Assembly (NCBI RefSeq): GCF_900168115.1
Contig: NZ_FUZC01000005.1
Span: forward strand, 186,001-250,000
Length of the DNA: 64,000 nt
DNA from: Salegentibacter salinarum
Lineage (GTDB): Bacteria; Bacteroidota; Bacteroidia; Flavobacteriales; Flavobacteriaceae
Direction: 5' to 3'
Position numbers and translations under genes: made by a program. The notes beneath the pieces are model-generated. The model saw only the letters and a list, made by a program, of their open reading frames with translations. It made no database searches and was not told the DNA's origin. Each line of letters opens with the position of its first letter. Positions within the stretch are counted from its first letter, which is position 1. This document shows positions 1-64,000 of the stretch, in pieces.

Positions 1-2
1 AC

Positions 3-410
3 GCCGGAATTCCGGTGATGGGTCATTTAGGTTTAACCCCGCAATCTATCTATAAATTTGGAACCTATACTGTTCGCGCAAAAGAAGAAGCTGAAGCCGA
101 AAAATTAAAATCTGATGCGATCTTGCTGGAACGTTTGGGCTGTTTTGCCATAGTTTTAGAAAAGGTTCCGGCAAAACTAGCTAAAGAAGTAGCTGAAAGT
201 ATAAGTATACCGGTGATAGGAATTGGCGCAGGAAACGGAGTTGACGGCCAGGTTTTAGTAGTGCACGATATGCTTGGAATGACCCACGAATTCAATCCAA
301 GGTTTCTTAGAAGATACGCCGATCTTCATAAAGAAATGACCAAAGCTTTTGAAGACTATCGTGACGACGTAAAAAGTAAGAGTTTCCCGTCTGATGACGA
401 ACAATATTAG
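3..410 (+). CDS. panB: 3-methyl-2-oxobutanoate hydroxymethyltransferase, C-terminal part (5' end outside window)
   Basis: This is the 3' end of ketopantoate hydroxymethyltransferase, which transfers a hydroxymethyl group from methylene-tetrahydrofolate to 2-oxoisovalerate in pantothenate (CoA) synthesis in the cytoplasm. The reading frame is already open at base 3 and begins with the family signature [14 protein letters not shown]. The later [20 protein letters not shown] block is the second strongly conserved PanB segment. About 135 residues are visible, roughly the second half of a normal protein of about 270 residues. An internal ATG at base 18 is not the true start. The substrate 2-oxoisovalerate is made by the ilv genes further along, but the two are not one operon. 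Confidence 0.95.
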
Positions 411-460
411 TTAGTAAGCAGTGAACAGTTGCAGTTGGCAGTACAAATAAAATCTTCTTT

Positions 461-1159
461 TTGGGAAAAATAATTTCAGATAAAAATAACCTCCAGGTAC
501 TTTATGAAGACAACCATATCATTGTGGTTAATAAACGACCCGGAGATATTGTTCAGGGTGATAAAACAGGCGACAAACCTTTAAGCGAGGTTGTAAAATC
601 TTATATAAAAGAAAAATATAATAAACCCGGAAATGTTTATTTAGGCGTAGTTCACCGTTTAGACAGACCAACTAGCGGAATTGTTCTTTTTGCTAAAACT
701 TCTAAAGCGCTTCCCCGACTCAATAAACTTTTTCAAGAAAAAGAAGCACAAAAAACATATTGGGCAATTGTAAAAAATGTTCCGTCAAAAAAATCGGATA
801 TTTTAATTCATTTTCTGAAGAGAAATTCGAAGCAAAACAAATCTTATGCTCATATTAAAGAAGTTCCTGAAAGTAAAAAAGCTATCCTGGAATATAGAAT
901 ACTGAAAGAACTCGATAATTATTTTCTCCTTGAAGTAGATTTACATACCGGCCGGCACCATCAAATTAGAAGTCAACTTTCGGCTATTGGCAGCCCGATT
1001 AAAGGCGATCTTAAATATGGTTTTGACCGGAGCAATAAAGACGCCAGCATTCATTTGCACGCCAGGGAACTCAAATTTATTCATCCCGTAAAAAAAGAAG
1101 AAATCCATATTATTGCATTTCCTCCAGATGAAGTGTTGTGGAATAATTGTTTAAATTAA
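461..1159 (+). CDS. RluA-family RNA pseudouridine synthase
   Basis: Predicted to isomerise uridine to pseudouridine in rRNA or tRNA. The 232-residue protein has the RluA motif II VHRLDRPTSGIVLFAKT around residues 64-80, with the catalytic aspartate at about residue 68, and a late LHTGRHHQIRSQLSAIGSPI block typical of the family. There is no N-terminal S4 domain, so it is the compact RluA/RluC-like form, and the exact target base cannot be told. The only reasonable start in frame is TTG at 461; no ATG lies between it and the upstream in-frame stop at 422. It lies 50 bases after panB on the same strand, possibly in the same transcript. Confidence 0.9.
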   Translation: MGKIISDKNNLQVLYEDNHIIVVNKRPGDIVQGDKTGDKPLSEVVKSYIKEKYNKPGNVYLGVVHRLDRPTSGIVLFAKTSKALPRLNKLFQEKEAQKTYWAIVKNVPSKKSDILIHFLKRNSKQNKSYAHIKEVPESKKAILEYRILKELDNYFLLEVDLHTGRHHQIRSQLSAIGSPIKGDLKYGFDRSNKDASIHLHARELKFIHPVKKEEIHIIAFPPDEVLWNNCLN

Positions 1160-1176
1160 AACTATCTGAATCACCT

Positions 1177-1902
1177 ATGAAAAATTTTTACTTAAGCTTA
1201 ATCTTTAGCGGAATTTCAATTTCTGCATTTGCCCAGGATACCATTTATATGGATAAAGATTATCAGGAACTGGACACTAAAGAAAATGCTGAATTTTTTA
1301 AAATAATTACTCCAAATGCTGAGGATGCCGATTTTCTTAACACCACCTATTTTATGGATGGAACAAAAAAAGCTGAGCAATCTTATGATCTCAAAGAAGA
1401 AAAGAAGGTTTACCAGGGATTACATAAACATTATTATGAATCTGGGGAATTATTTTACCAACTTCCATTTAAAAATGGAAAAAAGCACGGGCATCTCCTG
1501 GCGTACTGGGAAAATGGGACAAAAAGACGTCATGATGTTTTTAAAAAAGATGAACTGAAAGAAGGAAAGGTATGGAATGAAGAAGGAGAAGAACTTGATT
1601 ACTTTGCATATCATATTCCTGCTTCATTCCCCGGCGGACAGGAAAAATTACAGGCCTTCTTAAAAGAAAATATAAATATGCCTCAGGAACAGGAAAGAGG
1701 CACTGTGGTAAAGGTAATTTTAAAATTTACCATTAATCCTGAAGGCGATCTTTCAGAAATTCAAATAGTGGAAGGTGCTCCTCATCGCTACAATGCAGAA
1801 TCGGTTAGGGTTTTAGCCAATATGCCAAAATGGAATCCTAGCATACGCTTTGGAGAACAAGTCGCTACGAGATACTCATTACCAATTATTTTCCGAAAAT
1901 AG
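1177..1902 (+). CDS. Secreted TonB C-terminal domain protein with MORN/YwqK-like repeats
   Basis: The 241-residue product starts at the ATG at 1177, which places a clean signal peptide (FSGISISAFA, then QD) at the N-terminus; the longer frame from 1147 would bury it. The middle holds glycine/tyrosine-rich repeats such as ESGELFYQLPFKNGKKHGH, resembling MORN/YwqK-type toxin-antitoxin-like repeats. The last 90 residues, from FPGGQEKLQAFLKENINMP to LPIIFRK, form a TonB C-terminal domain. Such proteins are common in Bacteroidota and usually lack the N-terminal anchor of true TonB, so whether it energises a receptor is uncertain. Its stop codon directly abuts the stop of the next, convergent gene. 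Confidence 0.85.
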   Translation: MKNFYLSLIFSGISISAFAQDTIYMDKDYQELDTKENAEFFKIITPNAEDADFLNTTYFMDGTKKAEQSYDLKEEKKVYQGLHKHYYESGELFYQLPFKNGKKHGHLLAYWENGTKRRHDVFKKDELKEGKVWNEEGEELDYFAYHIPASFPGGQEKLQAFLKENINMPQEQERGTVVKVILKFTINPEGDLSEIQIVEGAPHRYNAESVRVLANMPKWNPSIRFGEQVATRYSLPIIFRK

Positions 1903-3447
1903 CTAGCGGCTCACCAACGCAACTTTTTCAGCAATAACATCGGCCACAGGGCGGTTTTCTATTTTACTTTCCAGCCAGGAAAGAATATCAAGATAGAGAA
2001 ACGCCCTGCGTTCGTATGGATGGTCTTCATATTCCTTCAATTTGGAATGCAACTTCATAAACTCATCTTTAATTTTAAGCGGAGAAACTTCGGGTAAATT
2101 TCTAAGAAAACGAATCATTTCTTTCTGCACCTCGTGTAAATCGTTCATTTTGATCAAAAACTTATAGGTAGATTTTACCAATCGATCTAAATGATAATCC
2201 AGCCCGGCTTCGTAATGGGCAACCAGGCTCAGAATTCGGGCAAAACACATAAGGTCTTCCCGCATTTCCAGCGATTTATTATTGATGATTTTATTAAGAA
2301 ATTCTATACACTTTTTATTGTTCCCATCACCAAAATAAAGACAGGCAATCTTATAATAAAACACCATAATGTGATGCTCATCAATTCGGTCTTTATATTT
2401 TTTAATCCGCTTCTGAATTTTCTCAACCAACTCATCACCATTGGCGAAATTGCCCTGCATAAAGCGTAAATTCAGCTTATTGGAATATAAATACAGGAAA
2501 GCCAGAGCCTTGATATTATCATCGTCAGGGATTTTGGCATCTTTCAGCATCCCTTCAAGATTCTTAAGGGTTTTCTCGAATAAATTGGTATGGTTAAGGT
2601 AAAATAAAGATTCCAGTAAATAATGATTTCCTTTTAAATAGGAAACCGGGTGAATAGGCACCAAGTGCTTGTTTTCATTAAAAAGGTCTATCCATTTCAT
2701 AGAATAACGATAGCACGCCAAAAAATCCTGGGTGATAAAACTAAACCATAAATGGGCTTTATAAAGCCAAAGTTTTTCCCTGAAACCAATATTTTTAATT
2801 TGATATTCTGGAAGGCTTTGGTAAAAATAGTTCCTGATGCTATCGGCTTCTTCCTGCGTCCTGGCGTAACCCATTTTTAGGAAAATAGCATATAACTGTA
2901 AAGATAAATTTGAAAGTTTACTGGAAATTAAATTAAGATCACTCAAATCCCGGGTTTGCTGAATCAGGCTTTCGGCCCGGTTTTCTATACTTCGGGTTAT
3001 GTATTGTGATTCTATTATTTTCTCAAGTTCCAGAATCTCATAAGCCAGGTTTTTCTCTTCATATTCAAGCGCCTGTACTTTAATCTTATCGAGTAATTTC
3101 AGGCTTTGTTTGTATAAACCTTTTCTATAAAGAATATAAGCAAAATCAAACTGTTCCCTAATTTGTACCGGAATACTCTGGTGAGCCGGATTCAGTCTTA
3201 AACTAATGAGGATCTGCTTGTATAAATGTGCTTTTACGTTAGATAACTGCTGTTTGCTGATTTTTGTTTTTAGAAGAATTTCCTTCTCATTATACTTCTT
3301 CAGCTTGGTCATTACCTTAAATAAATTCAGAAATTTACTATCGGTATTCACACCAATTCTTCCAACATACAATGAAAATTGCCGCTTTTCGGAAGGAGAA
3401 AGCGATTTTATCAAAGAAAATAAGTTATCGGTTAAATCATTAGTCAT
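1903..3447 (-). CDS. Hypothetical helical-repeat (TPR-like) cytoplasmic protein
   Basis: This 514-residue protein is not recognised as any named family. It is almost wholly alpha-helical in composition, with repeated leucine/tyrosine-rich helix pairs spaced about 35-40 residues apart (for example around YILYRKGLYKQSLKLLDKI and the IACLYFGDGNNKKCIEFLNK segment), which suggests tetratricopeptide-like repeats. No signal peptide or membrane segment is seen. The N-terminus MTNDLTDNLFSLIKSLSPSEKRQF may be a small helical head. It stands alone on the minus strand, converging with the TonB-domain gene with no gap and divergent from leuA. Expression and role cannot be inferred. Confidence 0.8.
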   Translation of the reverse strand: MTNDLTDNLFSLIKSLSPSEKRQFSLYVGRIGVNTDSKFLNLFKVMTKLKKYNEKEILLKTKISKQQLSNVKAHLYKQILISLRLNPAHQSIPVQIREQFDFAYILYRKGLYKQSLKLLDKIKVQALEYEEKNLAYEILELEKIIESQYITRSIENRAESLIQQTRDLSDLNLISSKLSNLSLQLYAIFLKMGYARTQEEADSIRNYFYQSLPEYQIKNIGFREKLWLYKAHLWFSFITQDFLACYRYSMKWIDLFNENKHLVPIHPVSYLKGNHYLLESLFYLNHTNLFEKTLKNLEGMLKDAKIPDDDNIKALAFLYLYSNKLNLRFMQGNFANGDELVEKIQKRIKKYKDRIDEHHIMVFYYKIACLYFGDGNNKKCIEFLNKIINNKSLEMREDLMCFARILSLVAHYEAGLDYHLDRLVKSTYKFLIKMNDLHEVQKEMIRFLRNLPEVSPLKIKDEFMKLHSKLKEYEDHPYERRAFLYLDILSWLESKIENRPVADVIAEKVALVSR

Positions 3448-3593
3448 TGTAACAGAATCGTTTATAAATCACTGATTTACAGTGATATTACATCTTATTT
3501 TTTAGTTTAATTATCGTAATGACCTAATTAGCAAAGGCCCGGAGTGTATAGATTACAATACTTTAGTTAAAGATAAAGTAAAATAAATCTCTT

Positions 3594-4766
3594 ATGAGCA
3601 CAGAAAAGGTAGAAATTTTTGACACGACGTTACGAGACGGAGAGCAGGTTCCTGGTTGTAAATTAAATACGGCCCAAAAACTTAAAATTGCTGCACGCCT
3701 TGATGAGCTGGGAGTAGATGTTATTGAGGCAGGTTTTCCTGTTTCCAGTCCCGGCGATTTCCAATCGGTTTATGAAATCTCTAAACTGGCAAAGAATGCC
3801 GCCGTTTGTGGACTCACTCGTGCTGTTAAAAAAGATATCGAAGTTGCTGCTGAAGCTTTAAAATATGCTAAAAAACCGCGTATTCATACCGGTATTGGTA
3901 CATCAGATTCTCATATTAAATATAAATTCAATTCTACAAGAGAAGAAATTATTGTGCGTGGTGTAGCCGCGGTTAAACACGCAAAGAATTTTGTAGACGA
4001 TGTTGAATTTTATGCTGAAGATGCCGGAAGAACAGATAATGAATTTCTTGCACGAGTTTGTACCGAAATGATCAAAGCCGGAGCAACTGTTTTAAATATC
4101 CCTGATACTACCGGTTATTGCCTTCCTGATGAATACGGAAGAAAAATAAAATACTTAAAAGATAACGTAAAAGACATTGATAAGGTTAGAATTTCCTGCC
4201 ATTGTCACAACGATTTAGGCCTTGCTACAGCCAATGCTATTGCAGGTGTGCAGAATGGCGCACGTCAAATAGAATGTACCATTAATGGAATTGGTGAGCG
4301 TGCTGGGAATACCGCTTTAGAAGAGGTCGTCATGATCTTAAGACAACACCCAACTTTAAATTTAAACACAAATATAGACCCCAAATTCCTTTTTGACACG
4401 AGTTGTATGGTTTCCCGTGAAATGGGAATGTTTGTACAACCAAACAAAGCAATTGTAGGTGCGAATGCCTTTGCACATAGCTCCGGAATTCACCAGGACG
4501 GAGTAATTAAAAACCGTGAAACTTACGAAATCATAGATCCCGCAGAAGTTGGTGTAACCGAATCTGCAATTGTTCTTACTGCCAGGAGCGGAAGAGCTGC
4601 TTTAGCTTATAAAGCCAAGAAAATGGGATACAATTTAACCAAGCTTCAGTTAGATGAAGTTTATGCCGAATTCCTGAATTATGCTGATGCTAGAAGATGC
4701 GTGGAAGACCATGATATTCATGAAATTATGGAAATTTCAGAAAGAAAAATAAGAGCTATAGCCTAA
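3594..4766 (+). CDS. leuA: 2-isopropylmalate synthase (short form)
   Basis: Catalyses the first committed step of leucine synthesis: 2-oxoisovalerate plus acetyl-CoA gives 2-isopropylmalate. The N-terminal [17 protein letters not shown] block and the metal-binding [12 protein letters not shown] block are both present, as is HSSGIHQDG near residue 295. The protein has 390 residues, so it holds the catalytic TIM barrel and linker but lacks the C-terminal LeuA dimer domain that binds leucine in the 500-residue forms. Feedback control by leucine through that domain is therefore not expected. It is the first gene of leuA-leuC-leuD-leuB; homocitrate or citramalate synthase paralogues are the alternative, but the neighbours favour LeuA. 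Confidence 0.93.
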
Positions 4767-4812
4767 TAATCCAGCAAAAAGTTTAATACAAACCAGGATT
4801 GAATTTATAAAA

Positions 4813-6195
4813 ATGAAGAAAACTTTATTCGATAAAATTTGGGATGCACACGTGGTAGAATCTATACCCGATGGTCCCGATATTTTGTATATCGATAAGC
4901 ACCTAATACACGAAGTTACGAGCCCGCAAGCTTTTAATGAGCTTAAGGAACGCGAGATTTCAGTATTTCGTCCAGATCAAATTGTGGCTACCGCAGATCA
5001 TAATACCCCGACTGAAAATCAGCATTTGCCGGTTAAAGATCTATTGTCCAGAAAACAACTTAAAGAATTAACCCAAAATTGCGAAGAAAATAATATTACA
5101 CTCTATGGCCTGGGGCATCCTTATAACGGGATTGTTCACGTAATGGCTCCCGAACTTGGGGTTACCCAACCAGGAATGACAATGGTTTGCGGAGACAGTC
5201 ACACCTCTACTCACGGTGCTTTTGGAACTATTGCCTTCGGAATCGGCACCAGCCAGGTTTCCCAGGTTTTTGCCAGCCAGTGTGTTTTAGTTCAGAAACC
5301 CAAAAAATTACGGGTAAATGTAAACGGAAAACTCAAAAAAGGGGTTTTACCTAAAGATGTGATCCTTTATATAATAAGCAAACTCGGGACAAATTCGGGA
5401 ACCGGATATTTTTGTGAATACGCCGGAAACGTTTTTGAAGAAATGTCTATGGAAGGCCGAATGACGGTTTGTAATATGAGTATTGAAATGGGTGCCCGTG
5501 GCGGGTTGATTGCCCCAGACGAAACGACTTTTGAATATGTAAAGGGCAAAGAATTCGCGCCAAAAGGTGAAGAATTTGAAGCTGCAAAAGTTTATTGGAA
5601 GACATTAAAAACTGATGAGGACGCAGAGTTTGACCAGGAATATGCTTTTGATGCCGAAGATATTGAACCTATGATCACCTACGGAACAAATCCTGGGATG
5701 GGCATAAAAATTACAGGTGCAATCCCGATGGAAGGTGGAAAAAGCGATGCTAAAGCTTTAGCTTATATGGGTTTTAAACCCGGAGAATCACTTTTGGAAA
5801 AAACAATTAACTGGATTTTTATTGGTAGTTGTACCAATTCCAGAATTGAAGATTTTCGCCAGGCAGCAGCTTATATAAAAGGCAAACAGAAAGCGGCAAA
5901 TGTAAATGCGCTAATTGTACCCGGTTCACGCCAGGTTGCCGCCCAAATTGAAGCCGAAGGCTTACGGGAAGTTTTTGAAAACGCCGGTTTTACGCTTAGA
6001 CAGCCAGGTTGTTCGGCTTGTTTAGCAATGAACGATGATAAAATTCCCGCCGGAGAATATTGCGTATCTACCAGTAACAGGAATTTTGAAGGAAGACAGG
6101 GACAGGGTTCCAGAACTATATTAGCAAGTCCGTTAACTGCGGCAGCAACGGCTGTTTCAGGGAAATTAACTGACTTTACAAAACATTTAAATTAA
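4813..6195 (+). CDS. leuC: 3-isopropylmalate dehydratase, large subunit
   Basis: Aconitase-type large subunit that, with LeuD, isomerises 2-isopropylmalate to 3-isopropylmalate. The three [4Fe-4S] ligands are visible: Cys340 in IGSCTNSR and Cys400/Cys403 in [10 protein letters not shown]. The substrate-binding [14 protein letters not shown] block lies near residues 126-138. Its 460 residues match the usual bacterial LeuC length. It starts 46 bases after leuA and ends one base before the leuD start codon, so translation of the two subunits is probably coupled, fitting a 1:1 complex. Confidence 0.97.
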
Positions 6196-6196
6196 G

Positions 6197-6811
6197 ATGG
6201 AAAAGTTTATCACATTAACCGATACGGCGGTTCCTTTAGAAATAGAAAACGTAGATACCGACCAGATTATTCCGGCCAGGTTCTTAAAAGCAACCGATAA
6301 GGCTGGGTTTGGAGAAAATCTTTTCCGGGACTGGCGCTTTGATAAAAACGACGAACCAAATCCTGAATTTGCCCTAAACAAACCGGAATATAAAGGTTCT
6401 ATCCTGGTAGCTGGAGATAATTTTGGATGTGGTTCCAGCCGGGAACACGCGGCCTGGGCTATTAAAGCCTACGGATTCACCGTAGTTGTTTCCAGCTATT
6501 TCGCCGATATTTTCAAAGGGAATGCGCTTAACAACGGTTTGCTTCCGGTGCAGGTAAGTCCGGAATTTTTAGATCAGCTATTCGTGGAAATCACTAAAGA
6601 TCCTTCTGTAGAAATTAAAGTGGATCTGGAAGCTCAAAAAATCGGGATTCCGAAGCAGGATATTTCAGAACATTTTGATATAGATCCGTATAAAAAAACC
6701 TGTATGATTAATGGTTTTGACGATATAGATTTTCTGGTAAGCAAACTTGATGCAATAAAAGAATATGAACAGAAAAAATCACAAAAACTACAAGCTTCCA
6801 CACCCTTGTAG
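6197..6811 (+). CDS. leuD: 3-isopropylmalate dehydratase, small subunit
   Basis: Small (swivel-domain) subunit of isopropylmalate isomerase, partner of LeuC. It shows the family blocks [13 protein letters not shown] and [16 protein letters not shown]. The 204 residues are typical. A lysine/glutamine-rich tail ([13 protein letters not shown]) extends past the usual fold and is likely disordered. The gap of about 140 bases to leuB holds a dispersed inverted repeat, so leuB may be expressed at a different level from leuACD. Confidence 0.96.
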
Positions 6812-6835
6812 TTTAAAAAATAATTTGACATTAAA

Positions 6836-6907
6836 CGTCATCCTGAACTTGGATCAGGATCTTAGATAATAAAACTTATTAGAAGCTAAAACAAGTTCAG
6901 CTGGACG
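6836..6907. repeat. Dispersed imperfect inverted repeat, family A (leuD-leuB gap)
   Basis: One arm reads CGTCATCCTGAACTTG and the other runs as AAACAAGTTCAGCTGGACG, separated by a short AT-rich spacer. The same two-arm pattern recurs in at least ten other gaps in the window (listed separately), so it is a REP-like dispersed family rather than a gene-specific terminator. Confidence 0.8.
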
Positions 6908-6950
6908 GAAATAAAAAACTTAAAAAAACCACACATAAAGAAGAAGAATA

Positions 6951-8066
6951 ATGAAATTAAAAATAGCAGTCTTGCCCGGAGACGGGATAGGCCCCGAAAT
7001 TACACAGCAATCAGTGAAAGTTTTAAAAGCTGTAGCAGATCGTTTCGATCACCTCTTTCAATTTGAAGACGCCTTGGTAGGTGCGGCAGCAATAGATTTG
7101 CTGGACAATCCGTTACCTGAAGCTACGCTGGAATTGTGCAAGAAATCTGATGCTGTGTTATTTGGGGCAATAGGACATCCAAAATATGATAACAATCCTG
7201 ACGCAAAAGTAAGGCCTGAACAGGGACTTTTGCAGTTAAGAAAAGGCCTGGGTCTCTTTGCGAACATTAGACCGGTAAAGGCCTACGACAAACTTATAGA
7301 ACAATCGCCGCTTAAGGCAGATCGTATTGCCGGTGCCGATATGGTAATTTACCGCGAACTAACCGGCGGAATTTATTTTGGTGATAAATTTACCGCTGAA
7401 GATGGCCAAAGCGCTACGGATGTTTGCACTTATTCGGTTGAAGAAATTTCCCGTGTAGCTCACTTAGCTTTTAAAGCAGCTGAAAAGCGTTCAAAAAAAT
7501 TGACCCTTGTTGATAAAGCAAACGTTTTGGAAACTTCCAGGTTATGGCGAAAAACAGTGACCGCAATTGGGAAAGAATATCCCGAAGTAGAGCTGGATTT
7601 CCTTTTTGTGGATAACGCCGCAATGCAAATGATCCTGAACCCAACACAGTTCGATGTCATTCTTACTGAAAATATGTTTGGTGATATTCTTTCGGATGAA
7701 GCTAGCGTAATTGGTGGTAGCATCGGTTTATTGGCGTCGGCATCAGTAGGAAATGAAAACGCAATGTTTGAACCTATTCATGGTTCATATCCGCAAGCAA
7801 CCGGAAAAGGAATTGCTAACCCGGTAGCCTCAATTTTATCGGCAGCGATGCTTTTGGAGCATTTCGGACTTATAGAAGAAGCTGAAGCCGTAAAAAAAGC
7901 AGTAGAGTTAAGTATCAAACTCAACGTTTGCACCATAGATATTAACAAAGACAACCATTATACCACAGAAAAAGTGGGTGATTTCCTTGAGGGGCTTATC
8001 AGTGAAGTTGATAATATTAGTATCAACAACGAAAACCTGAACCTTGGGCAAATGACTATTATTTAA
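6951..8066 (+). CDS. leuB: 3-isopropylmalate dehydrogenase
   Basis: NAD-dependent oxidative decarboxylation of 3-isopropylmalate to 2-oxoisocaproate, the last leu-specific step. The start [11 protein letters not shown], the substrate-binding [11 protein letters not shown], the metal-binding block around [19 protein letters not shown] and the nucleotide-binding [18 protein letters not shown] are all intact. Its 371 residues fit bacterial LeuB. It closes the leucine operon and is followed about 27 bases later by a rho-independent terminator. Confidence 0.97.
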
Positions 8067-8092
8067 GATTATTTTTCTTCATTTATGTTTTG

Positions 8093-8130
8093 ACCTCTCG
8101 CATTTCGTGTGGTTTTGCGGGAGGTTTTTT
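8093..8130 (+). terminator. Rho-independent terminator after leuB
   Basis: A stem CCTCTCGCA pairs with TGCGGGAGG (one T-G wobble) around a loop and is followed by six T residues. It lies just downstream of leuB and so ends the leu operon. Confidence 0.8.
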
Positions 8131-8139
8131 AGTGATACC

Positions 8140-8175
8140 CACTAGACAGGCGTTTGGAAAAACGTCTGTCTAGTG
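8140..8175. repeat. Long hairpin (16-bp arms)
   Basis: The arms CACTAGACAGGCGTTT and AAACGTCTGTCTAGTG pair over 16 positions with a single G-T and enclose the loop GGAA. It lies between the ends of leuB and argH, right behind the leuB terminator. No T-run follows, so it may be a repeat element or a second barrier between the convergent operons rather than a simple terminator. Confidence 0.7.
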
Positions 8176-8186
8176 CTGGTTGAACT

Positions 8187-8206
8187 ATCCCGACTGAAGT
8201 CGGGAT
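8187..8206. repeat. Palindrome ATCCCGACTGAAGTCGGGAT
   Basis: The arms ATCCCGACT and AGTCGGGAT form a perfect inverted repeat around a short loop. A near copy (CCCGACTGAAGTCAGGAT) occurs at about 30122-30139, so this is another small dispersed palindrome, located in the leuB-argH convergent gap. Confidence 0.6.
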
Positions 8207-8240
8207 CTAATTATTCTTCACTATCAGCTAAATTCAAATA

Positions 8241-9518
8241 TTAAATCTGATCCTTTTTTCTTCTAATTTCCTCCAATGCAAGATTATCCTTACTACCCAA
8301 ATGTGAATGTTTCTTTCCTTCAGTAGCTTCATAGGTTCCTTCCTGAACCTGCTCCCCGATTATTTGATAGGCTTCTCTAAACGATTTGCCCTGCAGAACC
8401 AAATCGTTTATGCTGTCTACTGTAAACAGGTATTTATATTTTTTATCTTGCAAATTGATATCTTTAACTTTAATTAAAGCGATAGAATGGATAAAAACAT
8501 CCAGGATCTCTTTAATATTCTCAACTGCATAAATGCTATTTTCCTTGATCAATTGGTAATCCCTGTGATAACCACTGGGTAAATTGTTGGTGATTAAGAT
8601 CATCTCGTTAGCAATACTCTGGAGTTTATTGCATTTCCCACGTATCAGTTCGAAAACATCGGGGTTTTTTTTATGCGGCATTATACTGGAACCTGTGGTA
8701 AGCTCATCAGGAAACGCGATGAAATCGAAATTCTGACTCATATACAAACATATATCCATCGCAAACCTGGAAAGCGTATTGGAAACCGAAGCAATATTAG
8801 AAGTCACTGTCCGCTCGCATTTTCCACGACCCAATTGCGCTGCCACCACATTATATTTTAAAGTCGAAAAGCCCAATTCTTTTGTGGTAAATTCCCGGTC
8901 TATAGGAAATGAAGAACCATAACCCGCTGCAGATCCCAACGGATTCTGGTCTACAACTTTTAATCCGGCTTCTAGTAAATAAAGGTCATCTATTAATAAC
9001 TCTGCATAAGCCGAAAACCATAAACCAAAACTTGATGGCATCGCTACCTGCAAATGCGTATATCCAGGAAGTAGTTTCTCCTGATGTTCGTAGGCAAGTC
9101 CCAAAAGAACATCAACCAATTGTTTTGTTTTCCCTGAAATTTCCTGCAGATTTTCTTTAAAATACAATTGCATGGCCACCAAAACCTGATCGTTCCTGGA
9201 GCGCGCGGTATGGATTTTCTTGCCAGTATCTCCTAGCGCTTTGGTTAGTTCAAATTCAATTTTGGAATGTACATCCTCGAAATCTTCTTCAATCTCAAAA
9301 GATCCATTTTGAAGTTGTTGCTGAAGATTTGCCAGTTCCCCTTCAATATCCTTTACTTCTTTCGAAGTCAGGATACCGACTTTCCCAAGCATTTTAGCAT
9401 GTGCTTTTGAAGCTTTTAAATCGTATTCAGCAAGTTGCATATCTAACTCCCGGTCGTTCCCTACCGTGAAGTTTTCAATCTTTTTATCTATAGCTAATCC
9501 TTTATCCCAGAGTTTCAT
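8241..9518 (-). CDS. argH: Argininosuccinate lyase
   Basis: Splits argininosuccinate into arginine and fumarate, the last step of arginine synthesis. The fumarase/aspartase superfamily signature GSSIMPHKKNPDVFE near residue 277 and the TARSRNDQV block near residue 103 are intact. At 425 residues it is a little shorter than the 450-470-residue proteobacterial enzymes, which is usual in this phylum. It is the last gene of the arginine operon, with a family A repeat between it and argE. Confidence 0.96.
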   Translation of the reverse strand: MKLWDKGLAIDKKIENFTVGNDRELDMQLAEYDLKASKAHAKMLGKVGILTSKEVKDIEGELANLQQQLQNGSFEIEEDFEDVHSKIEFELTKALGDTGKKIHTARSRNDQVLVAMQLYFKENLQEISGKTKQLVDVLLGLAYEHQEKLLPGYTHLQVAMPSSFGLWFSAYAELLIDDLYLLEAGLKVVDQNPLGSAAGYGSSFPIDREFTTKELGFSTLKYNVVAAQLGRGKCERTVTSNIASVSNTLSRFAMDICLYMSQNFDFIAFPDELTTGSSIMPHKKNPDVFELIRGKCNKLQSIANEMILITNNLPSGYHRDYQLIKENSIYAVENIKEILDVFIHSIALIKVKDINLQDKKYKYLFTVDSINDLVLQGKSFREAYQIIGEQVQEGTYEATEGKKHSHLGSKDNLALEEIRRKKDQI

Positions 9519-9560
9519 AGTTTTAATTTTTTGTCCAAGTCATTTGAAACATGTTATAAG

Positions 9561-9639
9561 CGTCATCCTGAATTTATTTCAGGATCTAAGGTTTTAGAAC
9601 CCTAAAGAATTTAGAAGCTGAAACAAGTTCAGTTTGACG
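9561..9639. repeat. Family A inverted repeat (argH-argE gap)
   Basis: The arms are CGTCATCCTGAATTTATTTC and GAAACAAGTTCAGTTTGACG. The element fills most of the gap between argE and argH inside the arginine operon, so it is probably transcribed as an mRNA hairpin. Confidence 0.8.
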
Positions 9640-9675
9640 AAAATTTACTTCATTAATCAGTCTTATTCCTGGTTA

Positions 9676-10743
9676 TCATCTAAATGCCTTATCAAGCAAT
9701 TTTATATACTTTTCAATCCCTTCTTCAATTTCCTTTACATAAATAAATTCATCTGCGGAATGTGAACGTGTTGAATCGCCCGGACCCAATTTCAAAGAAG
9801 GGCAATCTAACATCGCCTGGTCTGATAACGTGGGGGAGCCATAGGTTTCCATTCCCAACGAAATTCCTGCTTTTACCAATTCGTGGTCTGGAGGGATAGA
9901 GGAAGAATTTAATCGAAGTGAACGCGCCGTAATTTCATCTATCGGGGCGTTTTCCTGTAAAATTTGTTCAATTTCTGCATTGGAATAAGCATCATTCACT
10001 CTCACATCTATAACCAAATCTACATGTCCCGGTACCACATTGTGCTGGCTTCCGGCATTGATTTGGGTGACGGTAAGCTTTACTTTTCCCAAAGCTACCG
10101 ATTCCTTTGGGAAATCAAATTCTTCAAACCATTTTAAAACCTCTGCGGTTTTATAAATCGCATTGTTATCATTAGGATGCGCCGCGTGTGAGGGCGTTCC
10201 TTTAACTTTTGCATCAAAAACTACCAGGCCTTTTTCGGCAATTGCCAGTTGCATTAAAGTGGGTTCTCCAACAATAGCCACATTAATCTTTGGCATTTTT
10301 GGTAACATACAGGCAATCCCGTTTTTCCCGTTAATTTCTTCCTCCCCGGTTCCCGCAAAAATGAGGTTGTATTTCAGGTCTTTCGCTTCATAATACCAGG
10401 TAAAAGTTGCGAGCAGGGAAACCAGGCAACCACCTGCATCGTTACTGCCCAAACCATATAATTTACCGTCTTCAATTTTAGCTTCAAAAGGATCTCGGGT
10501 ATAGGCCGAATTCGGTTTTACCGTATCATGATGTGAATTAAGCAGCAGGCTGGGCTTATTTGGATCAAAGTACTTATTGGTAGCCCAGACATTGTTCAAA
10601 TGTCGAAAAAAAGCCATCTCATTTTCCCTAAACCAACCTTCCAGCAAATCACCCGTTTTATCTTCTTCTTTCGAAAAAGACTGAGTAGCAATAAGCTTTT
10701 TAAGTAATTCTATCGCACCGCTTTGTAATTCTTCGAGCTTCAT
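9676..10743 (-). CDS. argE: M20-family N-acylornithine/N-acylcitrulline deacylase
   Basis: M20 zinc peptidase-family deacylase. In operons with argF' it is expected to remove the acyl group from N-acylcitrulline rather than from N-acylornithine. Metal-binding and catalytic signatures are LLNSHHDTV, the GSNDAGGCLVSLL block with its aspartate, and AGTGEEEINGKNG, whose glutamates are the general base and a ligand. The 355 residues include the lid/dimerisation domain. Its start codon overlaps the argB stop by one base, showing tight translational coupling. Whether the leaving group is acetyl or succinyl cannot be read from this protein alone. Confidence 0.9.
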   Translation of the reverse strand: MKLEELQSGAIELLKKLIATQSFSKEEDKTGDLLEGWFRENEMAFFRHLNNVWATNKYFDPNKPSLLLNSHHDTVKPNSAYTRDPFEAKIEDGKLYGLGSNDAGGCLVSLLATFTWYYEAKDLKYNLIFAGTGEEEINGKNGIACMLPKMPKINVAIVGEPTLMQLAIAEKGLVVFDAKVKGTPSHAAHPNDNNAIYKTAEVLKWFEEFDFPKESVALGKVKLTVTQINAGSQHNVVPGHVDLVIDVRVNDAYSNAEIEQILQENAPIDEITARSLRLNSSSIPPDHELVKAGISLGMETYGSPTLSDQAMLDCPSLKLGPGDSTRSHSADEFIYVKEIEEGIEKYIKLLDKAFR

Positions 10744-11522
10744 TAGTTACTGATTTTAGTATAAACAGATTCATTTTTTAAGAGCCTGAAATCTCCCAGG
10801 AATATATTCTTTACACCGCCTTCCAGAGCCTGGAAACAATTATGTAGTTTTGGCAACATTCCGTCACTAATTACTTTCTCTTCCAGTAGTTGCTGATATT
10901 TTTCCTTATTGATTTTATCAATTACCGAATCATCGTTTTCAGCATCGGCCAGTACTCCTTTCTTTTCAAAACAAAAGTAAAGTTCGGTTTCAAAAATCGA
11001 GCTCATGGCTTTGGCTATTTCTGCAGCAACAGAATCGCCATTGGTATTTAAAAGCAGTCCTTCAGCGGTACAGGATATAGCTGAAAAAACCGGCGTAATA
11101 TTTTGTTTTAAAAGTGAATTTATAAATTCTGAATTCACCTTTTCTACATCCCCAACAAATCCGAAATCAACCTCCTTTAAAGGCCGTTTTTTAGAAACAA
11201 TACTCATCCCGTCTGCTCCACTTAAACCTATTGCATTGTTCTGAAGCGCCTGAAGTTTGGCAACAATATTTTTATTTATAAAACCACCATATACCATAGT
11301 TATCACTTTAATCGAATCGGCATCAGTAATTCTGCGCCCCTCAAACATCTGGGTTTTATAACCGAGTTTTCCGGCGATTTCGGTAGCCAGGTTCCCTCCA
11401 CCGTGAACCAAAATCTTCGGACCTTCCAAAGCCACAAAATCATTCAGAAATTCAGCGAATTTCACTTCATCCTCAATAAGCTTCCCTCCTATTTTTACAA
11501 CTTTTAAAACCTCTTTTTTCAT
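10743..11522 (-). CDS. argB: N-acetylglutamate kinase (possibly N-succinylglutamate kinase)
   Basis: Amino-acid-kinase-fold enzyme that phosphorylates N-acylglutamate. It shows KIGGKLIEDE at the N-terminus, LVHGGGNLATEIA for phosphate binding, and the NTNGDSVAAEIA block with conserved Asn and Asp. At 259 residues it lacks the N-terminal helix that makes the arginine-inhibited hexameric form, so arginine feedback inhibition at this step is not expected. It overlaps argE by one base and follows argF' after a 66-base gap. Confidence 0.93.
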   Translation of the reverse strand: MKKEVLKVVKIGGKLIEDEVKFAEFLNDFVALEGPKILVHGGGNLATEIAGKLGYKTQMFEGRRITDADSIKVITMVYGGFINKNIVAKLQALQNNAIGLSGADGMSIVSKKRPLKEVDFGFVGDVEKVNSEFINSLLKQNITPVFSAISCTAEGLLLNTNGDSVAAEIAKAMSSIFETELYFCFEKKGVLADAENDDSVIDKINKEKYQQLLEEKVISDGMLPKLHNCFQALEGGVKNIFLGDFRLLKNESVYTKISN

Positions 11523-11588
11523 TTATAGTATAATATGGAACCCCTAGCGCCAGCCCGAAAGATTTCATTCCGGGGGGCAGTCGAGATG

Positions 11589-12563
11589 TTAAGCATTTTT
11601 CCCTAACTCCGTTTCTTTTACTTTTTCCTCTAAAATTCTTTTTAAAACAGCTTGTGCGGCAAAAGTCCGATTTCCCGCCTGTTGAATAACGACTGAATTT
11701 TCAGAATCCAAAACATCATCAGCAATCACCATATTTCGTCTAACCGGCAAACAATGCATCACTTTTGCATTTCTGGTTTTTATTAATTTTTCTGCTGAAA
11801 ATGTCCAGGTTTTGTCCTCGCTTAATTTCTGTCCATAGGTTTCATAACTGCTCCAGTTTTTTACATATACAAAATCGGCATCTTTTAAAGCTTCACCCTG
11901 GTTGTGGATCACAGGAACATTTTTAGTGATTTGAGGATTTAAATCATAGCCTTCAGGATTGGTAATCACAAAATCAACATCCATTGTCTGCATAATTTCA
12001 GTAAAGGAATTGGGTACACTTTGCGGCAGGGATTTAGGATGCGGCGCCCAGCTAAGCACCACTTTTGGCCTATTTTTTTTCTTTAATTCTGAAATAGTAA
12101 TCGCATCGGTAAGCGCCTGAAGTGGATGCCCGGTAGCGCTTTCAAGGTTTACTACTGGAACTGAAGCATATTTTTTAAAACTATTTAAAACCGTTTCAGC
12201 TTCATCTTCTTCTTTGTCCTGCAAATCCGGAAAAGCCCTTACCGCGATGATATCGCAATACTGTGAAAGAACTGCCGCTGCTTCTTTTATGTGTTCAGCT
12301 TTATCAGCATCCATTACCGCGCCATCTCCAAATTCCAGTTTCCAGCTGTCACTTCCCGCATTCATCACCATAACGTCCATTCCCAATAATTTCCCGGCTT
12401 TTTCGGTGCTTAAGCGTGTTCGCAAACTCGGATTAAAAAACAACATTCCCAGAGTTTTCCCTTTTCCAATTTCTAAAGTAGAAGTTGCCTTCTTTAACTC
12501 CAGTGCTTCGGTTATTAATTGCTGTAAATCTTCTATATCTGATAATTCGGTGTAATTTTTCAT
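11589..12563 (-). CDS. argF': N-acylornithine carbamoyltransferase, probably N-succinylornithine type
   Basis: Carbamoylates an N-acylated ornithine, the step that defines the unusual Bacteroidetes/Xanthomonas arginine route. Carbamoyl-phosphate and substrate motifs are FFNPSLRTRLSTEKAG (about residues 42-57), the proline-rich PHPKSLPQSVPNSF loop and MHCLPVRRN. The start is taken at the ATG at 12563 (324 residues); the longer frame to 12611 runs into a family A repeat. By my recollection of the Xanthomonas acetylornithine enzyme, the position of its Glu92 is Ala89 here (context DADKAEHI). Loss of that glutamate is known to favour N-succinylornithine, so succinyl intermediates are inferred. 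Confidence 0.92.
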   Translation of the reverse strand: MKNYTELSDIEDLQQLITEALELKKATSTLEIGKGKTLGMLFFNPSLRTRLSTEKAGKLLGMDVMVMNAGSDSWKLEFGDGAVMDADKAEHIKEAAAVLSQYCDIIAVRAFPDLQDKEEDEAETVLNSFKKYASVPVVNLESATGHPLQALTDAITISELKKKNRPKVVLSWAPHPKSLPQSVPNSFTEIMQTMDVDFVITNPEGYDLNPQITKNVPVIHNQGEALKDADFVYVKNWSSYETYGQKLSEDKTWTFSAEKLIKTRNAKVMHCLPVRRNMVIADDVLDSENSVVIQQAGNRTFAAQAVLKRILEEKVKETELGKNA

Positions 12564-12605
12564 TCTATTTTCTTTCTTTTGAATCAATCTAAAAGTTCTA
12601 AATCT

Positions 12606-12667
12606 CGTCATCCTGAATTTATTTCAGGATCTAACATATTAGAAACTTAAATAAGTTCAGCTTAACG
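12606..12667. repeat. Family A inverted repeat (argF'-argD gap)
   Basis: The arms CGTCATCCTGAATTTATTTC and AAATAAGTTCAGCTTAACG enclose a short spacer. It lies upstream of argF' inside the operon, and it explains the spurious N-terminal extension of the argF' frame. Confidence 0.8.
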
Positions 12668-12746
12668 ATGTTTTTAGAAAGTGATTCTTTTAATTTTGAA
12701 ATCACTTAATTAACTAAATCTCGCCTTTGTTCGACTTGCTAGTTGT

Positions 12747-13874
12747 TCAATTTAAAACAATCTTCAAAGCTTTGAATAACTCATCAAAATGTTCTATTTT
12801 AATATTTAAAGGCGGTAAAATCCGTAACAACTTTTTGTTTGCAGAAGCACCGGTAAATATCTGATGTTTAAACAAAAGCTCTTTTCTTAGCTGCGCGATC
12901 TCAAAATCGAATTCCAGGCCAATCATTAATCCGCGGCCTTTGATTTTTTTAATCTGAGGAATTTCCGCTGCTTTCTCCTTTACAAATTCAAAAAGTTCAG
13001 TGGCATTGGCCAAAAGGTTTTCTTTTTCAATAACTTCCAAAACCGAAATCCCAGCAGCACAGGCCAAATGATTTCCACCAAACGTAGTTCCCAACATTCC
13101 AGATTTTGCCTGAATAGATTTATGGATTAAAATCCCGCCAACAGGAAATCCATTACCCATTCCTTTTGCAATGGAAATAATATCAGGACGAATTTCGTGT
13201 TTCTGAAAAGCGAAAAAATCGCCCGTTCTTCCATAACCCGATTGCACTTCGTCCGCTATTAAAATCGAATCGTATTTTTTGCACAGTTCGGCCGTTTTTT
13301 GATAAAATTGAGTAGAGGCTTCATCCAAACCACCAACGCCCTGGATCACTTCAAAAATAACGGCAGCAACATCGCTCTTTTTTAACTCATTTTCTAAAGC
13401 TACAGCATCTTCAAAAGCGATTTTTGTAGCCTTATGGTTTTGGTTAAATGGGGCCTTAATATTTTCATTATCGGTAACTGCAACTACCCCGGAAGTCCTC
13501 CCGTGGAAAGCATTTGCGAAATAAATAACCCTATCTTTTCCGGTTTGAAAAGAAGCAACTTTTAAAGCATTTTCGTTCGCTTCAGCCCCCGAATTACACA
13601 AAAAAAGGCTATAATTCTTTAGCCCGGAAACATTTTCCAGTTTATCAGCAAGTTCTTCTTGTAGCGGATTTTTAACCGAATTTGAATAAAAACCGAGTTC
13701 GCCAACTTGTTTAGAAACTGCATTTACGTAAGCGGGATGCGAATGCCCTATAGAAATTACCGCGTGACCACCGTAGAGGTCTAAATATTTTCTGTTTTCT
13801 TTATCGAAAACATAAGCACCATCACCCTTAATCGGGGTAATATCATAAAGCGGATAAACATCAAATAAGTCCAT
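12747..13874 (-). CDS. argD: N-acylornithine aminotransferase
   Basis: Class III PLP-dependent aminotransferase converting N-acylglutamate semialdehyde to N-acylornithine. The PLP lysine is Lys237 in SIAKGMGNGFPVG, preceded by the cofactor-binding IADEVQSGYGRTG block; CNSGAEANENALK binds the PLP phosphate. The 375 residues match short bacterial ArgD. It starts two bases after the proC stop, so proC and argD are coupled. A succinyl rather than acetyl substrate is possible given the argF' residue discussed there. Confidence 0.94.
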   Translation of the reverse strand: MDLFDVYPLYDITPIKGDGAYVFDKENRKYLDLYGGHAVISIGHSHPAYVNAVSKQVGELGFYSNSVKNPLQEELADKLENVSGLKNYSLFLCNSGAEANENALKVASFQTGKDRVIYFANAFHGRTSGVVAVTDNENIKAPFNQNHKATKIAFEDAVALENELKKSDVAAVIFEVIQGVGGLDEASTQFYQKTAELCKKYDSILIADEVQSGYGRTGDFFAFQKHEIRPDIISIAKGMGNGFPVGGILIHKSIQAKSGMLGTTFGGNHLACAAGISVLEVIEKENLLANATELFEFVKEKAAEIPQIKKIKGRGLMIGLEFDFEIAQLRKELLFKHQIFTGASANKKLLRILPPLNIKIEHFDELFKALKIVLN

Positions 13875-13876
13875 AT

Positions 13877-14671
13877 TTAATCGGTTGTAATCGTGTTTAT
13901 TTTCTTGAATGAAGCCTGGATCCCCTTTATTAAAGACGAACTCAAGCCGTTATGTTCCATTTCGTTTAATCCTTCAATCGTACAACCACGGGGGGTGGTT
14001 ACCTTATCGATTTCTTCTTCGGGATGTTTGCCTGATTCTATAAGCAAGCTGGAAGCTCCCAAACAGGTTTGCATCGCCAGTTGGTGTGCATCTTTCGCGT
14101 CAAAACCAAGCTGCACCGCACCCTGGGTTGTAGCCCGGATTAGTCGCATCCAGAAAGCAATCCCGCTGGCGCATATAACCGTAGCGGCCTGCATTTTATT
14201 TTCCGGAATAATAATACTGGTTCCCAAACGATTAAAAATAGCTTCAGCAATAGCGATGCGTTTTTTACCTTTTTCGTTACTGCAAAGACAGGTCATTGAT
14301 TTACCAACAGCAATAGCCGTGTTTGGCATTGAGCGGACAATAAACTGTTCCTCCCCAACAATAGCTTCAATAGCAGCGATCTTAAATCCTGTAATTGTAG
14401 AAATCAACACATGCTTTTCATGAAGATCGTCTTTTATTTCTTCAAGGATTCGTTGCATTTGAGTGGGTTGTACTGCGAAAATCAGGATATCTGAATTTTT
14501 AACTGCTTCACGATTATCACTGGTGACCTTAACCTTTGCATATTCCTCGTACCCCTGAATTTCTTCAGTTTTTCTTTTGGTGAGGTATAAAGTGGTAAAC
14601 GCATTATTTACAATAAGACCTTTTGCTATGGAAAGTCCCAGGTTCCCGGCTCCTATAATGGCTATTTTCAT
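13877..14671 (-). CDS. proC: Pyrroline-5-carboxylate reductase
   Basis: Reduces 1-pyrroline-5-carboxylate to proline with NAD(P)H. It has the N-terminal Rossmann motif IIGAGNLGLSIAKGL and the C-terminal family signature near TTPRGCTIEGLNEMEHNG. The length is 264 residues. It sits between argC and argD, two bases from argD. The placement makes sense because ornithine and glutamate semialdehyde chemistry joins arginine and proline metabolism; gene context in related Flavobacteriaceae is commonly the same. Confidence 0.93.
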   Translation of the reverse strand: MKIAIIGAGNLGLSIAKGLIVNNAFTTLYLTKRKTEEIQGYEEYAKVKVTSDNREAVKNSDILIFAVQPTQMQRILEEIKDDLHEKHVLISTITGFKIAAIEAIVGEEQFIVRSMPNTAIAVGKSMTCLCSNEKGKKRIAIAEAIFNRLGTSIIIPENKMQAATVICASGIAFWMRLIRATTQGAVQLGFDAKDAHQLAMQTCLGASSLLIESGKHPEEEIDKVTTPRGCTIEGLNEMEHNGLSSSLIKGIQASFKKINTITTD

Positions 14672-14722
14672 TGGTTTGGTTTTAGTAGGATCTTAAAAAC
14701 CTGTTTAGATTTCTAAGAGATT

Positions 14723-14750
14723 TAGATCCTGGAACAAGTTCAGGATGACG
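14723..14750. repeat. Family A repeat, single arm (proC-argC gap)
   Basis: Only the right-hand arm is clear, TAGATCCTGGAACAAGTTC followed by AGGATGACG. It has internal dyad symmetry (ATCCTG and CAGGAT) and lies between argC and proC. Confidence 0.65.
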
Positions 14751-14763
14751 TAAAATTTTATAT

Positions 14764-15726
14764 TTAAAAATAACTCGCTTTTAATTTTAATCCTGAAGTC
14801 TCTTCAAAACCAAACATTAGGTTCATATTTTGTACTGCCTGCCCTGAAGCCCCTTTCAGTAAATTATCAATAATACTGGTAATCAAAATTTTATCGCCGA
14901 ATTTTTGCACTTTTAAGAGGCATTTATTCGTATTTACCACTTGTTTTAAATGCAAATCTTCTTCAACAACAAATGTGAAAGCTGAGTCCTGATAAGTTTC
15001 AGCATAGATCGCTTTGGCTTTCTCCAGGCTTCCTTCAAATTTAGTATAAGCCGTAGCATGTATTCCCCTGGAAAAATTTCCCCTATTCGGAATGAAATTT
15101 ATTTCCGGCAGTTTGTTATGCTGCAAAATTTTCAGACTCTGTCCAATCTCGTTTAAATGCTGATGCTCAAAAGCTTTATAACTGGAAAAATTATTATCCC
15201 TCCAGGTAAAATGGGTGGTAGCCGATAGTGATGTCCCGGCACCCGTTGCTCCGGTCACTGCGTTTATATGTACATCTTCTTGCAATAACCCGGCTTTGGC
15301 AAGTGGCAGGATTGCCAGGCTAATCGCTGTGGCAAAACAACCCGGATTAGCTATAAAACTGGCTTTTTCTATCTTTTCTATATTGAATTCTGGAAGGCCG
15401 TAAACAAAAGAATGTTCACCACTCATTCTATAATCGGTACTTAGATCAACGATTTTTGTGTTTTCTGAAAACTGGTTTTCAGAAAGGAATTTCACAGAAT
15501 TTCCGTGTCCCAGGCACAAAAAAACTACATCTACATTTTTATTGATCTTTCCGCTAAATTGCAAATCGGTATCACCCAACAAATCCTGATGTATTCCTGC
15601 CACCGGTTTTCCGGGTTGGGAAGTACTATATACAAAATCAAGTTCTACTTCGGGATGATGCATTAAAATCCTGATAAGCTCTCCGGCCGTATATCCGGCA
15701 CCTCCAATAATTCCTGCTTTGATCAT
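14764..15726 (-). CDS. argC: N-acyl-gamma-glutamyl-phosphate reductase
   Basis: NADPH-dependent reduction of N-acylglutamyl phosphate to the semialdehyde. The N-terminal IIGGAGYTAGELIRIL motif binds the nucleotide, and the catalytic cysteine is Cys130 in ANPGCFATA. The 320 residues are typical of the shorter ArgC type. Its start codon overlaps the argG stop by four bases (ATGA), which indicates translational coupling. Confidence 0.95.
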   Translation of the reverse strand: MIKAGIIGGAGYTAGELIRILMHHPEVELDFVYSTSQPGKPVAGIHQDLLGDTDLQFSGKINKNVDVVFLCLGHGNSVKFLSENQFSENTKIVDLSTDYRMSGEHSFVYGLPEFNIEKIEKASFIANPGCFATAISLAILPLAKAGLLQEDVHINAVTGATGAGTSLSATTHFTWRDNNFSSYKAFEHQHLNEIGQSLKILQHNKLPEINFIPNRGNFSRGIHATAYTKFEGSLEKAKAIYAETYQDSAFTFVVEEDLHLKQVVNTNKCLLKVQKFGDKILITSIIDNLLKGASGQAVQNMNLMFGFEETSGLKLKASYF

Positions 15727-16910
15727 TTTTTTCCGTTTACATGTTGATAAATCTTCCCGGCATTAGATGAAATTTTAATAAATCCTTTGGCATCATCTGC
15801 CGTCCAGGCTTTATTTTCTTCACCGTAATTTCCGAAGCTGGAATTCATTAAATCATTATCTGATTCAATTCCATCAAGCGTAAATCGGTATGGATGTAGT
15901 GTCAAAAAAACCTGTCCGCATACCTGCTGCTGCGAACTTTCTAAAAAAGCTTCTAAATCCCGCATTACGGGTTCTAAATACTGCCCTTCGTGTAAATGTG
16001 TGCCGTACCAGTTGGCCAAATAATCTTTATGTTGTAATTGCCATTTACTAAGTGTATGTTTTTCCAGTAAATGGTGAGCTTTAATAGTAATTAGTGCAGC
16101 TGCAGCTTCAAAACCAACTCTTCCTTTAATTCCTATAATCGTGTCACCAACGTGAATATCACGGCCAATGGCATATTTTGAAGCAATATTCTCCAAAATT
16201 TCGATATTTTTTTCCGGGGAATTTCCTTTTCCGTTTACCGCGGAAAGTTCTCCTTTTGTAAATGTCAAACTAATCTGTTTCGCTTCTTTCTCCCGAAGTT
16301 GGGAAGGATAAGCACTTTCAGGTAAAGGTTTTTCTGAAGTCAGCGTTTCTGCTCCGCCAACGCTGGTGCCCCAAAGTCCTTTGTTTACTGAATATTTTGA
16401 TTTTTCCCAGTTCATTTCCACACCATTCTGTTTCAGGTATTCAATCTCTTCCTGACGGCTAAGTTGCTTATCTCTAATTGGCGTGATAATTTCAATTCCG
16501 GGAGCAACAATTTGAAAGATCATATCAAATCTTACCTGGTCGTTTCCTGCTCCTGTGCTACCGTGCGCGATATATTTTGCATCAATACTTTTAGCATAAT
16601 TCACAATTTCTATGGCCTGTACAATCCTCTCCGCACTTACCGATAGTGGATAAGTATTGTTTTTTAAAACATTTCCAAAGATTAAATATTTCACCACTTT
16701 CTGGTAAAATGAAGAAACTGCATCAATGTTTTTGTAGGTCTTAGCCCCAATTTTTTGTGCATTTTCTCCAATTTTCTTCACTTCTTCTTCTGAAAATCCG
16801 CCGGTATTTACACTCACGGCGTGGACTTCAAAGTTTTCTTCTTTAGATAAATATTTTGCGCAGTAAGAAGTATCCAAACCTCCACTGTATGCTATCACTA
16901 CTTTTTTCAT
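15723..16910 (-). CDS. argG: Argininosuccinate synthase
   Basis: ATP-dependent condensation of citrulline and aspartate. The PP-loop AYSGGLDTSYCAKYL at the N-terminus and the substrate-binding AHGSTGAGNDQVRFD block are intact. The start is set at the ATG at 16910, giving MKKVVIAYSGGLDTS and 395 residues; the upstream frame to 16937 adds nine residues with no family support. It overlaps argC by four bases and follows the GNAT gene after about 110 bases containing a family A repeat. Confidence 0.96.
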   Translation of the reverse strand: MKKVVIAYSGGLDTSYCAKYLSKEENFEVHAVSVNTGGFSEEEVKKIGENAQKIGAKTYKNIDAVSSFYQKVVKYLIFGNVLKNNTYPLSVSAERIVQAIEIVNYAKSIDAKYIAHGSTGAGNDQVRFDMIFQIVAPGIEIITPIRDKQLSRQEEIEYLKQNGVEMNWEKSKYSVNKGLWGTSVGGAETLTSEKPLPESAYPSQLREKEAKQISLTFTKGELSAVNGKGNSPEKNIEILENIASKYAIGRDIHVGDTIIGIKGRVGFEAAAALITIKAHHLLEKHTLSKWQLQHKDYLANWYGTHLHEGQYLEPVMRDLEAFLESSQQQVCGQVFLTLHPYRFTLDGIESDNDLMNSSFGNYGEENKAWTADDAKGFIKISSNAGKIYQHVNGKK

Positions 16911-16931
16911 TTGATTTATTTTCGATTTTAA

Positions 16932-17008
16932 CGTCATCTTGAAATGGATTCAGTATCTAACTAACTTAGAAGCTGAAAACAATCCCGAAGTTTCAGGACA
17001 GGGTGACG
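16932..17008. repeat. Family A inverted repeat (GNAT-argG gap)
   Basis: The left arm begins CGTCATCTTGAAATGGATTC, and the right arm is a hybrid containing ATCCCGAAGTTTCAGGACAG and then GTGACG. This hybrid right arm also appears at about 31207-31234 and 43195-43225, so family A has a subtype. Confidence 0.7.
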
Positions 17009-17018
17009 ATCAATAAAT

Positions 17019-17660
17019 TTAATTTGAACTCCCGTTTTTTTCTTTCTTGTAAAACAAGGTCTGTTTTATATTCTTTAAGCGTTTAAAAGCTTTATCATTT
17101 AAACTTTCCTTTTTATCTCCTTTTTTCGCATCTTTTTTTCTTTCAGGATCATACATCATTCCTGTGCAGAGGCACATATTACGTTCGGTCCTGGTTAGGA
17201 TATCGTAATTCTTACAGGTTTGGCAGCCTTTCCAGAAAGCTTCATCATCGGTAAGTTCAGAAAAGGTTACGGGTTGATAACCCAGTTCGTAATTTATTTT
17301 CATCACTGCCAGCCCGGTAGTGATCCCGAAGATCTTAGCATTGGGATACATTTTCCTGGAATGGTTAAAAACCACTTCTTTAATATCTTTGGCCAATCCC
17401 TGTTTCCTGAAATCGGGGTGCACAATTAAACCTGAGTTTGCCACATATCTTTCGTGACTCCAGGTTTCTATGTAGCAAAAACCGGCAAATTTTTCACCGT
17501 CTAAAGCAATTACCGCATTTCCCTTTTCCATTTTACCAATGATATATTCAGGGGTTCTGCGGGCAATGCCCGTGCCTCGAACCTTTGCAGATTCTTCTAT
17601 AGTTGTACAAATAATCTCAGCATATTGAGCGTGAGATTTATTAGCAATGACAATCTTCAT
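17019..17660 (-). CDS. GNAT-family acyltransferase heading the arginine operon; candidate N-acylglutamate synthase
   Basis: A 213-residue GNAT protein. The acetyl-CoA loop is HPDFRKQGLAKDI at residues 81-93, inside a fold spanning about residues 1-140. After it comes a Cys-rich segment, Cys146-x2-Cys149 and Cys163-x-Cys165, that could bind zinc or another metal, then a Lys-rich tail. No argA or argJ is seen in this cluster, so this first gene is the natural candidate for the enzyme that acylates glutamate; that assignment is inferred. The neighbouring argF' residue suggests succinyl-CoA may be the donor. A plain protein or small-molecule acetyltransferase is the alternative. Confidence 0.8.
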   Translation of the reverse strand: MKIVIANKSHAQYAEIICTTIEESAKVRGTGIARRTPEYIIGKMEKGNAVIALDGEKFAGFCYIETWSHERYVANSGLIVHPDFRKQGLAKDIKEVVFNHSRKMYPNAKIFGITTGLAVMKINYELGYQPVTFSELTDDEAFWKGCQTCKNYDILTRTERNMCLCTGMMYDPERKKDAKKGDKKESLNDKAFKRLKNIKQTLFYKKEKNGSSN

Positions 17661-17996
17661 TTGCTAAGAGATTAGTGAGAAAATAAATTTGATTTGTTCT
17701 TTTTGAAAGGGGAACCGGACTCACCTAAGTTCCATTAAATTATACACGCACCAAGGTGCGACGCGGGTAGCGGCGGCGAATAGGTGTAATCTCAGAAGTA
17801 ATTCTGAAATTTAAATTGGACGGTATATTTTGTGGATCTTTCAAGTTGTAATTAAAATCAAATAATATTAAAAAAAGAATAATGCAATTTACTTCTTACC
17901 TGCGGCGGCGCGGGAAGAAGCGAAAAACGGGAAATATTATTTGTCTCATTGAAAGCATATTGTAAAAGTACATAATTATTTTAACCAACAAAATAT
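17661..17996. other. Gene-free gap upstream of the arginine operon with a possible leader structure
   Basis: This 336-base gap separates ilvA from the GNAT-arg operon. It contains a stem CACCTA (17722-17727) / TAGGTG (17781-17786) that encloses a perfect palindrome CGCACCAAGGTGCG (17747-17760), in a GC-rich islet unlike the surrounding AT-rich DNA. A second GC-rich patch lies at about 17900-17920. No ORF is supported. Promoter and leader signals for the arginine operon must lie here, but no exact promoter can be named. Confidence 0.5.
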
Positions 17997-19271
17997 TTAT
18001 ACCAAATATTGAAACAAATTAGGCTTATCGTTAAGATATTCCCCGTAAAAATTTTTCGCTTTCATCCTGGCTACCAAAGGCTCAAAATCGGCAGGATCGT
18101 TTAATTCTATCCCAACTACAGCCGGGGCATTTTCACGATGATGCTTTTTTGAGTATTCAAAATGGGTAATGTCGTCCTTAGGTCCTAGAACCTTTTCCAG
18201 AAAATCTTTTAATGCCCCCGCCCGTTGCGGAAAGCTTATAACAAAATAATGTTTAAGTCCCGCATACAACAAAGCTCTTTCTTTGATCTCGGCAGTTCGG
18301 GTGATATCGTTATTACTTCCACTAACAATACAAACCACGTTTTTTCCCTTTATTTCTTCAGCAAAAAAATCAAGGGCACTTATAGCCATCGCTCCAGCAG
18401 GTTCTACCACAATCGCATCCTGGTTATAAAGATCCAGGATACTTTGGCAAATTTTCCCTTCAGGAACCGTGATCATTTTATCAAGATTTTGCTTACAAAT
18501 TTCAAAATTTCGGCTCCCGACTTTCTGCACCGCGGCACCATCTACAAAACGCTCAATGGATTTTAATTCTACCAGTTTTCCTTCTTTTAAAGAGGAAGTC
18601 ATAGAAGGCGCGCCTTCCGGCTCTACACCAATAATTTTAGTATTGGGCGAAAGTTCTTTAAACATAGATGATAATCCGGCAAGAAGTCCGCCACCACCAA
18701 GGGGTGCAAAAATATAATCTATAGGTTCAGTGGCCTGTTCCAGGATTTCCAATCCAATAGTGGCCTGGCCTTCAATTACCTTTTCATCATCAAAAGGATG
18801 TATAAAAACCAGACCAAATTTATCGGCGTGCTTCATAGAACTTTTAAACGAATCGTCAAAAGTATCACCTTTTAAAACTACCTCAACCCATTCGCCGCCA
18901 AACATTTTTGTTTGCTCTACTTTTTGTCTTGGGGTAGTAATTGGCATATAGATCACACCCTTTACCTGCAGTTTATTGCAGGCAAAAGCTACACCCTGTG
19001 CGTGATTTCCAGCGCTGGCACAAATAACCCCTTTATCCAGCTGTTCCTGCGGAAGGCTAGAAATCTTATTATAAGCCCCCCGGATTTTATACGAACGAAC
19101 CTGTTGCAAGTCTTCCCTTTTCAGCATTACATTGGCTGAAAATTTCTTGCTATAAGTAAAAGATTGCATAAGGGGGGTTTTAACCACCACTTTAGAGATG
19201 CGCTGAGCCGCTTCTTTTACAGCTTCTAACTGAGGTTTATATATTTTTTTATCTGCCAGCAAAGTATCCAT
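17997..19271 (-). CDS. ilvA: Threonine dehydratase (biosynthetic, one ACT-like domain)
   Basis: PLP enzyme turning threonine into 2-oxobutyrate, the entry to isoleucine synthesis. The Schiff-base lysine is Lys62 in RSYKIRGAYN; CASAGNHAQG and the phosphate-binding LGGGGLLAGL (about residues 191-200) are intact. The last 90 residues, from HYFVISFPQRAGALKDFL, form one ACT-like regulatory domain, so allosteric inhibition by isoleucine is plausible. The 424 residues match the Bacillus/Corynebacterium form rather than the 514-residue E. coli form. It starts one base after the ilvC stop. Confidence 0.95.
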   Translation of the reverse strand: MDTLLADKKIYKPQLEAVKEAAQRISKVVVKTPLMQSFTYSKKFSANVMLKREDLQQVRSYKIRGAYNKISSLPQEQLDKGVICASAGNHAQGVAFACNKLQVKGVIYMPITTPRQKVEQTKMFGGEWVEVVLKGDTFDDSFKSSMKHADKFGLVFIHPFDDEKVIEGQATIGLEILEQATEPIDYIFAPLGGGGLLAGLSSMFKELSPNTKIIGVEPEGAPSMTSSLKEGKLVELKSIERFVDGAAVQKVGSRNFEICKQNLDKMITVPEGKICQSILDLYNQDAIVVEPAGAMAISALDFFAEEIKGKNVVCIVSGSNNDITRTAEIKERALLYAGLKHYFVISFPQRAGALKDFLEKVLGPKDDITHFEYSKKHHRENAPAVVGIELNDPADFEPLVARMKAKNFYGEYLNDKPNLFQYLV

Positions 19272-19272
19272 T

Positions 19273-20748
19273 TTATTCCTGTATTTTTTTCATTGCAGTC
19301 ATTGCTTTTCTTAGCCTTCCTCCTACTTTTTCAACAGGATGCTGCCTAATTTCATCATTTATCGCAATTAATTGCTGATTGTCCACTCCGGTATAATCGG
19401 TCCCAAAAGAATGGCCAATAACCTCTTTGGGCAAGCCGCTTACATAATCTTTAATAAGCGGTTTTGCCGAATGGTCAAATAAATAACAACCGTATTCTGC
19501 CGTATCGGAAATAATCCTGTTCATCTCGAACAATTTCTTCCTGGCAATGGTGTTGGCAATTAACGGAGTTTCGTGCAGGGATTCATAATAGGCTGAATCT
19601 GCAACAATTCCGGCTTCTACCATAGTTTCAAAAGCCAGTTCTACACCAGATTTTACAAAGGCTACCAATAAAACTCCCTTATCAAAATATTCCTGTTCTT
19701 TGATCTCTTCAGAAGTTGCTTCAGATTTTTCAAAAGCGGTTTCCCCGGTGGCTGCACGCCATTCTAACAATTCCTTATCACCGTTTTCCCAGTCTTTCAT
19801 CATTCTACTACTAAAAGCTCCGGAAATAATATCATCCATATGTTTTTGAAAAAGCGGGCGCATTATTTGTTTTAATTCTTCGGAAATCTCATCGGCTTTG
19901 ATCTTGGCCGGATTTGAAAGCCTGTCCATCATATTGGTAATTCCACCGTGCTTTAAAGCTTCGGTAATGGTTTCCCAACCATACTGAATCAATTTCGAAG
20001 CGTAAGAAGGTTCAACACCTTCGGCTACCATTTTATCAAAACTTAGAATGGAACCTGTTTGAAGCAATCCGCATAATATGGTTTGTTCTCCCATTAAATC
20101 AGATTTTACCTCCGCCACAAAAGAAGATTCTAAAACACCAGCTTTATCTCCACCTGTAGCAACGGCATAAGCTTTAGCCCATTCAAACCCAATTCCCTGG
20201 GGATCGTTCTCCGGGTGCACAGCTATTAAGGTTGGTACTCCAAATCCACGTTTATATTCTTCCCTAACTTCACTTCCGGGACATTTTGGAGCCACCATAA
20301 TTACGGTGATATCTTCTCGAATTTTCATTCCTTCCTCCACAATATTAAATCCGTGGGAATAAGAAAGCACCGCGTCTTTTTTAATATGCGGCTGAATGGC
20401 TTTTATTACCGAAGTATGTTGTTTATCTGGCGTTAGGTTAATTACCAGATCGGCGGTTGGGATCAATTCTTCGTAGGTCCCTACTTTAAAATTATTTTCT
20501 GAAGCGTTTTTAAATGACTGTCGTTTTTCACTTATGGCTCCTTCACGAAGTGCATAAGAAATATCCAAACCACTGTCGCGCATGTTCAAACCCTGGTTAA
20601 GGCCTTGAGCACCACAGCCCACAATCACTATTTTTTTTCCTTTTAAAGCAGCCACTCCGTCGCTGAATTCATCACTACCCATAAACCTACAGGTTCCCAG
20701 CTGGGCTAATTGTTCACGTAAAGAAAGGCTGTTAAAATAATTCGTCAT
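19273..20748 (-). CDS. ilvC: Ketol-acid reductoisomerase (class II, long form)
   Basis: Isomerises and reduces acetolactate or acetohydroxybutyrate with NADPH. The Rossmann motif [16 protein letters not shown] lies near residue 43, and the C-terminal knotted domain is duplicated, giving 491 residues versus about 330 for class I. An in-frame GTG precedes the ATG at 20748; the ATG is preferred. It lies nine bases after the ilvN stop and directly before ilvA. Confidence 0.95.
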
Positions 20749-20757
20749 CACTTTTAT

Positions 20758-21288
20758 TTAATTGGTTGTATCAAATTGTTCTAAAATGTTCGAGATTGGC
20801 ATTTCGTTTTTGGTCACAGCAATAGTGCCAGAGCGTACAAACTGCATCAATCCATAAGGTTTTAATTTCTCGTAAAGACTATCGGTTTCGTGGCGTTTTC
20901 CTGTTTTTTCAATCACAAAAAACTTTGGCGTAACCGTCACGATGCGAGCGTTGGATTCTTTTATGAAATCCTGAATATTAAGATCTTCAACAAAATCCGC
21001 TGAATTTATCTTATAAAGCGCGGTTTCCTGGTAGATCATTTCCTCATCGGTATGATAAAAAGCTTTAATTACTTCAATTTGCTTTTCTATTTGTCCAACG
21101 ATTTTCTTAACCTGGTCTTCGGTAACCTGCACCACGATTATAAAACGCATTACCTCGTTTACTTCACTACGCGAAGCGGTAATACTCTCAATGTTAATAT
21201 GCCTTTTCTGAAAAATGGCAGCAATTCGGCTCAATAAACCTATATTGTTTTCGGTATACACCGAAACCGTAAAATTTTTCTTTTCCAT
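20758..21288 (-). CDS. ilvN: Acetolactate synthase, small (regulatory) subunit
   Basis: Regulatory partner of IlvB. It opens with an ACT domain (FTVSVYTENNIGLLSRIAAI) that in characterised enzymes binds valine, followed by the C-terminal small-subunit domain with the VTPKFFVIEKTGKR segment. The 176 residues are typical. It overlaps the ilvB stop codon by one base, so the two subunits are coupled. Confidence 0.94.
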   Translation of the reverse strand: MEKKNFTVSVYTENNIGLLSRIAAIFQKRHINIESITASRSEVNEVMRFIIVVQVTEDQVKKIVGQIEKQIEVIKAFYHTDEEMIYQETALYKINSADFVEDLNIQDFIKESNARIVTVTPKFFVIEKTGKRHETDSLYEKLKPYGLMQFVRSGTIAVTKNEMPISNILEQFDTTN

Positions 21289-23021
21289 TACTCTAATCTT
21301 ATTTCTGAAACTGAAGCCCCGGTAGGCACCATTGGGAATACATTTTCTTCCTGTTCAACTTTTACCTCAAGGAAATAAGCTTCCCTAGACTCCATCATTT
21401 CCGTAACTGCCTCTTTTAAATTTTCCCGTTTGCTAACTTGTTTCGCCTTAATGTGATATCCTTTGGCAATAGTTATAAAATCGGGATTTATCATTTCTGT
21501 GGAAGCATAGCGTTTCTCAAAAAACAATTGCTGCCATTGGCGTACCATACCTAGGAAGTCATTATTTAACACCACAATTTTGACAGGCACTTTGGTTTGA
21601 AAGATAGTTCCCAGTTCCTGGATGGTCATTTGGTAGCCACCATCACCAATCACCGCCACAACATCGCGGTCTGGGGCGCCCATTTTAGCACCAATTGCTG
21701 CCGGAAGCGCAAATCCCATTGTTCCCAAACCTCCGGAAGTAACATTACTCCTGGTTTGGTTGAATTTTGAATAGCGGCAGGCCACCATCTGATGCTGCCC
21801 CACATCTGAAACAATTACCGCATCGCCTTTAGAGCATTTATTGATTTCATCTATAACCTCGGCCATTCCAATCTTGCCGCGCTGGGCATTTAGATCATTT
21901 TTAATGATTTTATCAAATTCAATTTGATAGTAATCCTTGAATTTCTGATGCCAGGCTTCGTGCTTATTCGGTTTTAAAAGCTCTAAAAGAATTTTTAGCG
22001 TTTCATTTACATTCCCTAAAACCGGAATATCAGCGTGTACATTTTTATTAATTTCGGCGGGATCAATTTCAAAATGAATCACTTTTGCCTGTTTGGCATA
22101 TTTCTCCAAATTTCCGGTTACCCGGTCGTCAAAACGCATTCCTATAGCGATCAATACATCGCATTCATTGGTTAAAACATTTGGGCCGTAATTGCCATGC
22201 ATTCCTACCATTCCAACATTTAGCGGATGATCGGTTGGCATAGCCGAAAGTCCTAAAATGGTCCACGCCGCCGGAATACCCGATTTCTCCACTACCTGTT
22301 TAAAAAGTTCTTCGGCACCACCTAAAATAACGCCCTGACCAAAAACAATCATTGGTTTTTTAGCGTTATTTATTGCTTCGGCAGCCTTTTCGACTTCAAC
22401 TAGATTAATTTCAGGTTTAGGTTTATAACTTCTAATACCGGAGCATTTTTTATATGAAAAATCAAGGGTAGCAAACTGTGCATCTTTGGTAATATCAATC
22501 AATACAGGTCCCGGTCTTCCGGAGCGTGCAATAAAAAAAGCTTTCGCCAGAATCTCCGGAATCTCTTCAGCTTTAGTAATTTGGTAATTCCATTTGGTAA
22601 TTGGCGTGGAAATACCAATAATATCGGTTTCCTGAAAAGCATCACTCCCCAGTAAATGCGAACCTACCTGCCCGGTAATACAAACCATTGGCGTAGAATC
22701 TATTTGTGCATCGGCAATTCCTGTGACTAAATTGGTGGCTCCGGGTCCTGAAGTAGCCATCGCAACTCCTACTTTCCCACTAACTCTTGCATAACCCTGT
22801 GCCGCGTGTGTAGCGCCTTGTTCGTGGCGCGTGAGGACGTGGTGAATTTGGGTTTGGTATTTGTACAATTCATCGTAAACGGGCATAATTGCTCCGCCGG
22901 GATAGCCGTAAAGCGTATCCACACCTTCTTCCAATAAACATTTGATCACCGCCTCAGCACCTGAAACCGTGGTTTTTTTTGGAGAAGATACTTTTTCGAA
23001 ACTAGCTGTTTTCACTTCCAT
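21288..23021 (-). CDS. ilvB: Acetolactate synthase, large (catalytic) subunit
   Basis: ThDP-dependent condensation of pyruvate with pyruvate or 2-oxobutyrate. The catalytic glutamate lies in TRHEQGATHAAQGYARVS, and the ThDP/Mg motif runs from VIGDGGYQMTIQEL to NNDFLGMVRQWQ. The 577 residues cover the usual N-terminal pyrimidine-binding, central FAD-binding and C-terminal pyrophosphate-binding domains. It is second in the ilv operon, 11 bases after ilvD. Confidence 0.96.
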   Translation of the reverse strand: MEVKTASFEKVSSPKKTTVSGAEAVIKCLLEEGVDTLYGYPGGAIMPVYDELYKYQTQIHHVLTRHEQGATHAAQGYARVSGKVGVAMATSGPGATNLVTGIADAQIDSTPMVCITGQVGSHLLGSDAFQETDIIGISTPITKWNYQITKAEEIPEILAKAFFIARSGRPGPVLIDITKDAQFATLDFSYKKCSGIRSYKPKPEINLVEVEKAAEAINNAKKPMIVFGQGVILGGAEELFKQVVEKSGIPAAWTILGLSAMPTDHPLNVGMVGMHGNYGPNVLTNECDVLIAIGMRFDDRVTGNLEKYAKQAKVIHFEIDPAEINKNVHADIPVLGNVNETLKILLELLKPNKHEAWHQKFKDYYQIEFDKIIKNDLNAQRGKIGMAEVIDEINKCSKGDAVIVSDVGQHQMVACRYSKFNQTRSNVTSGGLGTMGFALPAAIGAKMGAPDRDVVAVIGDGGYQMTIQELGTIFQTKVPVKIVVLNNDFLGMVRQWQQLFFEKRYASTEMINPDFITIAKGYHIKAKQVSKRENLKEAVTEMMESREAYFLEVKVEQEENVFPMVPTGASVSEIRLE

Positions 23022-23032
23022 AATTCACCTTA

Positions 23033-24706
23033 TTAAAATTCGTCGGTAACGCAACCATTGGAGGCCGATGAAACCGTTCTTGCATATTTGTAAAGCACTC
23101 CCTTGTTGAATTTTAAAGCGGGGGCTTTCCAGTTTTCTTTTCTTTTCTTTATTTCTTCTGCTGAAAGACGGGCTTCTATTCTATTAGTTTCAGCATTAAT
23201 GGTAATCTCGTCGCCGTCTTTTAGAAAAGCGAGCAAACCGCCTTCCTGGGCTTCCGGGGTAATGTGCCCGACGACAAATCCGTGGGTACCACCAGAAAAT
23301 CTTCCATCTGTAATTAAAGCTACATCTTTACCGAGTTTTGCACCCATTATAGCTGAAGTAGGTTTAAGCATTTCCGGCATACCCGGGCCGCCTTTTGGGC
23401 CCTCGTACCGAATGACGACGACATCTCCTTTTTTTACTTTTCCTTCTGAAATACCATCATTAGCTTCATATTCGCTATTAAAAACTTTGGCTGTACCGGT
23501 AAACTGCAAACCTTCCTTTCCGGTAATTTTTGCTACCGAACCGCCTTCAGCAAGATTTCCGTAGAGAATCCTGATATGCCCAGTTTTCTTAATCGGGTTA
23601 TCCAAAGGCCTGAAAACATCCTGACCTTCTTCCATTTCGGGAACATCGGCAAGATTTTCGGCTAGCGTTTTTCCGGTTACGGTAAGACAATCGCCGTGAA
23701 GCATATCATTTTTCAGCATATATTTTAGAACTGCAGGAATTCCGCCAATTCTATGCACATCTTCCATCGCATATTTCCCGCTTGGTTTTAGATCGGCCAA
23801 AAACGGGGTGCTATCACATATTTTTTCAAAATCTGCCAGATCAAAATCAACCTCAGCCGATTTCGCGATGGCCAAAAAGTGCAGTACCGCGTTAGTAGAA
23901 CCACCTAACACAGTTAAGAGTCTAATCGCATTTTCCAGCGATTTGCGATTAACAATGTCGCGGGGTTTAATATCTTTTTCTATTAGCAAACGTATTGCCT
24001 TTCCTGCTTCTTCGCTCTCGGTTTTCTTCTCTTCACCAACTGCAGGGTTTGAAGAGTTATACGGCAAGGCCATTCCCAAAGCTTCAATTGCAGAAGCCAT
24101 AGTATTCGCCGTGTACATGCCGCCGCAGGCACCTGCACCGGGACAGGCTTTTTCTATAATGCTTTCGTATTCTTCTTTTTCTATATCGCCGGCAGTTTTT
24201 GCGCCCCAGGCTTCAAAAGCTGAAACCACGTCCAGTTTTTTCCCATTATGACAACCGGAAGCAATAGTACCACCATAAACTAAGATCGCCGGACGGTTAA
24301 TTCTTAACATCGCCATAAGTGCACCGGGCATATTTTTATCGCATCCCACCACGGTGATTAGTGCGTCGTAAGACATCGCGTGGATCACGGTTTCCATAGA
24401 ATCGGCTATTATATCGCGGGATGGCAAAGAATAACGCATTCCAGGAGTCCCCATAGAAATCCCGTCGCTAACCCCGATGGTATTAAAAATTAAACCGACA
24501 AGTTCATTTTCGTTGGCTCCCTTTTTAACCAGTTTGGCTAAATCGTTAAGGTGCATATTACACGGATTGCCCTCGTAACCGGTACTGGCAATACCTACAA
24601 ATGGTTTTTTAAAATCTTCTTTGGTTAGTCCTATGGCGTGCAACATTGCTTGTGATGCCGGTTGCGAATCGCTTTGTGTTAAAACTTTGCTGAATTTATT
24701 ATGCAT
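23033..24706 (-). CDS. ilvD: Dihydroxy-acid dehydratase
   Basis: Iron-sulfur enzyme that dehydrates dihydroxy acids to the 2-oxo acids used for valine, isoleucine, leucine and pantothenate. Cluster cysteines are visible in [12 protein letters not shown] and [18 protein letters not shown], with a third in the early [12 protein letters not shown] block. The 557 residues are typical. It is the first gene of ilvD-ilvB-ilvN-ilvC-ilvA. The 600-base gap upstream must hold the promoter. Confidence 0.96.
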
Positions 24707-25303
24707 TGCTTATTTCTTCTTCGTGTGATTTAAAGAATAAAAGTAAGCGGATAAGTTATCAAGGCTGTATTTAAGAAAGAAAGAGCACTACTTTCGGAAT
24801 AAAAATAACAGATACAAAGTTCTGAATAACAGTTATTTAACACCTAATAAATTACGATACCTGAAAAGGCTATTTTACAACTGAAAATTTTAGGTTAAAA
24901 AAGGGTAGAATTTAAGGAAATCAGGCCGATTGTGGAATTCTTATTTTTTAGACTAAAATTTTAGGATTTTAGTGTTTTGAATTGAATTTGTGAGAATTTG
25001 GAAATAGTTCTCGGTTGTAGGATCTCAGATGTGGGTTGTCTGTTATCAATATGTTGTTTGGGTTTTGGGATTTGTTGTTCGTTGCTGGTTTTCCTTGGGA
25101 CCGTCATTACTAGGACTGCGATAGCCGACGTGGCAACCTGTTTTGAGAACTCATCGGATTACACGGGTTAGATCCTGAAACAAGTTCAGGATGACGTGAG
25201 AAACAAACACTTAAAACAACAGATCGCCACGCTCGTTCCTCGTTCGCAATGACGAGTAAAAACTGAAACTGCAAAGTGACAACTAATAACCGAAAAACTA
25301 AAC
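24707..25303. other. Gene-free gap: ilv promoter region and nested dispersed repeats
   Basis: No supported ORF. The part next to ilvD (about 24710-25000) is AT-rich and should carry the ilv promoter; no leader peptide or riboswitch was recognised. The distal part holds a family B repeat (left arm about 25102-25140, right arm about 25221-25254) with a family A arm (25168-25196) nested inside it. Confidence 0.6.
25102..25254. repeat. Family B inverted repeat, with a nested family A arm
   Basis: The left arm contains CGTCATTACTAGGACTGCGA and ends in CGACGTGGCAACCTG. The right arm contains AGATCGCCACGCTCGTTCCT and CGTTCGCAATGACG. The arms are complementary at their outer and inner parts. Related copies occur at 29957-30109 and 30508-30692. 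Inside, at 25168-25196, sits a family A arm (GATCCTGAAACAAGTTCAGG). Confidence 0.7.
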
Positions 25304-26836
25304 CTACTTTTTCTTCTTTAAAGAATACAAATCTTTTCTTCTATCCTTCATATTTCTTACACTACCAAAGGCGTGTAACTCTTTAAGCAAGTCTAAATCT
25401 ACATCTACCAATAGTGTACTTTCAGTATTTGGGGTGGCTTCGGCTTTAATTCCGTTTACGGGGAAGGCGAAGTCAGATGGTGTTAATACCGCACTTTGCG
25501 CATACTGAATATCCATATTATTTACCTTTGGCAAATTCCCTACAGATCCAGCGATGGCTACATAGCATTCGTTTTCTACCGCTCTTGCCTGGGCGCATAT
25601 TTTTACCCGGGAATATCCGTTTTGAGTATCGGTCATAAACGGAACAAAAAGAATGTTCATTCCCTCTTCGGCTAAAATTCTGCCTACTTCGGGAAATTCT
25701 ACATCATAGCAAATAAGCACACCAATCTTTCCGCAGTCGGTGTCAAAAGTTTGGAGTTTGCTACCGCCTTTCATACCCCAGGCGGCTTCTTCAGCCGGAG
25801 TTATATGTAATTTCTCATAGCGTTCGTAACTTCCATCCCTTCGGCATAAAAAGCCCACATTATACATATGTTCGCCAATCACCATAGGCATACTTCCGGT
25901 AATAATATTTATATTATAATTCACCGCAAATTCCTGGAAGGTTTCCAGCAAACGTTCGGTATAGGTTGAAAGTCCGCGGATGGCTTCAGGTTCGGTTAAC
26001 TCATTGAATTGAGCCATAAGCGGCGCATTGAACAATTCAGGAAAAAGGATAAAATCACTCTGGTAATCACTTACCGCATCCACAAAAAATTCAATTTGCG
26101 AAACCAGCGCGTCATAATCCTTAAAAAGTCGCATTTGCCATTGCACCAGGCCAAGCCGTACCACCGTTTTCGGTGTATCTATAAGTTTTGTCGTTTTGGT
26201 GTAATAAATATTATTCCACTCCATCAAGACCGCATATTCCTTGCTTTCGGCATCACCGGGCAAATAGCCTTTTATCACTTTTTTTACGTGAAAATCGTTA
26301 GAAAGCTGAAAGGATAATACAGGATCGTGAATTTCCTGCAGTTTTACTTTCTCTATATATTTCTTTGGAGTGAGTTCTTTAGAATAAGTCCCGTAATTAG
26401 GAATTCGGCCACCAAAAACAATGGATTTTAAATTGAGCTGCTCGCAAACTTCTTTTCGGGCTTCGTATAAACGTCTTCCCAGGCGCATTCCGCGGTAATC
26501 TGGATGAATAAAAACATCTATTCCGTATAAAATATCTCCGTTATTGGTATGTGTAGAAAAGTTCTCTCCGCCAATAATTTCATCGTAGGTATGATCTTCA
26601 TCAAACTTTTTGGAATCTATAATGATAGAAAGCGCGCAGCCTGCTATTTTATTATCAATAATAATACAAAATTGCCCTTCCGGAAATTTATTTACCAGGT
26701 TTCTAATTTCATCTTTGCTCCAGTATTCCTCGGGCATTTTCTGGTAACTTTTAATCATAGAAACCTTGAGTTCCTGATAATCTTTAAGCTTTAAATTGCG
26801 AAGTTCTATTTTTGGCGTTTCGTTCACGGAAGTCAT
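25304..26836 (-). CDS. GNAT acetyltransferase fused to a carbon-nitrogen hydrolase (nitrilase superfamily)
   Basis: A 510-residue two-domain protein. Residues about 8-215 are a GNAT domain with the acyl-CoA loop HPDYRGMRLGRRLYEA (111-126). Residues about 225-495 are a carbon-nitrogen hydrolase with an intact triad: Glu267 (LFPELFNAPL), Lys342 (YEKLHITPAE) and Cys376 (LICYDVEFPE). No signal peptide is seen. This fusion recurs in many bacteria; its substrate, perhaps an amide or N-carbamoyl compound, is not known from the sequence. It is monocistronic, with an ATG start at 26836. Confidence 0.92.
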   Translation of the reverse strand: MTSVNETPKIELRNLKLKDYQELKVSMIKSYQKMPEEYWSKDEIRNLVNKFPEGQFCIIIDNKIAGCALSIIIDSKKFDEDHTYDEIIGGENFSTHTNNGDILYGIDVFIHPDYRGMRLGRRLYEARKEVCEQLNLKSIVFGGRIPNYGTYSKELTPKKYIEKVKLQEIHDPVLSFQLSNDFHVKKVIKGYLPGDAESKEYAVLMEWNNIYYTKTTKLIDTPKTVVRLGLVQWQMRLFKDYDALVSQIEFFVDAVSDYQSDFILFPELFNAPLMAQFNELTEPEAIRGLSTYTERLLETFQEFAVNYNINIITGSMPMVIGEHMYNVGFLCRRDGSYERYEKLHITPAEEAAWGMKGGSKLQTFDTDCGKIGVLICYDVEFPEVGRILAEEGMNILFVPFMTDTQNGYSRVKICAQARAVENECYVAIAGSVGNLPKVNNMDIQYAQSAVLTPSDFAFPVNGIKAEATPNTESTLLVDVDLDLLKELHAFGSVRNMKDRRKDLYSLKKKK

Positions 26837-27073
26837 TATTTATTTTCGCGAAGATACTGTAGAAAATGTTGGTTTGAAAGTCCCTAACATTCAAAGAAGA
26901 ATTTAACGAAATTCAATTGCAGCTAGAATAGCTCTTATTTTGTAAACTTTTAGTCACGCAAATGTTTGATTTGACCTACCCTTCATTTCTTTTGCTGGTC
27001 CAAAAGAAGCGATGCAAAGTAAAAGACGCCTCTTTCAAGGAATTTTCTGACGAAAATACCAAAAACCGTGACC

Positions 27074-27127
27074 AAAACCCCGCGGATAACCGATTGAAAA
27101 ATCGGTCATCCTGAATCTCGGGGTTTT
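27074..27127 (-). terminator. Nested hairpin, candidate terminator of the two-component operon
   Basis: The outer arms AAAACCCCG and CGGGGTTTT flank an inner stem ACCGATT/AATCGGT. On the minus strand the structure ends in GGGGTTTT. It lies 150 bases past the response-regulator stop, so readthrough over the family A repeat would be needed; the call is moderate. Confidence 0.45.
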
Positions 27128-27188
27128 ATCCACATATTCTGCGAAAAAGGATTAAAAATAAATGATTTTATAAGCCGATTTTTCTATT

Positions 27189-27257
27189 CGTCATGCTGAA
27201 CTTGTTTCAGAGCCTAACAACTTTTCATCCTAGATGCTGAAACACGTTCAGCATGAC
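27189..27257. repeat. Family A inverted repeat (downstream of the response regulator)
   Basis: The left arm is CGTCATGCTGAACTTGTTTC and the right arm GAAACACGTTCAGCATGAC. This is one of the best preserved copies, with nearly full complementarity of the arms. It could also act as the 3' end structure of the response-regulator mRNA. Confidence 0.8.
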
Positions 27258-27277
27258 CTTACAATTTCTGCGCAAAC

Positions 27278-27910
27278 TTACAACAACAATATCCTATGTT
27301 TAATAGCATAAAGCACCAAACCGGTTCGGCTTTTTACGTTTAGTTTTTGAAACAAACTCTCCCGGTAACCATCTATGGTTTTTGGGCTTAGGTTCATCTC
27401 GTTGGCCACCTCTTTGTACGTCATTTCGGTGCAGGCAAGTTCAAGAAATTCTATTTCGCGTTTGGTAAGATTGGTAAATTTTTTCTCCTTGTTCCTGTTT
27501 TTAATCGCTTCAGAAACCGCATCAGTATAGAAAAAACCTTCTTTTACCACTTCATCTAAAGCAAATTTAAACTCATCGGGATCTATGTCTTTCAGCAAAT
27601 AACCGCGGCAGCCGAGTTTTACCATAAAAGTCACGGTTTCCTCATCGTCTTCCATAGTAAGCGCCAGCACTTTTTGATTGGGATGGTTTTCTTTAAGCCA
27701 GGCCATAGTTTCGGGCCCATTCATAATAGGCATTCTAATATCCAGCAATACCAAATGGGGTTTTGGCTTATTGGCTTTAAATTGCTCTACCAGTTCCTGT
27801 CCGTTTTTATAAATGCCGGAGACCTCGTAATTTTCAAAAGAATTCACCAGGTTTTTTAAAGATTGCGCAAATAAAGTGTGATCGTCTACAATTGCTACGG
27901 TATTATTCAT
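27278..27910 (-). CDS. NarL/LuxR-type response regulator
   Basis: Receiver domain at residues 1-125 with the phospho-acceptor Asp57 (LVLLDIRMP) and acidic pocket VDD near the N-terminus; LuxR-type helix-turn-helix at about 145-205 with TKREIEFLELACTEMTYKEV and the recognition-helix region NLSPKTIDGYR. The total is 210 residues. The start overlaps the end of the kinase gene by eight bases, so the pair is coupled. The target genes are not evident. Confidence 0.93.
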   Translation of the reverse strand: MNNTVAIVDDHTLFAQSLKNLVNSFENYEVSGIYKNGQELVEQFKANKPKPHLVLLDIRMPIMNGPETMAWLKENHPNQKVLALTMEDDEETVTFMVKLGCRGYLLKDIDPDEFKFALDEVVKEGFFYTDAVSEAIKNRNKEKKFTNLTKREIEFLELACTEMTYKEVANEMNLSPKTIDGYRESLFQKLNVKSRTGLVLYAIKHRILLL

Positions 27911-28691
27911 CTTGTTGACCCATTAAAGAATAGCGTAAAGATAAAAAAGTTCCAGCGCCCATAGCACTTTCCAGCTTAAACTTTGTTTGTATTAAGGCTG
28001 CCCTGCTTTCCATATTAAATAATCCTGAATTCTTCTGTACCTCTTCCAAATCAAATCCCTGTCCGTTATCTTTTGCGGTAATAATGATTTCTTCGGAAGT
28101 AAAAGCTATATGAACTTCTAACGCTGAAGCCTTGGCGTGTTTTATCACGTTAGCAAAGAACTCCTGAAGAATCCGGAATAAAATAATACTGTGTTGCTGC
28201 GGAATTTCCTGTCTTTCGCCGGTAATTTCCAGCTGGGTTTCAATAACGCCCATTCGCTGAAACCTTTCCAGTTCATTTTCTACGGAAACCACCAAACCGG
28301 CATAACCAATAACCTGGTTGTTTAAAGATTTTGAAAGCGAGCGCACTTCCTGAAGCGAGCTGGCCACGGTTTCTTTAATTTCCAAAACTGAAGTTTTCTC
28401 GGCCTCAGGCAGGTTTTTTGAAAAGATATTTAGCTGCATATTAGCGACTGAAAGCAGCTGACCAATATTATCGTGCAGCTCCCAACCAACATTTTTTAAG
28501 GTTTGTTCCTGCATTTCTAAACGCGACTGGGAAATCTCCCGCTCAAAGCGCTGTTTAGCCTCAAATTTTTCCTCCAAAAGCTTGTTTTTTCGTCTCTGGT
28601 AGATCACAAAAAATAGGATCACAAAAGCCGTTAACAGCAGGATCACTAAAACAAAGTAGATAATGAGTAAAATTTCTTCTTTAGAAAGCAT
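27903..28691 (-). CDS. Sensor histidine kinase (HisKA_3 type), single membrane helix
   Basis: A 262-residue kinase: one N-terminal hydrophobic helix (about residues 7-30), a basic/coiled-coil linker, the phospho-acceptor His73 in GWELHDNIGQLL, and a HATPase domain whose G-box is seen as AKDNGQGFDLEEV. It has no periplasmic or PAS sensory domain of its own. It overlaps the response regulator by eight bases and the upstream membrane-protein gene by 11, suggesting that the sensing part is supplied by that neighbour. Confidence 0.92.
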   Translation of the reverse strand: MLSKEEILLIIYFVLVILLLTAFVILFFVIYQRRKNKLLEEKFEAKQRFEREISQSRLEMQEQTLKNVGWELHDNIGQLLSVANMQLNIFSKNLPEAEKTSVLEIKETVASSLQEVRSLSKSLNNQVIGYAGLVVSVENELERFQRMGVIETQLEITGERQEIPQQHSIILFRILQEFFANVIKHAKASALEVHIAFTSEEIIITAKDNGQGFDLEEVQKNSGLFNMESRAALIQTKFKLESAMGAGTFLSLRYSLMGQQDE

Positions 28692-29397
28692 TTTTTAGAT
28701 TCTTAGAAGTTGGTTTTTTCTTATTGGCCAACCATAAAAAGGCAATACTATAGGAACTATACATAAAAATATTCATTGCAATCATAATCAAACTGCTGAA
28801 CTCCACAAATTCCGGACTTTTATCATTAAAATATTCAAAATAAATGAAAATAGGGCTAGTAGTTAGAAAATAGAGAAGCGCCGCAAAGGAAATATAAAAA
28901 CTGATTTCCCTTTTTATATTTAAAATTTTAGGACTCAGCAGAATTTCAAAATAATAATAGAAAATAACTCCCAGCAGAAAAAAACTTCCCAATAAATAAG
29001 TAACCACTGAATTACTCTTAAAAAATACATCCGAGAATATTAGATTGGCAATACAAATTATTACATATAATAGTAAAGCTTTATCAATAAGTTGCGTTGT
29101 TTTATTATTTGAGATATTCCATTTAAAAAAGAGTATATAAACAACAAAACTGATAATCAAATAAGGATTATATAACCAATAAGTTCTGTACAAAAAAGTT
29201 TGCTTTAGAAAATGTAATTCTTCATTCCAGTAGATTGCAGCCGGAAATAATCCTATACTTTCAACAAAGAATGTTAGCAATAGAAAATACGAAAAAAACC
29301 CAACCGCTTTATCGGCTGGGTTTTTCTGGTAAAAATATAAGCCGCATATGGCTGCAATACCCTCAAGTAAAAATACCAGGAATCTAAAATCTTGCAT
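28681..29397 (-). CDS. Seven-helix membrane protein of unknown function, coupled to a histidine kinase
   Basis: A 238-residue, strongly hydrophobic protein with about seven predicted membrane helices (roughly residues 5-22, 34-53, 74-94, 107-125, 131-155, 167-190 and 200-225) and a basic C-terminal tail KKKPTSKNLKNAF facing the cytoplasm. I do not recognise the family. It overlaps the kinase start by 11 bases and the upstream small gene by one, so all four genes form one operon. A role as the detached sensor of the kinase is inferred from context only. Confidence 0.8.
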   Translation of the reverse strand: MQDFRFLVFLLEGIAAICGLYFYQKNPADKAVGFFSYFLLLTFFVESIGLFPAAIYWNEELHFLKQTFLYRTYWLYNPYLIISFVVYILFFKWNISNNKTTQLIDKALLLYVIICIANLIFSDVFFKSNSVVTYLLGSFFLLGVIFYYYFEILLSPKILNIKREISFYISFAALLYFLTTSPIFIYFEYFNDKSPEFVEFSSLIMIAMNIFMYSSYSIAFLWLANKKKPTSKNLKNAF

Positions 29398-29783
29398 TAA
29401 TATTCCATTGGAGGCCAGCCCGAGCCAATTGTATTATATGGCTCAATTTCATAATTATTAGGGTCAGAGTCTTCCTGGGCACTTTCCGTTTCACCCTTAG
29501 CTTCTTTGGTGGGCGAGAGAAACATGGTAGTAAAACTTTTTTTCTCTTTGGTTGTGGGATAGGCTCCTAAATAAAACCGAATTCCCGGTTTCTCCACGCC
29601 CTGTTCTTTAGATTTCTCCCGAACATAATCCAGGTATTCCTGCAATTCGTCCAGGCTATACCAGAATTCCCGGGTATCTTCATAACCTTCACATTCCCTG
29701 ATATCTTTTCCACGGGTTTTTACCCATTCGTCCTGTTCCTTACGCGCCTCTTCAACGCTAATACATTTTTTTGGTTTTTTCAT
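29397..29783 (-). CDS. Small acidic hypothetical protein, first gene of the two-component operon
   Basis: A 128-residue soluble protein, Glu/Lys-rich at the front (EEARKEQDEWVKTRG) with a disordered, acidic tail (TESAQEDSDPNNYEIEPYN). No domain is recognised, and there is no signal or membrane segment. The stretch GIRFYLGAYPTTKEKKSFTT looks like a folded core. Its stop overlaps the next start codon by one base (TAATG), so it is translated with the membrane protein, kinase and regulator. Confidence 0.75.
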   Translation of the reverse strand: MKKPKKCISVEEARKEQDEWVKTRGKDIRECEGYEDTREFWYSLDELQEYLDYVREKSKEQGVEKPGIRFYLGAYPTTKEKKSFTTMFLSPTKEAKGETESAQEDSDPNNYEIEPYNTIGSGWPPMEY

Positions 29784-29956
29784 TTGTTTTTAGTTGGTTG
29801 GTTAAAACTTAATTTTTTGTTAAGGTAAATTTAGAAGAAATATTCTTTTTATCAAATATTTTGTTTTCGATTCTCTGTTTTCAGTTGTCGGTTGTCGGTT
29901 GAGTCGGTTCCGAGTTGCGGGGGTTTCTCCACGATTACACGAATAATTTTTGGTAT

Positions 29957-30109
29957 GTCGTTGTGAGAAACCGATAACTGTCGTGGCAATCTGTAATTGG
30001 TTTATATTTTATTGTCGGTTGTGTTTCGCCCGAATATTCTATTTCTCTCTCTTACAGGGAATCACCTTTCAAAAAAAAGATCGCTTTACTCGTTCCTCGT
30101 TCGCGATCA
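29957..30109. repeat. Family B repeat, diverged copy
   Basis: The left arm ends in TGTCGTGGCAATCTGT. The right arm contains AAGATCGCTTTACTCGTTCC and then TCGTTCGCGATCAGG. It is more diverged than the copy at 25102-25254. Confidence 0.55.
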
Positions 30110-30161
30110 GGTTAGAAAGAGCCCGACTGAAGTCAGGATAATTCGATCAGCATTATTAATA

Positions 30162-30431
30162 CGCCTTTGGCTTTTAAAAGCGCGATCTCATTAAAAAGGG
30201 GTGTTTTTCCCCTTGTCAAAAGCATACTTATCTTCTACTTTTGACATAGTCATTTTAGTTAGCTAAAGTGTTTTGGGGCAAAAGAGTGTCGTCAATGGTG
30301 GGAAATCTGATTGGTAGGGTAATCAGGTTTCTCGTAAACCAAGGCGGCACTTTTTTATTTTAATGAGCCTATATTTTAAAAAGGCCTTTGGCCGTATTTA
30401 AAAAATCCGATTTTATATCGGGATCTTCTCA
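30162..30431 (+). ncRNA. Candidate structured small RNA, copy 1 (unknown class)
   Basis: A 270-base unit repeated at 30795-31073. Stems in order: a GCC/GGC mini-hairpin, GGGG/CCCC (30195-30213), GTCAAAAG/CTTTTGAC (30215-30245), CATTTTAG/CTAAAGTG (30251-30270), then a long arm made of an outer 14-bp stem (30280-30293 with 30343-30356), a TGGT/ACCA stem, and a 14-bp hairpin (30300-30313 with 30320-30333) closed by the loop GTAGGG. The outer stem ends in a T-run, like a terminator. Stem differences between the copies mostly exchange Watson-Crick for G-U pairs, and these pair only if the plus strand is transcribed. No known class was recognised. Confidence 0.65.
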
Positions 30432-30507
30432 CAACTCTTAAACCTTTAATCATCCAGTGGTGAGTTCTCAGTTTTAGATCACCAAGAATTCATAAATATT
30501 TTTTCAT

Positions 30508-30692
30508 GTCATTGCTAAGACCGGGATAGCAGGGCGTGGCAATCTGTCCTTGAAAAGTATTACTGTTCCTCTCCATCTCTAATTGTTAATTCAAATGGCG
30601 ATACTAGAGTTAAAAGCTAAAATAATGCGGTATTGAGAAGTGACGGAGAACTCCAAACATAAGATCGCCGCACTCGTTCCTCGCTATGACGA
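30508..30692. repeat. Family B repeat between the two structured units
   Basis: The left arm is GTCATTGCTAAGACCGGGAT followed by CGTGGCAATCTGT; the right arm contains GATCGCCGCACTCGTTCCTC and ends CTATGACGA. The spacer is unrelated to that of the copy at 25102-25254. Confidence 0.6.
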
Positions 30693-30794
30693 ATGAAAGG
30701 AAAAATGAAAATTCAAAACTCATATCTGAGAACAGAACTCTAATCTATAAACAACCGACTACTGAAAACTGTATTCTGGAATATTTTCAGAATG

Positions 30795-31073
30795 CGCCTT
30801 TGGCTTTTAAAAAATACGATCTCATTAAAAGGGGATTTTTCCCCTTGTAAAAAGTGTACTTAGCCTCTACTTTTGACATAGTCATTTTAGTTAGCTAAAA
30901 TGTTTTGGGGCAAAAAAGTGTCGTCATTGGTGAGAAATCTGATTGGTAGGGCAATCAGGTTTCTCGTAAACCAAGGCGGCACTTTTTTATTAGTGAGCCT
31001 TAACATCAAGAAGGCCGTCGGCCGAAATGAATATTTTAGCGCGAGCTAATCCTGATTTTACAGGATCTTCTCA
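30795..31073 (+). ncRNA. Candidate structured small RNA, copy 2 (unknown class)
   Basis: A 279-base unit with the same order of stems as copy 1. CATTTTAG/CTAAAATG (30883-30902) is perfect here. The long arm has an outer 14-bp stem ending CGGCACTTTTTT, a TTGGT/ACCAA middle stem and a 14-bp GAGAAATCTGATTG/CAATCAGGTTTCTC hairpin with loop GTAGGG. Downstream are a GGCC/GGCC hairpin and ATCCTG/CAGGAT (31049-31066). The stem before CATTTTAG carries one mismatch compared with copy 1. It probably ends at one of the 3' hairpins. Confidence 0.65.
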
Positions 31074-31092
31074 ACTCAAATGCTCAAACATT

Positions 31093-31155
31093 CGTCATTC
31101 TGAACTTGTTTCAGAATCTAACATATTAGGCTCTGAAACCATTTTAGGGTGAACG
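31093..31155. repeat. Family A repeat, degraded right arm
   Basis: The left arm CGTCATTCTGAACTTGTTTC is well kept. The right part, around CTCTGAAACCATTTTAGGGT, is decayed. It follows structured unit 2. Confidence 0.65.
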
Positions 31156-31193
31156 AACGGGTAAGTTCACTACTAGCTTACCTATCTAACGAC

Positions 31194-31234
31194 CTAGATG
31201 CTGAAGTATCCCGAGGCTTCGGGACAGCATGACG
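31194..31234. repeat. Family A repeat, hybrid right-arm subtype (downstream of pxpC)
   Basis: Contains ATCCCGAGGCTTCGGGACAG followed by CATGACG. The inner palindrome CCCGAGGCTTCGGG makes a strong short hairpin. It lies 12 bases beyond the pxpC stop codon. Confidence 0.65.
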
Positions 31235-31246
31235 ATTAAGGAAAAA

Positions 31247-32104
31247 CTAAAATTTAAACAAAAACCTAATCTTATCTCCCGCTCTTTTCTGTGCCATCAT
31301 ATTAATTCCTTTTTCACTTAGCTGTAAAACCCTTGGATAACCGCCGGTGGTTTGGCAGTCACGCATTAAAACGATCAATTTTCCACCGGGAGTGAGTTGG
31401 ACGGTTCCCGGCAATACCGGGCCGGTAATAATAGGATCCAGCACATTTTCTAAAATTTCGCTTAGCTGGATCGCCATTCGGTTATTGTTTTTATCAATGC
31501 TGAATTTGCTCTGTCTTAAATGACTTTTCAAAGTTTCGTGAAGTTTTTCGTATTCCGGGCCGGGAAAAACTTCAATTTCTTCGGAATTTAAATAGGTGTT
31601 ATCAAACTTTAATGCAGCGTGAGTCTCGTATTTTTCTTCCTCAGAAGCTTCGTAAAGCAATTTTATACCTTTTTCAAGCTTGCTGTGCTGGGTGATATCT
31701 TCGTACCAGCTTCGGCTTCCCAGGACCTTTTCGGTTTTAAAGCCGTCAAGAATTGCTAGATAAGCTCGCATACCAAGCTCGGGCTTTCCAAAAGAAAGCA
31801 CATCGTCTTTATTAATTTTTACTACTTCGTTATTTTCAATTTCCCTGTCATTTAATTTTGGGGAAAGATAAGCGCCGCTAATCGCGATTTTAGTAGCTGC
31901 CGAAAATTTAAGTTTTGGTCCCATTTGGGTGATTTCCATCACCGCGGCATCGGCCTGATTTTGCAAAATTAGGTTCGCGGTTTTTAAAGCAATTCTATCC
32001 ATCACTCCACTTAATGGAACTCCGTATTTTTGAAATCCGCGACGACCAAAATCCTGGATGGTAGAAAATAATCCCGGATGTATTACTTCAACTTCAGCGT
32101 GCAT
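31247..32104 (-). CDS. pxpC: 5-oxoprolinase subunit C (biotin-dependent carboxyltransferase-like, KipA family)
   Basis: A subunit of the ATP-dependent prokaryotic 5-oxoprolinase that opens pyroglutamate to glutamate. Family landmarks are HPGLFSTIQDFGRRGFQKYG at residues 8-27, GVPLSGVMDRIALKTAN, and the late MRDCQTTGGYPRVLQL block. Its 285 residues are slightly short for the family. It overlaps pxpB by 11 bases and is last in the operon. Confidence 0.94.
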   Translation of the reverse strand: MHAEVEVIHPGLFSTIQDFGRRGFQKYGVPLSGVMDRIALKTANLILQNQADAAVMEITQMGPKLKFSAATKIAISGAYLSPKLNDREIENNEVVKINKDDVLSFGKPELGMRAYLAILDGFKTEKVLGSRSWYEDITQHSKLEKGIKLLYEASEEEKYETHAALKFDNTYLNSEEIEVFPGPEYEKLHETLKSHLRQSKFSIDKNNNRMAIQLSEILENVLDPIITGPVLPGTVQLTPGGKLIVLMRDCQTTGGYPRVLQLSEKGINMMAQKRAGDKIRFLFKF

Positions 32105-32825
32105 AATTTTCTTTTTTTAGTTGAAATTTTCCTTCTGAAACCTGCGCTGAAATTTCCTCGAATTCAGCTTTGGAAACCGAATAGAATTTCACTTTATCTC
32201 CGGCTGAAATTCCACAGGGCGGATCGTTATTTTTGTCGAAAAGTTGTACAGGACAATTGCCTAAAATTTGCCAGCCACCGGGACTGGATTTTGGATAAAT
32301 TCCGGTTTGATTTTCTCCTATGCCAACAGCCCCTTTTTCTATCTTCATTCGGGGTTGGTTTTTTCGTGAAATTTGTAGCTTTTTATCGAGCCCTCCCAGG
32401 TATAAAAATCCGGGCAAAAAACCGGTAAAATAAACCGTATAGAATGGGGCTGTATGAAGCTTAATAATTTCCTCTTTTGATAGTTCTTTTTCTTCAGCAA
32501 TAAGTTCCAAATCCCAACCAAATTCTTCATCATAACAAACCGGTAGATGAAAAACCTGTTGGTTATTTATTTTTCCTATCTTAGCCTCATCAAACAGCTT
32601 TTTAACCGTCAAAATCTCATCATAGAGGTTTTCTATACTAAACATATAACTAATTAATAACGAGTTGTATGTGTTAATTACTTCAACATTTACTTCAGTA
32701 TAAAATTCTTCTAGTTTATTTTTGTAAAAAAGAAGTTTTTCGAGAAGCTTTTCACTAATTTCCGGTTGAAATTCTATTAGAATTCCACGCTCCCCCATCG
32801 GTTTTATTTTAGGAAAATCACTCAT
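32094..32825 (-). CDS. pxpB: 5-oxoprolinase subunit B (KipI family)
   Basis: Partner subunit of PxpC. The 243 residues show the KipI landmarks GERGILIEFQPEIS near the N-terminus, FTGFLPGFLYLGGLDKKLQ, and AVGIGENQTGIYPKSSPGGW with the conserved GWQILG. It overlaps pxpA by four bases and pxpC by 11, implying tightly coupled synthesis of the complex. A Bacillus-like kinase-inhibitor role is unlikely in this context. Confidence 0.94.
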   Translation of the reverse strand: MSDFPKIKPMGERGILIEFQPEISEKLLEKLLFYKNKLEEFYTEVNVEVINTYNSLLISYMFSIENLYDEILTVKKLFDEAKIGKINNQQVFHLPVCYDEEFGWDLELIAEEKELSKEEIIKLHTAPFYTVYFTGFLPGFLYLGGLDKKLQISRKNQPRMKIEKGAVGIGENQTGIYPKSSPGGWQILGNCPVQLFDKNNDPPCGISAGDKVKFYSVSKAEFEEISAQVSEGKFQLKKENYAR

Positions 32826-33562
32826 TTTGTATTCCTGATTTTGATGTTACTTTCAGCAAATTTTTGCTCTAAAAACTTAATAATTTCAACCGAATTCGGA
32901 GTGTCACTATGGAGGCAAAATGTATCAGCTTTTAGGCTTATATTTTTGCCATTTTCAGAAGTGACCTTTTCTTCAGAAAACATAGAATAAAGATGATTAA
33001 AAACAGCTTCTTTTTCGGTGATTAATGCGTTAGGTTTTGAACGCGAAACAAGGCTTAAATCAAGTTCATAATTTCGATCGGCAAAAGCTTCAAAAACGAC
33101 TGGAATCTTGCCCTCTGCAAGTTCAGAAATAACTGAATTTGGAGGACAAAATAAAGCCAGTTTTTGATCGAATTCAAGCACAGAATCGATGATAACCTGA
33201 GCTGTTTTTTCATCTTTTGCAGCTTCATTATAAAGCGCTCCATGAGGTTTTACATGAGTAAGTTTTACCCCTTCTGCCTCGGCCAATTGTTTTAAACTTA
33301 AAATTTGCGCAACTATAGAACGCTGCAATTCTTCCGCAGAAATATTCATTGGATTTCTTCCAAAATTCTCCTTATCGGGGTAAGAAGGATGTGCCCCTAT
33401 TTCAATATCATACTCCGCGGCGAGTTTTATGGTTTGTTGCATCGTTTCAAGAGTTCCGGCGTGGCCTCCACAAGCAATATTGCAGGCAGAGATATGCGGC
33501 ATTAGCTCGGCATCAAAATCGCCGCCTTCGCCTAAATCGCAGTTTATATGGATTTCTTTCAT
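32822..33562 (-). CDS. pxpA: 5-oxoprolinase subunit A (LamB/YcsF family)
   Basis: The 246-residue YcsF-type subunit. It has the conserved start INCDLGEGGDFDAELMPHIS with its DLGE metal/catalytic acid cluster, followed by NIACGGHAG, and the HVKPHGALYNEA block near residue 104. With PxpB and PxpC it hydrolyses 5-oxoproline using ATP. It lies 113 bases after the NRAMP-like gene on the same strand. Confidence 0.95.
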   Translation of the reverse strand: MKEIHINCDLGEGGDFDAELMPHISACNIACGGHAGTLETMQQTIKLAAEYDIEIGAHPSYPDKENFGRNPMNISAEELQRSIVAQILSLKQLAEAEGVKLTHVKPHGALYNEAAKDEKTAQVIIDSVLEFDQKLALFCPPNSVISELAEGKIPVVFEAFADRNYELDLSLVSRSKPNALITEKEAVFNHLYSMFSEEKVTSENGKNISLKADTFCLHSDTPNSVEIIKFLEQKFAESNIKIRNTK

Positions 33563-33675
33563 TTTTTTATTTTTAGATATAAAATTAGATACCCGATAGA
33601 GACTTTCGGATTTAAAAATAGTGGAAACCTACAAGGTTCTAAAAACCTTGCAGGAAAAATTCTAGTTCCACTGGA

Positions 33676-34896
33676 TTAAAGCCCCTGAACTACGCTTATA
33701 ATCGATTTTACGCCAAGAAAAATGGCAATGGCGATTACTATTATTCCCAGCAGGTTTTGCAGCTTAGAATTGCGATGTGTGCCTAAAACCGAAGCTTTAT
33801 TAGCTACCCAAAATAAGAAAATAGCAATAACGGGCAATAAGATTCCGTTGGCAATTTGCGCAAAGCGAATAATTTCAATTGGGTTTATTTGCAGGGAAGA
33901 GAAGAAAACTCCTAATATTAGAACTACAGCCCAGGCTGTTTTAAATTTCGCTGATTTCATTCCACCCTTCCAGCCAAAACAGCCTTTTACCACATAAGCT
34001 GCCGCTAAAGGTGCCGTAATTGAAGAAGTTATCCCGGCAGCTAAAAGTCCCAGGGACATAAACCAGGTGGCAAATTTTCCAAAAAGCGGCTCAAGGCTTA
34101 CCGCCATATCTGCAGCTGAATTTACATTTGTTAACCCCGAAGCGGCTGCACTAATTAGAATAGCCATAGAAACTGTACCGCCCAGAATAATAGAAACCAC
34201 GAGCTCTTTCCTGGCAACAGGTAAATAAGAAGCTTCTTTCCACTTTTCACTTACCAGGGATGCGTGTAAAAATAAATTATAAGGTACTACGGTGGTTCCC
34301 ACTATAGCCATTACCGTTAACAAACCTGCTGTATTACCGGTGGGAATTAATCCTTTTAAAATTTCTAAGATATTAGGTTTGGTTAATATTGCGGTGAGCA
34401 CAAAACTAATACTCATAAGAAGAACCAGCCCTATAAATATCTTTTCCAGGGTTTTATAACTTCCGGTAAACAAAAGCAAGAAAGCGACTGCCCCAATTAA
34501 AATACTCCATAAATTAAGGGTGAAACTTCCTATTTGCAGGTTCTGAATTCCAAAAATTGCTTCGGCTCCCAGAACCGCCCCGGTAATGTTCCCGGCTTCA
34601 TAAGCAGCGTTTCCGATAACTATTGCTGAAAAAATAAGAATGATCGCTAAAATCCTGAAAACGGGTTTCCTAATTTCATCCCTAATAACATCGCTTAAAC
34701 CTTTTTGTGAAACTACGCCCAACCGGGCTGCCATTTCCTGTAAAATGATACACGAAAATATGGAAAGCAATAAAGCCCAAAGCAGACTGTAACCAAATTC
34801 AACCCCGGCCAGTGTGCACACCGTAACCGTTCCCGGCCCAATAAATGCAGCCGAAACCAGGATTCCGGGACCAAGATTTTTTAGGAAATTTCGCAC
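33676..34896 (-). CDS. NRAMP-fold transporter lacking the metal-binding motifs; candidate 5-oxoproline transporter
   Basis: A 406-residue membrane protein of the NRAMP family with about 11 helices. The first-helix motif that holds metal in true NRAMPs (DPGN) is GPGT here (residues 20-23), and the sixth-helix MPH is VPY (204-206, in VVPYNLFLH). Both the aspartate and the methionine ligand are therefore gone. It stands next to pxpA, as the NRAMP-like ycsG stands beside the pxp genes in Bacillus subtilis. Transport of pyroglutamate or a related small acid is inferred. It shares one base with the upstream DUF2891 gene. Confidence 0.85.
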   Translation of the reverse strand: MRNFLKNLGPGILVSAAFIGPGTVTVCTLAGVEFGYSLLWALLLSIFSCIILQEMAARLGVVSQKGLSDVIRDEIRKPVFRILAIILIFSAIVIGNAAYEAGNITGAVLGAEAIFGIQNLQIGSFTLNLWSILIGAVAFLLLFTGSYKTLEKIFIGLVLLMSISFVLTAILTKPNILEILKGLIPTGNTAGLLTVMAIVGTTVVPYNLFLHASLVSEKWKEASYLPVARKELVVSIILGGTVSMAILISAAASGLTNVNSAADMAVSLEPLFGKFATWFMSLGLLAAGITSSITAPLAAAYVVKGCFGWKGGMKSAKFKTAWAVVLILGVFFSSLQINPIEIIRFAQIANGILLPVIAIFLFWVANKASVLGTHRNSKLQNLLGIIVIAIAIFLGVKSIISVVQGL

Positions 34897-36047
34897 TACA
34901 TATCTTTAGATTCCTGTAGCGCATAAATAGCAAAACTTCCCAGCCAGTGGCCACCTTCATAAGAGTCACCAACTAAATTAGGAAAAGAATAAGCCACGTG
35001 CTCATCGGCTATTTCCTGTAGATGCGAGAATTTATCGGGATATTGATTTATAAGCCCGTAGAACACCCAGGCACGGCTAAAATTGAGTCCGTCAAGATGC
35101 ACCAGTTTTCCATCCGTCCTGTCAGAAACTTCCCCTACTTCCATTTCAAAATCTTCAGTTTTTAACTGCGGAAGAAAATCTTCAAGCCACATTTCAAAAG
35201 CATTTTTCGGCAGAACCCGACGCATAATATTTACTTCTTCCAAACAAGGCGATAAGAAATCAAACCCACCCGGTTCCCAAGAGATTGGGCAATCATCATC
35301 CTTCAAATAAAAATCTTTTGCCCTATTTGAAATTAACTCCTCTAGGTCCTTATTTTCGGCTGCAACCGCATAATCATACGCAAAACTAAGTCCGAAAGCC
35401 GTATTAGCGTGTTCCCCAACTCTAATTGGATAATTTAGCTTTGGAAGGAATTCAAGATATTTATTGACAATAAGATTGGTAAGCGGGTCTAAATTCTGTT
35501 TTAATTCTTTGGCCAGAGGATCATTCCAGGTTTCAATTTCTTCGGCAAGTTTTAGTAGCCAGGCCCATCCATAGGTACGCTCAAAAGAATCGCTTTGTTC
35601 CCTATTAAAATAAGCCACTTCACCCTGAATATTTTCTTCAGAAAGAGATTCCTTTAATTTCTCTCTAATGGTTTCAGCTTTCTCCATATCTGGAAATTGT
35701 TTTAGCAAACTCACCATAGACCAATGCGCGTGAACCGAGGAATGCCAATCGAAACAACCATAAAATGCTGGGTGTAATTCAGAAGGCTCACCTAGTGCTT
35801 CTTCATTTTCCAGGGTTTGATTTAGTTTATTAGGATATTCGGTATTAATACAATTTAAAGGAAGTTCGGCTAATCTATTGGCAGCTTCTTTGGTAAATTC
35901 CACACGGTTTTCGCCCAATAGATCTCCGGTTAAAGAATTTTCTTCTTCTATAGTGTCGCTTTCTATTTCTGAAACTTCTTTAACTTCAGGTTCACCTTTA
36001 CACGCAAATACGGAAACAACAATAAGCAGCAATAAACTTTTTTTCAT
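34896..36047 (-). CDS. DUF2891 lipoprotein
   Basis: A 383-residue protein with a lipoprotein signal (MKKSLLLLIVVSVFAC, Cys16) followed by an acidic linker, so it should be anchored in a membrane facing the periplasm or outside. The body matches DUF2891: HPAFYGCFDWHSSVHAHWSM near residue 90 and a late EGGHWLGSFAIYAL. The family fold looks like an alpha/alpha toroid, but no reaction is established. Its stop overlaps the NRAMP-like start by one base, so it is the first gene of the pyroglutamate operon and may release or bind a related compound. Confidence 0.85.
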   Translation of the reverse strand: MKKSLLLLIVVSVFACKGEPEVKEVSEIESDTIEEENSLTGDLLGENRVEFTKEAANRLAELPLNCINTEYPNKLNQTLENEEALGEPSELHPAFYGCFDWHSSVHAHWSMVSLLKQFPDMEKAETIREKLKESLSEENIQGEVAYFNREQSDSFERTYGWAWLLKLAEEIETWNDPLAKELKQNLDPLTNLIVNKYLEFLPKLNYPIRVGEHANTAFGLSFAYDYAVAAENKDLEELISNRAKDFYLKDDDCPISWEPGGFDFLSPCLEEVNIMRRVLPKNAFEMWLEDFLPQLKTEDFEMEVGEVSDRTDGKLVHLDGLNFSRAWVFYGLINQYPDKFSHLQEIADEHVAYSFPNLVGDSYEGGHWLGSFAIYALQESKDM

Positions 36048-36891
36048 AGTAGTATAGTCTTAGCTAATAAATTATCCCAAAACAAAGTTGCGAGATATCA
36101 TTCTAATTTAATATAGCAAGTAAATATAATTTTAAAAGTTGACATATTTAAACCTGAATATCATTAGAAAATATCAAATTTGTCTTAAAAAAGCAGAAGA
36201 TATTAGCCCAACCAGCCATTCCGGTCCAGACTTCTATACTGAATAGCTTCACTAATATGATTTCCTTTCATATTTTCTGAATTTTCTAAATCGGCAATTG
36301 TTCTGGAAACTTTAAGAATACGAGCGTAAGTGCGAGCCGATAGGTTTAAACGCACCATCGCCGTTTTTAACAATGCTTTGGAAGCATCATCTCATGCACA
36401 AAACTTACGAATTTGCCTCTCGCTCATTTGCGCATGTAACCCGTTTTCTAATTTCTACACTGCTTTCTAAACGGCGTTCTTCGCTTAGCTTTTCAAAAGG
36501 AACGGGAGTGACTTCAATATGAATATCTATACTGTCTAACATCGGGCCGCTAATTTTACTCAAATATTCCTGCATTTCTGCCAGAAGAAGTTGCGGGAGC
36601 ATCGGGATCATTAAAATAACCACTGGGGCTGGGATACATACTCGCTACCAGTATAAAACTGGAAGGATAAGTTACTGTAAACTTAGCCCGGGAAATGGTT
36701 ACTTCACGATCTTCTAAAGTTTTACACATTACTTCTAAAACACCCCGCTTAAATTCAGGTAATTCATCCAGACACTGGACGCCGTTGTGCGATAAAGAAA
36801 TTTCTCCCGGTTGCGGATAAGCCCCACCGCCGACTAAAGCGAAGTCTGTTATCGTGATGAATGTAACAGTTGAAGTGAATTCAACGCAATA

Positions 36892-36914
36892 AAAAACCCT
36901 CCTAATAGAGGGCT
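36892..36914 (-). terminator. Rho-independent terminator behind the first small ORF
   Basis: Read on the minus strand, CCCTC and GAGGG pair around TATTAG and are followed by six T residues. It lies about 17 bases past the stop of the small ORF at 36931-37044, which supports that ORF being an expressed unit. Confidence 0.75.
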
Positions 36915-36930
36915 TCATGTTTTCAATGAT

Positions 36931-37044
36931 TTAGTACCGACTTCTGATGTCTTTGTATAGTCCGTAAAGGATAAAGTATGCAGTACCTGCAGCTGTTATA
37001 CCTTTAGCTAACTTTTCAAAATCACTTTGTGTTAATTTGTCCAT
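36931..37044 (-). CDS. Small hydrophobic peptide ORF (37 aa) in the comM insert
   Basis: ATG at 37044, TAA at 36931-36933. The peptide begins MDKLTQSDFEKLAKG and continues ITAAGTAYFILYGLYKDI, ending RSRY. It has a charged, amphipathic first half, then a hydrophobic stretch of about 14 residues with small residues (G, A, T) and aromatic residues, and a basic tail. This looks like a small membrane-active or membrane-inserted peptide. No family is recognised. A terminator directly follows. No export or modification genes are nearby, so calling it a bacteriocin would be a guess. Confidence 0.45.
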   Translation of the reverse strand: MDKLTQSDFEKLAKGITAAGTAYFILYGLYKDIRSRY

Positions 37045-37104
37045 GACATAAAATTTAAATGAATAAAAATTTTTACAAGAACATAAACAACATTAAAAAA
37101 ATTA

Positions 37105-37146
37105 AAATTAGCTCCAATAAGAGCTCAAAGCCATGCGGCTTTTACA
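37105..37146 (-). terminator. Candidate terminator between the two small ORFs
   Basis: On the minus strand, AGCTC and GAGCT pair around TTATTG and are followed by AATTTTAATTTTTTT. A second hairpin AAAGCC/GGCTTT sits just before it. It could end a transcript from the small ORF at 37378-37491. Confidence 0.45.
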
Positions 37147-37377
37147 AAAATAAAAAATTATATCCTTAGATTCCATAAATATTTGTTAATTCAAACTCCA
37201 ACTAAATTATCATATATGTAGATAATACCCCTATCTAAGAAAATAAGGAAAAACATAACCTCTTGGAAAACCTCATGGATATACCACCGTTAAGAGCATA
37301 TTGCATAAATCGTAAGGATTTTTTTATATGAGGTTCGAATGATGAGAAATATTCTAATCCTACTCCCTTGAAAGGTG

Positions 37378-37491
37378 TTATGCGCGGCGGGTTCTATCGC
37401 AATCAGCTATGGTCTCTCCACAATCGCATTCTTGACTGTGTTGCGTTTCACTTTCCCAAGCTTTACGTTGGTTTAATAATTGTCTTTTCAT
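37378..37491 (-). CDS. Small Cys-containing peptide ORF (37 aa) in the comM insert
   Basis: ATG at 37491, TAA at 37378-37380. The peptide starts MKRQLLNQRKAWESETQ, followed by HSQECDCGETIADCDRTRRA, giving Cys22, Cys24 and Cys31 in an acidic segment after a basic head. The DNA is markedly less AT-rich than its flanks, which argues for coding. The layout resembles a leader plus Cys-rich core, but no maturation enzyme is present. Function unknown. Confidence 0.4.
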   Translation of the reverse strand: MKRQLLNQRKAWESETQHSQECDCGETIADCDRTRRA

Positions 37492-38537
37492 TGTTTTTAT
37501 TTTAAACAGTTAATTAATAAAATATATTATTGTTGGAAATAGTCCATTGTTAATATAACGATTTTTTATTTTTAAAGAGGGTAAAAAAAGTAATAAAAAA
37601 CGAGGTAAAAAAAGAGAATCAAGACCAACCACCCATTATACTACACTAACATCGGAGATTGTATGGTGCGTACTCCTAAATGGCCTTTAAGACATTAAAC
37701 CTACGTTTTCTTTTACTCGGCCAACCACACAATGAATTTTAGTAGTTTCCAGGGATTCGTGTAAAGTCATTGGTGTAAAATACTCGGCAGGCGTTTTGCC
37801 AGCATCGTTTCCCCGGCTCCCGGCGGACCAATTAAGTTAATATAGTGTCCACCTGCTGCGGCAATTTCCATACAGCGTTTTATAGAACCCTAGTCTTTAA
37901 CATCGGCAAAATCGTGTTCGGGATGATCCAGGTTTTTGTAGAATTGTTCGCGGGTATTAATTATGGTTTGTTCTATTGCCTCACCCTTATCGAAGAAATT
38001 GATAACTTCTGTGATATTTTCTAAGCCATAAACTTCAAGACCGCTTACAATAGCTGTTTATTTGGCGTTCTGCTTCGGACGTATAAATTCTTTAAAACCT
38101 CCTTCTTTGGCTTTAATGGCTATGGGCAAAGCGCCCTTTATGGGTTGTAAGCTTCCGTCTAGCGAAAGCTCACCCATAATAATATATTCTGAAATATTTT
38201 CAGCTTTAATTTGGCCTGAAGCGGCCAGAATTCCAAGGCTTAAACTAAGATCGTAAGCCGAACCTTTTTTTCTAAAGATCAGCCGGCGCCATATTGACGA
38301 TTATCTTTTAACCCGGAAATTTATAGCCGTTATAATGTAGCGCGGCTGCAATACTAAAACTACTTTCCCTCACTGCATTACCGGGAAGTCCCATTAAGTG
38401 ATATCCAATGCAGGTTGCTACATTTACCTCTATGGTAATTGTAGTTGCCTCTACCCCAAATACGGCCCTTTCACAAACCATTATAAACATTTAAGTGTAA
38501 ATTTCTTAAATGTATTAAAATTTATGAAACACAGTAA

Positions 38538-39398
38538 TTAATTAGGTGCAAGTACATCTTTTCTATAGTATTCTATTAAGGCATCAATTGGTCTACGCAC
38601 AATATTTCCTATTTCTATCCCGTAAGGCTGGGCTACTGCACGAATAATATCTTCACTAAAATAAGCGATGGTACCAATAAAATGCACCGGTGTATTTTGG
38701 GCTTGCTTGTAACACATTACACGGGAATGCATAAAATCTGTAATTCCTTCGTGTACTAATTTGTAGAAATAACCATTGCGTTCGTTAGAGAAAATAAATT
38801 CAGCAAAAGAAGCGAGATAGGTATTTGGATTCTCTTTACGATAAAGATTTTTCTTAATCTCGTCGGACTCCATATTGTATAACTTACCAAATTCCTCGGC
38901 AAGTTCAGGAGGCATTCTTTTGTAATAATAATCTCTAATTAGTCTTTTTCCGAAGTAATTTCCACTGGCTTCATCCATAAGAATATAACCAAGGGAATGT
39001 ACGGCCTGGTGGATATCCTTGCCATCAAAATAACAACTATTAGAACCTGTACCAAGAATACATACAATTCCCGGCTCTGTAGTGGCGGCGTAAACCGCGG
39101 CTACCATATCTTCCAGAATTATAACTTCTTCTACATTGGTAAAGAAATTTGTAAAAATTCCTTCCAGTAATTTTCTAGGCGTTTCGGTACCACAACCGGC
39201 GCCGTAAAAATGCACGCGTTCTACTTTGTCTTTTATTTCTTTTAAATCGGCATTTTCTTCAATGCGTTGTTCCAGTATTACCTCAGGAAATACTGCCGGA
39301 TTTAATCCTTTGGTGCGGGTTCTAAGTAATTCTTCACCCGTTGCACTAAGTAAAATCCAATCACATTTTGTAGAGCCACCGTCCGCTATTAATATCAT
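38538..39398 (-). CDS. BadF/BadG-family sugar kinase (N-acetylglucosamine-kinase-like)
   Basis: ASKHA-fold kinase of 286 residues. The phosphate-1 loop is LIADGGSTKCDWILL at the N-terminus, and CILGTGSNSCYFDG near residue 113 is the second phosphate loop; EASGNYFGKRLIRDYY is typical of NAGK-like members. It is predicted to phosphorylate an amino sugar or hexose in the cytoplasm; the exact sugar is not certain. It lies after gapA on the same strand but is separated by a terminator-like structure. Confidence 0.85.
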   Translation of the reverse strand: MILIADGGSTKCDWILLSATGEELLRTRTKGLNPAVFPEVILEQRIEENADLKEIKDKVERVHFYGAGCGTETPRKLLEGIFTNFFTNVEEVIILEDMVAAVYAATTEPGIVCILGTGSNSCYFDGKDIHQAVHSLGYILMDEASGNYFGKRLIRDYYYKRMPPELAEEFGKLYNMESDEIKKNLYRKENPNTYLASFAEFIFSNERNGYFYKLVHEGITDFMHSRVMCYKQAQNTPVHFIGTIAYFSEDIIRAVAQPYGIEIGNIVRRPIDALIEYYRKDVLAPN

Positions 39399-39424
39399 GT
39401 GTGTGTGAATATGGTTTAATTAAA

Positions 39425-39481
39425 AAGCCTGAGGAAAGCGCTAAAGATTAAAATAATCTAAGCGTAGCTTTCTTCAGGCTC
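39425..39481 (-). terminator. Extended terminator hairpin after gapA
   Basis: Arms AGCCTGAGGAAAGC and GCTTTCTTCAGGCT pair over 14 positions (one G-T) around an inner GATTA/TAATC stem. On the minus strand it ends in GGCTTTTTAATT, so it should end the pfkA-gapA transcript. Its A/T flanks could work in both directions. Confidence 0.8.
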
Positions 39482-39493
39482 TAAAATAAAATA

Positions 39494-40495
<1,002 letters not shown>

Positions 40496-40510
40496 TTAAA
40501 TTTTAAAAAT

Positions 40511-41497
40511 TTACACTGAAGTGATGTTTGCCACCCTTCTTAATTCCTGATCAAATTCCCTGTCTTCTTTTAAAGCAGTTTCCAAAGGCACGTGTACCAC
40601 TTTTTGGTGGTGCACGCCTAACATGATATTGGTTTTACCATCGGTTAATGCTTCAACCGCACCAACACCAAGCTTACTGGCCAGAACACGATCAAAACAA
40701 CTTGGAGAACCTCCTCTTTGAATATGACCCAATACAGAGACTTTAATGTCATATTCTTCGTGGCTTTGCGAAATAAATTCAGCTAACTGAAAAATATTTT
40801 TTCCGCTCTTTTCCCCTTCAGCCACCACGATAATGCTGGAGGTTTTTCCGGATTTTTTACTTTTTTCCAAAGAATCCATCATACGCTGAATTCCCTGGTC
40901 TTCTTCCGGAAGCAATATTTCTTCGGCTCCTGCACCAATACCACTATTTAAAGCAATATCGCCTGCATCCCGACCCATAACTTCAATTAAGAACAATCGG
41001 TTATGAGAACTCGCGGTATCCCGAATTTTATCTATGGCTTCTACCACCGTATTTAAAGCGGTGTCGTAACCAAGGGTATAATCGGTACCGTTAATATCGT
41101 TATCTATTGTTGCGGGAATTCCCACAATTGGAAAGTTAAACTCGTTGTTAAAATAAAGGCCACCGGTAAAAGTTCCATCTCCTCCTATTGCAACCAAAGC
41201 ATCTATACCGGCATCGATAAGATTTTTATGAGCTTTTGCCCTTCCTTCTTTGGTTTTAAATTCTTCAGATCGGGAAGATTTTAAAAAAGTACCTCCTTTA
41301 TTAATGATGTTTCTAACAGATCTTGCGGTAAGTGGTTCAAAATCTGCTTCTATAAGTCCTTGAAACCCGCGGTAAACACCCACACATTCCAGATTATAAT
41401 ATGAACAGGATCTAACAACCGCCCTTATAGCGGCGTTCATTCCGGGTGCATCACCCCCAGATGTTAAGACTGCAATTTTATTAATTTTTTTCGCCAT
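40511..41497 (-). CDS. pfkA: 6-phosphofructokinase
   Basis: ATP-dependent PfkA of 328 residues. It shows LTSGGDAPGMNAAIRAVVR (ATP site), AIGGDGTFTGGLYF with the Gly-Gly-Asp-Gly core, and the catalytic PATIDNDINGTDYTLG. The Gly after GGD in GGDGT is the form that uses ATP rather than pyrophosphate. It heads the pfkA-gapA pair. A LacI-type palindrome lies about 50 bases upstream, which suggests joint control with the maltose locus. Confidence 0.97.
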   Translation of the reverse strand: MAKKINKIAVLTSGGDAPGMNAAIRAVVRSCSYYNLECVGVYRGFQGLIEADFEPLTARSVRNIINKGGTFLKSSRSEEFKTKEGRAKAHKNLIDAGIDALVAIGGDGTFTGGLYFNNEFNFPIVGIPATIDNDINGTDYTLGYDTALNTVVEAIDKIRDTASSHNRLFLIEVMGRDAGDIALNSGIGAGAEEILLPEEDQGIQRMMDSLEKSKKSGKTSSIIVVAEGEKSGKNIFQLAEFISQSHEEYDIKVSVLGHIQRGGSPSCFDRVLASKLGVGAVEALTDGKTNIMLGVHHQKVVHVPLETALKEDREFDQELRRVANITSV

Positions 41498-41548
41498 TAG
41501 GCCAAATCTATTTTAATTCTACAATATAACCTAATTTCCTAAAAAACT

Positions 41549-41558
41549 AAAACGTTTT
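41549..41558. promoter_or_regulatory. Candidate LacI-type operator upstream of pfkA
   Basis: AAAACGTTTT is a perfect 10-base palindrome with a central CG. It shares the AAACGTTT core with the palindrome at 51081-51090 next to the LacI-family regulator. Chance occurrence of such a short AT-rich palindrome is possible. Confidence 0.4.
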
Positions 41559-41573
41559 CGGTTAATAACTAAC

Positions 41574-41604
41574 AAAAACAGCCCTTTCGAGAGGGCTGTT
41601 TTTA
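41574..41604. terminator. Bidirectional rho-independent terminator between the amylase gene and pfkA
   Basis: AAAACAGCCCT and AGGGCTGTTTT form a perfect stem flanked by A-runs and T-runs, so it can work on either strand. On the minus strand it ends the maltose-gene transcript before pfkA. Confidence 0.85.
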
Positions 41605-41621
41605 GTTTTTTAGTAAAAATC

Positions 41622-43058
41622 TTAGTTATTTATTAAGATAAAGTACTGCCAGGGTTCCAAATCTATATTTTTATCTTCAGAAATTTCTATGGTTTCACCA
41701 GATAAATAGTCTTCAAAACTTCCGTTTAACTGAATGCTGAAACTAGTCTTTTCATCGTTCATATTAGCGATGTAAATCAACTCAGCACCATCTTTTTCCC
41801 TTTTAAAGGCTAAAACTTTTTCTTCTTCTGAAGTATCAATATTTTCATAAGAAGCAGCTTCCTTTGCACCGTGCAGGGCTTTGTTTTCGTTTTTCAATTT
41901 TCCGAGTTTTTCCAGTAAAGGCCAAACTTTTCCTTTTTCCTTCGGAATAGTATCTTTTTCGAAGAATAAAAGTCTTTTATCCATATCATACTCCTGCCCG
42001 CTGTAAATTAGCGGCATTCCCGGTAAAGTATAAGTAAGAGCCATCATAGTTTCTGAAGCATCTCCCATTCTTTCCTTCACCGTCCCGTTCCAGGAATTCT
42101 CATCGTGGTTGGTTACGAAATTCATTAAATAATCGTCATCTTGATAGGTAGTATCTATTTTCTGCATATACTCATCCCAATCTTCGGCAGTTTGCTTGCC
42201 CTGCGCAATTTCGTTCATAATATGGTGGCCTTCCCAATTATAACCCATATCGAAAGCATTTTCAAAAAGATCCTTGTCTTCTGACTCGGCTAACATGAAA
42301 ACCGGTTTGATATCTTTTAGTTGCGGAACAATACCTTCCCAGAATTCGGTAGGCACTTCCCCGGCAACATCAGCTCTAAAACCGTCTACATCATATTTCT
42401 CTACCCAAAACTTCATTTCTTCACCCATAGCTTTGTGAAGCTCTTGGTTTTCAAAATTTAAATGAGCAACATCTGTCCATCCCCAGGATTCTCCGGTTGC
42501 AGGGTTTATAGGATCTGTAACTTCCCCGTCTTCATTTTTATGATAATATTCAGGCTTTTCCTCAATCCATTTATGGTCCCAACCGGTATGGTTAGCAACC
42601 CAATCCAGGATTACGTACATATCATTTTCATGAGCGGTTTCAACGAGTTCTTCAAAATCTTCAAAGTTCCCGAATTCAGGATTTACTTCGGTATAGTCTG
42701 AAATCGCGTAATAACTTCCCAGGTATTTTTTTCGTTCTTCCGGATCTTCAATATCTTCTACTGAAAGATCTCCTGTGGCTTTTCTATTTTTCATAGAAAT
42801 AGGGTAAATAGGCATCAACCAAATCACTTTTACCCCAAGTTCTTTTAACTGCGGAATATCTTTGGTAAAGGCATCAAAAGTTCCTTCTTGAGAATATTGG
42901 CGAATATTAGCTTCATAAATCACCGCCGATTCCAGGGCTTCGTTAGATACAGGATCTATGTTTTGCTTTTCTTCTTGTTCCGGCTGTTCTTGTTTTTCGT
43001 TCTCTTTACAGGAAAACAGGGCTGTAAAGGCCAGCAGCATTATTAATGTTTTTTTCAT
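41622..43058 (-). CDS. GH13 alpha-amylase-family lipoprotein
   Basis: A 478-residue starch/maltodextrin hydrolase with a lipoprotein signal (LLAFTALFSC, Cys17) and a Glu/Gln-rich linker, so it is membrane-anchored outside the cytoplasm. GH13 motifs: DWVANHTGWD (152-161), GFRADVAGE with nucleophile Asp230, acid/base Glu258 in MLAESED, and NHDE (Asp319). It has a TIM barrel and a short C-terminal beta domain. It is the last gene of the minus-strand maltose group; a family A repeat separates it from the other GH13 gene. Confidence 0.92.
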   Translation of the reverse strand: MKKTLIMLLAFTALFSCKENEKQEQPEQEEKQNIDPVSNEALESAVIYEANIRQYSQEGTFDAFTKDIPQLKELGVKVIWLMPIYPISMKNRKATGDLSVEDIEDPEERKKYLGSYYAISDYTEVNPEFGNFEDFEELVETAHENDMYVILDWVANHTGWDHKWIEEKPEYYHKNEDGEVTDPINPATGESWGWTDVAHLNFENQELHKAMGEEMKFWVEKYDVDGFRADVAGEVPTEFWEGIVPQLKDIKPVFMLAESEDKDLFENAFDMGYNWEGHHIMNEIAQGKQTAEDWDEYMQKIDTTYQDDDYLMNFVTNHDENSWNGTVKERMGDASETMMALTYTLPGMPLIYSGQEYDMDKRLLFFEKDTIPKEKGKVWPLLEKLGKLKNENKALHGAKEAASYENIDTSEEEKVLAFKREKDGAELIYIANMNDEKTSFSIQLNGSFEDYLSGETIEISEDKNIDLEPWQYFILINN

Positions 43059-43107
43059 TTGTTTTATTTTAGTTGCTATTTGATTTTTCTGTTAGTCTTT
43101 CTTTAAA

Positions 43108-43225
43108 CGTCATCCTAAACTTATCTCAGGATCTAACATGATTAAAATTACATCTCATATTAGAACCCCGAAGTAAATTCGGGATAAAGTCTGAAACAAT
43201 CCCGAAGTTTCGGGACAGATTGACG
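43108..43225. repeat. Family A repeat with enlarged interior (between the GH13 genes)
   Basis: The left arm is CGTCATCCTAAACTTATCTC and the right part is the hybrid subtype ATCCCGAAGTTTCGGGACAG plus TTGACG. The interior carries another small palindrome (CCCCGAAGTAAATTCGGG). Confidence 0.75.
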
Positions 43226-43244
43226 AAGACTAGAGTTTTTAATT

Positions 43245-45101
43245 TTACTGCATTTTAGTAGTAAAAAAGTAAACGCCTTCTTCCGGTAATTCCAAAGAAT
43301 CCTCCCATTGAAAAGGTTCTTCGGAAATAAGGTTTTTAAAGCTTTTTCCTTCTAAATTTAGTTCGCTGAACCGTTCTAAATCCAGTGTAACCGATTCTTC
43401 ATTTTTATTAAGAATAAGTACCACAACCTCATCGCCTGATTTTCGACTAATTAAATACGTCCCGTCTTCAGGTGCGAAATGTTTGGTTTCACCGGAGTGG
43501 ATAGCATCGCTGTTTTTGCGATAATTCATTAATTTTTTAACGAATTCCTGCATACCAGTCTTTTCTTCGGAAAGTCCTTCACCGGTAAATGCATTCACTT
43601 CGCTATCGTCCCAACCACCAGGGAATTCAGTTCTAATAAGTCCGTGGTCACCGGGATTTGCGGTATCATCCATTAAGATTTCGGTTCCGTAGTACATCTG
43701 GAAAATCCTTGGTAAAACCGACATATAAGCGATGGTCATCTTAGTTTTAGCCACATCTTCTCCAAGTTGGGTATAGATTCGGCTTTTATCGTGATTATCT
43801 GGGAAGATCATAATATTTTCAGGATCGGCATAGGCAAAATCATTGGCCAAAGCTTCATAGATTTCAACCAGTCCGGTTCCCCAGGTTTCTTCGGCTTTTA
43901 AACCAGTTACAATCTTTTCCTGCATCGCGAAATCCATCGTCGATTTAAGGTTAGAATCATAACCATTATCCACGCCATCCTGCCAGTATCGAATAAGCAA
44001 CGGGTTCAAACTCCACTCCTCACCTACTATATTAAAGTTTGGGTACTCAGTCATAATTGCGCCGGCCCACTCGCTCATAAATTGCTTATCGGGATAAGGG
44101 TAAGTATCTTGCCGAATTCCGCCTAAACCTAGAGTTTCTATCCACCAAATACTATTCTGAATTAGGTATTTGGCCATAAACGGATTTTCCTGATTTAAGT
44201 CGGGCATGGTTTCTACAAACCAGCCTTCGGTCATTCCTTTTTTATCAGTTTCTGAAGCGTATAAATCCTGGTTGGTTGTTCTACGGTGGTTGGAATATAC
44301 CAGATCTTCGCCATTTTCAAACTTCTCCTGAAAGTTGATCCAATTGTCAAAAGGTAAATCGTCCATCCACCAGTGCTCTACGCCTGCGTGGTTAGCTACC
44401 TGGTCCATCACCAGTTTTATTCCGCGCTCAGCAGCTTTATCGGCCAGTTCCCTGTATTCTTCTAAAGTTCCAAATCGCGGATCAACTTTATAAAAATCGG
44501 TCATTGCGTAACCGTGGTAAGAACCCGATTTCATATCGTTGATCACTAAAGGTGAAGGCCAAATCGCGGTAAAACCCATTTCATCTATATAATCTAAATG
44601 ACTGATAATGCCTCGAATATCTCCACCATGACGACCATAATCGTCCTGACGATCTATGGTTTTTTCATTTAAGTAATCAAAACTGTCATTAGATTTATCA
44701 CCGTTGGCAAAACGATCGGGAGTGATTAAATAAATCGCGTCAGAATTGTCGAAACCAACGTATTCTGAAGCAGGTTTTTCTCGTTCTTTCAGCTCATATT
44801 TATATACTTCTTCTGAACCATTTTCCAGCTCAAAAGTGATATCAAAAGTTCCAGCTTGGGCCTGCCCGATTTGCAAATCGATAAACAGGTAATTCGGACT
44901 ATCGGCTTTTTTTACATTTTCAATGCTTACTCCGGGATAATCGATCTTTGGAGTGGCATTTCCAATATGCTCCCCGTAAACCATTAACTGGAGTTCGGAT
45001 TCTTCAAAACCCGTCCACCAGTTTGGTGGCTCTATGCGTTCAATTTGCGCAAAACCGGTAAAACCGGCAAAGAGCATTAAGGTGATTAGTATTTTTTTCA
45101 T
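43245..45101 (-). CDS. Secreted GH13 neopullulanase/cyclomaltodextrinase-like enzyme (SusA type)
   Basis: A 618-residue enzyme with a signal peptide (LMLFAGFTGFA, then Q), so it is probably periplasmic. Residues about 20-110 form the N-terminal cyclomaltodextrinase beta domain, then comes the GH13 barrel with DQVANHAG (233-240), GGIRQDTY with nucleophile Asp332, IVGEEW with acid/base Glu361, and FPDNHDKSR. The C-terminal beta domain carries LISRKSGDEVVVLILNKNEE. Expected action: cutting imported maltooligosaccharides into maltose and glucose for transport inward. It follows the GH65 gene after a family A repeat. Confidence 0.92.
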   Translation of the reverse strand: MKKILITLMLFAGFTGFAQIERIEPPNWWTGFEESELQLMVYGEHIGNATPKIDYPGVSIENVKKADSPNYLFIDLQIGQAQAGTFDITFELENGSEEVYKYELKEREKPASEYVGFDNSDAIYLITPDRFANGDKSNDSFDYLNEKTIDRQDDYGRHGGDIRGIISHLDYIDEMGFTAIWPSPLVINDMKSGSYHGYAMTDFYKVDPRFGTLEEYRELADKAAERGIKLVMDQVANHAGVEHWWMDDLPFDNWINFQEKFENGEDLVYSNHRRTTNQDLYASETDKKGMTEGWFVETMPDLNQENPFMAKYLIQNSIWWIETLGLGGIRQDTYPYPDKQFMSEWAGAIMTEYPNFNIVGEEWSLNPLLIRYWQDGVDNGYDSNLKSTMDFAMQEKIVTGLKAEETWGTGLVEIYEALANDFAYADPENIMIFPDNHDKSRIYTQLGEDVAKTKMTIAYMSVLPRIFQMYYGTEILMDDTANPGDHGLIRTEFPGGWDDSEVNAFTGEGLSEEKTGMQEFVKKLMNYRKNSDAIHSGETKHFAPEDGTYLISRKSGDEVVVLILNKNEESVTLDLERFSELNLEGKSFKNLISEEPFQWEDSLELPEEGVYFFTTKMQ

Positions 45102-45138
45102 GATTATTTATTTAAAAAATGATATGTTGAAAATTGTT

Positions 45139-45217
45139 CGTCAAGCTGAACTTGATTCAGCTTCTAACATTTTTCGATAATTAACTTATTAGATCCTGAA
45201 TCAAGTTCAAGATGACG
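45139..45217. repeat. Family A inverted repeat (GH65-GH13 gap)
   Basis: The left arm is CGTCAAGCTGAACTTGATTC and the right arm GATCCTGAATCAAGTTCAAG followed by ATGACG. A further decayed hybrid arm lies at about 45265-45303. Confidence 0.75.
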
Positions 45218-45307
45218 GTAAATATCCAAAGCAACGAATTATATCTCCGTATAAATTTCGGAGCAAGCTCTCAAACGATTCTGAAGCTTCGGGACCGATT
45301 ACCGTAA

Positions 45308-47614
45308 CTACACCGCAAATTCCTGATTCGGATGTACCTCTACAGCTTTTCCTTTCACGTTTATTTCAATGGTATTCTCCCCTTCTAAATGAAACACAGT
45401 TTTTTCAGCAGAGACTTTTACTTTTAAAATCTGGTCTCTAAAATTCACTTTAAAGGAATAGGATTTCCAATCTTCAGGAATTGTGGGATTGAATGAAAGC
45501 TGATCATTTTTAACTCGCATTCCACCAAAACCTTCAACAATACTCATCCAGGTACCCGCCATACTGGTAATGTGGCAGCCCTGCTCTACTTCTTTATTAT
45601 AATCGTCCAGATCAAGTCTGGAAGTCCTTAAATAAAAATCGTAAGCCTGTTTTGTTCTTCCTAAAAGTGCCGCCTGAATACTATGAACGCAGGGAGAAAG
45701 TGAAGATTCATGAACGGTTATGGGCTCGTAATAATCAAAATGTTTTTCGAGTTCGTTTTTACTAAAATGGTCTTCAAAGAAGTAAAAGCCCTGCAAAACA
45801 TCGGCTTGCTTTATATAGCAGGAACGTAAAATCCTGTCCCAACTCCATTTCTGATTGATTGGTCGCTGAGATTTGTCTAATTCAGCGATTGGTACGATTT
45901 CTTTATCTAAAAATCCGTCCTGCTGAAGGAAAACTTTGTGCTCTTCAGAATAAGGAAAATACATATTTTCGGCAACTTCTTTCCATTTTGCGAGTTCGCC
46001 TTCGTTAAGTTTGGTTTTACCCATTATACGCTTATAATCCTCAAAATAGGCGTCTTCAACTTTATCAATCGTTTCTAAACAATACTCAATACACCATTTT
46101 GCCAAATAGTTGGTATACCAATTGTTATGCACATTATTTTCGTATTCGTTTGGTCCTGTTACACCCAGCATAACGTATTTATTCCGGTCTTTGCTGAAAT
46201 TCACCCGTTGCTGCCAGAATCTCGCAATTGCGATCATTACTTCCAGGCCTTTTTCAGGGATATATTCGAAATCGCCGGTATAACGTACGTAGTTATAAAT
46301 GGCATAAACCATTGCACCGTTTCTATGAATTTCCTCGAAAGTAATCTCCCATTCGTTATGACTTTCTTCACCGTTCATCGTTACCATTGGATAAAGTGCA
46401 GCTCCATTTTTAAACCCAAGTTTTTCGGCATTTTCTATGGCTTTATCGAGGTGGTTATATCGATAGGTCAAGAGATTCCTGGCCACCTGCTGGTCTTTGG
46501 TTGCCATATAGAAAGGAATACAATAAGCTTCGGTGTCCCAGTAGGTACTTCCGCCGTATTTTTCACCGGTAAAACCTTTCGGGCCAATATTTAATCGCTC
46601 GTCTTTTCCTAAATAAGTTTGATTCAGCTGAAAAATATTAAAGCGGATTCCCTGCTGGGCTTTTACATCCCCTTCAATAGTAATATCGGCCATTTCCCAA
46701 ATTTTCCCCCAGGCTTCTTTTTGCTCCTGAAGCAATTTTGAAAATCCAGTTTTTTTAGCGTAATCTAATACCTTACTCGCCGCTTCATGCAATTCTGAAC
46801 GTTTATGGTTCATGTCGGTTACATAACCGGCGTATTTTCTAAGGCTTAATTTTTGACTTTTTTCAGCTTTAACTGAGTAGGAAAAAGTAAGTGAATCTTC
46901 GGTTTTGGTTTCAGTGAAATCAACATCCTGTTTTTCACCATTCAACAAAACTTCAGAGTGCATATAGGTGTTTACATGAAACTCCGTTTTTAGAGTTTTA
47001 GAAAGGACAAAACCTCTATTTCCTTCAGATTTCACTTCTAAAGTTTTCCAAAAACGCTCTTCCCAATTGGCATCGGTATTGGTAATTCCACCATCAAGAT
47101 ATGGATCAAAACGAACCTCAGCATCGCTGTTTAAAACTTCAATTTCAAAATCTATCGCGCCAAGTTCATCTTCAACAATAGATAGAAAACGGGTAGCCTT
47201 TACTGAAATTTCAAGCTCGTTTGGTAAAGTAGCTACGAAACTACGGCGGTGAAAACCTTCTTTCATATTAAGCTCTCGCTTAAAATCTTCTACTTTTTTA
47301 CAGGTAAAAAGATCTAAGGCTTCATCGTTTATAAACACATTGATCCCAATCCAGTTGGGCGCATTGAGCACTTTTGCGAAATATTCGGGATAGCCGTTTT
47401 TCCACCAGCCTACTTTGGTTTTATCGGGATAATAAACACCACCAATATAGCTTCCCTGGAAACTTGGCCCTGAATATTGTTCTTCAAAATTGGCTCGCTG
47501 ACCCATCACGCCGTTACCGATACTAAAAAGGCTTTCAGACGATTTTACTCGTTCTACATCAAATCCTTCTTCCAGAATGGACCACTCGTTAGCTTGTATA
47601 TAATCTTGGTTCAT
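45308..47614 (-). CDS. GH65 glycoside phosphorylase, probably maltose phosphorylase
   Basis: Cytoplasmic 768-residue GH65 enzyme that should split maltose with phosphate into glucose and beta-glucose-1-phosphate. The N-terminal beta-sandwich covers about residues 1-260, the alpha/alpha barrel about 310-690, then a small C-terminal beta domain. The catalytic acid is Glu490 in VTGPNEYENNVHNNW, and the phosphate-site region carries SSLSPCVHSIQAALLG. No signal peptide. The beta-phosphoglucomutase gene directly upstream supports a phosphorylase; trehalose or kojibiose phosphorylase activity is possible but less likely in a starch locus. Confidence 0.9.
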   Translation of the reverse strand: MNQDYIQANEWSILEEGFDVERVKSSESLFSIGNGVMGQRANFEEQYSGPSFQGSYIGGVYYPDKTKVGWWKNGYPEYFAKVLNAPNWIGINVFINDEALDLFTCKKVEDFKRELNMKEGFHRRSFVATLPNELEISVKATRFLSIVEDELGAIDFEIEVLNSDAEVRFDPYLDGGITNTDANWEERFWKTLEVKSEGNRGFVLSKTLKTEFHVNTYMHSEVLLNGEKQDVDFTETKTEDSLTFSYSVKAEKSQKLSLRKYAGYVTDMNHKRSELHEAASKVLDYAKKTGFSKLLQEQKEAWGKIWEMADITIEGDVKAQQGIRFNIFQLNQTYLGKDERLNIGPKGFTGEKYGGSTYWDTEAYCIPFYMATKDQQVARNLLTYRYNHLDKAIENAEKLGFKNGAALYPMVTMNGEESHNEWEITFEEIHRNGAMVYAIYNYVRYTGDFEYIPEKGLEVMIAIARFWQQRVNFSKDRNKYVMLGVTGPNEYENNVHNNWYTNYLAKWCIEYCLETIDKVEDAYFEDYKRIMGKTKLNEGELAKWKEVAENMYFPYSEEHKVFLQQDGFLDKEIVPIAELDKSQRPINQKWSWDRILRSCYIKQADVLQGFYFFEDHFSKNELEKHFDYYEPITVHESSLSPCVHSIQAALLGRTKQAYDFYLRTSRLDLDDYNKEVEQGCHITSMAGTWMSIVEGFGGMRVKNDQLSFNPTIPEDWKSYSFKVNFRDQILKVKVSAEKTVFHLEGENTIEINVKGKAVEVHPNQEFAV

Positions 47615-47692
47615 TGCTTTATTTCTGTCTAATTTCTAATTAATTAACCCCGGGACAGGCCCATAGGTTTAAATTCTAATATTTTAAAAGCC

Positions 47693-48352
47693 TCACTTAG
47701 TGAGTAATTTCTTTATAAAATCTATATCTATTTCCGTGAAATCTTTAAATACATAATCGGCTTCGCCCAATGTTTTTTGTTCCCCAATTCCTATGCTGAT
47801 CATATTTGCATTATTCGCCGCCTGTACCCCAGCTACGGAATCTTCAAAAACGATACTGTTTTCCGGTTTAATATTTATTTTTTCGGCAGCGATAAGAAAT
47901 ACTTCGGGATCTGGTTTTGCTTTGCTCACATCGTTTCCGTCTACAATGGCATCAAACTTTTCCAGCAAATTGATCTTTTTCAAAATGACACGGGCATTTT
48001 TACTCGCGGATCCTAATGCAAACGGAATATTATTTTCAATTAAATAATCGATCAATTTTTGAACGCCGGGAAGAATTTCATCTTCCTCCATTTTGGCAAC
48101 ATAAGAGAGATAATTTTCGTTTTTAAGCGCCATCTGGCGTTTAAATTCTGTTTTTGAAAGTTCCAGTTCTCCCCATTCCAGTATTTTTTTTAGAGATTCT
48201 ACCCTGCTAACACCTTTAAGTTGCTCGTTTTGAGCTTTGGTGAAGTCGAAACCCAAATCGTTAGCCAGTTTTCTCCAGGCCAAAAAGTGAAATTTCGCGG
48301 TATCTACAATCACCCCGTCTAAATCGAATATTACTCCTTTATTTGTTTCCAT
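47693..48352 (-). CDS. pgmB: Beta-phosphoglucomutase
   Basis: HAD-superfamily enzyme of 219 residues that converts beta-glucose-1-phosphate to glucose-6-phosphate. The nucleophile Asp10 and acid/base Asp12 sit in VIFDLDGVIVDTAKFH; the cap domain has QLKGVSRVESLKKIL, and motif III/IV reads KAKPDPEVFL and VFEDSVAGVQAA. It lies between the transporter and the GH65 gene and completes the phosphorolytic route to glycolysis. Confidence 0.95.
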   Translation of the reverse strand: METNKGVIFDLDGVIVDTAKFHFLAWRKLANDLGFDFTKAQNEQLKGVSRVESLKKILEWGELELSKTEFKRQMALKNENYLSYVAKMEEDEILPGVQKLIDYLIENNIPFALGSASKNARVILKKINLLEKFDAIVDGNDVSKAKPDPEVFLIAAEKINIKPENSIVFEDSVAGVQAANNANMISIGIGEQKTLGEADYVFKDFTEIDIDFIKKLLTK

Positions 48353-48383
48353 TATTTTAAATTATCTGGATCTGTTTTTTATT

Positions 48384-49730
48384 TTATGCTTTTACTGGTT
48401 CATCTACATCATCTATTCTAAATGTGAGTATTGCTGCAATTAGGAAAGCAATTCCGCTGGTAACCAACGCGTAAATCGGGTTTCCATCGTAAAGATATTT
48501 TACCATTAATCCGCCAACCAGGGCATTTACTATTTGCGGGATCACAATAAAAAAGTTAAAAATCCCCATATAAACCCCCATTTTTTTCGCAGGGATGGAA
48601 CCTGCAAGAATCGCATAAGGCATCGCTAAAATACTGGCCCAGCCAATTCCAATTCCGAACATAGAAAGCAAGAGCCAATACTCGTTTGGCATAATGTAAA
48701 TGGAAAGCATACCTAAGGCTCCTATAAACAAGGAAACGATATGCGTACTCTTTCTTCCAATTTTAAGTGCAATTGCCGGAAGGAAAAATGCAAAAACAGC
48801 TGAAACAGCATTATAAACCCCGAAAAGTACACCAACCCAATCACCGGCATCCTGGTAGGTTTCACTGCTGTTATCTGATAATGGCAAACCGTAAATATGA
48901 TGAGCTATGGCGGGAGTAGAAAACACCCACATTCCAAATAGACCGAACCACGAAAAGAATTGAACCCAACTAAGTTGCCGCATGGTATGTGGCATCTTGG
49001 CAAAATCTGAAAAAATATCCATTAAACTGGATTTTTCTTTTTCATCGACCGTCTCGGGCACGTGGTCGTCCATTTTCTCGAGTTCTTCAGGAGAATATTC
49101 TTTGGTGGTAATTACCGTAACCAGAATACTTCCCACCAAAATGGCCGCCCCGATCACAAAAGAAAGCAGTAAATTCAATGGAACTTCACCTATTACCGCC
49201 CTGTTACTAATATCAAACCAGTTGGTTAAAACATAAGGCAACCAGGAACCAATTACGGCCCCAATTCCTATTAAAACGGTTTGTACACTAAAGCCAAGGG
49301 TTCTTTGATCTGAAGGTAATTTATCGGCCACCAGGGCGCGAAAAGGTTCCATCGCAACATTAAAGGAAGCATCCATAATAAAGAGCATCCCGGCACCTAC
49401 CCAAAGGGAAGGTAAAATAGCGATAAACCAATCGGCATTAGGCATTAAAATCAGACCTATGGCTGCTAAAATCGCGCCTGTAAGAAAGAATGGACGCCGA
49501 CGGCCGAGGCTGGTCCAGGTTCTATCGCTGTAATAGCCAATTATAGGCTGAACGATTAAACCGGTAACCGGCGCAACCAACCAAAACCATGAAAGTTCAT
49601 GAATATCGGCTCCGAAAATTTGTAAAATTCTACTTGCGTTGGCGTTTTGGAGTGCAAACCCCATCTGGATTCCAAGGAAACCAAAACTCATGTTCCAGAT
49701 TTCCCAGAAACTTAATCTACGTTTTTGCAT
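48384..49730 (-). CDS. MFS sugar transporter (GPH/SLC45-like), probable maltose importer
   Basis: A 448-residue protein with 12 hydrophobic segments. The cytoplasmic loop 2-3 motif GYYSDRTWTSLGRRRPFFL is typical of sucrose/maltose-type SLC45-like transporters. It is predicted to bring maltose or short maltooligosaccharides across the inner membrane. The start is the ATG at 49730; the upstream frame uses a TTG at 49739 with no support. A hairpin sits directly upstream. It heads the minus-strand group MFS-pgmB-GH65-GH13-GH13. Confidence 0.9.
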   Translation of the reverse strand: MQKRRLSFWEIWNMSFGFLGIQMGFALQNANASRILQIFGADIHELSWFWLVAPVTGLIVQPIIGYYSDRTWTSLGRRRPFFLTGAILAAIGLILMPNADWFIAILPSLWVGAGMLFIMDASFNVAMEPFRALVADKLPSDQRTLGFSVQTVLIGIGAVIGSWLPYVLTNWFDISNRAVIGEVPLNLLLSFVIGAAILVGSILVTVITTKEYSPEELEKMDDHVPETVDEKEKSSLMDIFSDFAKMPHTMRQLSWVQFFSWFGLFGMWVFSTPAIAHHIYGLPLSDNSSETYQDAGDWVGVLFGVYNAVSAVFAFFLPAIALKIGRKSTHIVSLFIGALGMLSIYIMPNEYWLLLSMFGIGIGWASILAMPYAILAGSIPAKKMGVYMGIFNFFIVIPQIVNALVGGLMVKYLYDGNPIYALVTSGIAFLIAAILTFRIDDVDEPVKA

Positions 49731-49739
49731 ATCGTACAA

Positions 49740-49755
49740 TTATCGTTTACGATAA
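49740..49755. promoter_or_regulatory. Palindrome overlapping the leader of the MFS transporter gene
   Basis: TTATCG and CGATAA pair around TTTA, ending ten bases upstream of the MFS start codon. It could be an operator (its CGTTTACG centre recalls LacI half sites) or an mRNA hairpin near the start. Confidence 0.35.
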
Positions 49756-49954
49756 GCATAAGGCTTATCAAAACTTATTTTAGGTAGGAAGTAAAAATAT
49801 AAGTTCTGATAAATTAACTAAGCTGGGGTAAATATATATAAAATTTTAAAGATGAGAATCCAAAATTACTTGATAATCGAAATTTTAATATTTCAAGGAA
49901 TATTTCAAGATCAAAAAAATCACCTAATACCCCGTTGACTTGATACGAAGTTGT

Positions 49955-50977
49955 TTACAATTTGGTTGAATTTCTTTCTATTAAATTGGTTTCTACAATT
50001 ACTGTTCTGTAAGATTCTTCCTCCTCTGGTTTTCTTTCCAATTTATCTATTAAAAGCCTGGCAGCTTCCGCTCCCATCCGTTCGCCGTGTTGACTTACTG
50101 TAGTAAGACTGGGAATAAATCTTTTTGAAAGTTCTCCATCGGTAAATCCAATTACCGAGACATCTTCAGGCACTTTTAAACCTTTCTCCTGTATGGCTTT
50201 TATTGCGTAAATAGCGAAATGCTCATTTACTGCGAAAACTGCATCTACTTCATTTTTATCAATAAAGTCTTTAATTTCAGTTTCACTATTATCCATATCC
50301 TCTATTTTAAGGATAAGCTTATCATCAATTTCTACATTATTTTCTCTTAAAACTTCAAGATAACCGCGGGTTCTTAACTTCCCTACGCTCACATAATCTA
50401 CCGTAGAAACCAGTCCGATTTTTTTAGATCCCTTATCCAATAAATATTGAACTGCTTTTTTAGCACCAAGAACATCATCAATAATCACTTTATCGCAATG
50501 AATTTCATCTACCACTCTATCAAATAAAACAACCGGCATTCCCTGGTTGGTGACCTCAGTAAGGTGATGATAATCTTCTTTTTGCATAGTTTCCTTTGCC
50601 ATAGATAGGATAAAACCATCGGTACTGCCGTTGGCCAGCATTTCAAGGTTTAGCACTTCTTTATCAAAAGAATTATTAGACAAGCACACAATTACGTTAT
50701 ATCCCATTTCGTTTGCAACCTGCTCTACACCACTAATCACCGTAGTAAAGAAATAATGAACAATCTCGGGAATAATTATTCCTATAGTTTTTGTTTTTCG
50801 GTTTTTAAGACTAAGTGCAATATTATTTGGCCTGTAGTTATATAATTTTGCAAAAGCCTTAATTTTTTTTCGGGTTTCTTCCCCAATTTCAGAACTGTCT
50901 CTTAGGGCTTTTGAAACAGTAGAAATAGATACGTCTAATTCTCTTGCAATTTGTTTTAGGGTCAATTTTGGTTTCAT
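49955..50977 (-). CDS. LacI-family transcriptional regulator of the maltose/starch locus
   Basis: A 340-residue regulator: the N-terminal helix-turn-helix LTLKQIARELDVSISTVSKA with hinge, then a periplasmic-binding-protein-like sugar domain (TIGIIIPEIVHYFFTTVISG near residue 65, VSVIGFTDGELSKRFIPSLT late). It is divergent from susC and upstream of the transporter and catabolic genes. A palindrome of the LacI type lies between it and susC. Whether it represses or activates, and whether maltose is the inducer, is inferred from position only. Confidence 0.92.
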   Translation of the reverse strand: MKPKLTLKQIARELDVSISTVSKALRDSSEIGEETRKKIKAFAKLYNYRPNNIALSLKNRKTKTIGIIIPEIVHYFFTTVISGVEQVANEMGYNVIVCLSNNSFDKEVLNLEMLANGSTDGFILSMAKETMQKEDYHHLTEVTNQGMPVVLFDRVVDEIHCDKVIIDDVLGAKKAVQYLLDKGSKKIGLVSTVDYVSVGKLRTRGYLEVLRENNVEIDDKLILKIEDMDNSETEIKDFIDKNEVDAVFAVNEHFAIYAIKAIQEKGLKVPEDVSVIGFTDGELSKRFIPSLTTVSQHGERMGAEAARLLIDKLERKPEEEESYRTVIVETNLIERNSTKL

Positions 50978-51080
50978 AAAAATCTATTATTTAGAAATAA
51001 CTCAGGGAGAATTTTTAAGATGTCGTAAAAATACTATAAAAATTACGCTATACCCGCAAAATTCAAAAGTTTTCAACACT

Positions 51081-51090
51081 CAAACGTTTG
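51081..51090. promoter_or_regulatory. LacI-type operator between the regulator and susC
   Basis: CAAACGTTTG is a perfect 10-base palindrome with a central CG, the usual centre of LacI-family sites. It is 113 bases upstream of susC and 104 bases upstream of the regulator start, well placed to control both divergent promoters. Confidence 0.65.
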
Positions 51091-51202
51091 CGCAAAATAC
51101 TGGTAAGGGAATGCCTATTTCTTTACATTCTGTTTACATACTTTTAACCTCAGGAAGTAAAAATATAAGCATAATTTTTAGTAAAAATCAATAAAATAAT
51201 TT

Positions 51203-54121
51203 ATGAAAACACTATTTAAAAGCACGTTGATGTTGCTCTTAATGCTGCCAATGAGCTTTTTTGCGCAGGAGACTGTGAGCGGGGTTGTTAGCGAAAGCGC
51301 AACCGGCCTTCCAATTCCCGGTGCAAACGTTATTGTGAAAGGAACAACTAATGGTGCAGTCACAGATTTTGATGGTAATTATACCATTCAAAACGTTAGT
51401 GAAGACGATATTCTTGTTTTTTCTTTTCTGGGTTTTGCCAGTGAGGAAATTCCCTATGAAGGGCAGGAAACTTTAGATGTTCAGTTAGACGAAGATCAGG
51501 CTACTTTAGAAGAGGTAGTTCTTATTGGTTATGGTAGTACATCTGAACAGGATGCTACAGGATCTGTAGAAAAGATTTCTTCGGAAAGCTTTAACCAGGG
51601 AGCAGTAGTTTCACCAGAACAATTAATATCGGGTAAATCGGCCGGGGTTAGAATTACTCCCGGAAGCGGTGAACCAGGTGGTGGTTCTGAAATTAGAATT
51701 CGTGGTGGTTCTTCCCTATCGGGTAACAACTCTCCACTTATTGTAGTAGATGGTGTGCCATTAGACCAAAGAGGAGTTCAGGGTGTTAGAAACCAGTTAA
51801 ACTCTATTAACCCAAACGAGATTGAAGATTTCGTAATATTAAAAGATGCTGCTGCAACCTCTATTTATGGTTCCAGAGCTTCTAACGGGGTGATTTTAAT
51901 TACTACCAAATCTGGTAAAAAAGACTCTCCGCTTGCGTTAAGTTACGATCTTAAAGTTTCAGCGGGTAGAATTATAGACAAAGTAGATGTGTTGGATGCC
52001 GATCAGTTTCGTAATTTAATAAACGATACTCCGGGAACAGATCCTTCTTTATTAGGCGATGCTAATACCGACTGGCAAGACCAAATTTACCAAACTGCTG
52101 TAGGAGCAATACATAACTTTACGGCAACTCAAGGTTTCGAGAATTTCTCTTACCGGGTAAATTATAACCATACTTCACAAACAGGAGTTTTAAAGACCGA
52201 TGTTTACGAAAGAAATGCGCTTAACATTGCACTTAACCAGGATTTATTTGATAATCACCTAAAATTATCTTTAACTTCTAAAGGAATTGTAGATGAAAAC
52301 CGTTTTGCAGATCAGGGTGCTATTGGCGCAGCTGTAGGCTTTGACCCTACCCAGCCGGTTTATGAGGAAGGAAGCTATTTTGGTGGGTATTATGAACACA
52401 CACTTTCACCCGGGCAACAACAAATCCAGGCTACACGAAACCCGTTAGCACTCTTAGAGCAATTAGACGGTCGTGGAGTTACTAAAAGAAATATCACAAA
52501 CCTGAATGCAGAATATAAATTCCATTTTCTACCGGAATTGAAATTTAATGTAAATGCAGGTTTTGATTATTCAGAAAATGATGGTTATAACAGAAGACCA
52601 TTAACTTCTGCTGCAAACAACCAAGATATTCCTTATTTTGAGGATTATGGTGGTTTCAACAGAAATACACTTCTAGATTTCTATTTCAATTATAAAAATG
52701 ATATAGATTTTCTGGATACTGAAATTGATTTAACTGCAGGACATTCTTACCAGGAATTTTTTATCACCAGTAAGACAACTGAAACAGTTTCTAATAATAT
52801 TCTTGAGTCACCACGAGATACCGATCGTAATGCACTGGAATCTTATTTTGGTCGTGCCAGTTTTGACATTGCCAATAAATACCTGATTTCAGGTAGTGTA
52901 CGTAGAGATGGTTCTTCAAGATTTGGAGGAGATAATAAATGGAGTATTTTCCCCGCATTATCTGTAGGTTGGAAATTGCACAACGAAAATTTCCTTGCAG
53001 ATTCTAATGTATTGAACCAATTAAAACTTCGTGCAGGATACGGGGTAACCGGGAACCAGGAAATTGGACCAAATTATGGTTACTTCGGAACTTATAACCC
53101 AAGTGTTGGTGGAGCGCGCTACCAGTTTGGCAATCAATTCTACAATACTTTACGCCCTGAAGCATACGATTCTGACCTGAAATGGGAAGAATTACAAACC
53201 TATAATGTTGGTATAGATTACGGGCTCTTTAATAACAGAATTTCTGGTACCGTAGAAGCTTATTACCGCGAAACCGAAGACCTTTTGGCCACGGTACCGG
53301 TACCGGCAGGTGCTAACCTTACAGACCTTTTAGTTACCAACGTAGGTAGCACGGTAAGTAAAGGACTTGAATTTGGGATTAACGGTGCTATTATTCAGCA
53401 GGAAGATTTCAACTGGGATATAAATTATAATTTAACTTTCCAGGATTTAGAAATCACGAACCTAACTTTAGGTGACAATCCAAATTTCCAAATTCCACAA
53501 GGAGAAATTAGCGGTGGTGTTGGCAACAACATTCAGTTATGGAAAGAAGGTTACGATCCTACAACTTTCAATGTTTTCCGCCAGGTTTACAATGAAGATG
53601 GACAACCCATAGAAGGTGCGTATGTAGATGTAAACGGGGATAATGAAATTACAGAAGAAGACAGGGTTGCTTATAAAAAAGCTACACCAGATTACTTTAT
53701 GGGATTAACTAATACTATGAGGTATAAAAACCTTGATTTCAGCTTTACTTTTAGAGGTAACTTCGGAAATTATATGTATAACAATACCCAATCAAGTAAT
53801 GGATTTGTTGGCGCAGGTACCGTTACCCCGCAGCCTTACTATTCAAACTTTAACAGCAATGTTTTAGAAAGTAATTTCAACAATAACCAGTTCTTTTCAG
53901 ACTACTATATTCAGAAGGCTGATTTTGTGAAATTAGATAACATTTCTGTAGGATATTCATTCCCTGGAGAAGAGCTTGATATTAGAACTTCATTAACCGC
54001 CACCAATGTATGGACTATAACCGATTATGAAGGTTTAGATCCAGAAATTGCAAACGGTATAGACAACAATTTTTATCCAAGATCTACCACCATTGTACTT
54101 GGTTTAAATCTTTCATTTTAA
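51203..54121 (+). CDS. SusC-like TonB-dependent outer-membrane receptor
   Basis: A 972-residue outer-membrane importer for maltooligosaccharides. After a signal peptide (MLPMSFFA, then QE) come the carboxypeptidase-regulatory-like domain (VSGVVSESATGLPIPGANV), a TonB-box-like EEVVLIGYGS near residue 105, the plug domain (SVEKISSESFNQGAVVSPEQ and RIRGGSSLSGNNSPLIVVDG) and a long beta barrel ending in the terminal phenylalanine LGLNLSF. It forms a lid-and-barrel pair with the SusD protein 24 bases downstream. Substrate is inferred from the amylase neighbours. Confidence 0.95.
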   Translation: MKTLFKSTLMLLLMLPMSFFAQETVSGVVSESATGLPIPGANVIVKGTTNGAVTDFDGNYTIQNVSEDDILVFSFLGFASEEIPYEGQETLDVQLDEDQATLEEVVLIGYGSTSEQDATGSVEKISSESFNQGAVVSPEQLISGKSAGVRITPGSGEPGGGSEIRIRGGSSLSGNNSPLIVVDGVPLDQRGVQGVRNQLNSINPNEIEDFVILKDAAATSIYGSRASNGVILITTKSGKKDSPLALSYDLKVSAGRIIDKVDVLDADQFRNLINDTPGTDPSLLGDANTDWQDQIYQTAVGAIHNFTATQGFENFSYRVNYNHTSQTGVLKTDVYERNALNIALNQDLFDNHLKLSLTSKGIVDENRFADQGAIGAAVGFDPTQPVYEEGSYFGGYYEHTLSPGQQQIQATRNPLALLEQLDGRGVTKRNITNLNAEYKFHFLPELKFNVNAGFDYSENDGYNRRPLTSAANNQDIPYFEDYGGFNRNTLLDFYFNYKNDIDFLDTEIDLTAGHSYQEFFITSKTTETVSNNILESPRDTDRNALESYFGRASFDIANKYLISGSVRRDGSSRFGGDNKWSIFPALSVGWKLHNENFLADSNVLNQLKLRAGYGVTGNQEIGPNYGYFGTYNPSVGGARYQFGNQFYNTLRPEAYDSDLKWEELQTYNVGIDYGLFNNRISGTVEAYYRETEDLLATVPVPAGANLTDLLVTNVGSTVSKGLEFGINGAIIQQEDFNWDINYNLTFQDLEITNLTLGDNPNFQIPQGEISGGVGNNIQLWKEGYDPTTFNVFRQVYNEDGQPIEGAYVDVNGDNEITEEDRVAYKKATPDYFMGLTNTMRYKNLDFSFTFRGNFGNYMYNNTQSSNGFVGAGTVTPQPYYSNFNSNVLESNFNNNQFFSDYYIQKADFVKLDNISVGYSFPGEELDIRTSLTATNVWTITDYEGLDPEIANGIDNNFYPRSTTIVLGLNLSF

Positions 54122-54145
54122 GAAAAAATATATAATAAATTAGTT

Positions 54146-55732
54146 ATGTTAAAAACACTAAAACCATTCTTAATCCTATTTATAAGCGCCGGTTTCTTCT
54201 GGTCTTGTGAAGACGATTTAGATTTGCAGCCTGAAGATAACAGGCTCACGGCCGAAACCACCTTTGAAGATCCAGAATCTTACAAACAGTTTTTAGCCAA
54301 GCTTTACGCCGGTCTTGCAGTTAGTGGCCAGGAAGGCCCGGCCGGTGATCCAGACCTTATTGGTCTTGACGAAGGTTTCTCCCAGTATTTAAGATTATAC
54401 TGGTCTATGCAGGAACTTACTACAGATGAAGCTGTAATTGGCTGGAACGATGGTACTATTCAAGACCTGCACGCCCAAAACTGGACAGCAGGAAATGAGT
54501 TTATTAGAACTATGTACTCAAGGATTATGTACCAGGTTGCTCTTACTAACGAGTTTTTAAGACAGAGCACTCCCGAGCTTCTAGAATCTCGCGGTCTTGC
54601 TTCTGAAGAAAGAGAAAATGTGGCCCGTTACCGAGCTGAAGCAAGGTTTTTAAGAGCTTTACATTATTATCACGCTTTAGATTTATTTGGAAATGTTCCA
54701 TTTGTAACCGAAGAAGATCCTGTTGGAGCTTTTCTTCCGCAGCAAATTCAGAGACCGGAATTATACGATTTCGTAGAAAGTGAACTTTTAGCTATAGAAA
54801 ACGACATTGTGGCCGCGAATTCTAATGAATACGGACGTGCTGACCAGGCTGCTGTTTGGATGCTTCTTTCTAAACTTTATCTAAATGCTGAAGTTTATAC
54901 CGGTGAAGGCCGATATGCAGACGCATTAAATTATTCTGAAAAAGTAATTAACGCCAATTATACCCTGGCAGATAATTACCAGAATTTATTCCTGGCAGAT
55001 AATGATTCTAATGGAGCTCAAACTGAGGTTATCTTCCCTATCGCTTTTGATGGGCAACAAACCCAATCTTACGGTGGGATGGCTTTTATTATTCACGCTG
55101 CTGTTGGTGGTGATATGGAACCTGAGGACTTTGGAGTGAGTAGTGGCTGGGCAGGTTTAAGAACTACCGCTGCCCTGGTTGATAAATTTCCTAATGGAGC
55201 AGAATCTGAAGACGAAAGAGCACTTTTCTTTACAGAAGGACAAACCAAAGAGATAGATGAAATTTCCAGCTTTAACGACGGTTTTGCGATTGCTAAATTC
55301 AAAAATGTGACCGTGGATGGCGAATGGGGATCTGATGATACAGGGGAATTCCCAGACACAGATTTTCCAATGTTCAGACTTGCTGATGCATATTTAATGT
55401 ATGCTGAAGCTCACCTAAGAGGTGGCGGTGGTAGCCAATCGGCTGCTTTAGGTTATGTGAATGAATTAAGGGAAAGAGTTGATGCCGATCAAATTGGAGG
55501 ATCAGACCTAAGCTTAGATTTCATATTAGATGAACGCGCCCGTGAATTATACTGGGAAGCTCATAGAAGAACAGATCTTATAAGGTTTAACCAATTTACT
55601 GAAAACGGAATCTGGCCCTGGAAAGGAGATGTTCCGCAGGGAGCAACTACCCAAAGTTACAGAGACCTAATGCCTATACCGGCTTCAGATTTAGGAGTTA
55701 ACACCAATTTAGAACAAAATCCAGGATATTAA
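54146..55732 (+). CDS. SusD-like outer-membrane substrate-binding lipoprotein
   Basis: A 528-residue RagB/SusD-family lipoprotein (FISAGFFWSC, Cys21), surface-exposed and acting as the lid of the SusC barrel. TPR-type helices carry the family blocks ARFLRALHYYHALDLFGNVP and, late, LDERARELYWEAHRRTDLIR. The sequence ends in the usual QNPGY. It sits between susC and the susE-like gene, so all three are co-transcribed. Confidence 0.95.
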   Translation: MLKTLKPFLILFISAGFFWSCEDDLDLQPEDNRLTAETTFEDPESYKQFLAKLYAGLAVSGQEGPAGDPDLIGLDEGFSQYLRLYWSMQELTTDEAVIGWNDGTIQDLHAQNWTAGNEFIRTMYSRIMYQVALTNEFLRQSTPELLESRGLASEERENVARYRAEARFLRALHYYHALDLFGNVPFVTEEDPVGAFLPQQIQRPELYDFVESELLAIENDIVAANSNEYGRADQAAVWMLLSKLYLNAEVYTGEGRYADALNYSEKVINANYTLADNYQNLFLADNDSNGAQTEVIFPIAFDGQQTQSYGGMAFIIHAAVGGDMEPEDFGVSSGWAGLRTTAALVDKFPNGAESEDERALFFTEGQTKEIDEISSFNDGFAIAKFKNVTVDGEWGSDDTGEFPDTDFPMFRLADAYLMYAEAHLRGGGGSQSAALGYVNELRERVDADQIGGSDLSLDFILDERARELYWEAHRRTDLIRFNQFTENGIWPWKGDVPQGATTQSYRDLMPIPASDLGVNTNLEQNPGY

Positions 55733-55750
55733 TTTTATAAAAGAATTAAA

Positions 55751-56902
55751 ATGAAAAAATTTTCAATTTTATTTTTAGCATTTGTCGCGCTACTAAGTTT
55801 TAACGCGTGTACACAAGACGACGATATTGTATTCGTTGCACAACCAGACCCGGAGGGAATTCAGTTTAGCAATTCATTTCAAAACACCTATGTGTTACCG
55901 GCCGGAAATCCAGATAATCTTGCCGAAAGATTTGTTTGGAACGAAGTAGATTTCGAGGCTCCTACTACAATTACCTATGAGCTTCAGGGATCTGCAGATG
56001 AAGCTTTTGGGGACCTTATGGTAATAGGAAGCACAGATAATAATAATCTAGGTGTAACTATTGGCCAAATGAGAGAACTTGCTGAAGATGCAGGTCTTGA
56101 TAACGATCCTGAAACCGAAGCGCCAAATACTGGCATGGTTTACTTTAAGGTTCGTGCTTTTGCCGGTGACGGGGAAGGAAATGCTTTAGAAGAATTTTCT
56201 GAAACTATCGCTCTTAATGTAGAGTTACCAGAAGCTGAAGAAGAAGGTGAAGCACCAAAAATGGAGCTATTCCTTGTTGGAGATGCTACTGAAGCCGGTT
56301 GGGAGCCAGACAATAACAACACTCCTTTATTTAGAGATGGTGAAAATGAGTCTGTTTACTACTTTGAAGGAAGATTTGCCGGAGGCGGAGATACAGAAGG
56401 TTTCAAATTTTTACAAACTACAGAGTGGCAACCACAATGGGGGATTTCTAATGGAGAACTTACCAACAGTGAGATCTTAGGTGATGACCCTGATGCTTTC
56501 CCGGTAGAAGATGATGCTTACTATTCTTTAATGGTAAATGTTGATGAAATGACTTATACCTGGGAAGAAATTGATGAAAGTTCAGCAACAGTTTATGAAA
56601 CAGTTGGACTTGTAGGTGAAGGAACCAGTGTTGGCTGGCCAACTGAGGATAATGAAACCCCTGATATTGTAATGAATCAGTCTGAATTCAACCCTCATAT
56701 CTGGTATGCAGAAGACATTGTGCTTTCTGATGGACCAATTAAATTTAGGGCGGATCTTGCCTGGGATGTAAGTTGGGGTGGTACAACCTTCCCAAGCGGT
56801 GAAGCTGCCGGTGATGATATTCAGGCGACAGCAGGAACTTACGATGTTTGGTTTAATACACTGGATGGTCGATATATCTTTATCCCTCAAGGGGAAGAGT
56901 AA
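55751..56902 (+). CDS. SusE/SusF-like starch-binding lipoprotein
   Basis: A 383-residue lipoprotein (FVALLSFNAC, Cys20). An N-terminal Ig-like SusE domain (about residues 25-155) is followed by an acidic linker (EAEEEGEAPK) and two tandem carbohydrate-binding domains, each starting with a LVG motif (LFLVGDATEAGWEPDNNN and TVGLVGEGTSVGWPTEDN) and carrying Trp residues suited to bind glucans. It binds starch at the cell surface. It is followed by a strong hairpin before the amylase gene. Confidence 0.9.
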   Translation: MKKFSILFLAFVALLSFNACTQDDDIVFVAQPDPEGIQFSNSFQNTYVLPAGNPDNLAERFVWNEVDFEAPTTITYELQGSADEAFGDLMVIGSTDNNNLGVTIGQMRELAEDAGLDNDPETEAPNTGMVYFKVRAFAGDGEGNALEEFSETIALNVELPEAEEEGEAPKMELFLVGDATEAGWEPDNNNTPLFRDGENESVYYFEGRFAGGGDTEGFKFLQTTEWQPQWGISNGELTNSEILGDDPDAFPVEDDAYYSLMVNVDEMTYTWEEIDESSATVYETVGLVGEGTSVGWPTEDNETPDIVMNQSEFNPHIWYAEDIVLSDGPIKFRADLAWDVSWGGTTFPSGEAAGDDIQATAGTYDVWFNTLDGRYIFIPQGEE

Positions 56903-56918
56903 AAGACTCAATTAACTT

Positions 56919-56946
56919 AAAGGGCTGCCGCGTGCAGCCCTTTTTT
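56919..56946 (+). terminator. Terminator between susE and the amylase gene
   Basis: AAGGGCTGC and GCAGCCCTT pair around CGCGT and are followed by a T-run. It ends 14 bases before the amylase start codon, so it probably lowers, rather than abolishes, amylase expression relative to susCDE, or the amylase has its own promoter. Confidence 0.8.
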
Positions 56947-56959
56947 AATTCTTTTTATT

Positions 56960-58417
56960 ATGAAAAAAACTAAACTTTTATTCCCTTTTCTTTTCGGCTT
57001 GCTGTTAGTGCTATCCGGCTGTTCTAAAGACGACGATGAAGTTGTTGATGAAACAGATGATATTACCGGCGGTGAAGAAGAGGAAATACCAACTCCGCAG
57101 GATCCCGAAGCATTAGATCTTTCGCAATATACAAGCGGGCAAAAAGTAATGATGCAAACTTTTTACTGGGACGTAGAACCTCGCTTTGAGTGGTGGAACA
57201 ATCTTTCAGATAAAGTTGAAGGCTGGGCAGATGCAGGAATAGACAGGTTATGGCTTCCTGTGGCTACAAAAGGCCAATCTGGCGGATATTCTATGGGTTA
57301 CGATCCTTCAGATTATTTTGATTTTGGAGAATACGACCAGCACGGAACCGTACCTACCCGTTTTGGAAGCCGTGATGAACTGGAAAATCTTATTTCCAAA
57401 TCTCACGATTTAGGCCTGGAAGTTATTGCAGATATTGTATTAAATCATAATTCCGGTGGAGGGTTAGAATATAACCCTTATCGCGAGAAAGAAACTTACA
57501 CCAATTTTGATGAAGAAAATGGAAATGCTTCAGGAATGTTCAATAGAAGTTACGAGCATTTTCATCCAAATGATATAAGCGAGAGTGACGAAGGGGACCT
57601 TTTCTTCTCTGAACAGGATCTGGATCACGATGTTCCTTATGTACAGGAGTGGCTTTGGGAGAAAGAAAATTCTGTAGCAAAATATTACAAAAACGAAATG
57701 GGCTTTGATGGCTGGCGATTTGATTATGTAAAAGGTTTTGGAACCTGGGTAATTAAAGAATGGATGGATGAAGTTGGCGGATTTGCCGTAGGTGAAAATT
57801 TTGATGGTAATCCAGATGTTTTAGTAGACTGGGTAGACGCCACAGGAGTTTCAGCTTTCGATTTTGCCGCTTTCTACAAAATGGAAGAAGCTTTTGATCG
57901 TTTTGATGACTTAAATTATTTAGATGGAGGAATGCTTCGGAAGGTTTATCCGGACAAAGCAGTGACTTTTGTAGCTAACCATGACACCGAAAAAGACGAA
58001 AATGAGGATAATAGGATAGCTTCAGAAAATAAAATGAAGGCTTATGCCTATATTTTAACACACGACGGATATCCAACAATTTTCTATTCAGATTACGAAA
58101 ATGAGACTTTTAACGAAGAAATTAAGCAGTTAATCGAGATTCATAACAGTCTGGCAGTTGGTGATGTAGAAGTACTTCACGTAGATAAAGACGAATATTT
58201 AATGAAAAGAGAAGGTAATGCTGAAAACCCCGGATTAATTATATATATTAGCACCGGCAGCACTACCAAGCGTAGAAACGTTCAAACTAATTGGAATAAC
58301 GTTACCCTTTTAGATTATAGTGGTAACACAACATATACCCCTACCTCCGATGAAAACGGAATGGTAACGATTGAAGCTCCCGCGAATGGATATTCAATAT
58401 ATTCCATCACGAAATAG
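56960..58417 (+). CDS. Surface GH13 alpha-amylase lipoprotein
   Basis: A 485-residue lipoprotein (LLLVLSGC, Cys21) with an acidic linker, placed after SusCDE and so probably on the cell surface (SusG-like role), although the sequence is closer to classical alpha-amylases. GH13 motifs: DIVLNHNSGG (158-167), GWRFDYVKG with nucleophile Asp255, FAVGENFD with acid/base Glu279, and VANHDTEKDEN (Asp342). The first barrel strand reads VMMQTFYWD. A short C-terminal beta domain ends the protein. It would cut polysaccharide before SusC import. Confidence 0.93.
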   Translation: MKKTKLLFPFLFGLLLVLSGCSKDDDEVVDETDDITGGEEEEIPTPQDPEALDLSQYTSGQKVMMQTFYWDVEPRFEWWNNLSDKVEGWADAGIDRLWLPVATKGQSGGYSMGYDPSDYFDFGEYDQHGTVPTRFGSRDELENLISKSHDLGLEVIADIVLNHNSGGGLEYNPYREKETYTNFDEENGNASGMFNRSYEHFHPNDISESDEGDLFFSEQDLDHDVPYVQEWLWEKENSVAKYYKNEMGFDGWRFDYVKGFGTWVIKEWMDEVGGFAVGENFDGNPDVLVDWVDATGVSAFDFAAFYKMEEAFDRFDDLNYLDGGMLRKVYPDKAVTFVANHDTEKDENEDNRIASENKMKAYAYILTHDGYPTIFYSDYENETFNEEIKQLIEIHNSLAVGDVEVLHVDKDEYLMKREGNAENPGLIIYISTGSTTKRRNVQTNWNNVTLLDYSGNTTYTPTSDENGMVTIEAPANGYSIYSITK

Positions 58418-58859
58418 GTTTTATTTTGAATTTTCATAGGTGTTAATTCAAAGACTGGCTGGTTGTTAATTCAACCAGCCTCTTTTTTTCCAGCCATTCG
58501 GCTTTTACTCTTCCAAACAATTTTTTCCGGAATCAAATAATTTCTCTTTTTCAAACTGAATAAATAGTACAATTTTTCGCGAATATTGATTAAAATTATT
58601 CGTAAATTTTATGCGATTTTCAGTAGAAATTACTTTCTGCACTTCAGCTTCAGCAGTTTACTCCCGCCCAAACTTTAATTGACTTTTTTTACAAATTTGT
58701 CAACTTTTTAATGTTGATAAATTCGTATTTAACTGACAATTAGCTTATTAACAATTTTTGTTTGATAACTTTTTTTAACAAGATTTTATATTCTTGTACA
58801 TCTTTGTCTATATTTACATTCCGCTTGAAACAATTACTAATCCAAAATCTAAAATTAAT
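58418..58859. other. Gene-free gap: amylase terminator and promoter region of the ribonucleotide reductase
   Basis: After the terminator at 58457-58489 the gap is very AT-rich. It holds a perfect palindrome ACAAATTTGT (58691-58700) within the larger TTGAC/GTCAA dyad (58679-58703), a possible operator. No B12 riboswitch was recognised. An in-frame extension of the reductase to 58794 encodes hydrophobic, non-family residues and was not used. Confidence 0.5.
58457..58489 (+). terminator. Rho-independent terminator of the susCDE-amylase operon
   Basis: GGCTGGTTG and CAACCAGCC form a perfect nine-base stem around TTAATT, followed by TCTTTTTTT. It lies 40 bases after the amylase stop codon. Confidence 0.9.
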
Positions 58860-61415
58860 ATGGGTGTGAACACTACTACCGCCGCTCCTAAGACGTATAG
58901 CCAGGATGAGGCTTTTAAAGCTTCGTTAGACTATTTTAAAGGAGATGATTTAGCCGCACGGGTGTGGGTAAACAAATATGCTCTTAAAGATTCTCAAGGG
59001 AACCTTTATGAACTTACGCCAAACGATATGCATCGTAGAATTGCAAAGGAAATTGCCCGTGTAGAGCAACGCTACCCAAACCCAATGAGTGAAAATGAAG
59101 TTTTTGACCTAATTAAAGACTTTAAATACATTGTTCCTCAAGGTAGCCCAATGGCCGGTATTGGTAATCCATACCAAATTGCTTCTCTTTCTAACTGTTT
59201 CGTTATTGGTAACGACGGGGATTCAGATTCTTATGGGGGGATCATGAAAATAGACCAGGAACAGGTTCAGCTTATGAAACGCCGTGGCGGTGTAGGTCAT
59301 GACCTTTCCCACATTCGTCCAAAAGGTTCTGCGGTGAAGAACTCTGCCCTTACCTCTACCGGAATTGTTCCGTTTATGGAACGTTACTCCAACTCCACCC
59401 GCGAAGTGGCTCAAGATGGTCGTCGTGGTGCGCTTATGCTTTCGGTTTCTATAAACCACCCAGATTCTGAAGATTTTATAGACGCTAAAATGGAGCAGGG
59501 AAAAGTAACCGGCGCCAATGTTTCAGTACGAATAGATGATGAATTTATGCGTTCGGTTAAAGAAGATCGCAATTACGTTCAGAAATATCCAATCTTTAGC
59601 AAAAATCCTAAGAAATCTAAGGAAATTGAAGCTAATAAACTTTGGAAAAAAATAGTTCACAACGCCTGGAAATCGGCTGAGCCGGGAATCCTATTCTGGG
59701 ATACGGTAATTAACGAATCGGTGCCAGATTGTTATGCCGATCTTGGTTACAAAACGGTTTCTACCAATCCTTGTGGTGAAATCCCGCTTTGTCCTTACGA
59801 TTCATGTAGACTTTTGGCCATAAACTTATTTTCTTATGTAGAGAATCCGTTTACGGAAAATGCATCCTTTAATTTTGAACTTTTCAAAAAACATATCGCC
59901 GCTGCACAGCGCATTATGGATGATATTATTGATCTTGAATTGGAAAAAATTGATGCAATTCTTGCTAAAATAGAAGCCGATCCTGAAGGACTGGAAATTA
60001 AAGGTGTAGAATATAACCTTTGGAAAAATATTCAAACTAAAGCTAAAGAAGGAAGAAGAACCGGAATTGGCATCACTGCAGAAGGCGATATGCTTGCCGC
60101 TTTAGGTATTAAATACGGAAGCGATGAAGGAGTAGATTTCTCAGTAAAAATCCATAAAACCATCGCTTTAGAAGCTTACAGGGCTTCGGTTTATGCAGCA
60201 AAAGACAGAGGTGCTTTCGGTATTTTCGATTCTGAAAGAGAAAAAGAAAATCCTTTCATTCTTAGACTTAAAGAAGCCGACGAAAAATTGTATTACGATA
60301 TGCTGGAATACGGTCGTCGTAACATTGCTTTACTTACTATTGCTCCAACCGGGACAACCAGTTTAATGACCCAAACCAGTTCTGGAATTGAGCCGGTATT
60401 TATGCCGGTTTACAAGAGAAGAAGAAAAGTAAACCCCAACGATAAAGATTCGCGCGTAGATTTTGTTGATGAAGTTGGGGATTCCTGGGAAGAATATGTG
60501 GTTTTCCACCATAGATTCAAAGAATGGATGAAGGTAAACGGCCACGAAATTACTGATGATTATTCGCAAGAAGAATTAGATAAACTGGTAAAAGCTTCTC
60601 CTTATTATAAAGCAACTTCTAATGATGTTGACTGGTTAAGTAAAGTGAGAATGCAGGGCGCAGTGCAAAAATGGGTAGATCACTCAATTAGTGTGACCAT
60701 TAATTTACCAAACGATGCTACGGAAGAATTGGTGGGTCAGTTATATTTAGAAGCCTGGCAAGCCGGTTGTAAAGGAGTTACTGTGTATCGCGATGGATCA
60801 CGCTCTGGGGTTTTAATTTCTAATGAAGAGAAGAAAGAGGAAGCCGAGGAAGAAAACAATACGCCATTCCCAACTACCAGACCTGAAACTTTAACGGCTG
60901 ATGTGGTTCGTTTCCAGAATAACAAAGACAAATGGATTGCTTTTATTGGTTTAATAGACGACAGGCCTTACGAGATCTTCACCGGATTCGCCGATGACGA
61001 AGACGGAATCTTACTTCCGCGTTGGGTTACTGAAGGCGCTATTATTAAAGCCCGAAATGAAGATGGAACCTCCCGTTACGATTTTCAATACGAAAACAAA
61101 CGAGGCTATAAAACTACTATTGAAGGATTATCACATAAATTCAATCCGGAATACTGGAACTATGCAAAACTAATTTCTACCACCCTTAGACACGGAATGC
61201 CTATTGAAAAAGTGGTAGATTTAATAAACAGCCTGCAGTTAGACAGCGAGTCTATAAATACCTGGAAAAACGGGGTTGCCCGCGCGTTAAAACGCTTTAT
61301 CGCCGATGGTACCGTTGCCAAAAAACAAAAATGCAGTAACTGTAATTCTTCTAATCTTATCTATCAGGAAGGTTGCCTTACCTGTCAGGATTGCGGCTCT
61401 TCCAAATGTGGATAG
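58860..61415 (+). CDS. nrdJ: Adenosylcobalamin-dependent (class II) ribonucleoside reductase
   Basis: Reduces ribonucleotides to deoxyribonucleotides using a B12-derived thiyl radical, without oxygen. Landmarks of the 851-residue protein: IASLSNCFVIGN (first redox Cys), RRGGVGHDLSHIRPKGSAV, NPCGEIPLCPYDSCRL with the NPCGE active-site motif, and IAPTGTTSLMTQTSSGIEP. Near the C-terminus a zinc-ribbon-like CSNCNSSNLIYQEGCLTCQD and a CG tail supply the re-reducing cysteines. The ATG at 58860 fits the family start. It depends on cobalamin supplied from outside this window. It stands alone between two terminators. Confidence 0.94.
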   Translation: MGVNTTTAAPKTYSQDEAFKASLDYFKGDDLAARVWVNKYALKDSQGNLYELTPNDMHRRIAKEIARVEQRYPNPMSENEVFDLIKDFKYIVPQGSPMAGIGNPYQIASLSNCFVIGNDGDSDSYGGIMKIDQEQVQLMKRRGGVGHDLSHIRPKGSAVKNSALTSTGIVPFMERYSNSTREVAQDGRRGALMLSVSINHPDSEDFIDAKMEQGKVTGANVSVRIDDEFMRSVKEDRNYVQKYPIFSKNPKKSKEIEANKLWKKIVHNAWKSAEPGILFWDTVINESVPDCYADLGYKTVSTNPCGEIPLCPYDSCRLLAINLFSYVENPFTENASFNFELFKKHIAAAQRIMDDIIDLELEKIDAILAKIEADPEGLEIKGVEYNLWKNIQTKAKEGRRTGIGITAEGDMLAALGIKYGSDEGVDFSVKIHKTIALEAYRASVYAAKDRGAFGIFDSEREKENPFILRLKEADEKLYYDMLEYGRRNIALLTIAPTGTTSLMTQTSSGIEPVFMPVYKRRRKVNPNDKDSRVDFVDEVGDSWEEYVVFHHRFKEWMKVNGHEITDDYSQEELDKLVKASPYYKATSNDVDWLSKVRMQGAVQKWVDHSISVTINLPNDATEELVGQLYLEAWQAGCKGVTVYRDGSRSGVLISNEEKKEEAEEENNTPFPTTRPETLTADVVRFQNNKDKWIAFIGLIDDRPYEIFTGFADDEDGILLPRWVTEGAIIKARNEDGTSRYDFQYENKRGYKTTIEGLSHKFNPEYWNYAKLISTTLRHGMPIEKVVDLINSLQLDSESINTWKNGVARALKRFIADGTVAKKQKCSNCNSSNLIYQEGCLTCQDCGSSKCG

Positions 61416-61438
61416 AATAGCTCTTGTTAGATTAGATA

Positions 61439-61476
61439 AAAAATGCCTTTTGAGCTTTTCAAAAGGCATTTTTGTT
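61439..61476 (+). terminator. Rho-independent terminator after nrdJ
   Basis: AAATGCCTTTTGA and TCAAAAGGCATTT pair around a short loop and run into TTTGTTTT. It follows the stop codon by about 25 bases. Confidence 0.85.
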
Positions 61477-61635
61477 TTGTAGAAATGTCGCTTCCCTGGA
61501 GCTGTATCTTTAAAATTCTGCTGTACTATAAATATACCGCCGCTCTGAGGCTCATTAAGATTTTGATCCTGGGTTTTTATATTTTAGAGATATACAATGG
61601 TAAAACAAGGTTTAAACATTCATCTATATTTTCTT

Positions 61636-64000
61636 TTACTCCAAACTCACTGAAATAATCCCCACCCCATGCGGATTTTCCAGTTCGTTATCTTCAATTC
61701 CGGGACCTATAGAAAATTGCAGGGCTTCCGCATTTTCCAACTCCAAATCTCCTTCATAAGAATGCTTAAAATAATATGGCAAAAAAGACGGATATGGTCT
61801 TGGTAAACTAACCGTTTTAACCGGTTTTAATGAAGAAAGTTCAATTTCGTAGGTTTCGGTTTCTGCATCTAAATCAATTAAAGTCCCAAAAGCTGCACCG
61901 TTTTTCATAATAATTGCAACCTGAAATTTATCTGTACTTTCAGTCAGTGCCCGAGCCTTAATTATAATTTTTTCTTTAGAGTCCAGCTCAGTTTTACGTC
62001 CCTCAATTTTTCTGCTAAAATTATATCGAAACGAATAATCATAAACAGGCTCTGCTTCAGGATTTTCAACATCTTCTTCAAAAAGCTTTTCTACTTTTAC
62101 CTGGTATTCTGCTTCCCCGGGATTATTGGTTGGCACTAAATTATTCTGCGGACTCCACTCCCCTACTATATAATCTTCATCTTGGGATGCATTAAAAATA
62201 TATAAAGGTTTTTCTTCTCGTACCACCCTTGTGGTATACTTTGCTTCGGAATGAAAATCCCAATCTTCTGGACTTCCTGAAACTTCCCCGGGAAAAGTTT
62301 CTTTTCCTTTATCTGTAGTTACTATAATCCTATACTCCAAAAACCCATTTTTTAATAGATTTTCAGGGATTTGGGCTGAAAAATTATAAGTCCTATCATT
62401 TTCTAATTCTACCGAATCATAAGTGTTTCCATTTTTTAACCAGGCTTCTACTCCTTCAATTTCTTTATCTGAAACGATCTCCGCCGTGATTTCCAACGAG
62501 GAATTTGCAGTAATCTCCTTAACTGGCTCGTGTAGAACATAAGTTTTCTCTACGGTGGATTCCGGCGCGGTAAACTCTTCCAATTCAACTCTTAAATCCA
62601 GCTCTGTGTTTTTATCCAATTCAGCACCATTATTTTTTAAAAGATAGGTGCCGGGGCGAATTTTAAAGGATTTTCCTTCAATTTCAGGGTTAAACGAATT
62701 ATTTTCATTTATAGCTTCCAGACTGAAATTATCGCTTATTCCTGGCAGGTTTAAATCCATTTGCCAGTTCTCCCAGTTGATCACCGCCACGGTTTTATCA
62801 AGGCTGTTGCTTCCAAAAGGATTATCAACCAGAATAGCATCGGGCATTACTTCCAGCCGCCAGACACCATCGGTTAATTTATCCAGAAAATAAGCGCCTT
62901 TACCTTCATATTTAATCACTTCAGAATTTCCAAATCCGGCGACATGATTCAGGTTTTCTATAGATTTAGGCTGAACTTCATTGGTATTCGTATAAATAAA
63001 TTTTCCTTCAGAATTTAAAACGGCCAGGTCATTTTCATAATCTATTGTAAAATCCTGGAATTCCAGATTTTTGGGAAAAACCCCAAAATCACTATTTACA
63101 GGAACCTGATGAAAAATCTCCCCTGCAATCATTAAAGCTAAAGCCCTTTGAGGCGTGTAAGCAAGGTTCATATAATGGGTGTTATATTCGGTATTCCCAA
63201 ATGCCAAATAAGTAGGATCGTAAGCAAAATGAGTCCCAATTTGAATCCCTGCTTCCCTGAAACTCCTCGCCATTGCGGCATAGATGTAAGATTTCATCAC
63301 ATCGGCCGCATCAAATTCATAAACCAGTTTTGCCGCGTTATTTTCTTCAATCACATCATTAAATGGAATTTGATATTCGTTCACGTTTGGTAATAAATTT
63401 CCTTCCAGTTCCTTCTGAAATCCGAGCCCGGTTGGGTACCACTGAAAAGTTCCGCCATCTATTCCCGCGTCAAAATAGGTTTCGGCGAGATGAATGCTAT
63501 GGCTTACATTATAGAAAATTGGTTTTTCTGTACCGGTACTTTTCATTGATTTAACCATTTTCTCAATGAATTCCTTTACTTCTTCCGGTTTACCTTTATG
63601 ATGCGGTTCGTTGCTAATTTCAAAAGCAATAAGGTTTGGCTCATTTTTATAAGCCACGCCGGTATGCGGATTTACGTGATTTAAAAATTGCGCTAAATAG
63701 TTTTCCTGTGCTTCAATCGCACCCGGTTCGGTAAGGCTTCCTGCTTTTCCGTATTTATTGGAGAATCCGGGCGTGTCCTCATCGGGTTCGGGCCATCCAT
63801 TTCCCCAATAAGCAATGGGTGTTATCACGAAATTGATATCGCGTTCCTTCAGTTTTTTCAGTAGATAATCGAACAATTTTAAATGTTCATTTTCTATTAA
63901 ATTTCCTTCTTCATCGCTAATTTCGGTATCCCAAACGTGAATTCTAAAAAGATCAAATCCCAGTCGGGAAAAATGGTAGACATCTTTATCTATAGCCTCT
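61636..64000 (-). CDS. GH5-like glycoside hydrolase with C-terminal beta domains (5' end outside window)
   Basis: About 787 residues are visible, and the frame stays open through the right end of the window, so the start lies beyond 64000; an apparent TTG start at 63876 is internal. The N-terminal visible part is a TIM barrel of the cellulase (GH5-like) clan: LGFDLFRIHVWD, FVITPIAYWGNGWPEP, the acid/base Glu in LIAFEISNEPHHKG, and a likely nucleophile Glu in KLVYEFDAAD. Beta-sandwich regions follow, including a late carbohydrate-binding-like segment (EKIIIKARALTESTDKFQVA). It is probably secreted and acts on a beta-glucan or mannan, but the substrate is uncertain. Confidence 0.82.
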   Translation of the reverse strand, partial: EAIDKDVYHFSRLGFDLFRIHVWDTEISDEEGNLIENEHLKLFDYLLKKLKERDINFVITPIAYWGNGWPEPDEDTPGFSNKYGKAGSLTEPGAIEAQENYLAQFLNHVNPHTGVAYKNEPNLIAFEISNEPHHKGKPEEVKEFIEKMVKSMKSTGTEKPIFYNVSHSIHLAETYFDAGIDGGTFQWYPTGLGFQKELEGNLLPNVNEYQIPFNDVIEENNAAKLVYEFDAADVMKSYIYAAMARSFREAGIQIGTHFAYDPTYLAFGNTEYNTHYMNLAYTPQRALALMIAGEIFHQVPVNSDFGVFPKNLEFQDFTIDYENDLAVLNSEGKFIYTNTNEVQPKSIENLNHVAGFGNSEVIKYEGKGAYFLDKLTDGVWRLEVMPDAILVDNPFGSNSLDKTVAVINWENWQMDLNLPGISDNFSLEAINENNSFNPEIEGKSFKIRPGTYLLKNNGAELDKNTELDLRVELEEFTAPESTVEKTYVLHEPVKEITANSSLEITAEIVSDKEIEGVEAWLKNGNTYDSVELENDRTYNFSAQIPENLLKNGFLEYRIIVTTDKGKETFPGEVSGSPEDWDFHSEAKYTTRVVREEKPLYIFNASQDEDYIVGEWSPQNNLVPTNNPGEAEYQVKVEKLFEEDVENPEAEPVYDYSFRYNFSRKIEGRKTELDSKEKIIIKARALTESTDKFQVAIIMKNGAAFGTLIDLDAETETYEIELSSLKPVKTVSLPRPYPSFLPYYFKHSYEGDLELENAEALQFSIGPGIEDNELENPHGVGIISVSLE

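Follow-up and report, generated by a model that had tools for sequence, protein, structure and literature searches.

Tandem genes for a predicted structured small RNA in Salegentibacter salinarum and their probable control by an adjacent two-component system

Organization of the locus

The window, which denotes the whole stretch of 64,000 nucleotides from S. salinarum analyzed here, contains two copies of a 165-nt block (30195–30359 and 30827–30991) that are 92% identical and lie in a gene-poor stretch between small128 (29397–29783, minus strand) and a pxpC-like gene (31247–32104, minus strand). A previous sequence-only reading had described two diverged copies of a structured element at this position, which was confirmed. 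The length of about 270 nt assigned to the unit was not borne out, as the block conserved across species comprises approximately 165 nt, of which the predicted RNA takes up 109. Since alignments of 20 and 54 copies place a promoter before the RNA, the 270-nt unit has to be regarded as a mixture of DNA and RNA features. The flanking segments 30162–30194 and 30360–30431 are matched in some but not all of the 20 copies from the own genus. When the own genome was searched at the DNA level, the two copies of the window were returned at E ≤ 0.001 and no third one. The search with model R2 added a weak match on contig C30 (E 2e-4), corresponding to a second operator site, which is read as a promoter-only match because GGTAGGG is absent downstream. 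Upstream of each copy, a 30-nt direct repeat containing CTCGTTCCTCG was found (30070–30099 and 30654–30683, 83% identical), so that the duplication may include part of the upstream flank.

Small128 (our own label) encodes a small protein and is transcribed divergently from the element. It is the first gene of a minus-strand module that continues with the hydrophobic protein TM238 (likewise our own label; 28681–29397), a sensor histidine kinase with HisKA_3 and HATPase_c domains (27903–28691) and a NarL-type response regulator composed of a receiver and a LuxR/GerE helix-turn-helix (HTH) domain (27278–27910), the proposed activator of the small RNA. Small128 and TM238 are both conserved neighbors, and neither of them gave a Pfam or NCBIfam match. 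TM238, whose membrane nature was judged by eye from the sequence, probably spans the membrane several times and acts as a partner of the kinase. The gene on the other side of the array is convergent with it, contains a CT_A_B domain and presumably corresponds to pxpC; the same flank is found in most loci. The idea that the copy number of the element is tied to the number of TM238 paralogues was also considered and failed when followed locus by locus.

Promoter, operator and predicted transcripts

In the alignments of 20 and 54 copies, the order of elements from 5′ to 3′ is a palindrome of the form GGGG-N6-CCCC, the trinucleotide TTG, 20 freely varying nucleotides, the motif TAnnTTTG and, last, the RNA itself, which is conserved. 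In its extended form the palindrome reads AAGGGG(A/T-rich 6)CCCCTT, and it abuts the −33 box at a fixed spacing. The promoter spacer measures 20 nt in 52 of the 54 aligned copies and 19 nt in one, the remaining copy not being matched by the search expression. TTG and TAnnTTTG were each present in 48 of the 53 matched copies. We take TTG at −33 to be a promoter element. TAnnTTTG at −12 to −5 is given as the flavobacterial σA box in a study on Flavobacterium psychrophilum (PMC9723704).

For copy 1, the palindromic operator is located at 30198–30212 and reads GGGG-N7-CCCC, its central part thus being one base longer than the family norm. It is followed by TTG (30213–30215), 20 nt and the −7 element TACTTTTG (30236–30243). 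The operator of copy 2 (GGGGATTTTTCCCC, 30831–30844) is one of two matches to the operator-promoter pattern with TTG in the own genome and is followed by TTG (30845–30847) and the same −7 element (30868–30875). The predicted transcripts of 109 nt (30248–30356 and 30880–30988, plus strand) have starts placed from the −7 boxes at about 30248 and 30880 and ends placed from the T-runs at about 30356 and 30988. Copy 1 would consist of a 5′ hairpin (30251–30270), an unpaired UUUUGGGGC and a long terminator hairpin (30280–30356, including the T-run 30351–30356). The hexaloop GUAGGG lies at 30314–30319 in copy 1 and at 30946–30951 in copy 2. The upstream stem for which a mismatch in copy 2 had been noted lies at approximately 30214–30246 in promoter DNA, where the spacer pairs with the −7 box, and this spacer varies freely between species; it is a chance fold. 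Promoter, intrinsic terminator and conserved structure, features of trans-acting small RNAs, were all found at the level of sequence, as was the lack of a conserved open reading frame. It is well supported by these comparisons that each copy encodes a structured, non-coding RNA of about 109 nt and represents a putatively complete small RNA gene, running from a σA-type promoter to an intrinsic terminator.

RNA structure and its conservation

The predicted folds of copies 1 and 2 have free energies of −43.2 and −48.4 kcal/mol (z −7.6 and −10.4), and none of 200 shuffled sequences was as stable in either case. The antisense strand also exceeds its shuffles (z −4.5 and −9.2) and is less stable than the sense strand. 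A 14-bp outer stem, a middle stem of 4 or 5 bp and a 14-bp hairpin closed by the loop GTAGGG, as originally drawn from the letters of the two copies, are what is predicted for both transcripts. The transcripts differ at only five of 109 bases (30268, 30284, 30295, 30301, and 30320). Four of these differences turn Watson-Crick pairs into G-U pairs, namely those at 30301, 30320, 30284, and 30268, for which this had been claimed before, and the fifth, at 30295, sits at the site of the middle stem where a pair is gained.

For the analysis of covariation, which had been suggested as a check, 50 transcripts were aligned by MAFFT without use of structure information. They remained from 54 copies after removal of one that was cut at the end of its locus, one without a matched promoter and, by choice, both copies of locus L044. 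Two-sided changes were found in 14 of 19 pairs among these 50 relatives, compared to a mean of 11.1 in shuffled alignments, only three of 500 shuffles reaching 14. Of 947 stem cells, 91.8% were paired versus 74.3% after shuffling, a level that was reached by none of 500 shuffles. The covariation score amounted to 0.547 versus 0.236 in shuffled alignments (reached by none of 500) and at most 0.163 in slid controls, the tested structure being the consensus of the same alignment and therefore favored over the slid controls. The stem cells comprised 749 Watson-Crick pairs, 120 G-U pairs, 12 A-C combinations and 66 others, so that 78 of 947 were non-standard. The excess of G-U (120) over A-C (12) in the stems points to the plus strand. 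The apical loop reads GUAGGG in 42, GUGGGG in seven and GUGGGC in one of the 50 aligned relatives, and the 5′ hairpin is missing in some Gillisia paralogues. Taken as a comparative result, the predicted RNA structure is strongly supported, and the suggestion that the element may be a small RNA gains support from the covariation over 50 relatives, the preponderance of G-U over A-C and the presence of promoter and terminator in register.

Distribution among genomes

The family was found in 15 of 15 Salegentibacter genomes, in 16 of 16 Gillisia genomes and in a single genome from a third genus, g100. The own genus contributes 20 copies from its 15 genomes, five of which carry two copies, a count that leaves aside two short spurious matches in genome G014. 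Gillisia genomes carry arrays that reach four copies and comprise at least three paralogue types, two of these types forming clades across species (support 0.90 and 1.0). In the genome of the third genus (G113), the response regulator is located beside the small RNA (locus L181, 6090–9750), and no matches to the kinase, TM238 or small128 were found in the 17 kb fetched.

A scan of a genome collection with the core pattern yielded 22 stretches, of which 11 belong to Salegentibacter, nine to Gillisia (two of them from one strain), one to a Flavobacteriaceae bin and one to a record labeled Providencia. The latter match (L072) was dropped as a chance match, since it looks protein-coding by eye. 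Searches with models R1 and R2 matched four of 249 family genomes, all in these three genera, and two of 41 family genomes, both from the own genus, respectively; as the filters of both searches were strict, absence from other genera is unproven. A weak relative (L060, G269 contig C2:550714–550865, minus strand, E 2.9e-4) is located away from the module; it carries TAAATTTG, the pair GTGTCGG/CCGGCAC and the GTAGGG motif, and its upstream palindrome differs.

The operator-promoter and the response regulator across genera

Matches to the kinase at E ≤ 1e-25 were obtained in 86 of 149 family genomes, and 20 regions were fetched, 19 around strong kinase matches plus that of G113. In the 350 bp upstream of small128, the palindromic pattern GG-N-W4-N-CC occurred 30 times in 3,850 bp from 11 loci with a response regulator, at least twice in each, compared to 40 times in 135,427 bp (0.30 per kb) elsewhere in the loci with the regulator and once in 2,450 bp upstream of small128 in seven loci without a response regulator match (overlapping matches being counted separately). 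The full pattern GG-N6-CC-N2-TTG-N20-TAnnTT had six matches in the 20 regions, all of them divergent upstream of small128, versus a mean of zero in a control of five resamplings per region. This strict operator-promoter was not found in 14 of the 20 regions, and a looser version gave 10 matches where the controls averaged 2.0. All 15 of the tblastn matches listed for the response regulator, which represent 14 distinct genes, have the HTH segment LSPKTIDGYR in common.

In these related genera, the strict promoter faces various genes. It precedes a Pvc16-sheath operon of a contractile injection system in L173, peptidoglycan-binding/CHAP proteins in L166 and L167 (CHAP being below the cut-off in L166), a muramidase in L183 and a patatin-like protein, just below the cut-off, in L171, while in L174 no divergent gene start lies within approximately 2 kb. 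A divergent start was also seen for Pvc16-sheath operons in L164, L175, and L178 and for a tail-tube gene in L169; none of these four regions has the strict promoter, and L175 matches the looser pattern. The small128-TM238-kinase-regulator module may be a regulator of the divergent contractile-injection operons in L164, L173, L175, and L178.

The operator-promoter pattern was likewise searched in the 32 genomes of the three genera with the small RNA, and 64 matches in 30 genomes were obtained versus one in the reversed control. Some of the 64 lack TTG and probably arose by chance. In a set of 30 genomes, a tighter pattern gave 33 matches in 16 of them with none in the reversed control, and among the 12 genomes of this set that are without the small RNA it matched two, G041 and G131. 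For the bare palindrome with one mismatch allowed, the own genome yielded 11 matches versus nine in the reversed control, hardly an enrichment, which implies that the signal lies in the combination of palindrome and promoter. In the G131 genome, such an operator-promoter (L203, contig C1:2700613–2700655, minus strand) precedes a stretch of about 120 nt that ends in a terminator-like hairpin and in which no open reading frame of more than 100 amino acids was seen. This genus has no match to the present small RNA, and going by its sequence the stretch is possibly an unrelated small RNA under the same regulator.

A second recurrent site in the own genus is the promoter of a gene for a peptide with a single transmembrane (TM) segment, found in 12 of 15 genomes. 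Eight of these sites were read (L062, L104, L122, L124, L126, L128, L130, and L132) and the other four were judged by their matched letters. The site of the own genome (L062, G000 contig C30:53442–53486, minus strand) is located between an open reading frame of 145 amino acids resembling an aspartyl protease and an acyltransferase gene that by eye resembles sucB.

Proposed circuit and alternative explanations

Since the same palindrome-promoter is found divergent to the same module in some other genera, the NarL-type neighbor is the likely activator of the small RNA, and cross-genus comparison supports the view that the response regulator would act on the palindrome next to the −33 box. We consider it probable that the two tandem genes encode a single small RNA as output of the two-component system next to them. 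According to this model, a signal would be sensed by TM238 and the kinase (27903–28691), leading to phosphorylation of the response regulator (27278–27910), which would bind AAGGGG(A/T-rich 6)CCCCTT abutting the −33 box, recruit RNA polymerase and activate the promoter. The short RNA, capped by its terminator, would then accumulate, with the tandem copies raising the dose. Its exposed and almost invariant GU(A/G)GGG hexaloop might act in trans, either by pairing with sites of the CCC(U/C)AC type or as the ligand of an RNA-binding protein. When the window was scanned for sites complementary to the loop close to the starts of genes, two weak candidates and no supported target emerged.

The main competitor of this model accepts the small RNA as real and assigns the palindrome to another regulator or to a terminator on the minus strand, the two-component system then being a mere syntenic neighbor. 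We consider this unlikely but worth weighing. The link between response regulator and palindrome is drawn from sequence comparison, the bare palindrome is not enriched genome-wide, that of copy 1 carries one extra central base, and a run of A precedes GGGG, the minus strand reading AAGGGG-loop-CCCCTTTTT. Against it speak the fixed spacing of the palindrome to both the −33 and −7 elements, the recurrence, in 12 of the 15 Salegentibacter genomes, of a like site before the quite different gene for the single-TM peptide, and the fact that the density of the palindrome tracks the response regulator across genera.

A cis-acting leader or attenuator, in which case the structured stretch would be the 5′ region of a neighboring mRNA, appears very improbable. 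In three own-genus genomes (G003, G010, and G013) the element is not divergent from small128 but co-directional with its neighbors and located just upstream of small128, as would fit a leader. The sequence of the inverted element is kept in these genomes, which argues for an independent transcription unit. In the window as in most other loci, small128 is divergent and the downstream pxpC-like gene lies on the opposite strand. In addition, the RNA has its own terminator, and the tandem arrays repeat promoter and terminator every time.

Even less credit can be given to a gene for a small protein, represented by a frame of about 30 codons (MFWGKKVSS..LIGR) that runs through the hairpin and is open in both copies of the window. 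Among the 50 relatives, this frame is open through the loop in 13, including L040, a match that is short and spurious. No matching start is present in 22 of the relatives, and 15 run into a stop, eight of the latter being among the 20 own-genus copies. Substitutions in the stems instead compensate each other.

A mobile repeat of MITE or REP type, which had been offered as the alternative to a small RNA and to which the tandem pair, the strong inverted repeats and the partly repeated upstream flank might be ascribed, is scarcely credible, given that all 32 genomes carry their best copy at one locus, within 1.5 kb of small128, TM238, kinase, regulator or pxp genes, so that the element does not appear to move, that compensatory changes with a G-U bias are observed, and that neither blastn against phages and plasmids nor a search of viral contigs with one exact 30-base pattern gave any match.

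Returning to the regulation of the small RNA by the two-component system, some related genera carry the same module and promoter before contractile-injection, muramidase and other genes, so that in Salegentibacter and Gillisia the RNA stands where effector genes stand elsewhere. On this basis a wider interpretation can be put forward tentatively, although we rather doubt that it will hold in full: the RNA might define a previously undescribed flavobacterial family that serves as principal output of a widespread sensor module (small128-TM238-kinase-regulator), which in sister genera would directly activate contractile injection systems, the RNA replacing the structural genes and its GU(A/G)GGG loop binding a protein or mRNAs in a circuit similar to Gac/Rsm. 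To our knowledge, no such circuit has been described in Bacteroidota, and we are aware of only few small RNAs from this phylum with an assigned regulator. In the present case, sequence comparison gives access to the promoter, the operator, the probable regulator, the predicted transcript and its covarying structure. The operator moreover offers a way to approach how contractile injection systems may be activated in some flavobacteria.

Comparison with known RNA classes

None of the families of Rfam 15 reached its gathering score in the window (cmscan). When 1.4 kb around the element was searched at lax settings, seven matches at the level of chance were returned (best E 0.9). Of 20 related loci, one (L016) gave two matches, to CssrB (E 0.25) and CsrC (E 0.017), both below gathering and outside the element. 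The initial impression that no known class is recognizable holds, with no family at gathering in the window and nothing credible at the element in related loci. As judged from titles and the beginnings of abstracts, none of the papers found on small RNAs of Flavobacteriaceae, Salegentibacter, and Gillisia, on Rfp18, on GacA and rsmY or on regulators of contractile injection systems mentions this RNA.

The 6S-Flavo RNA (RF01685) is similar in size, its flavobacterial model comprising 108 positions compared to 109 nt for the small RNA. An identity with 6S RNA was rejected, as 6S-Flavo has a separate match in 14 of the 15 Salegentibacter genomes, that of the own genome lying at C23:4481–4600, and no 6S match was present in the window. 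The Flavo-1 motif, according to PMC9723704 an uncharacterized structured motif widespread in Flavobacteriaceae, is absent from the cmscan matches of the window and the 20 related loci. The same source describes Rfp18 of F. psychrophilum as a structured small RNA that is conserved outside its own species and whose pairing region is a third stem-loop; the present RNA may differ from Rfp18 in this respect. The core-pattern scan of the genome collection matched no record with Flavobacterium in its title.

The closest parallel is provided by the small RNAs of the Gac/Rsm system (RsmX, RsmY, RsmZ; CsrB, CsrC). Small RNAs of the Csr/Rsm type expose GGA motifs in hairpin loops. The apical loop of the Salegentibacter small RNA, by contrast, is devoid of GGA in all 50 relatives, and no Rfam match at gathering was obtained. 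The palindromic site differs as well and is located directly at −33. As both the loop motif and the Rfam models failed, the small RNA is not filed as a member of this group. The resemblance is one of arrangement: in both cases the RNAs are short, present in multiple copies and preceded by a palindrome. The Gac/Rsm RNAs are under a response regulator of the LuxR/NarL type, and in Salegentibacter the neighboring regulator, whose presence goes together with the palindrome across genera, is a candidate for this role. In the Gac/Rsm system, the palindrome upstream of the small RNA genes has been named as a potential GacA site in PMC2375449, and the 110-nt rsmX-2 is reported, in PMC7911923, to have arisen by duplication of rsmX-1.
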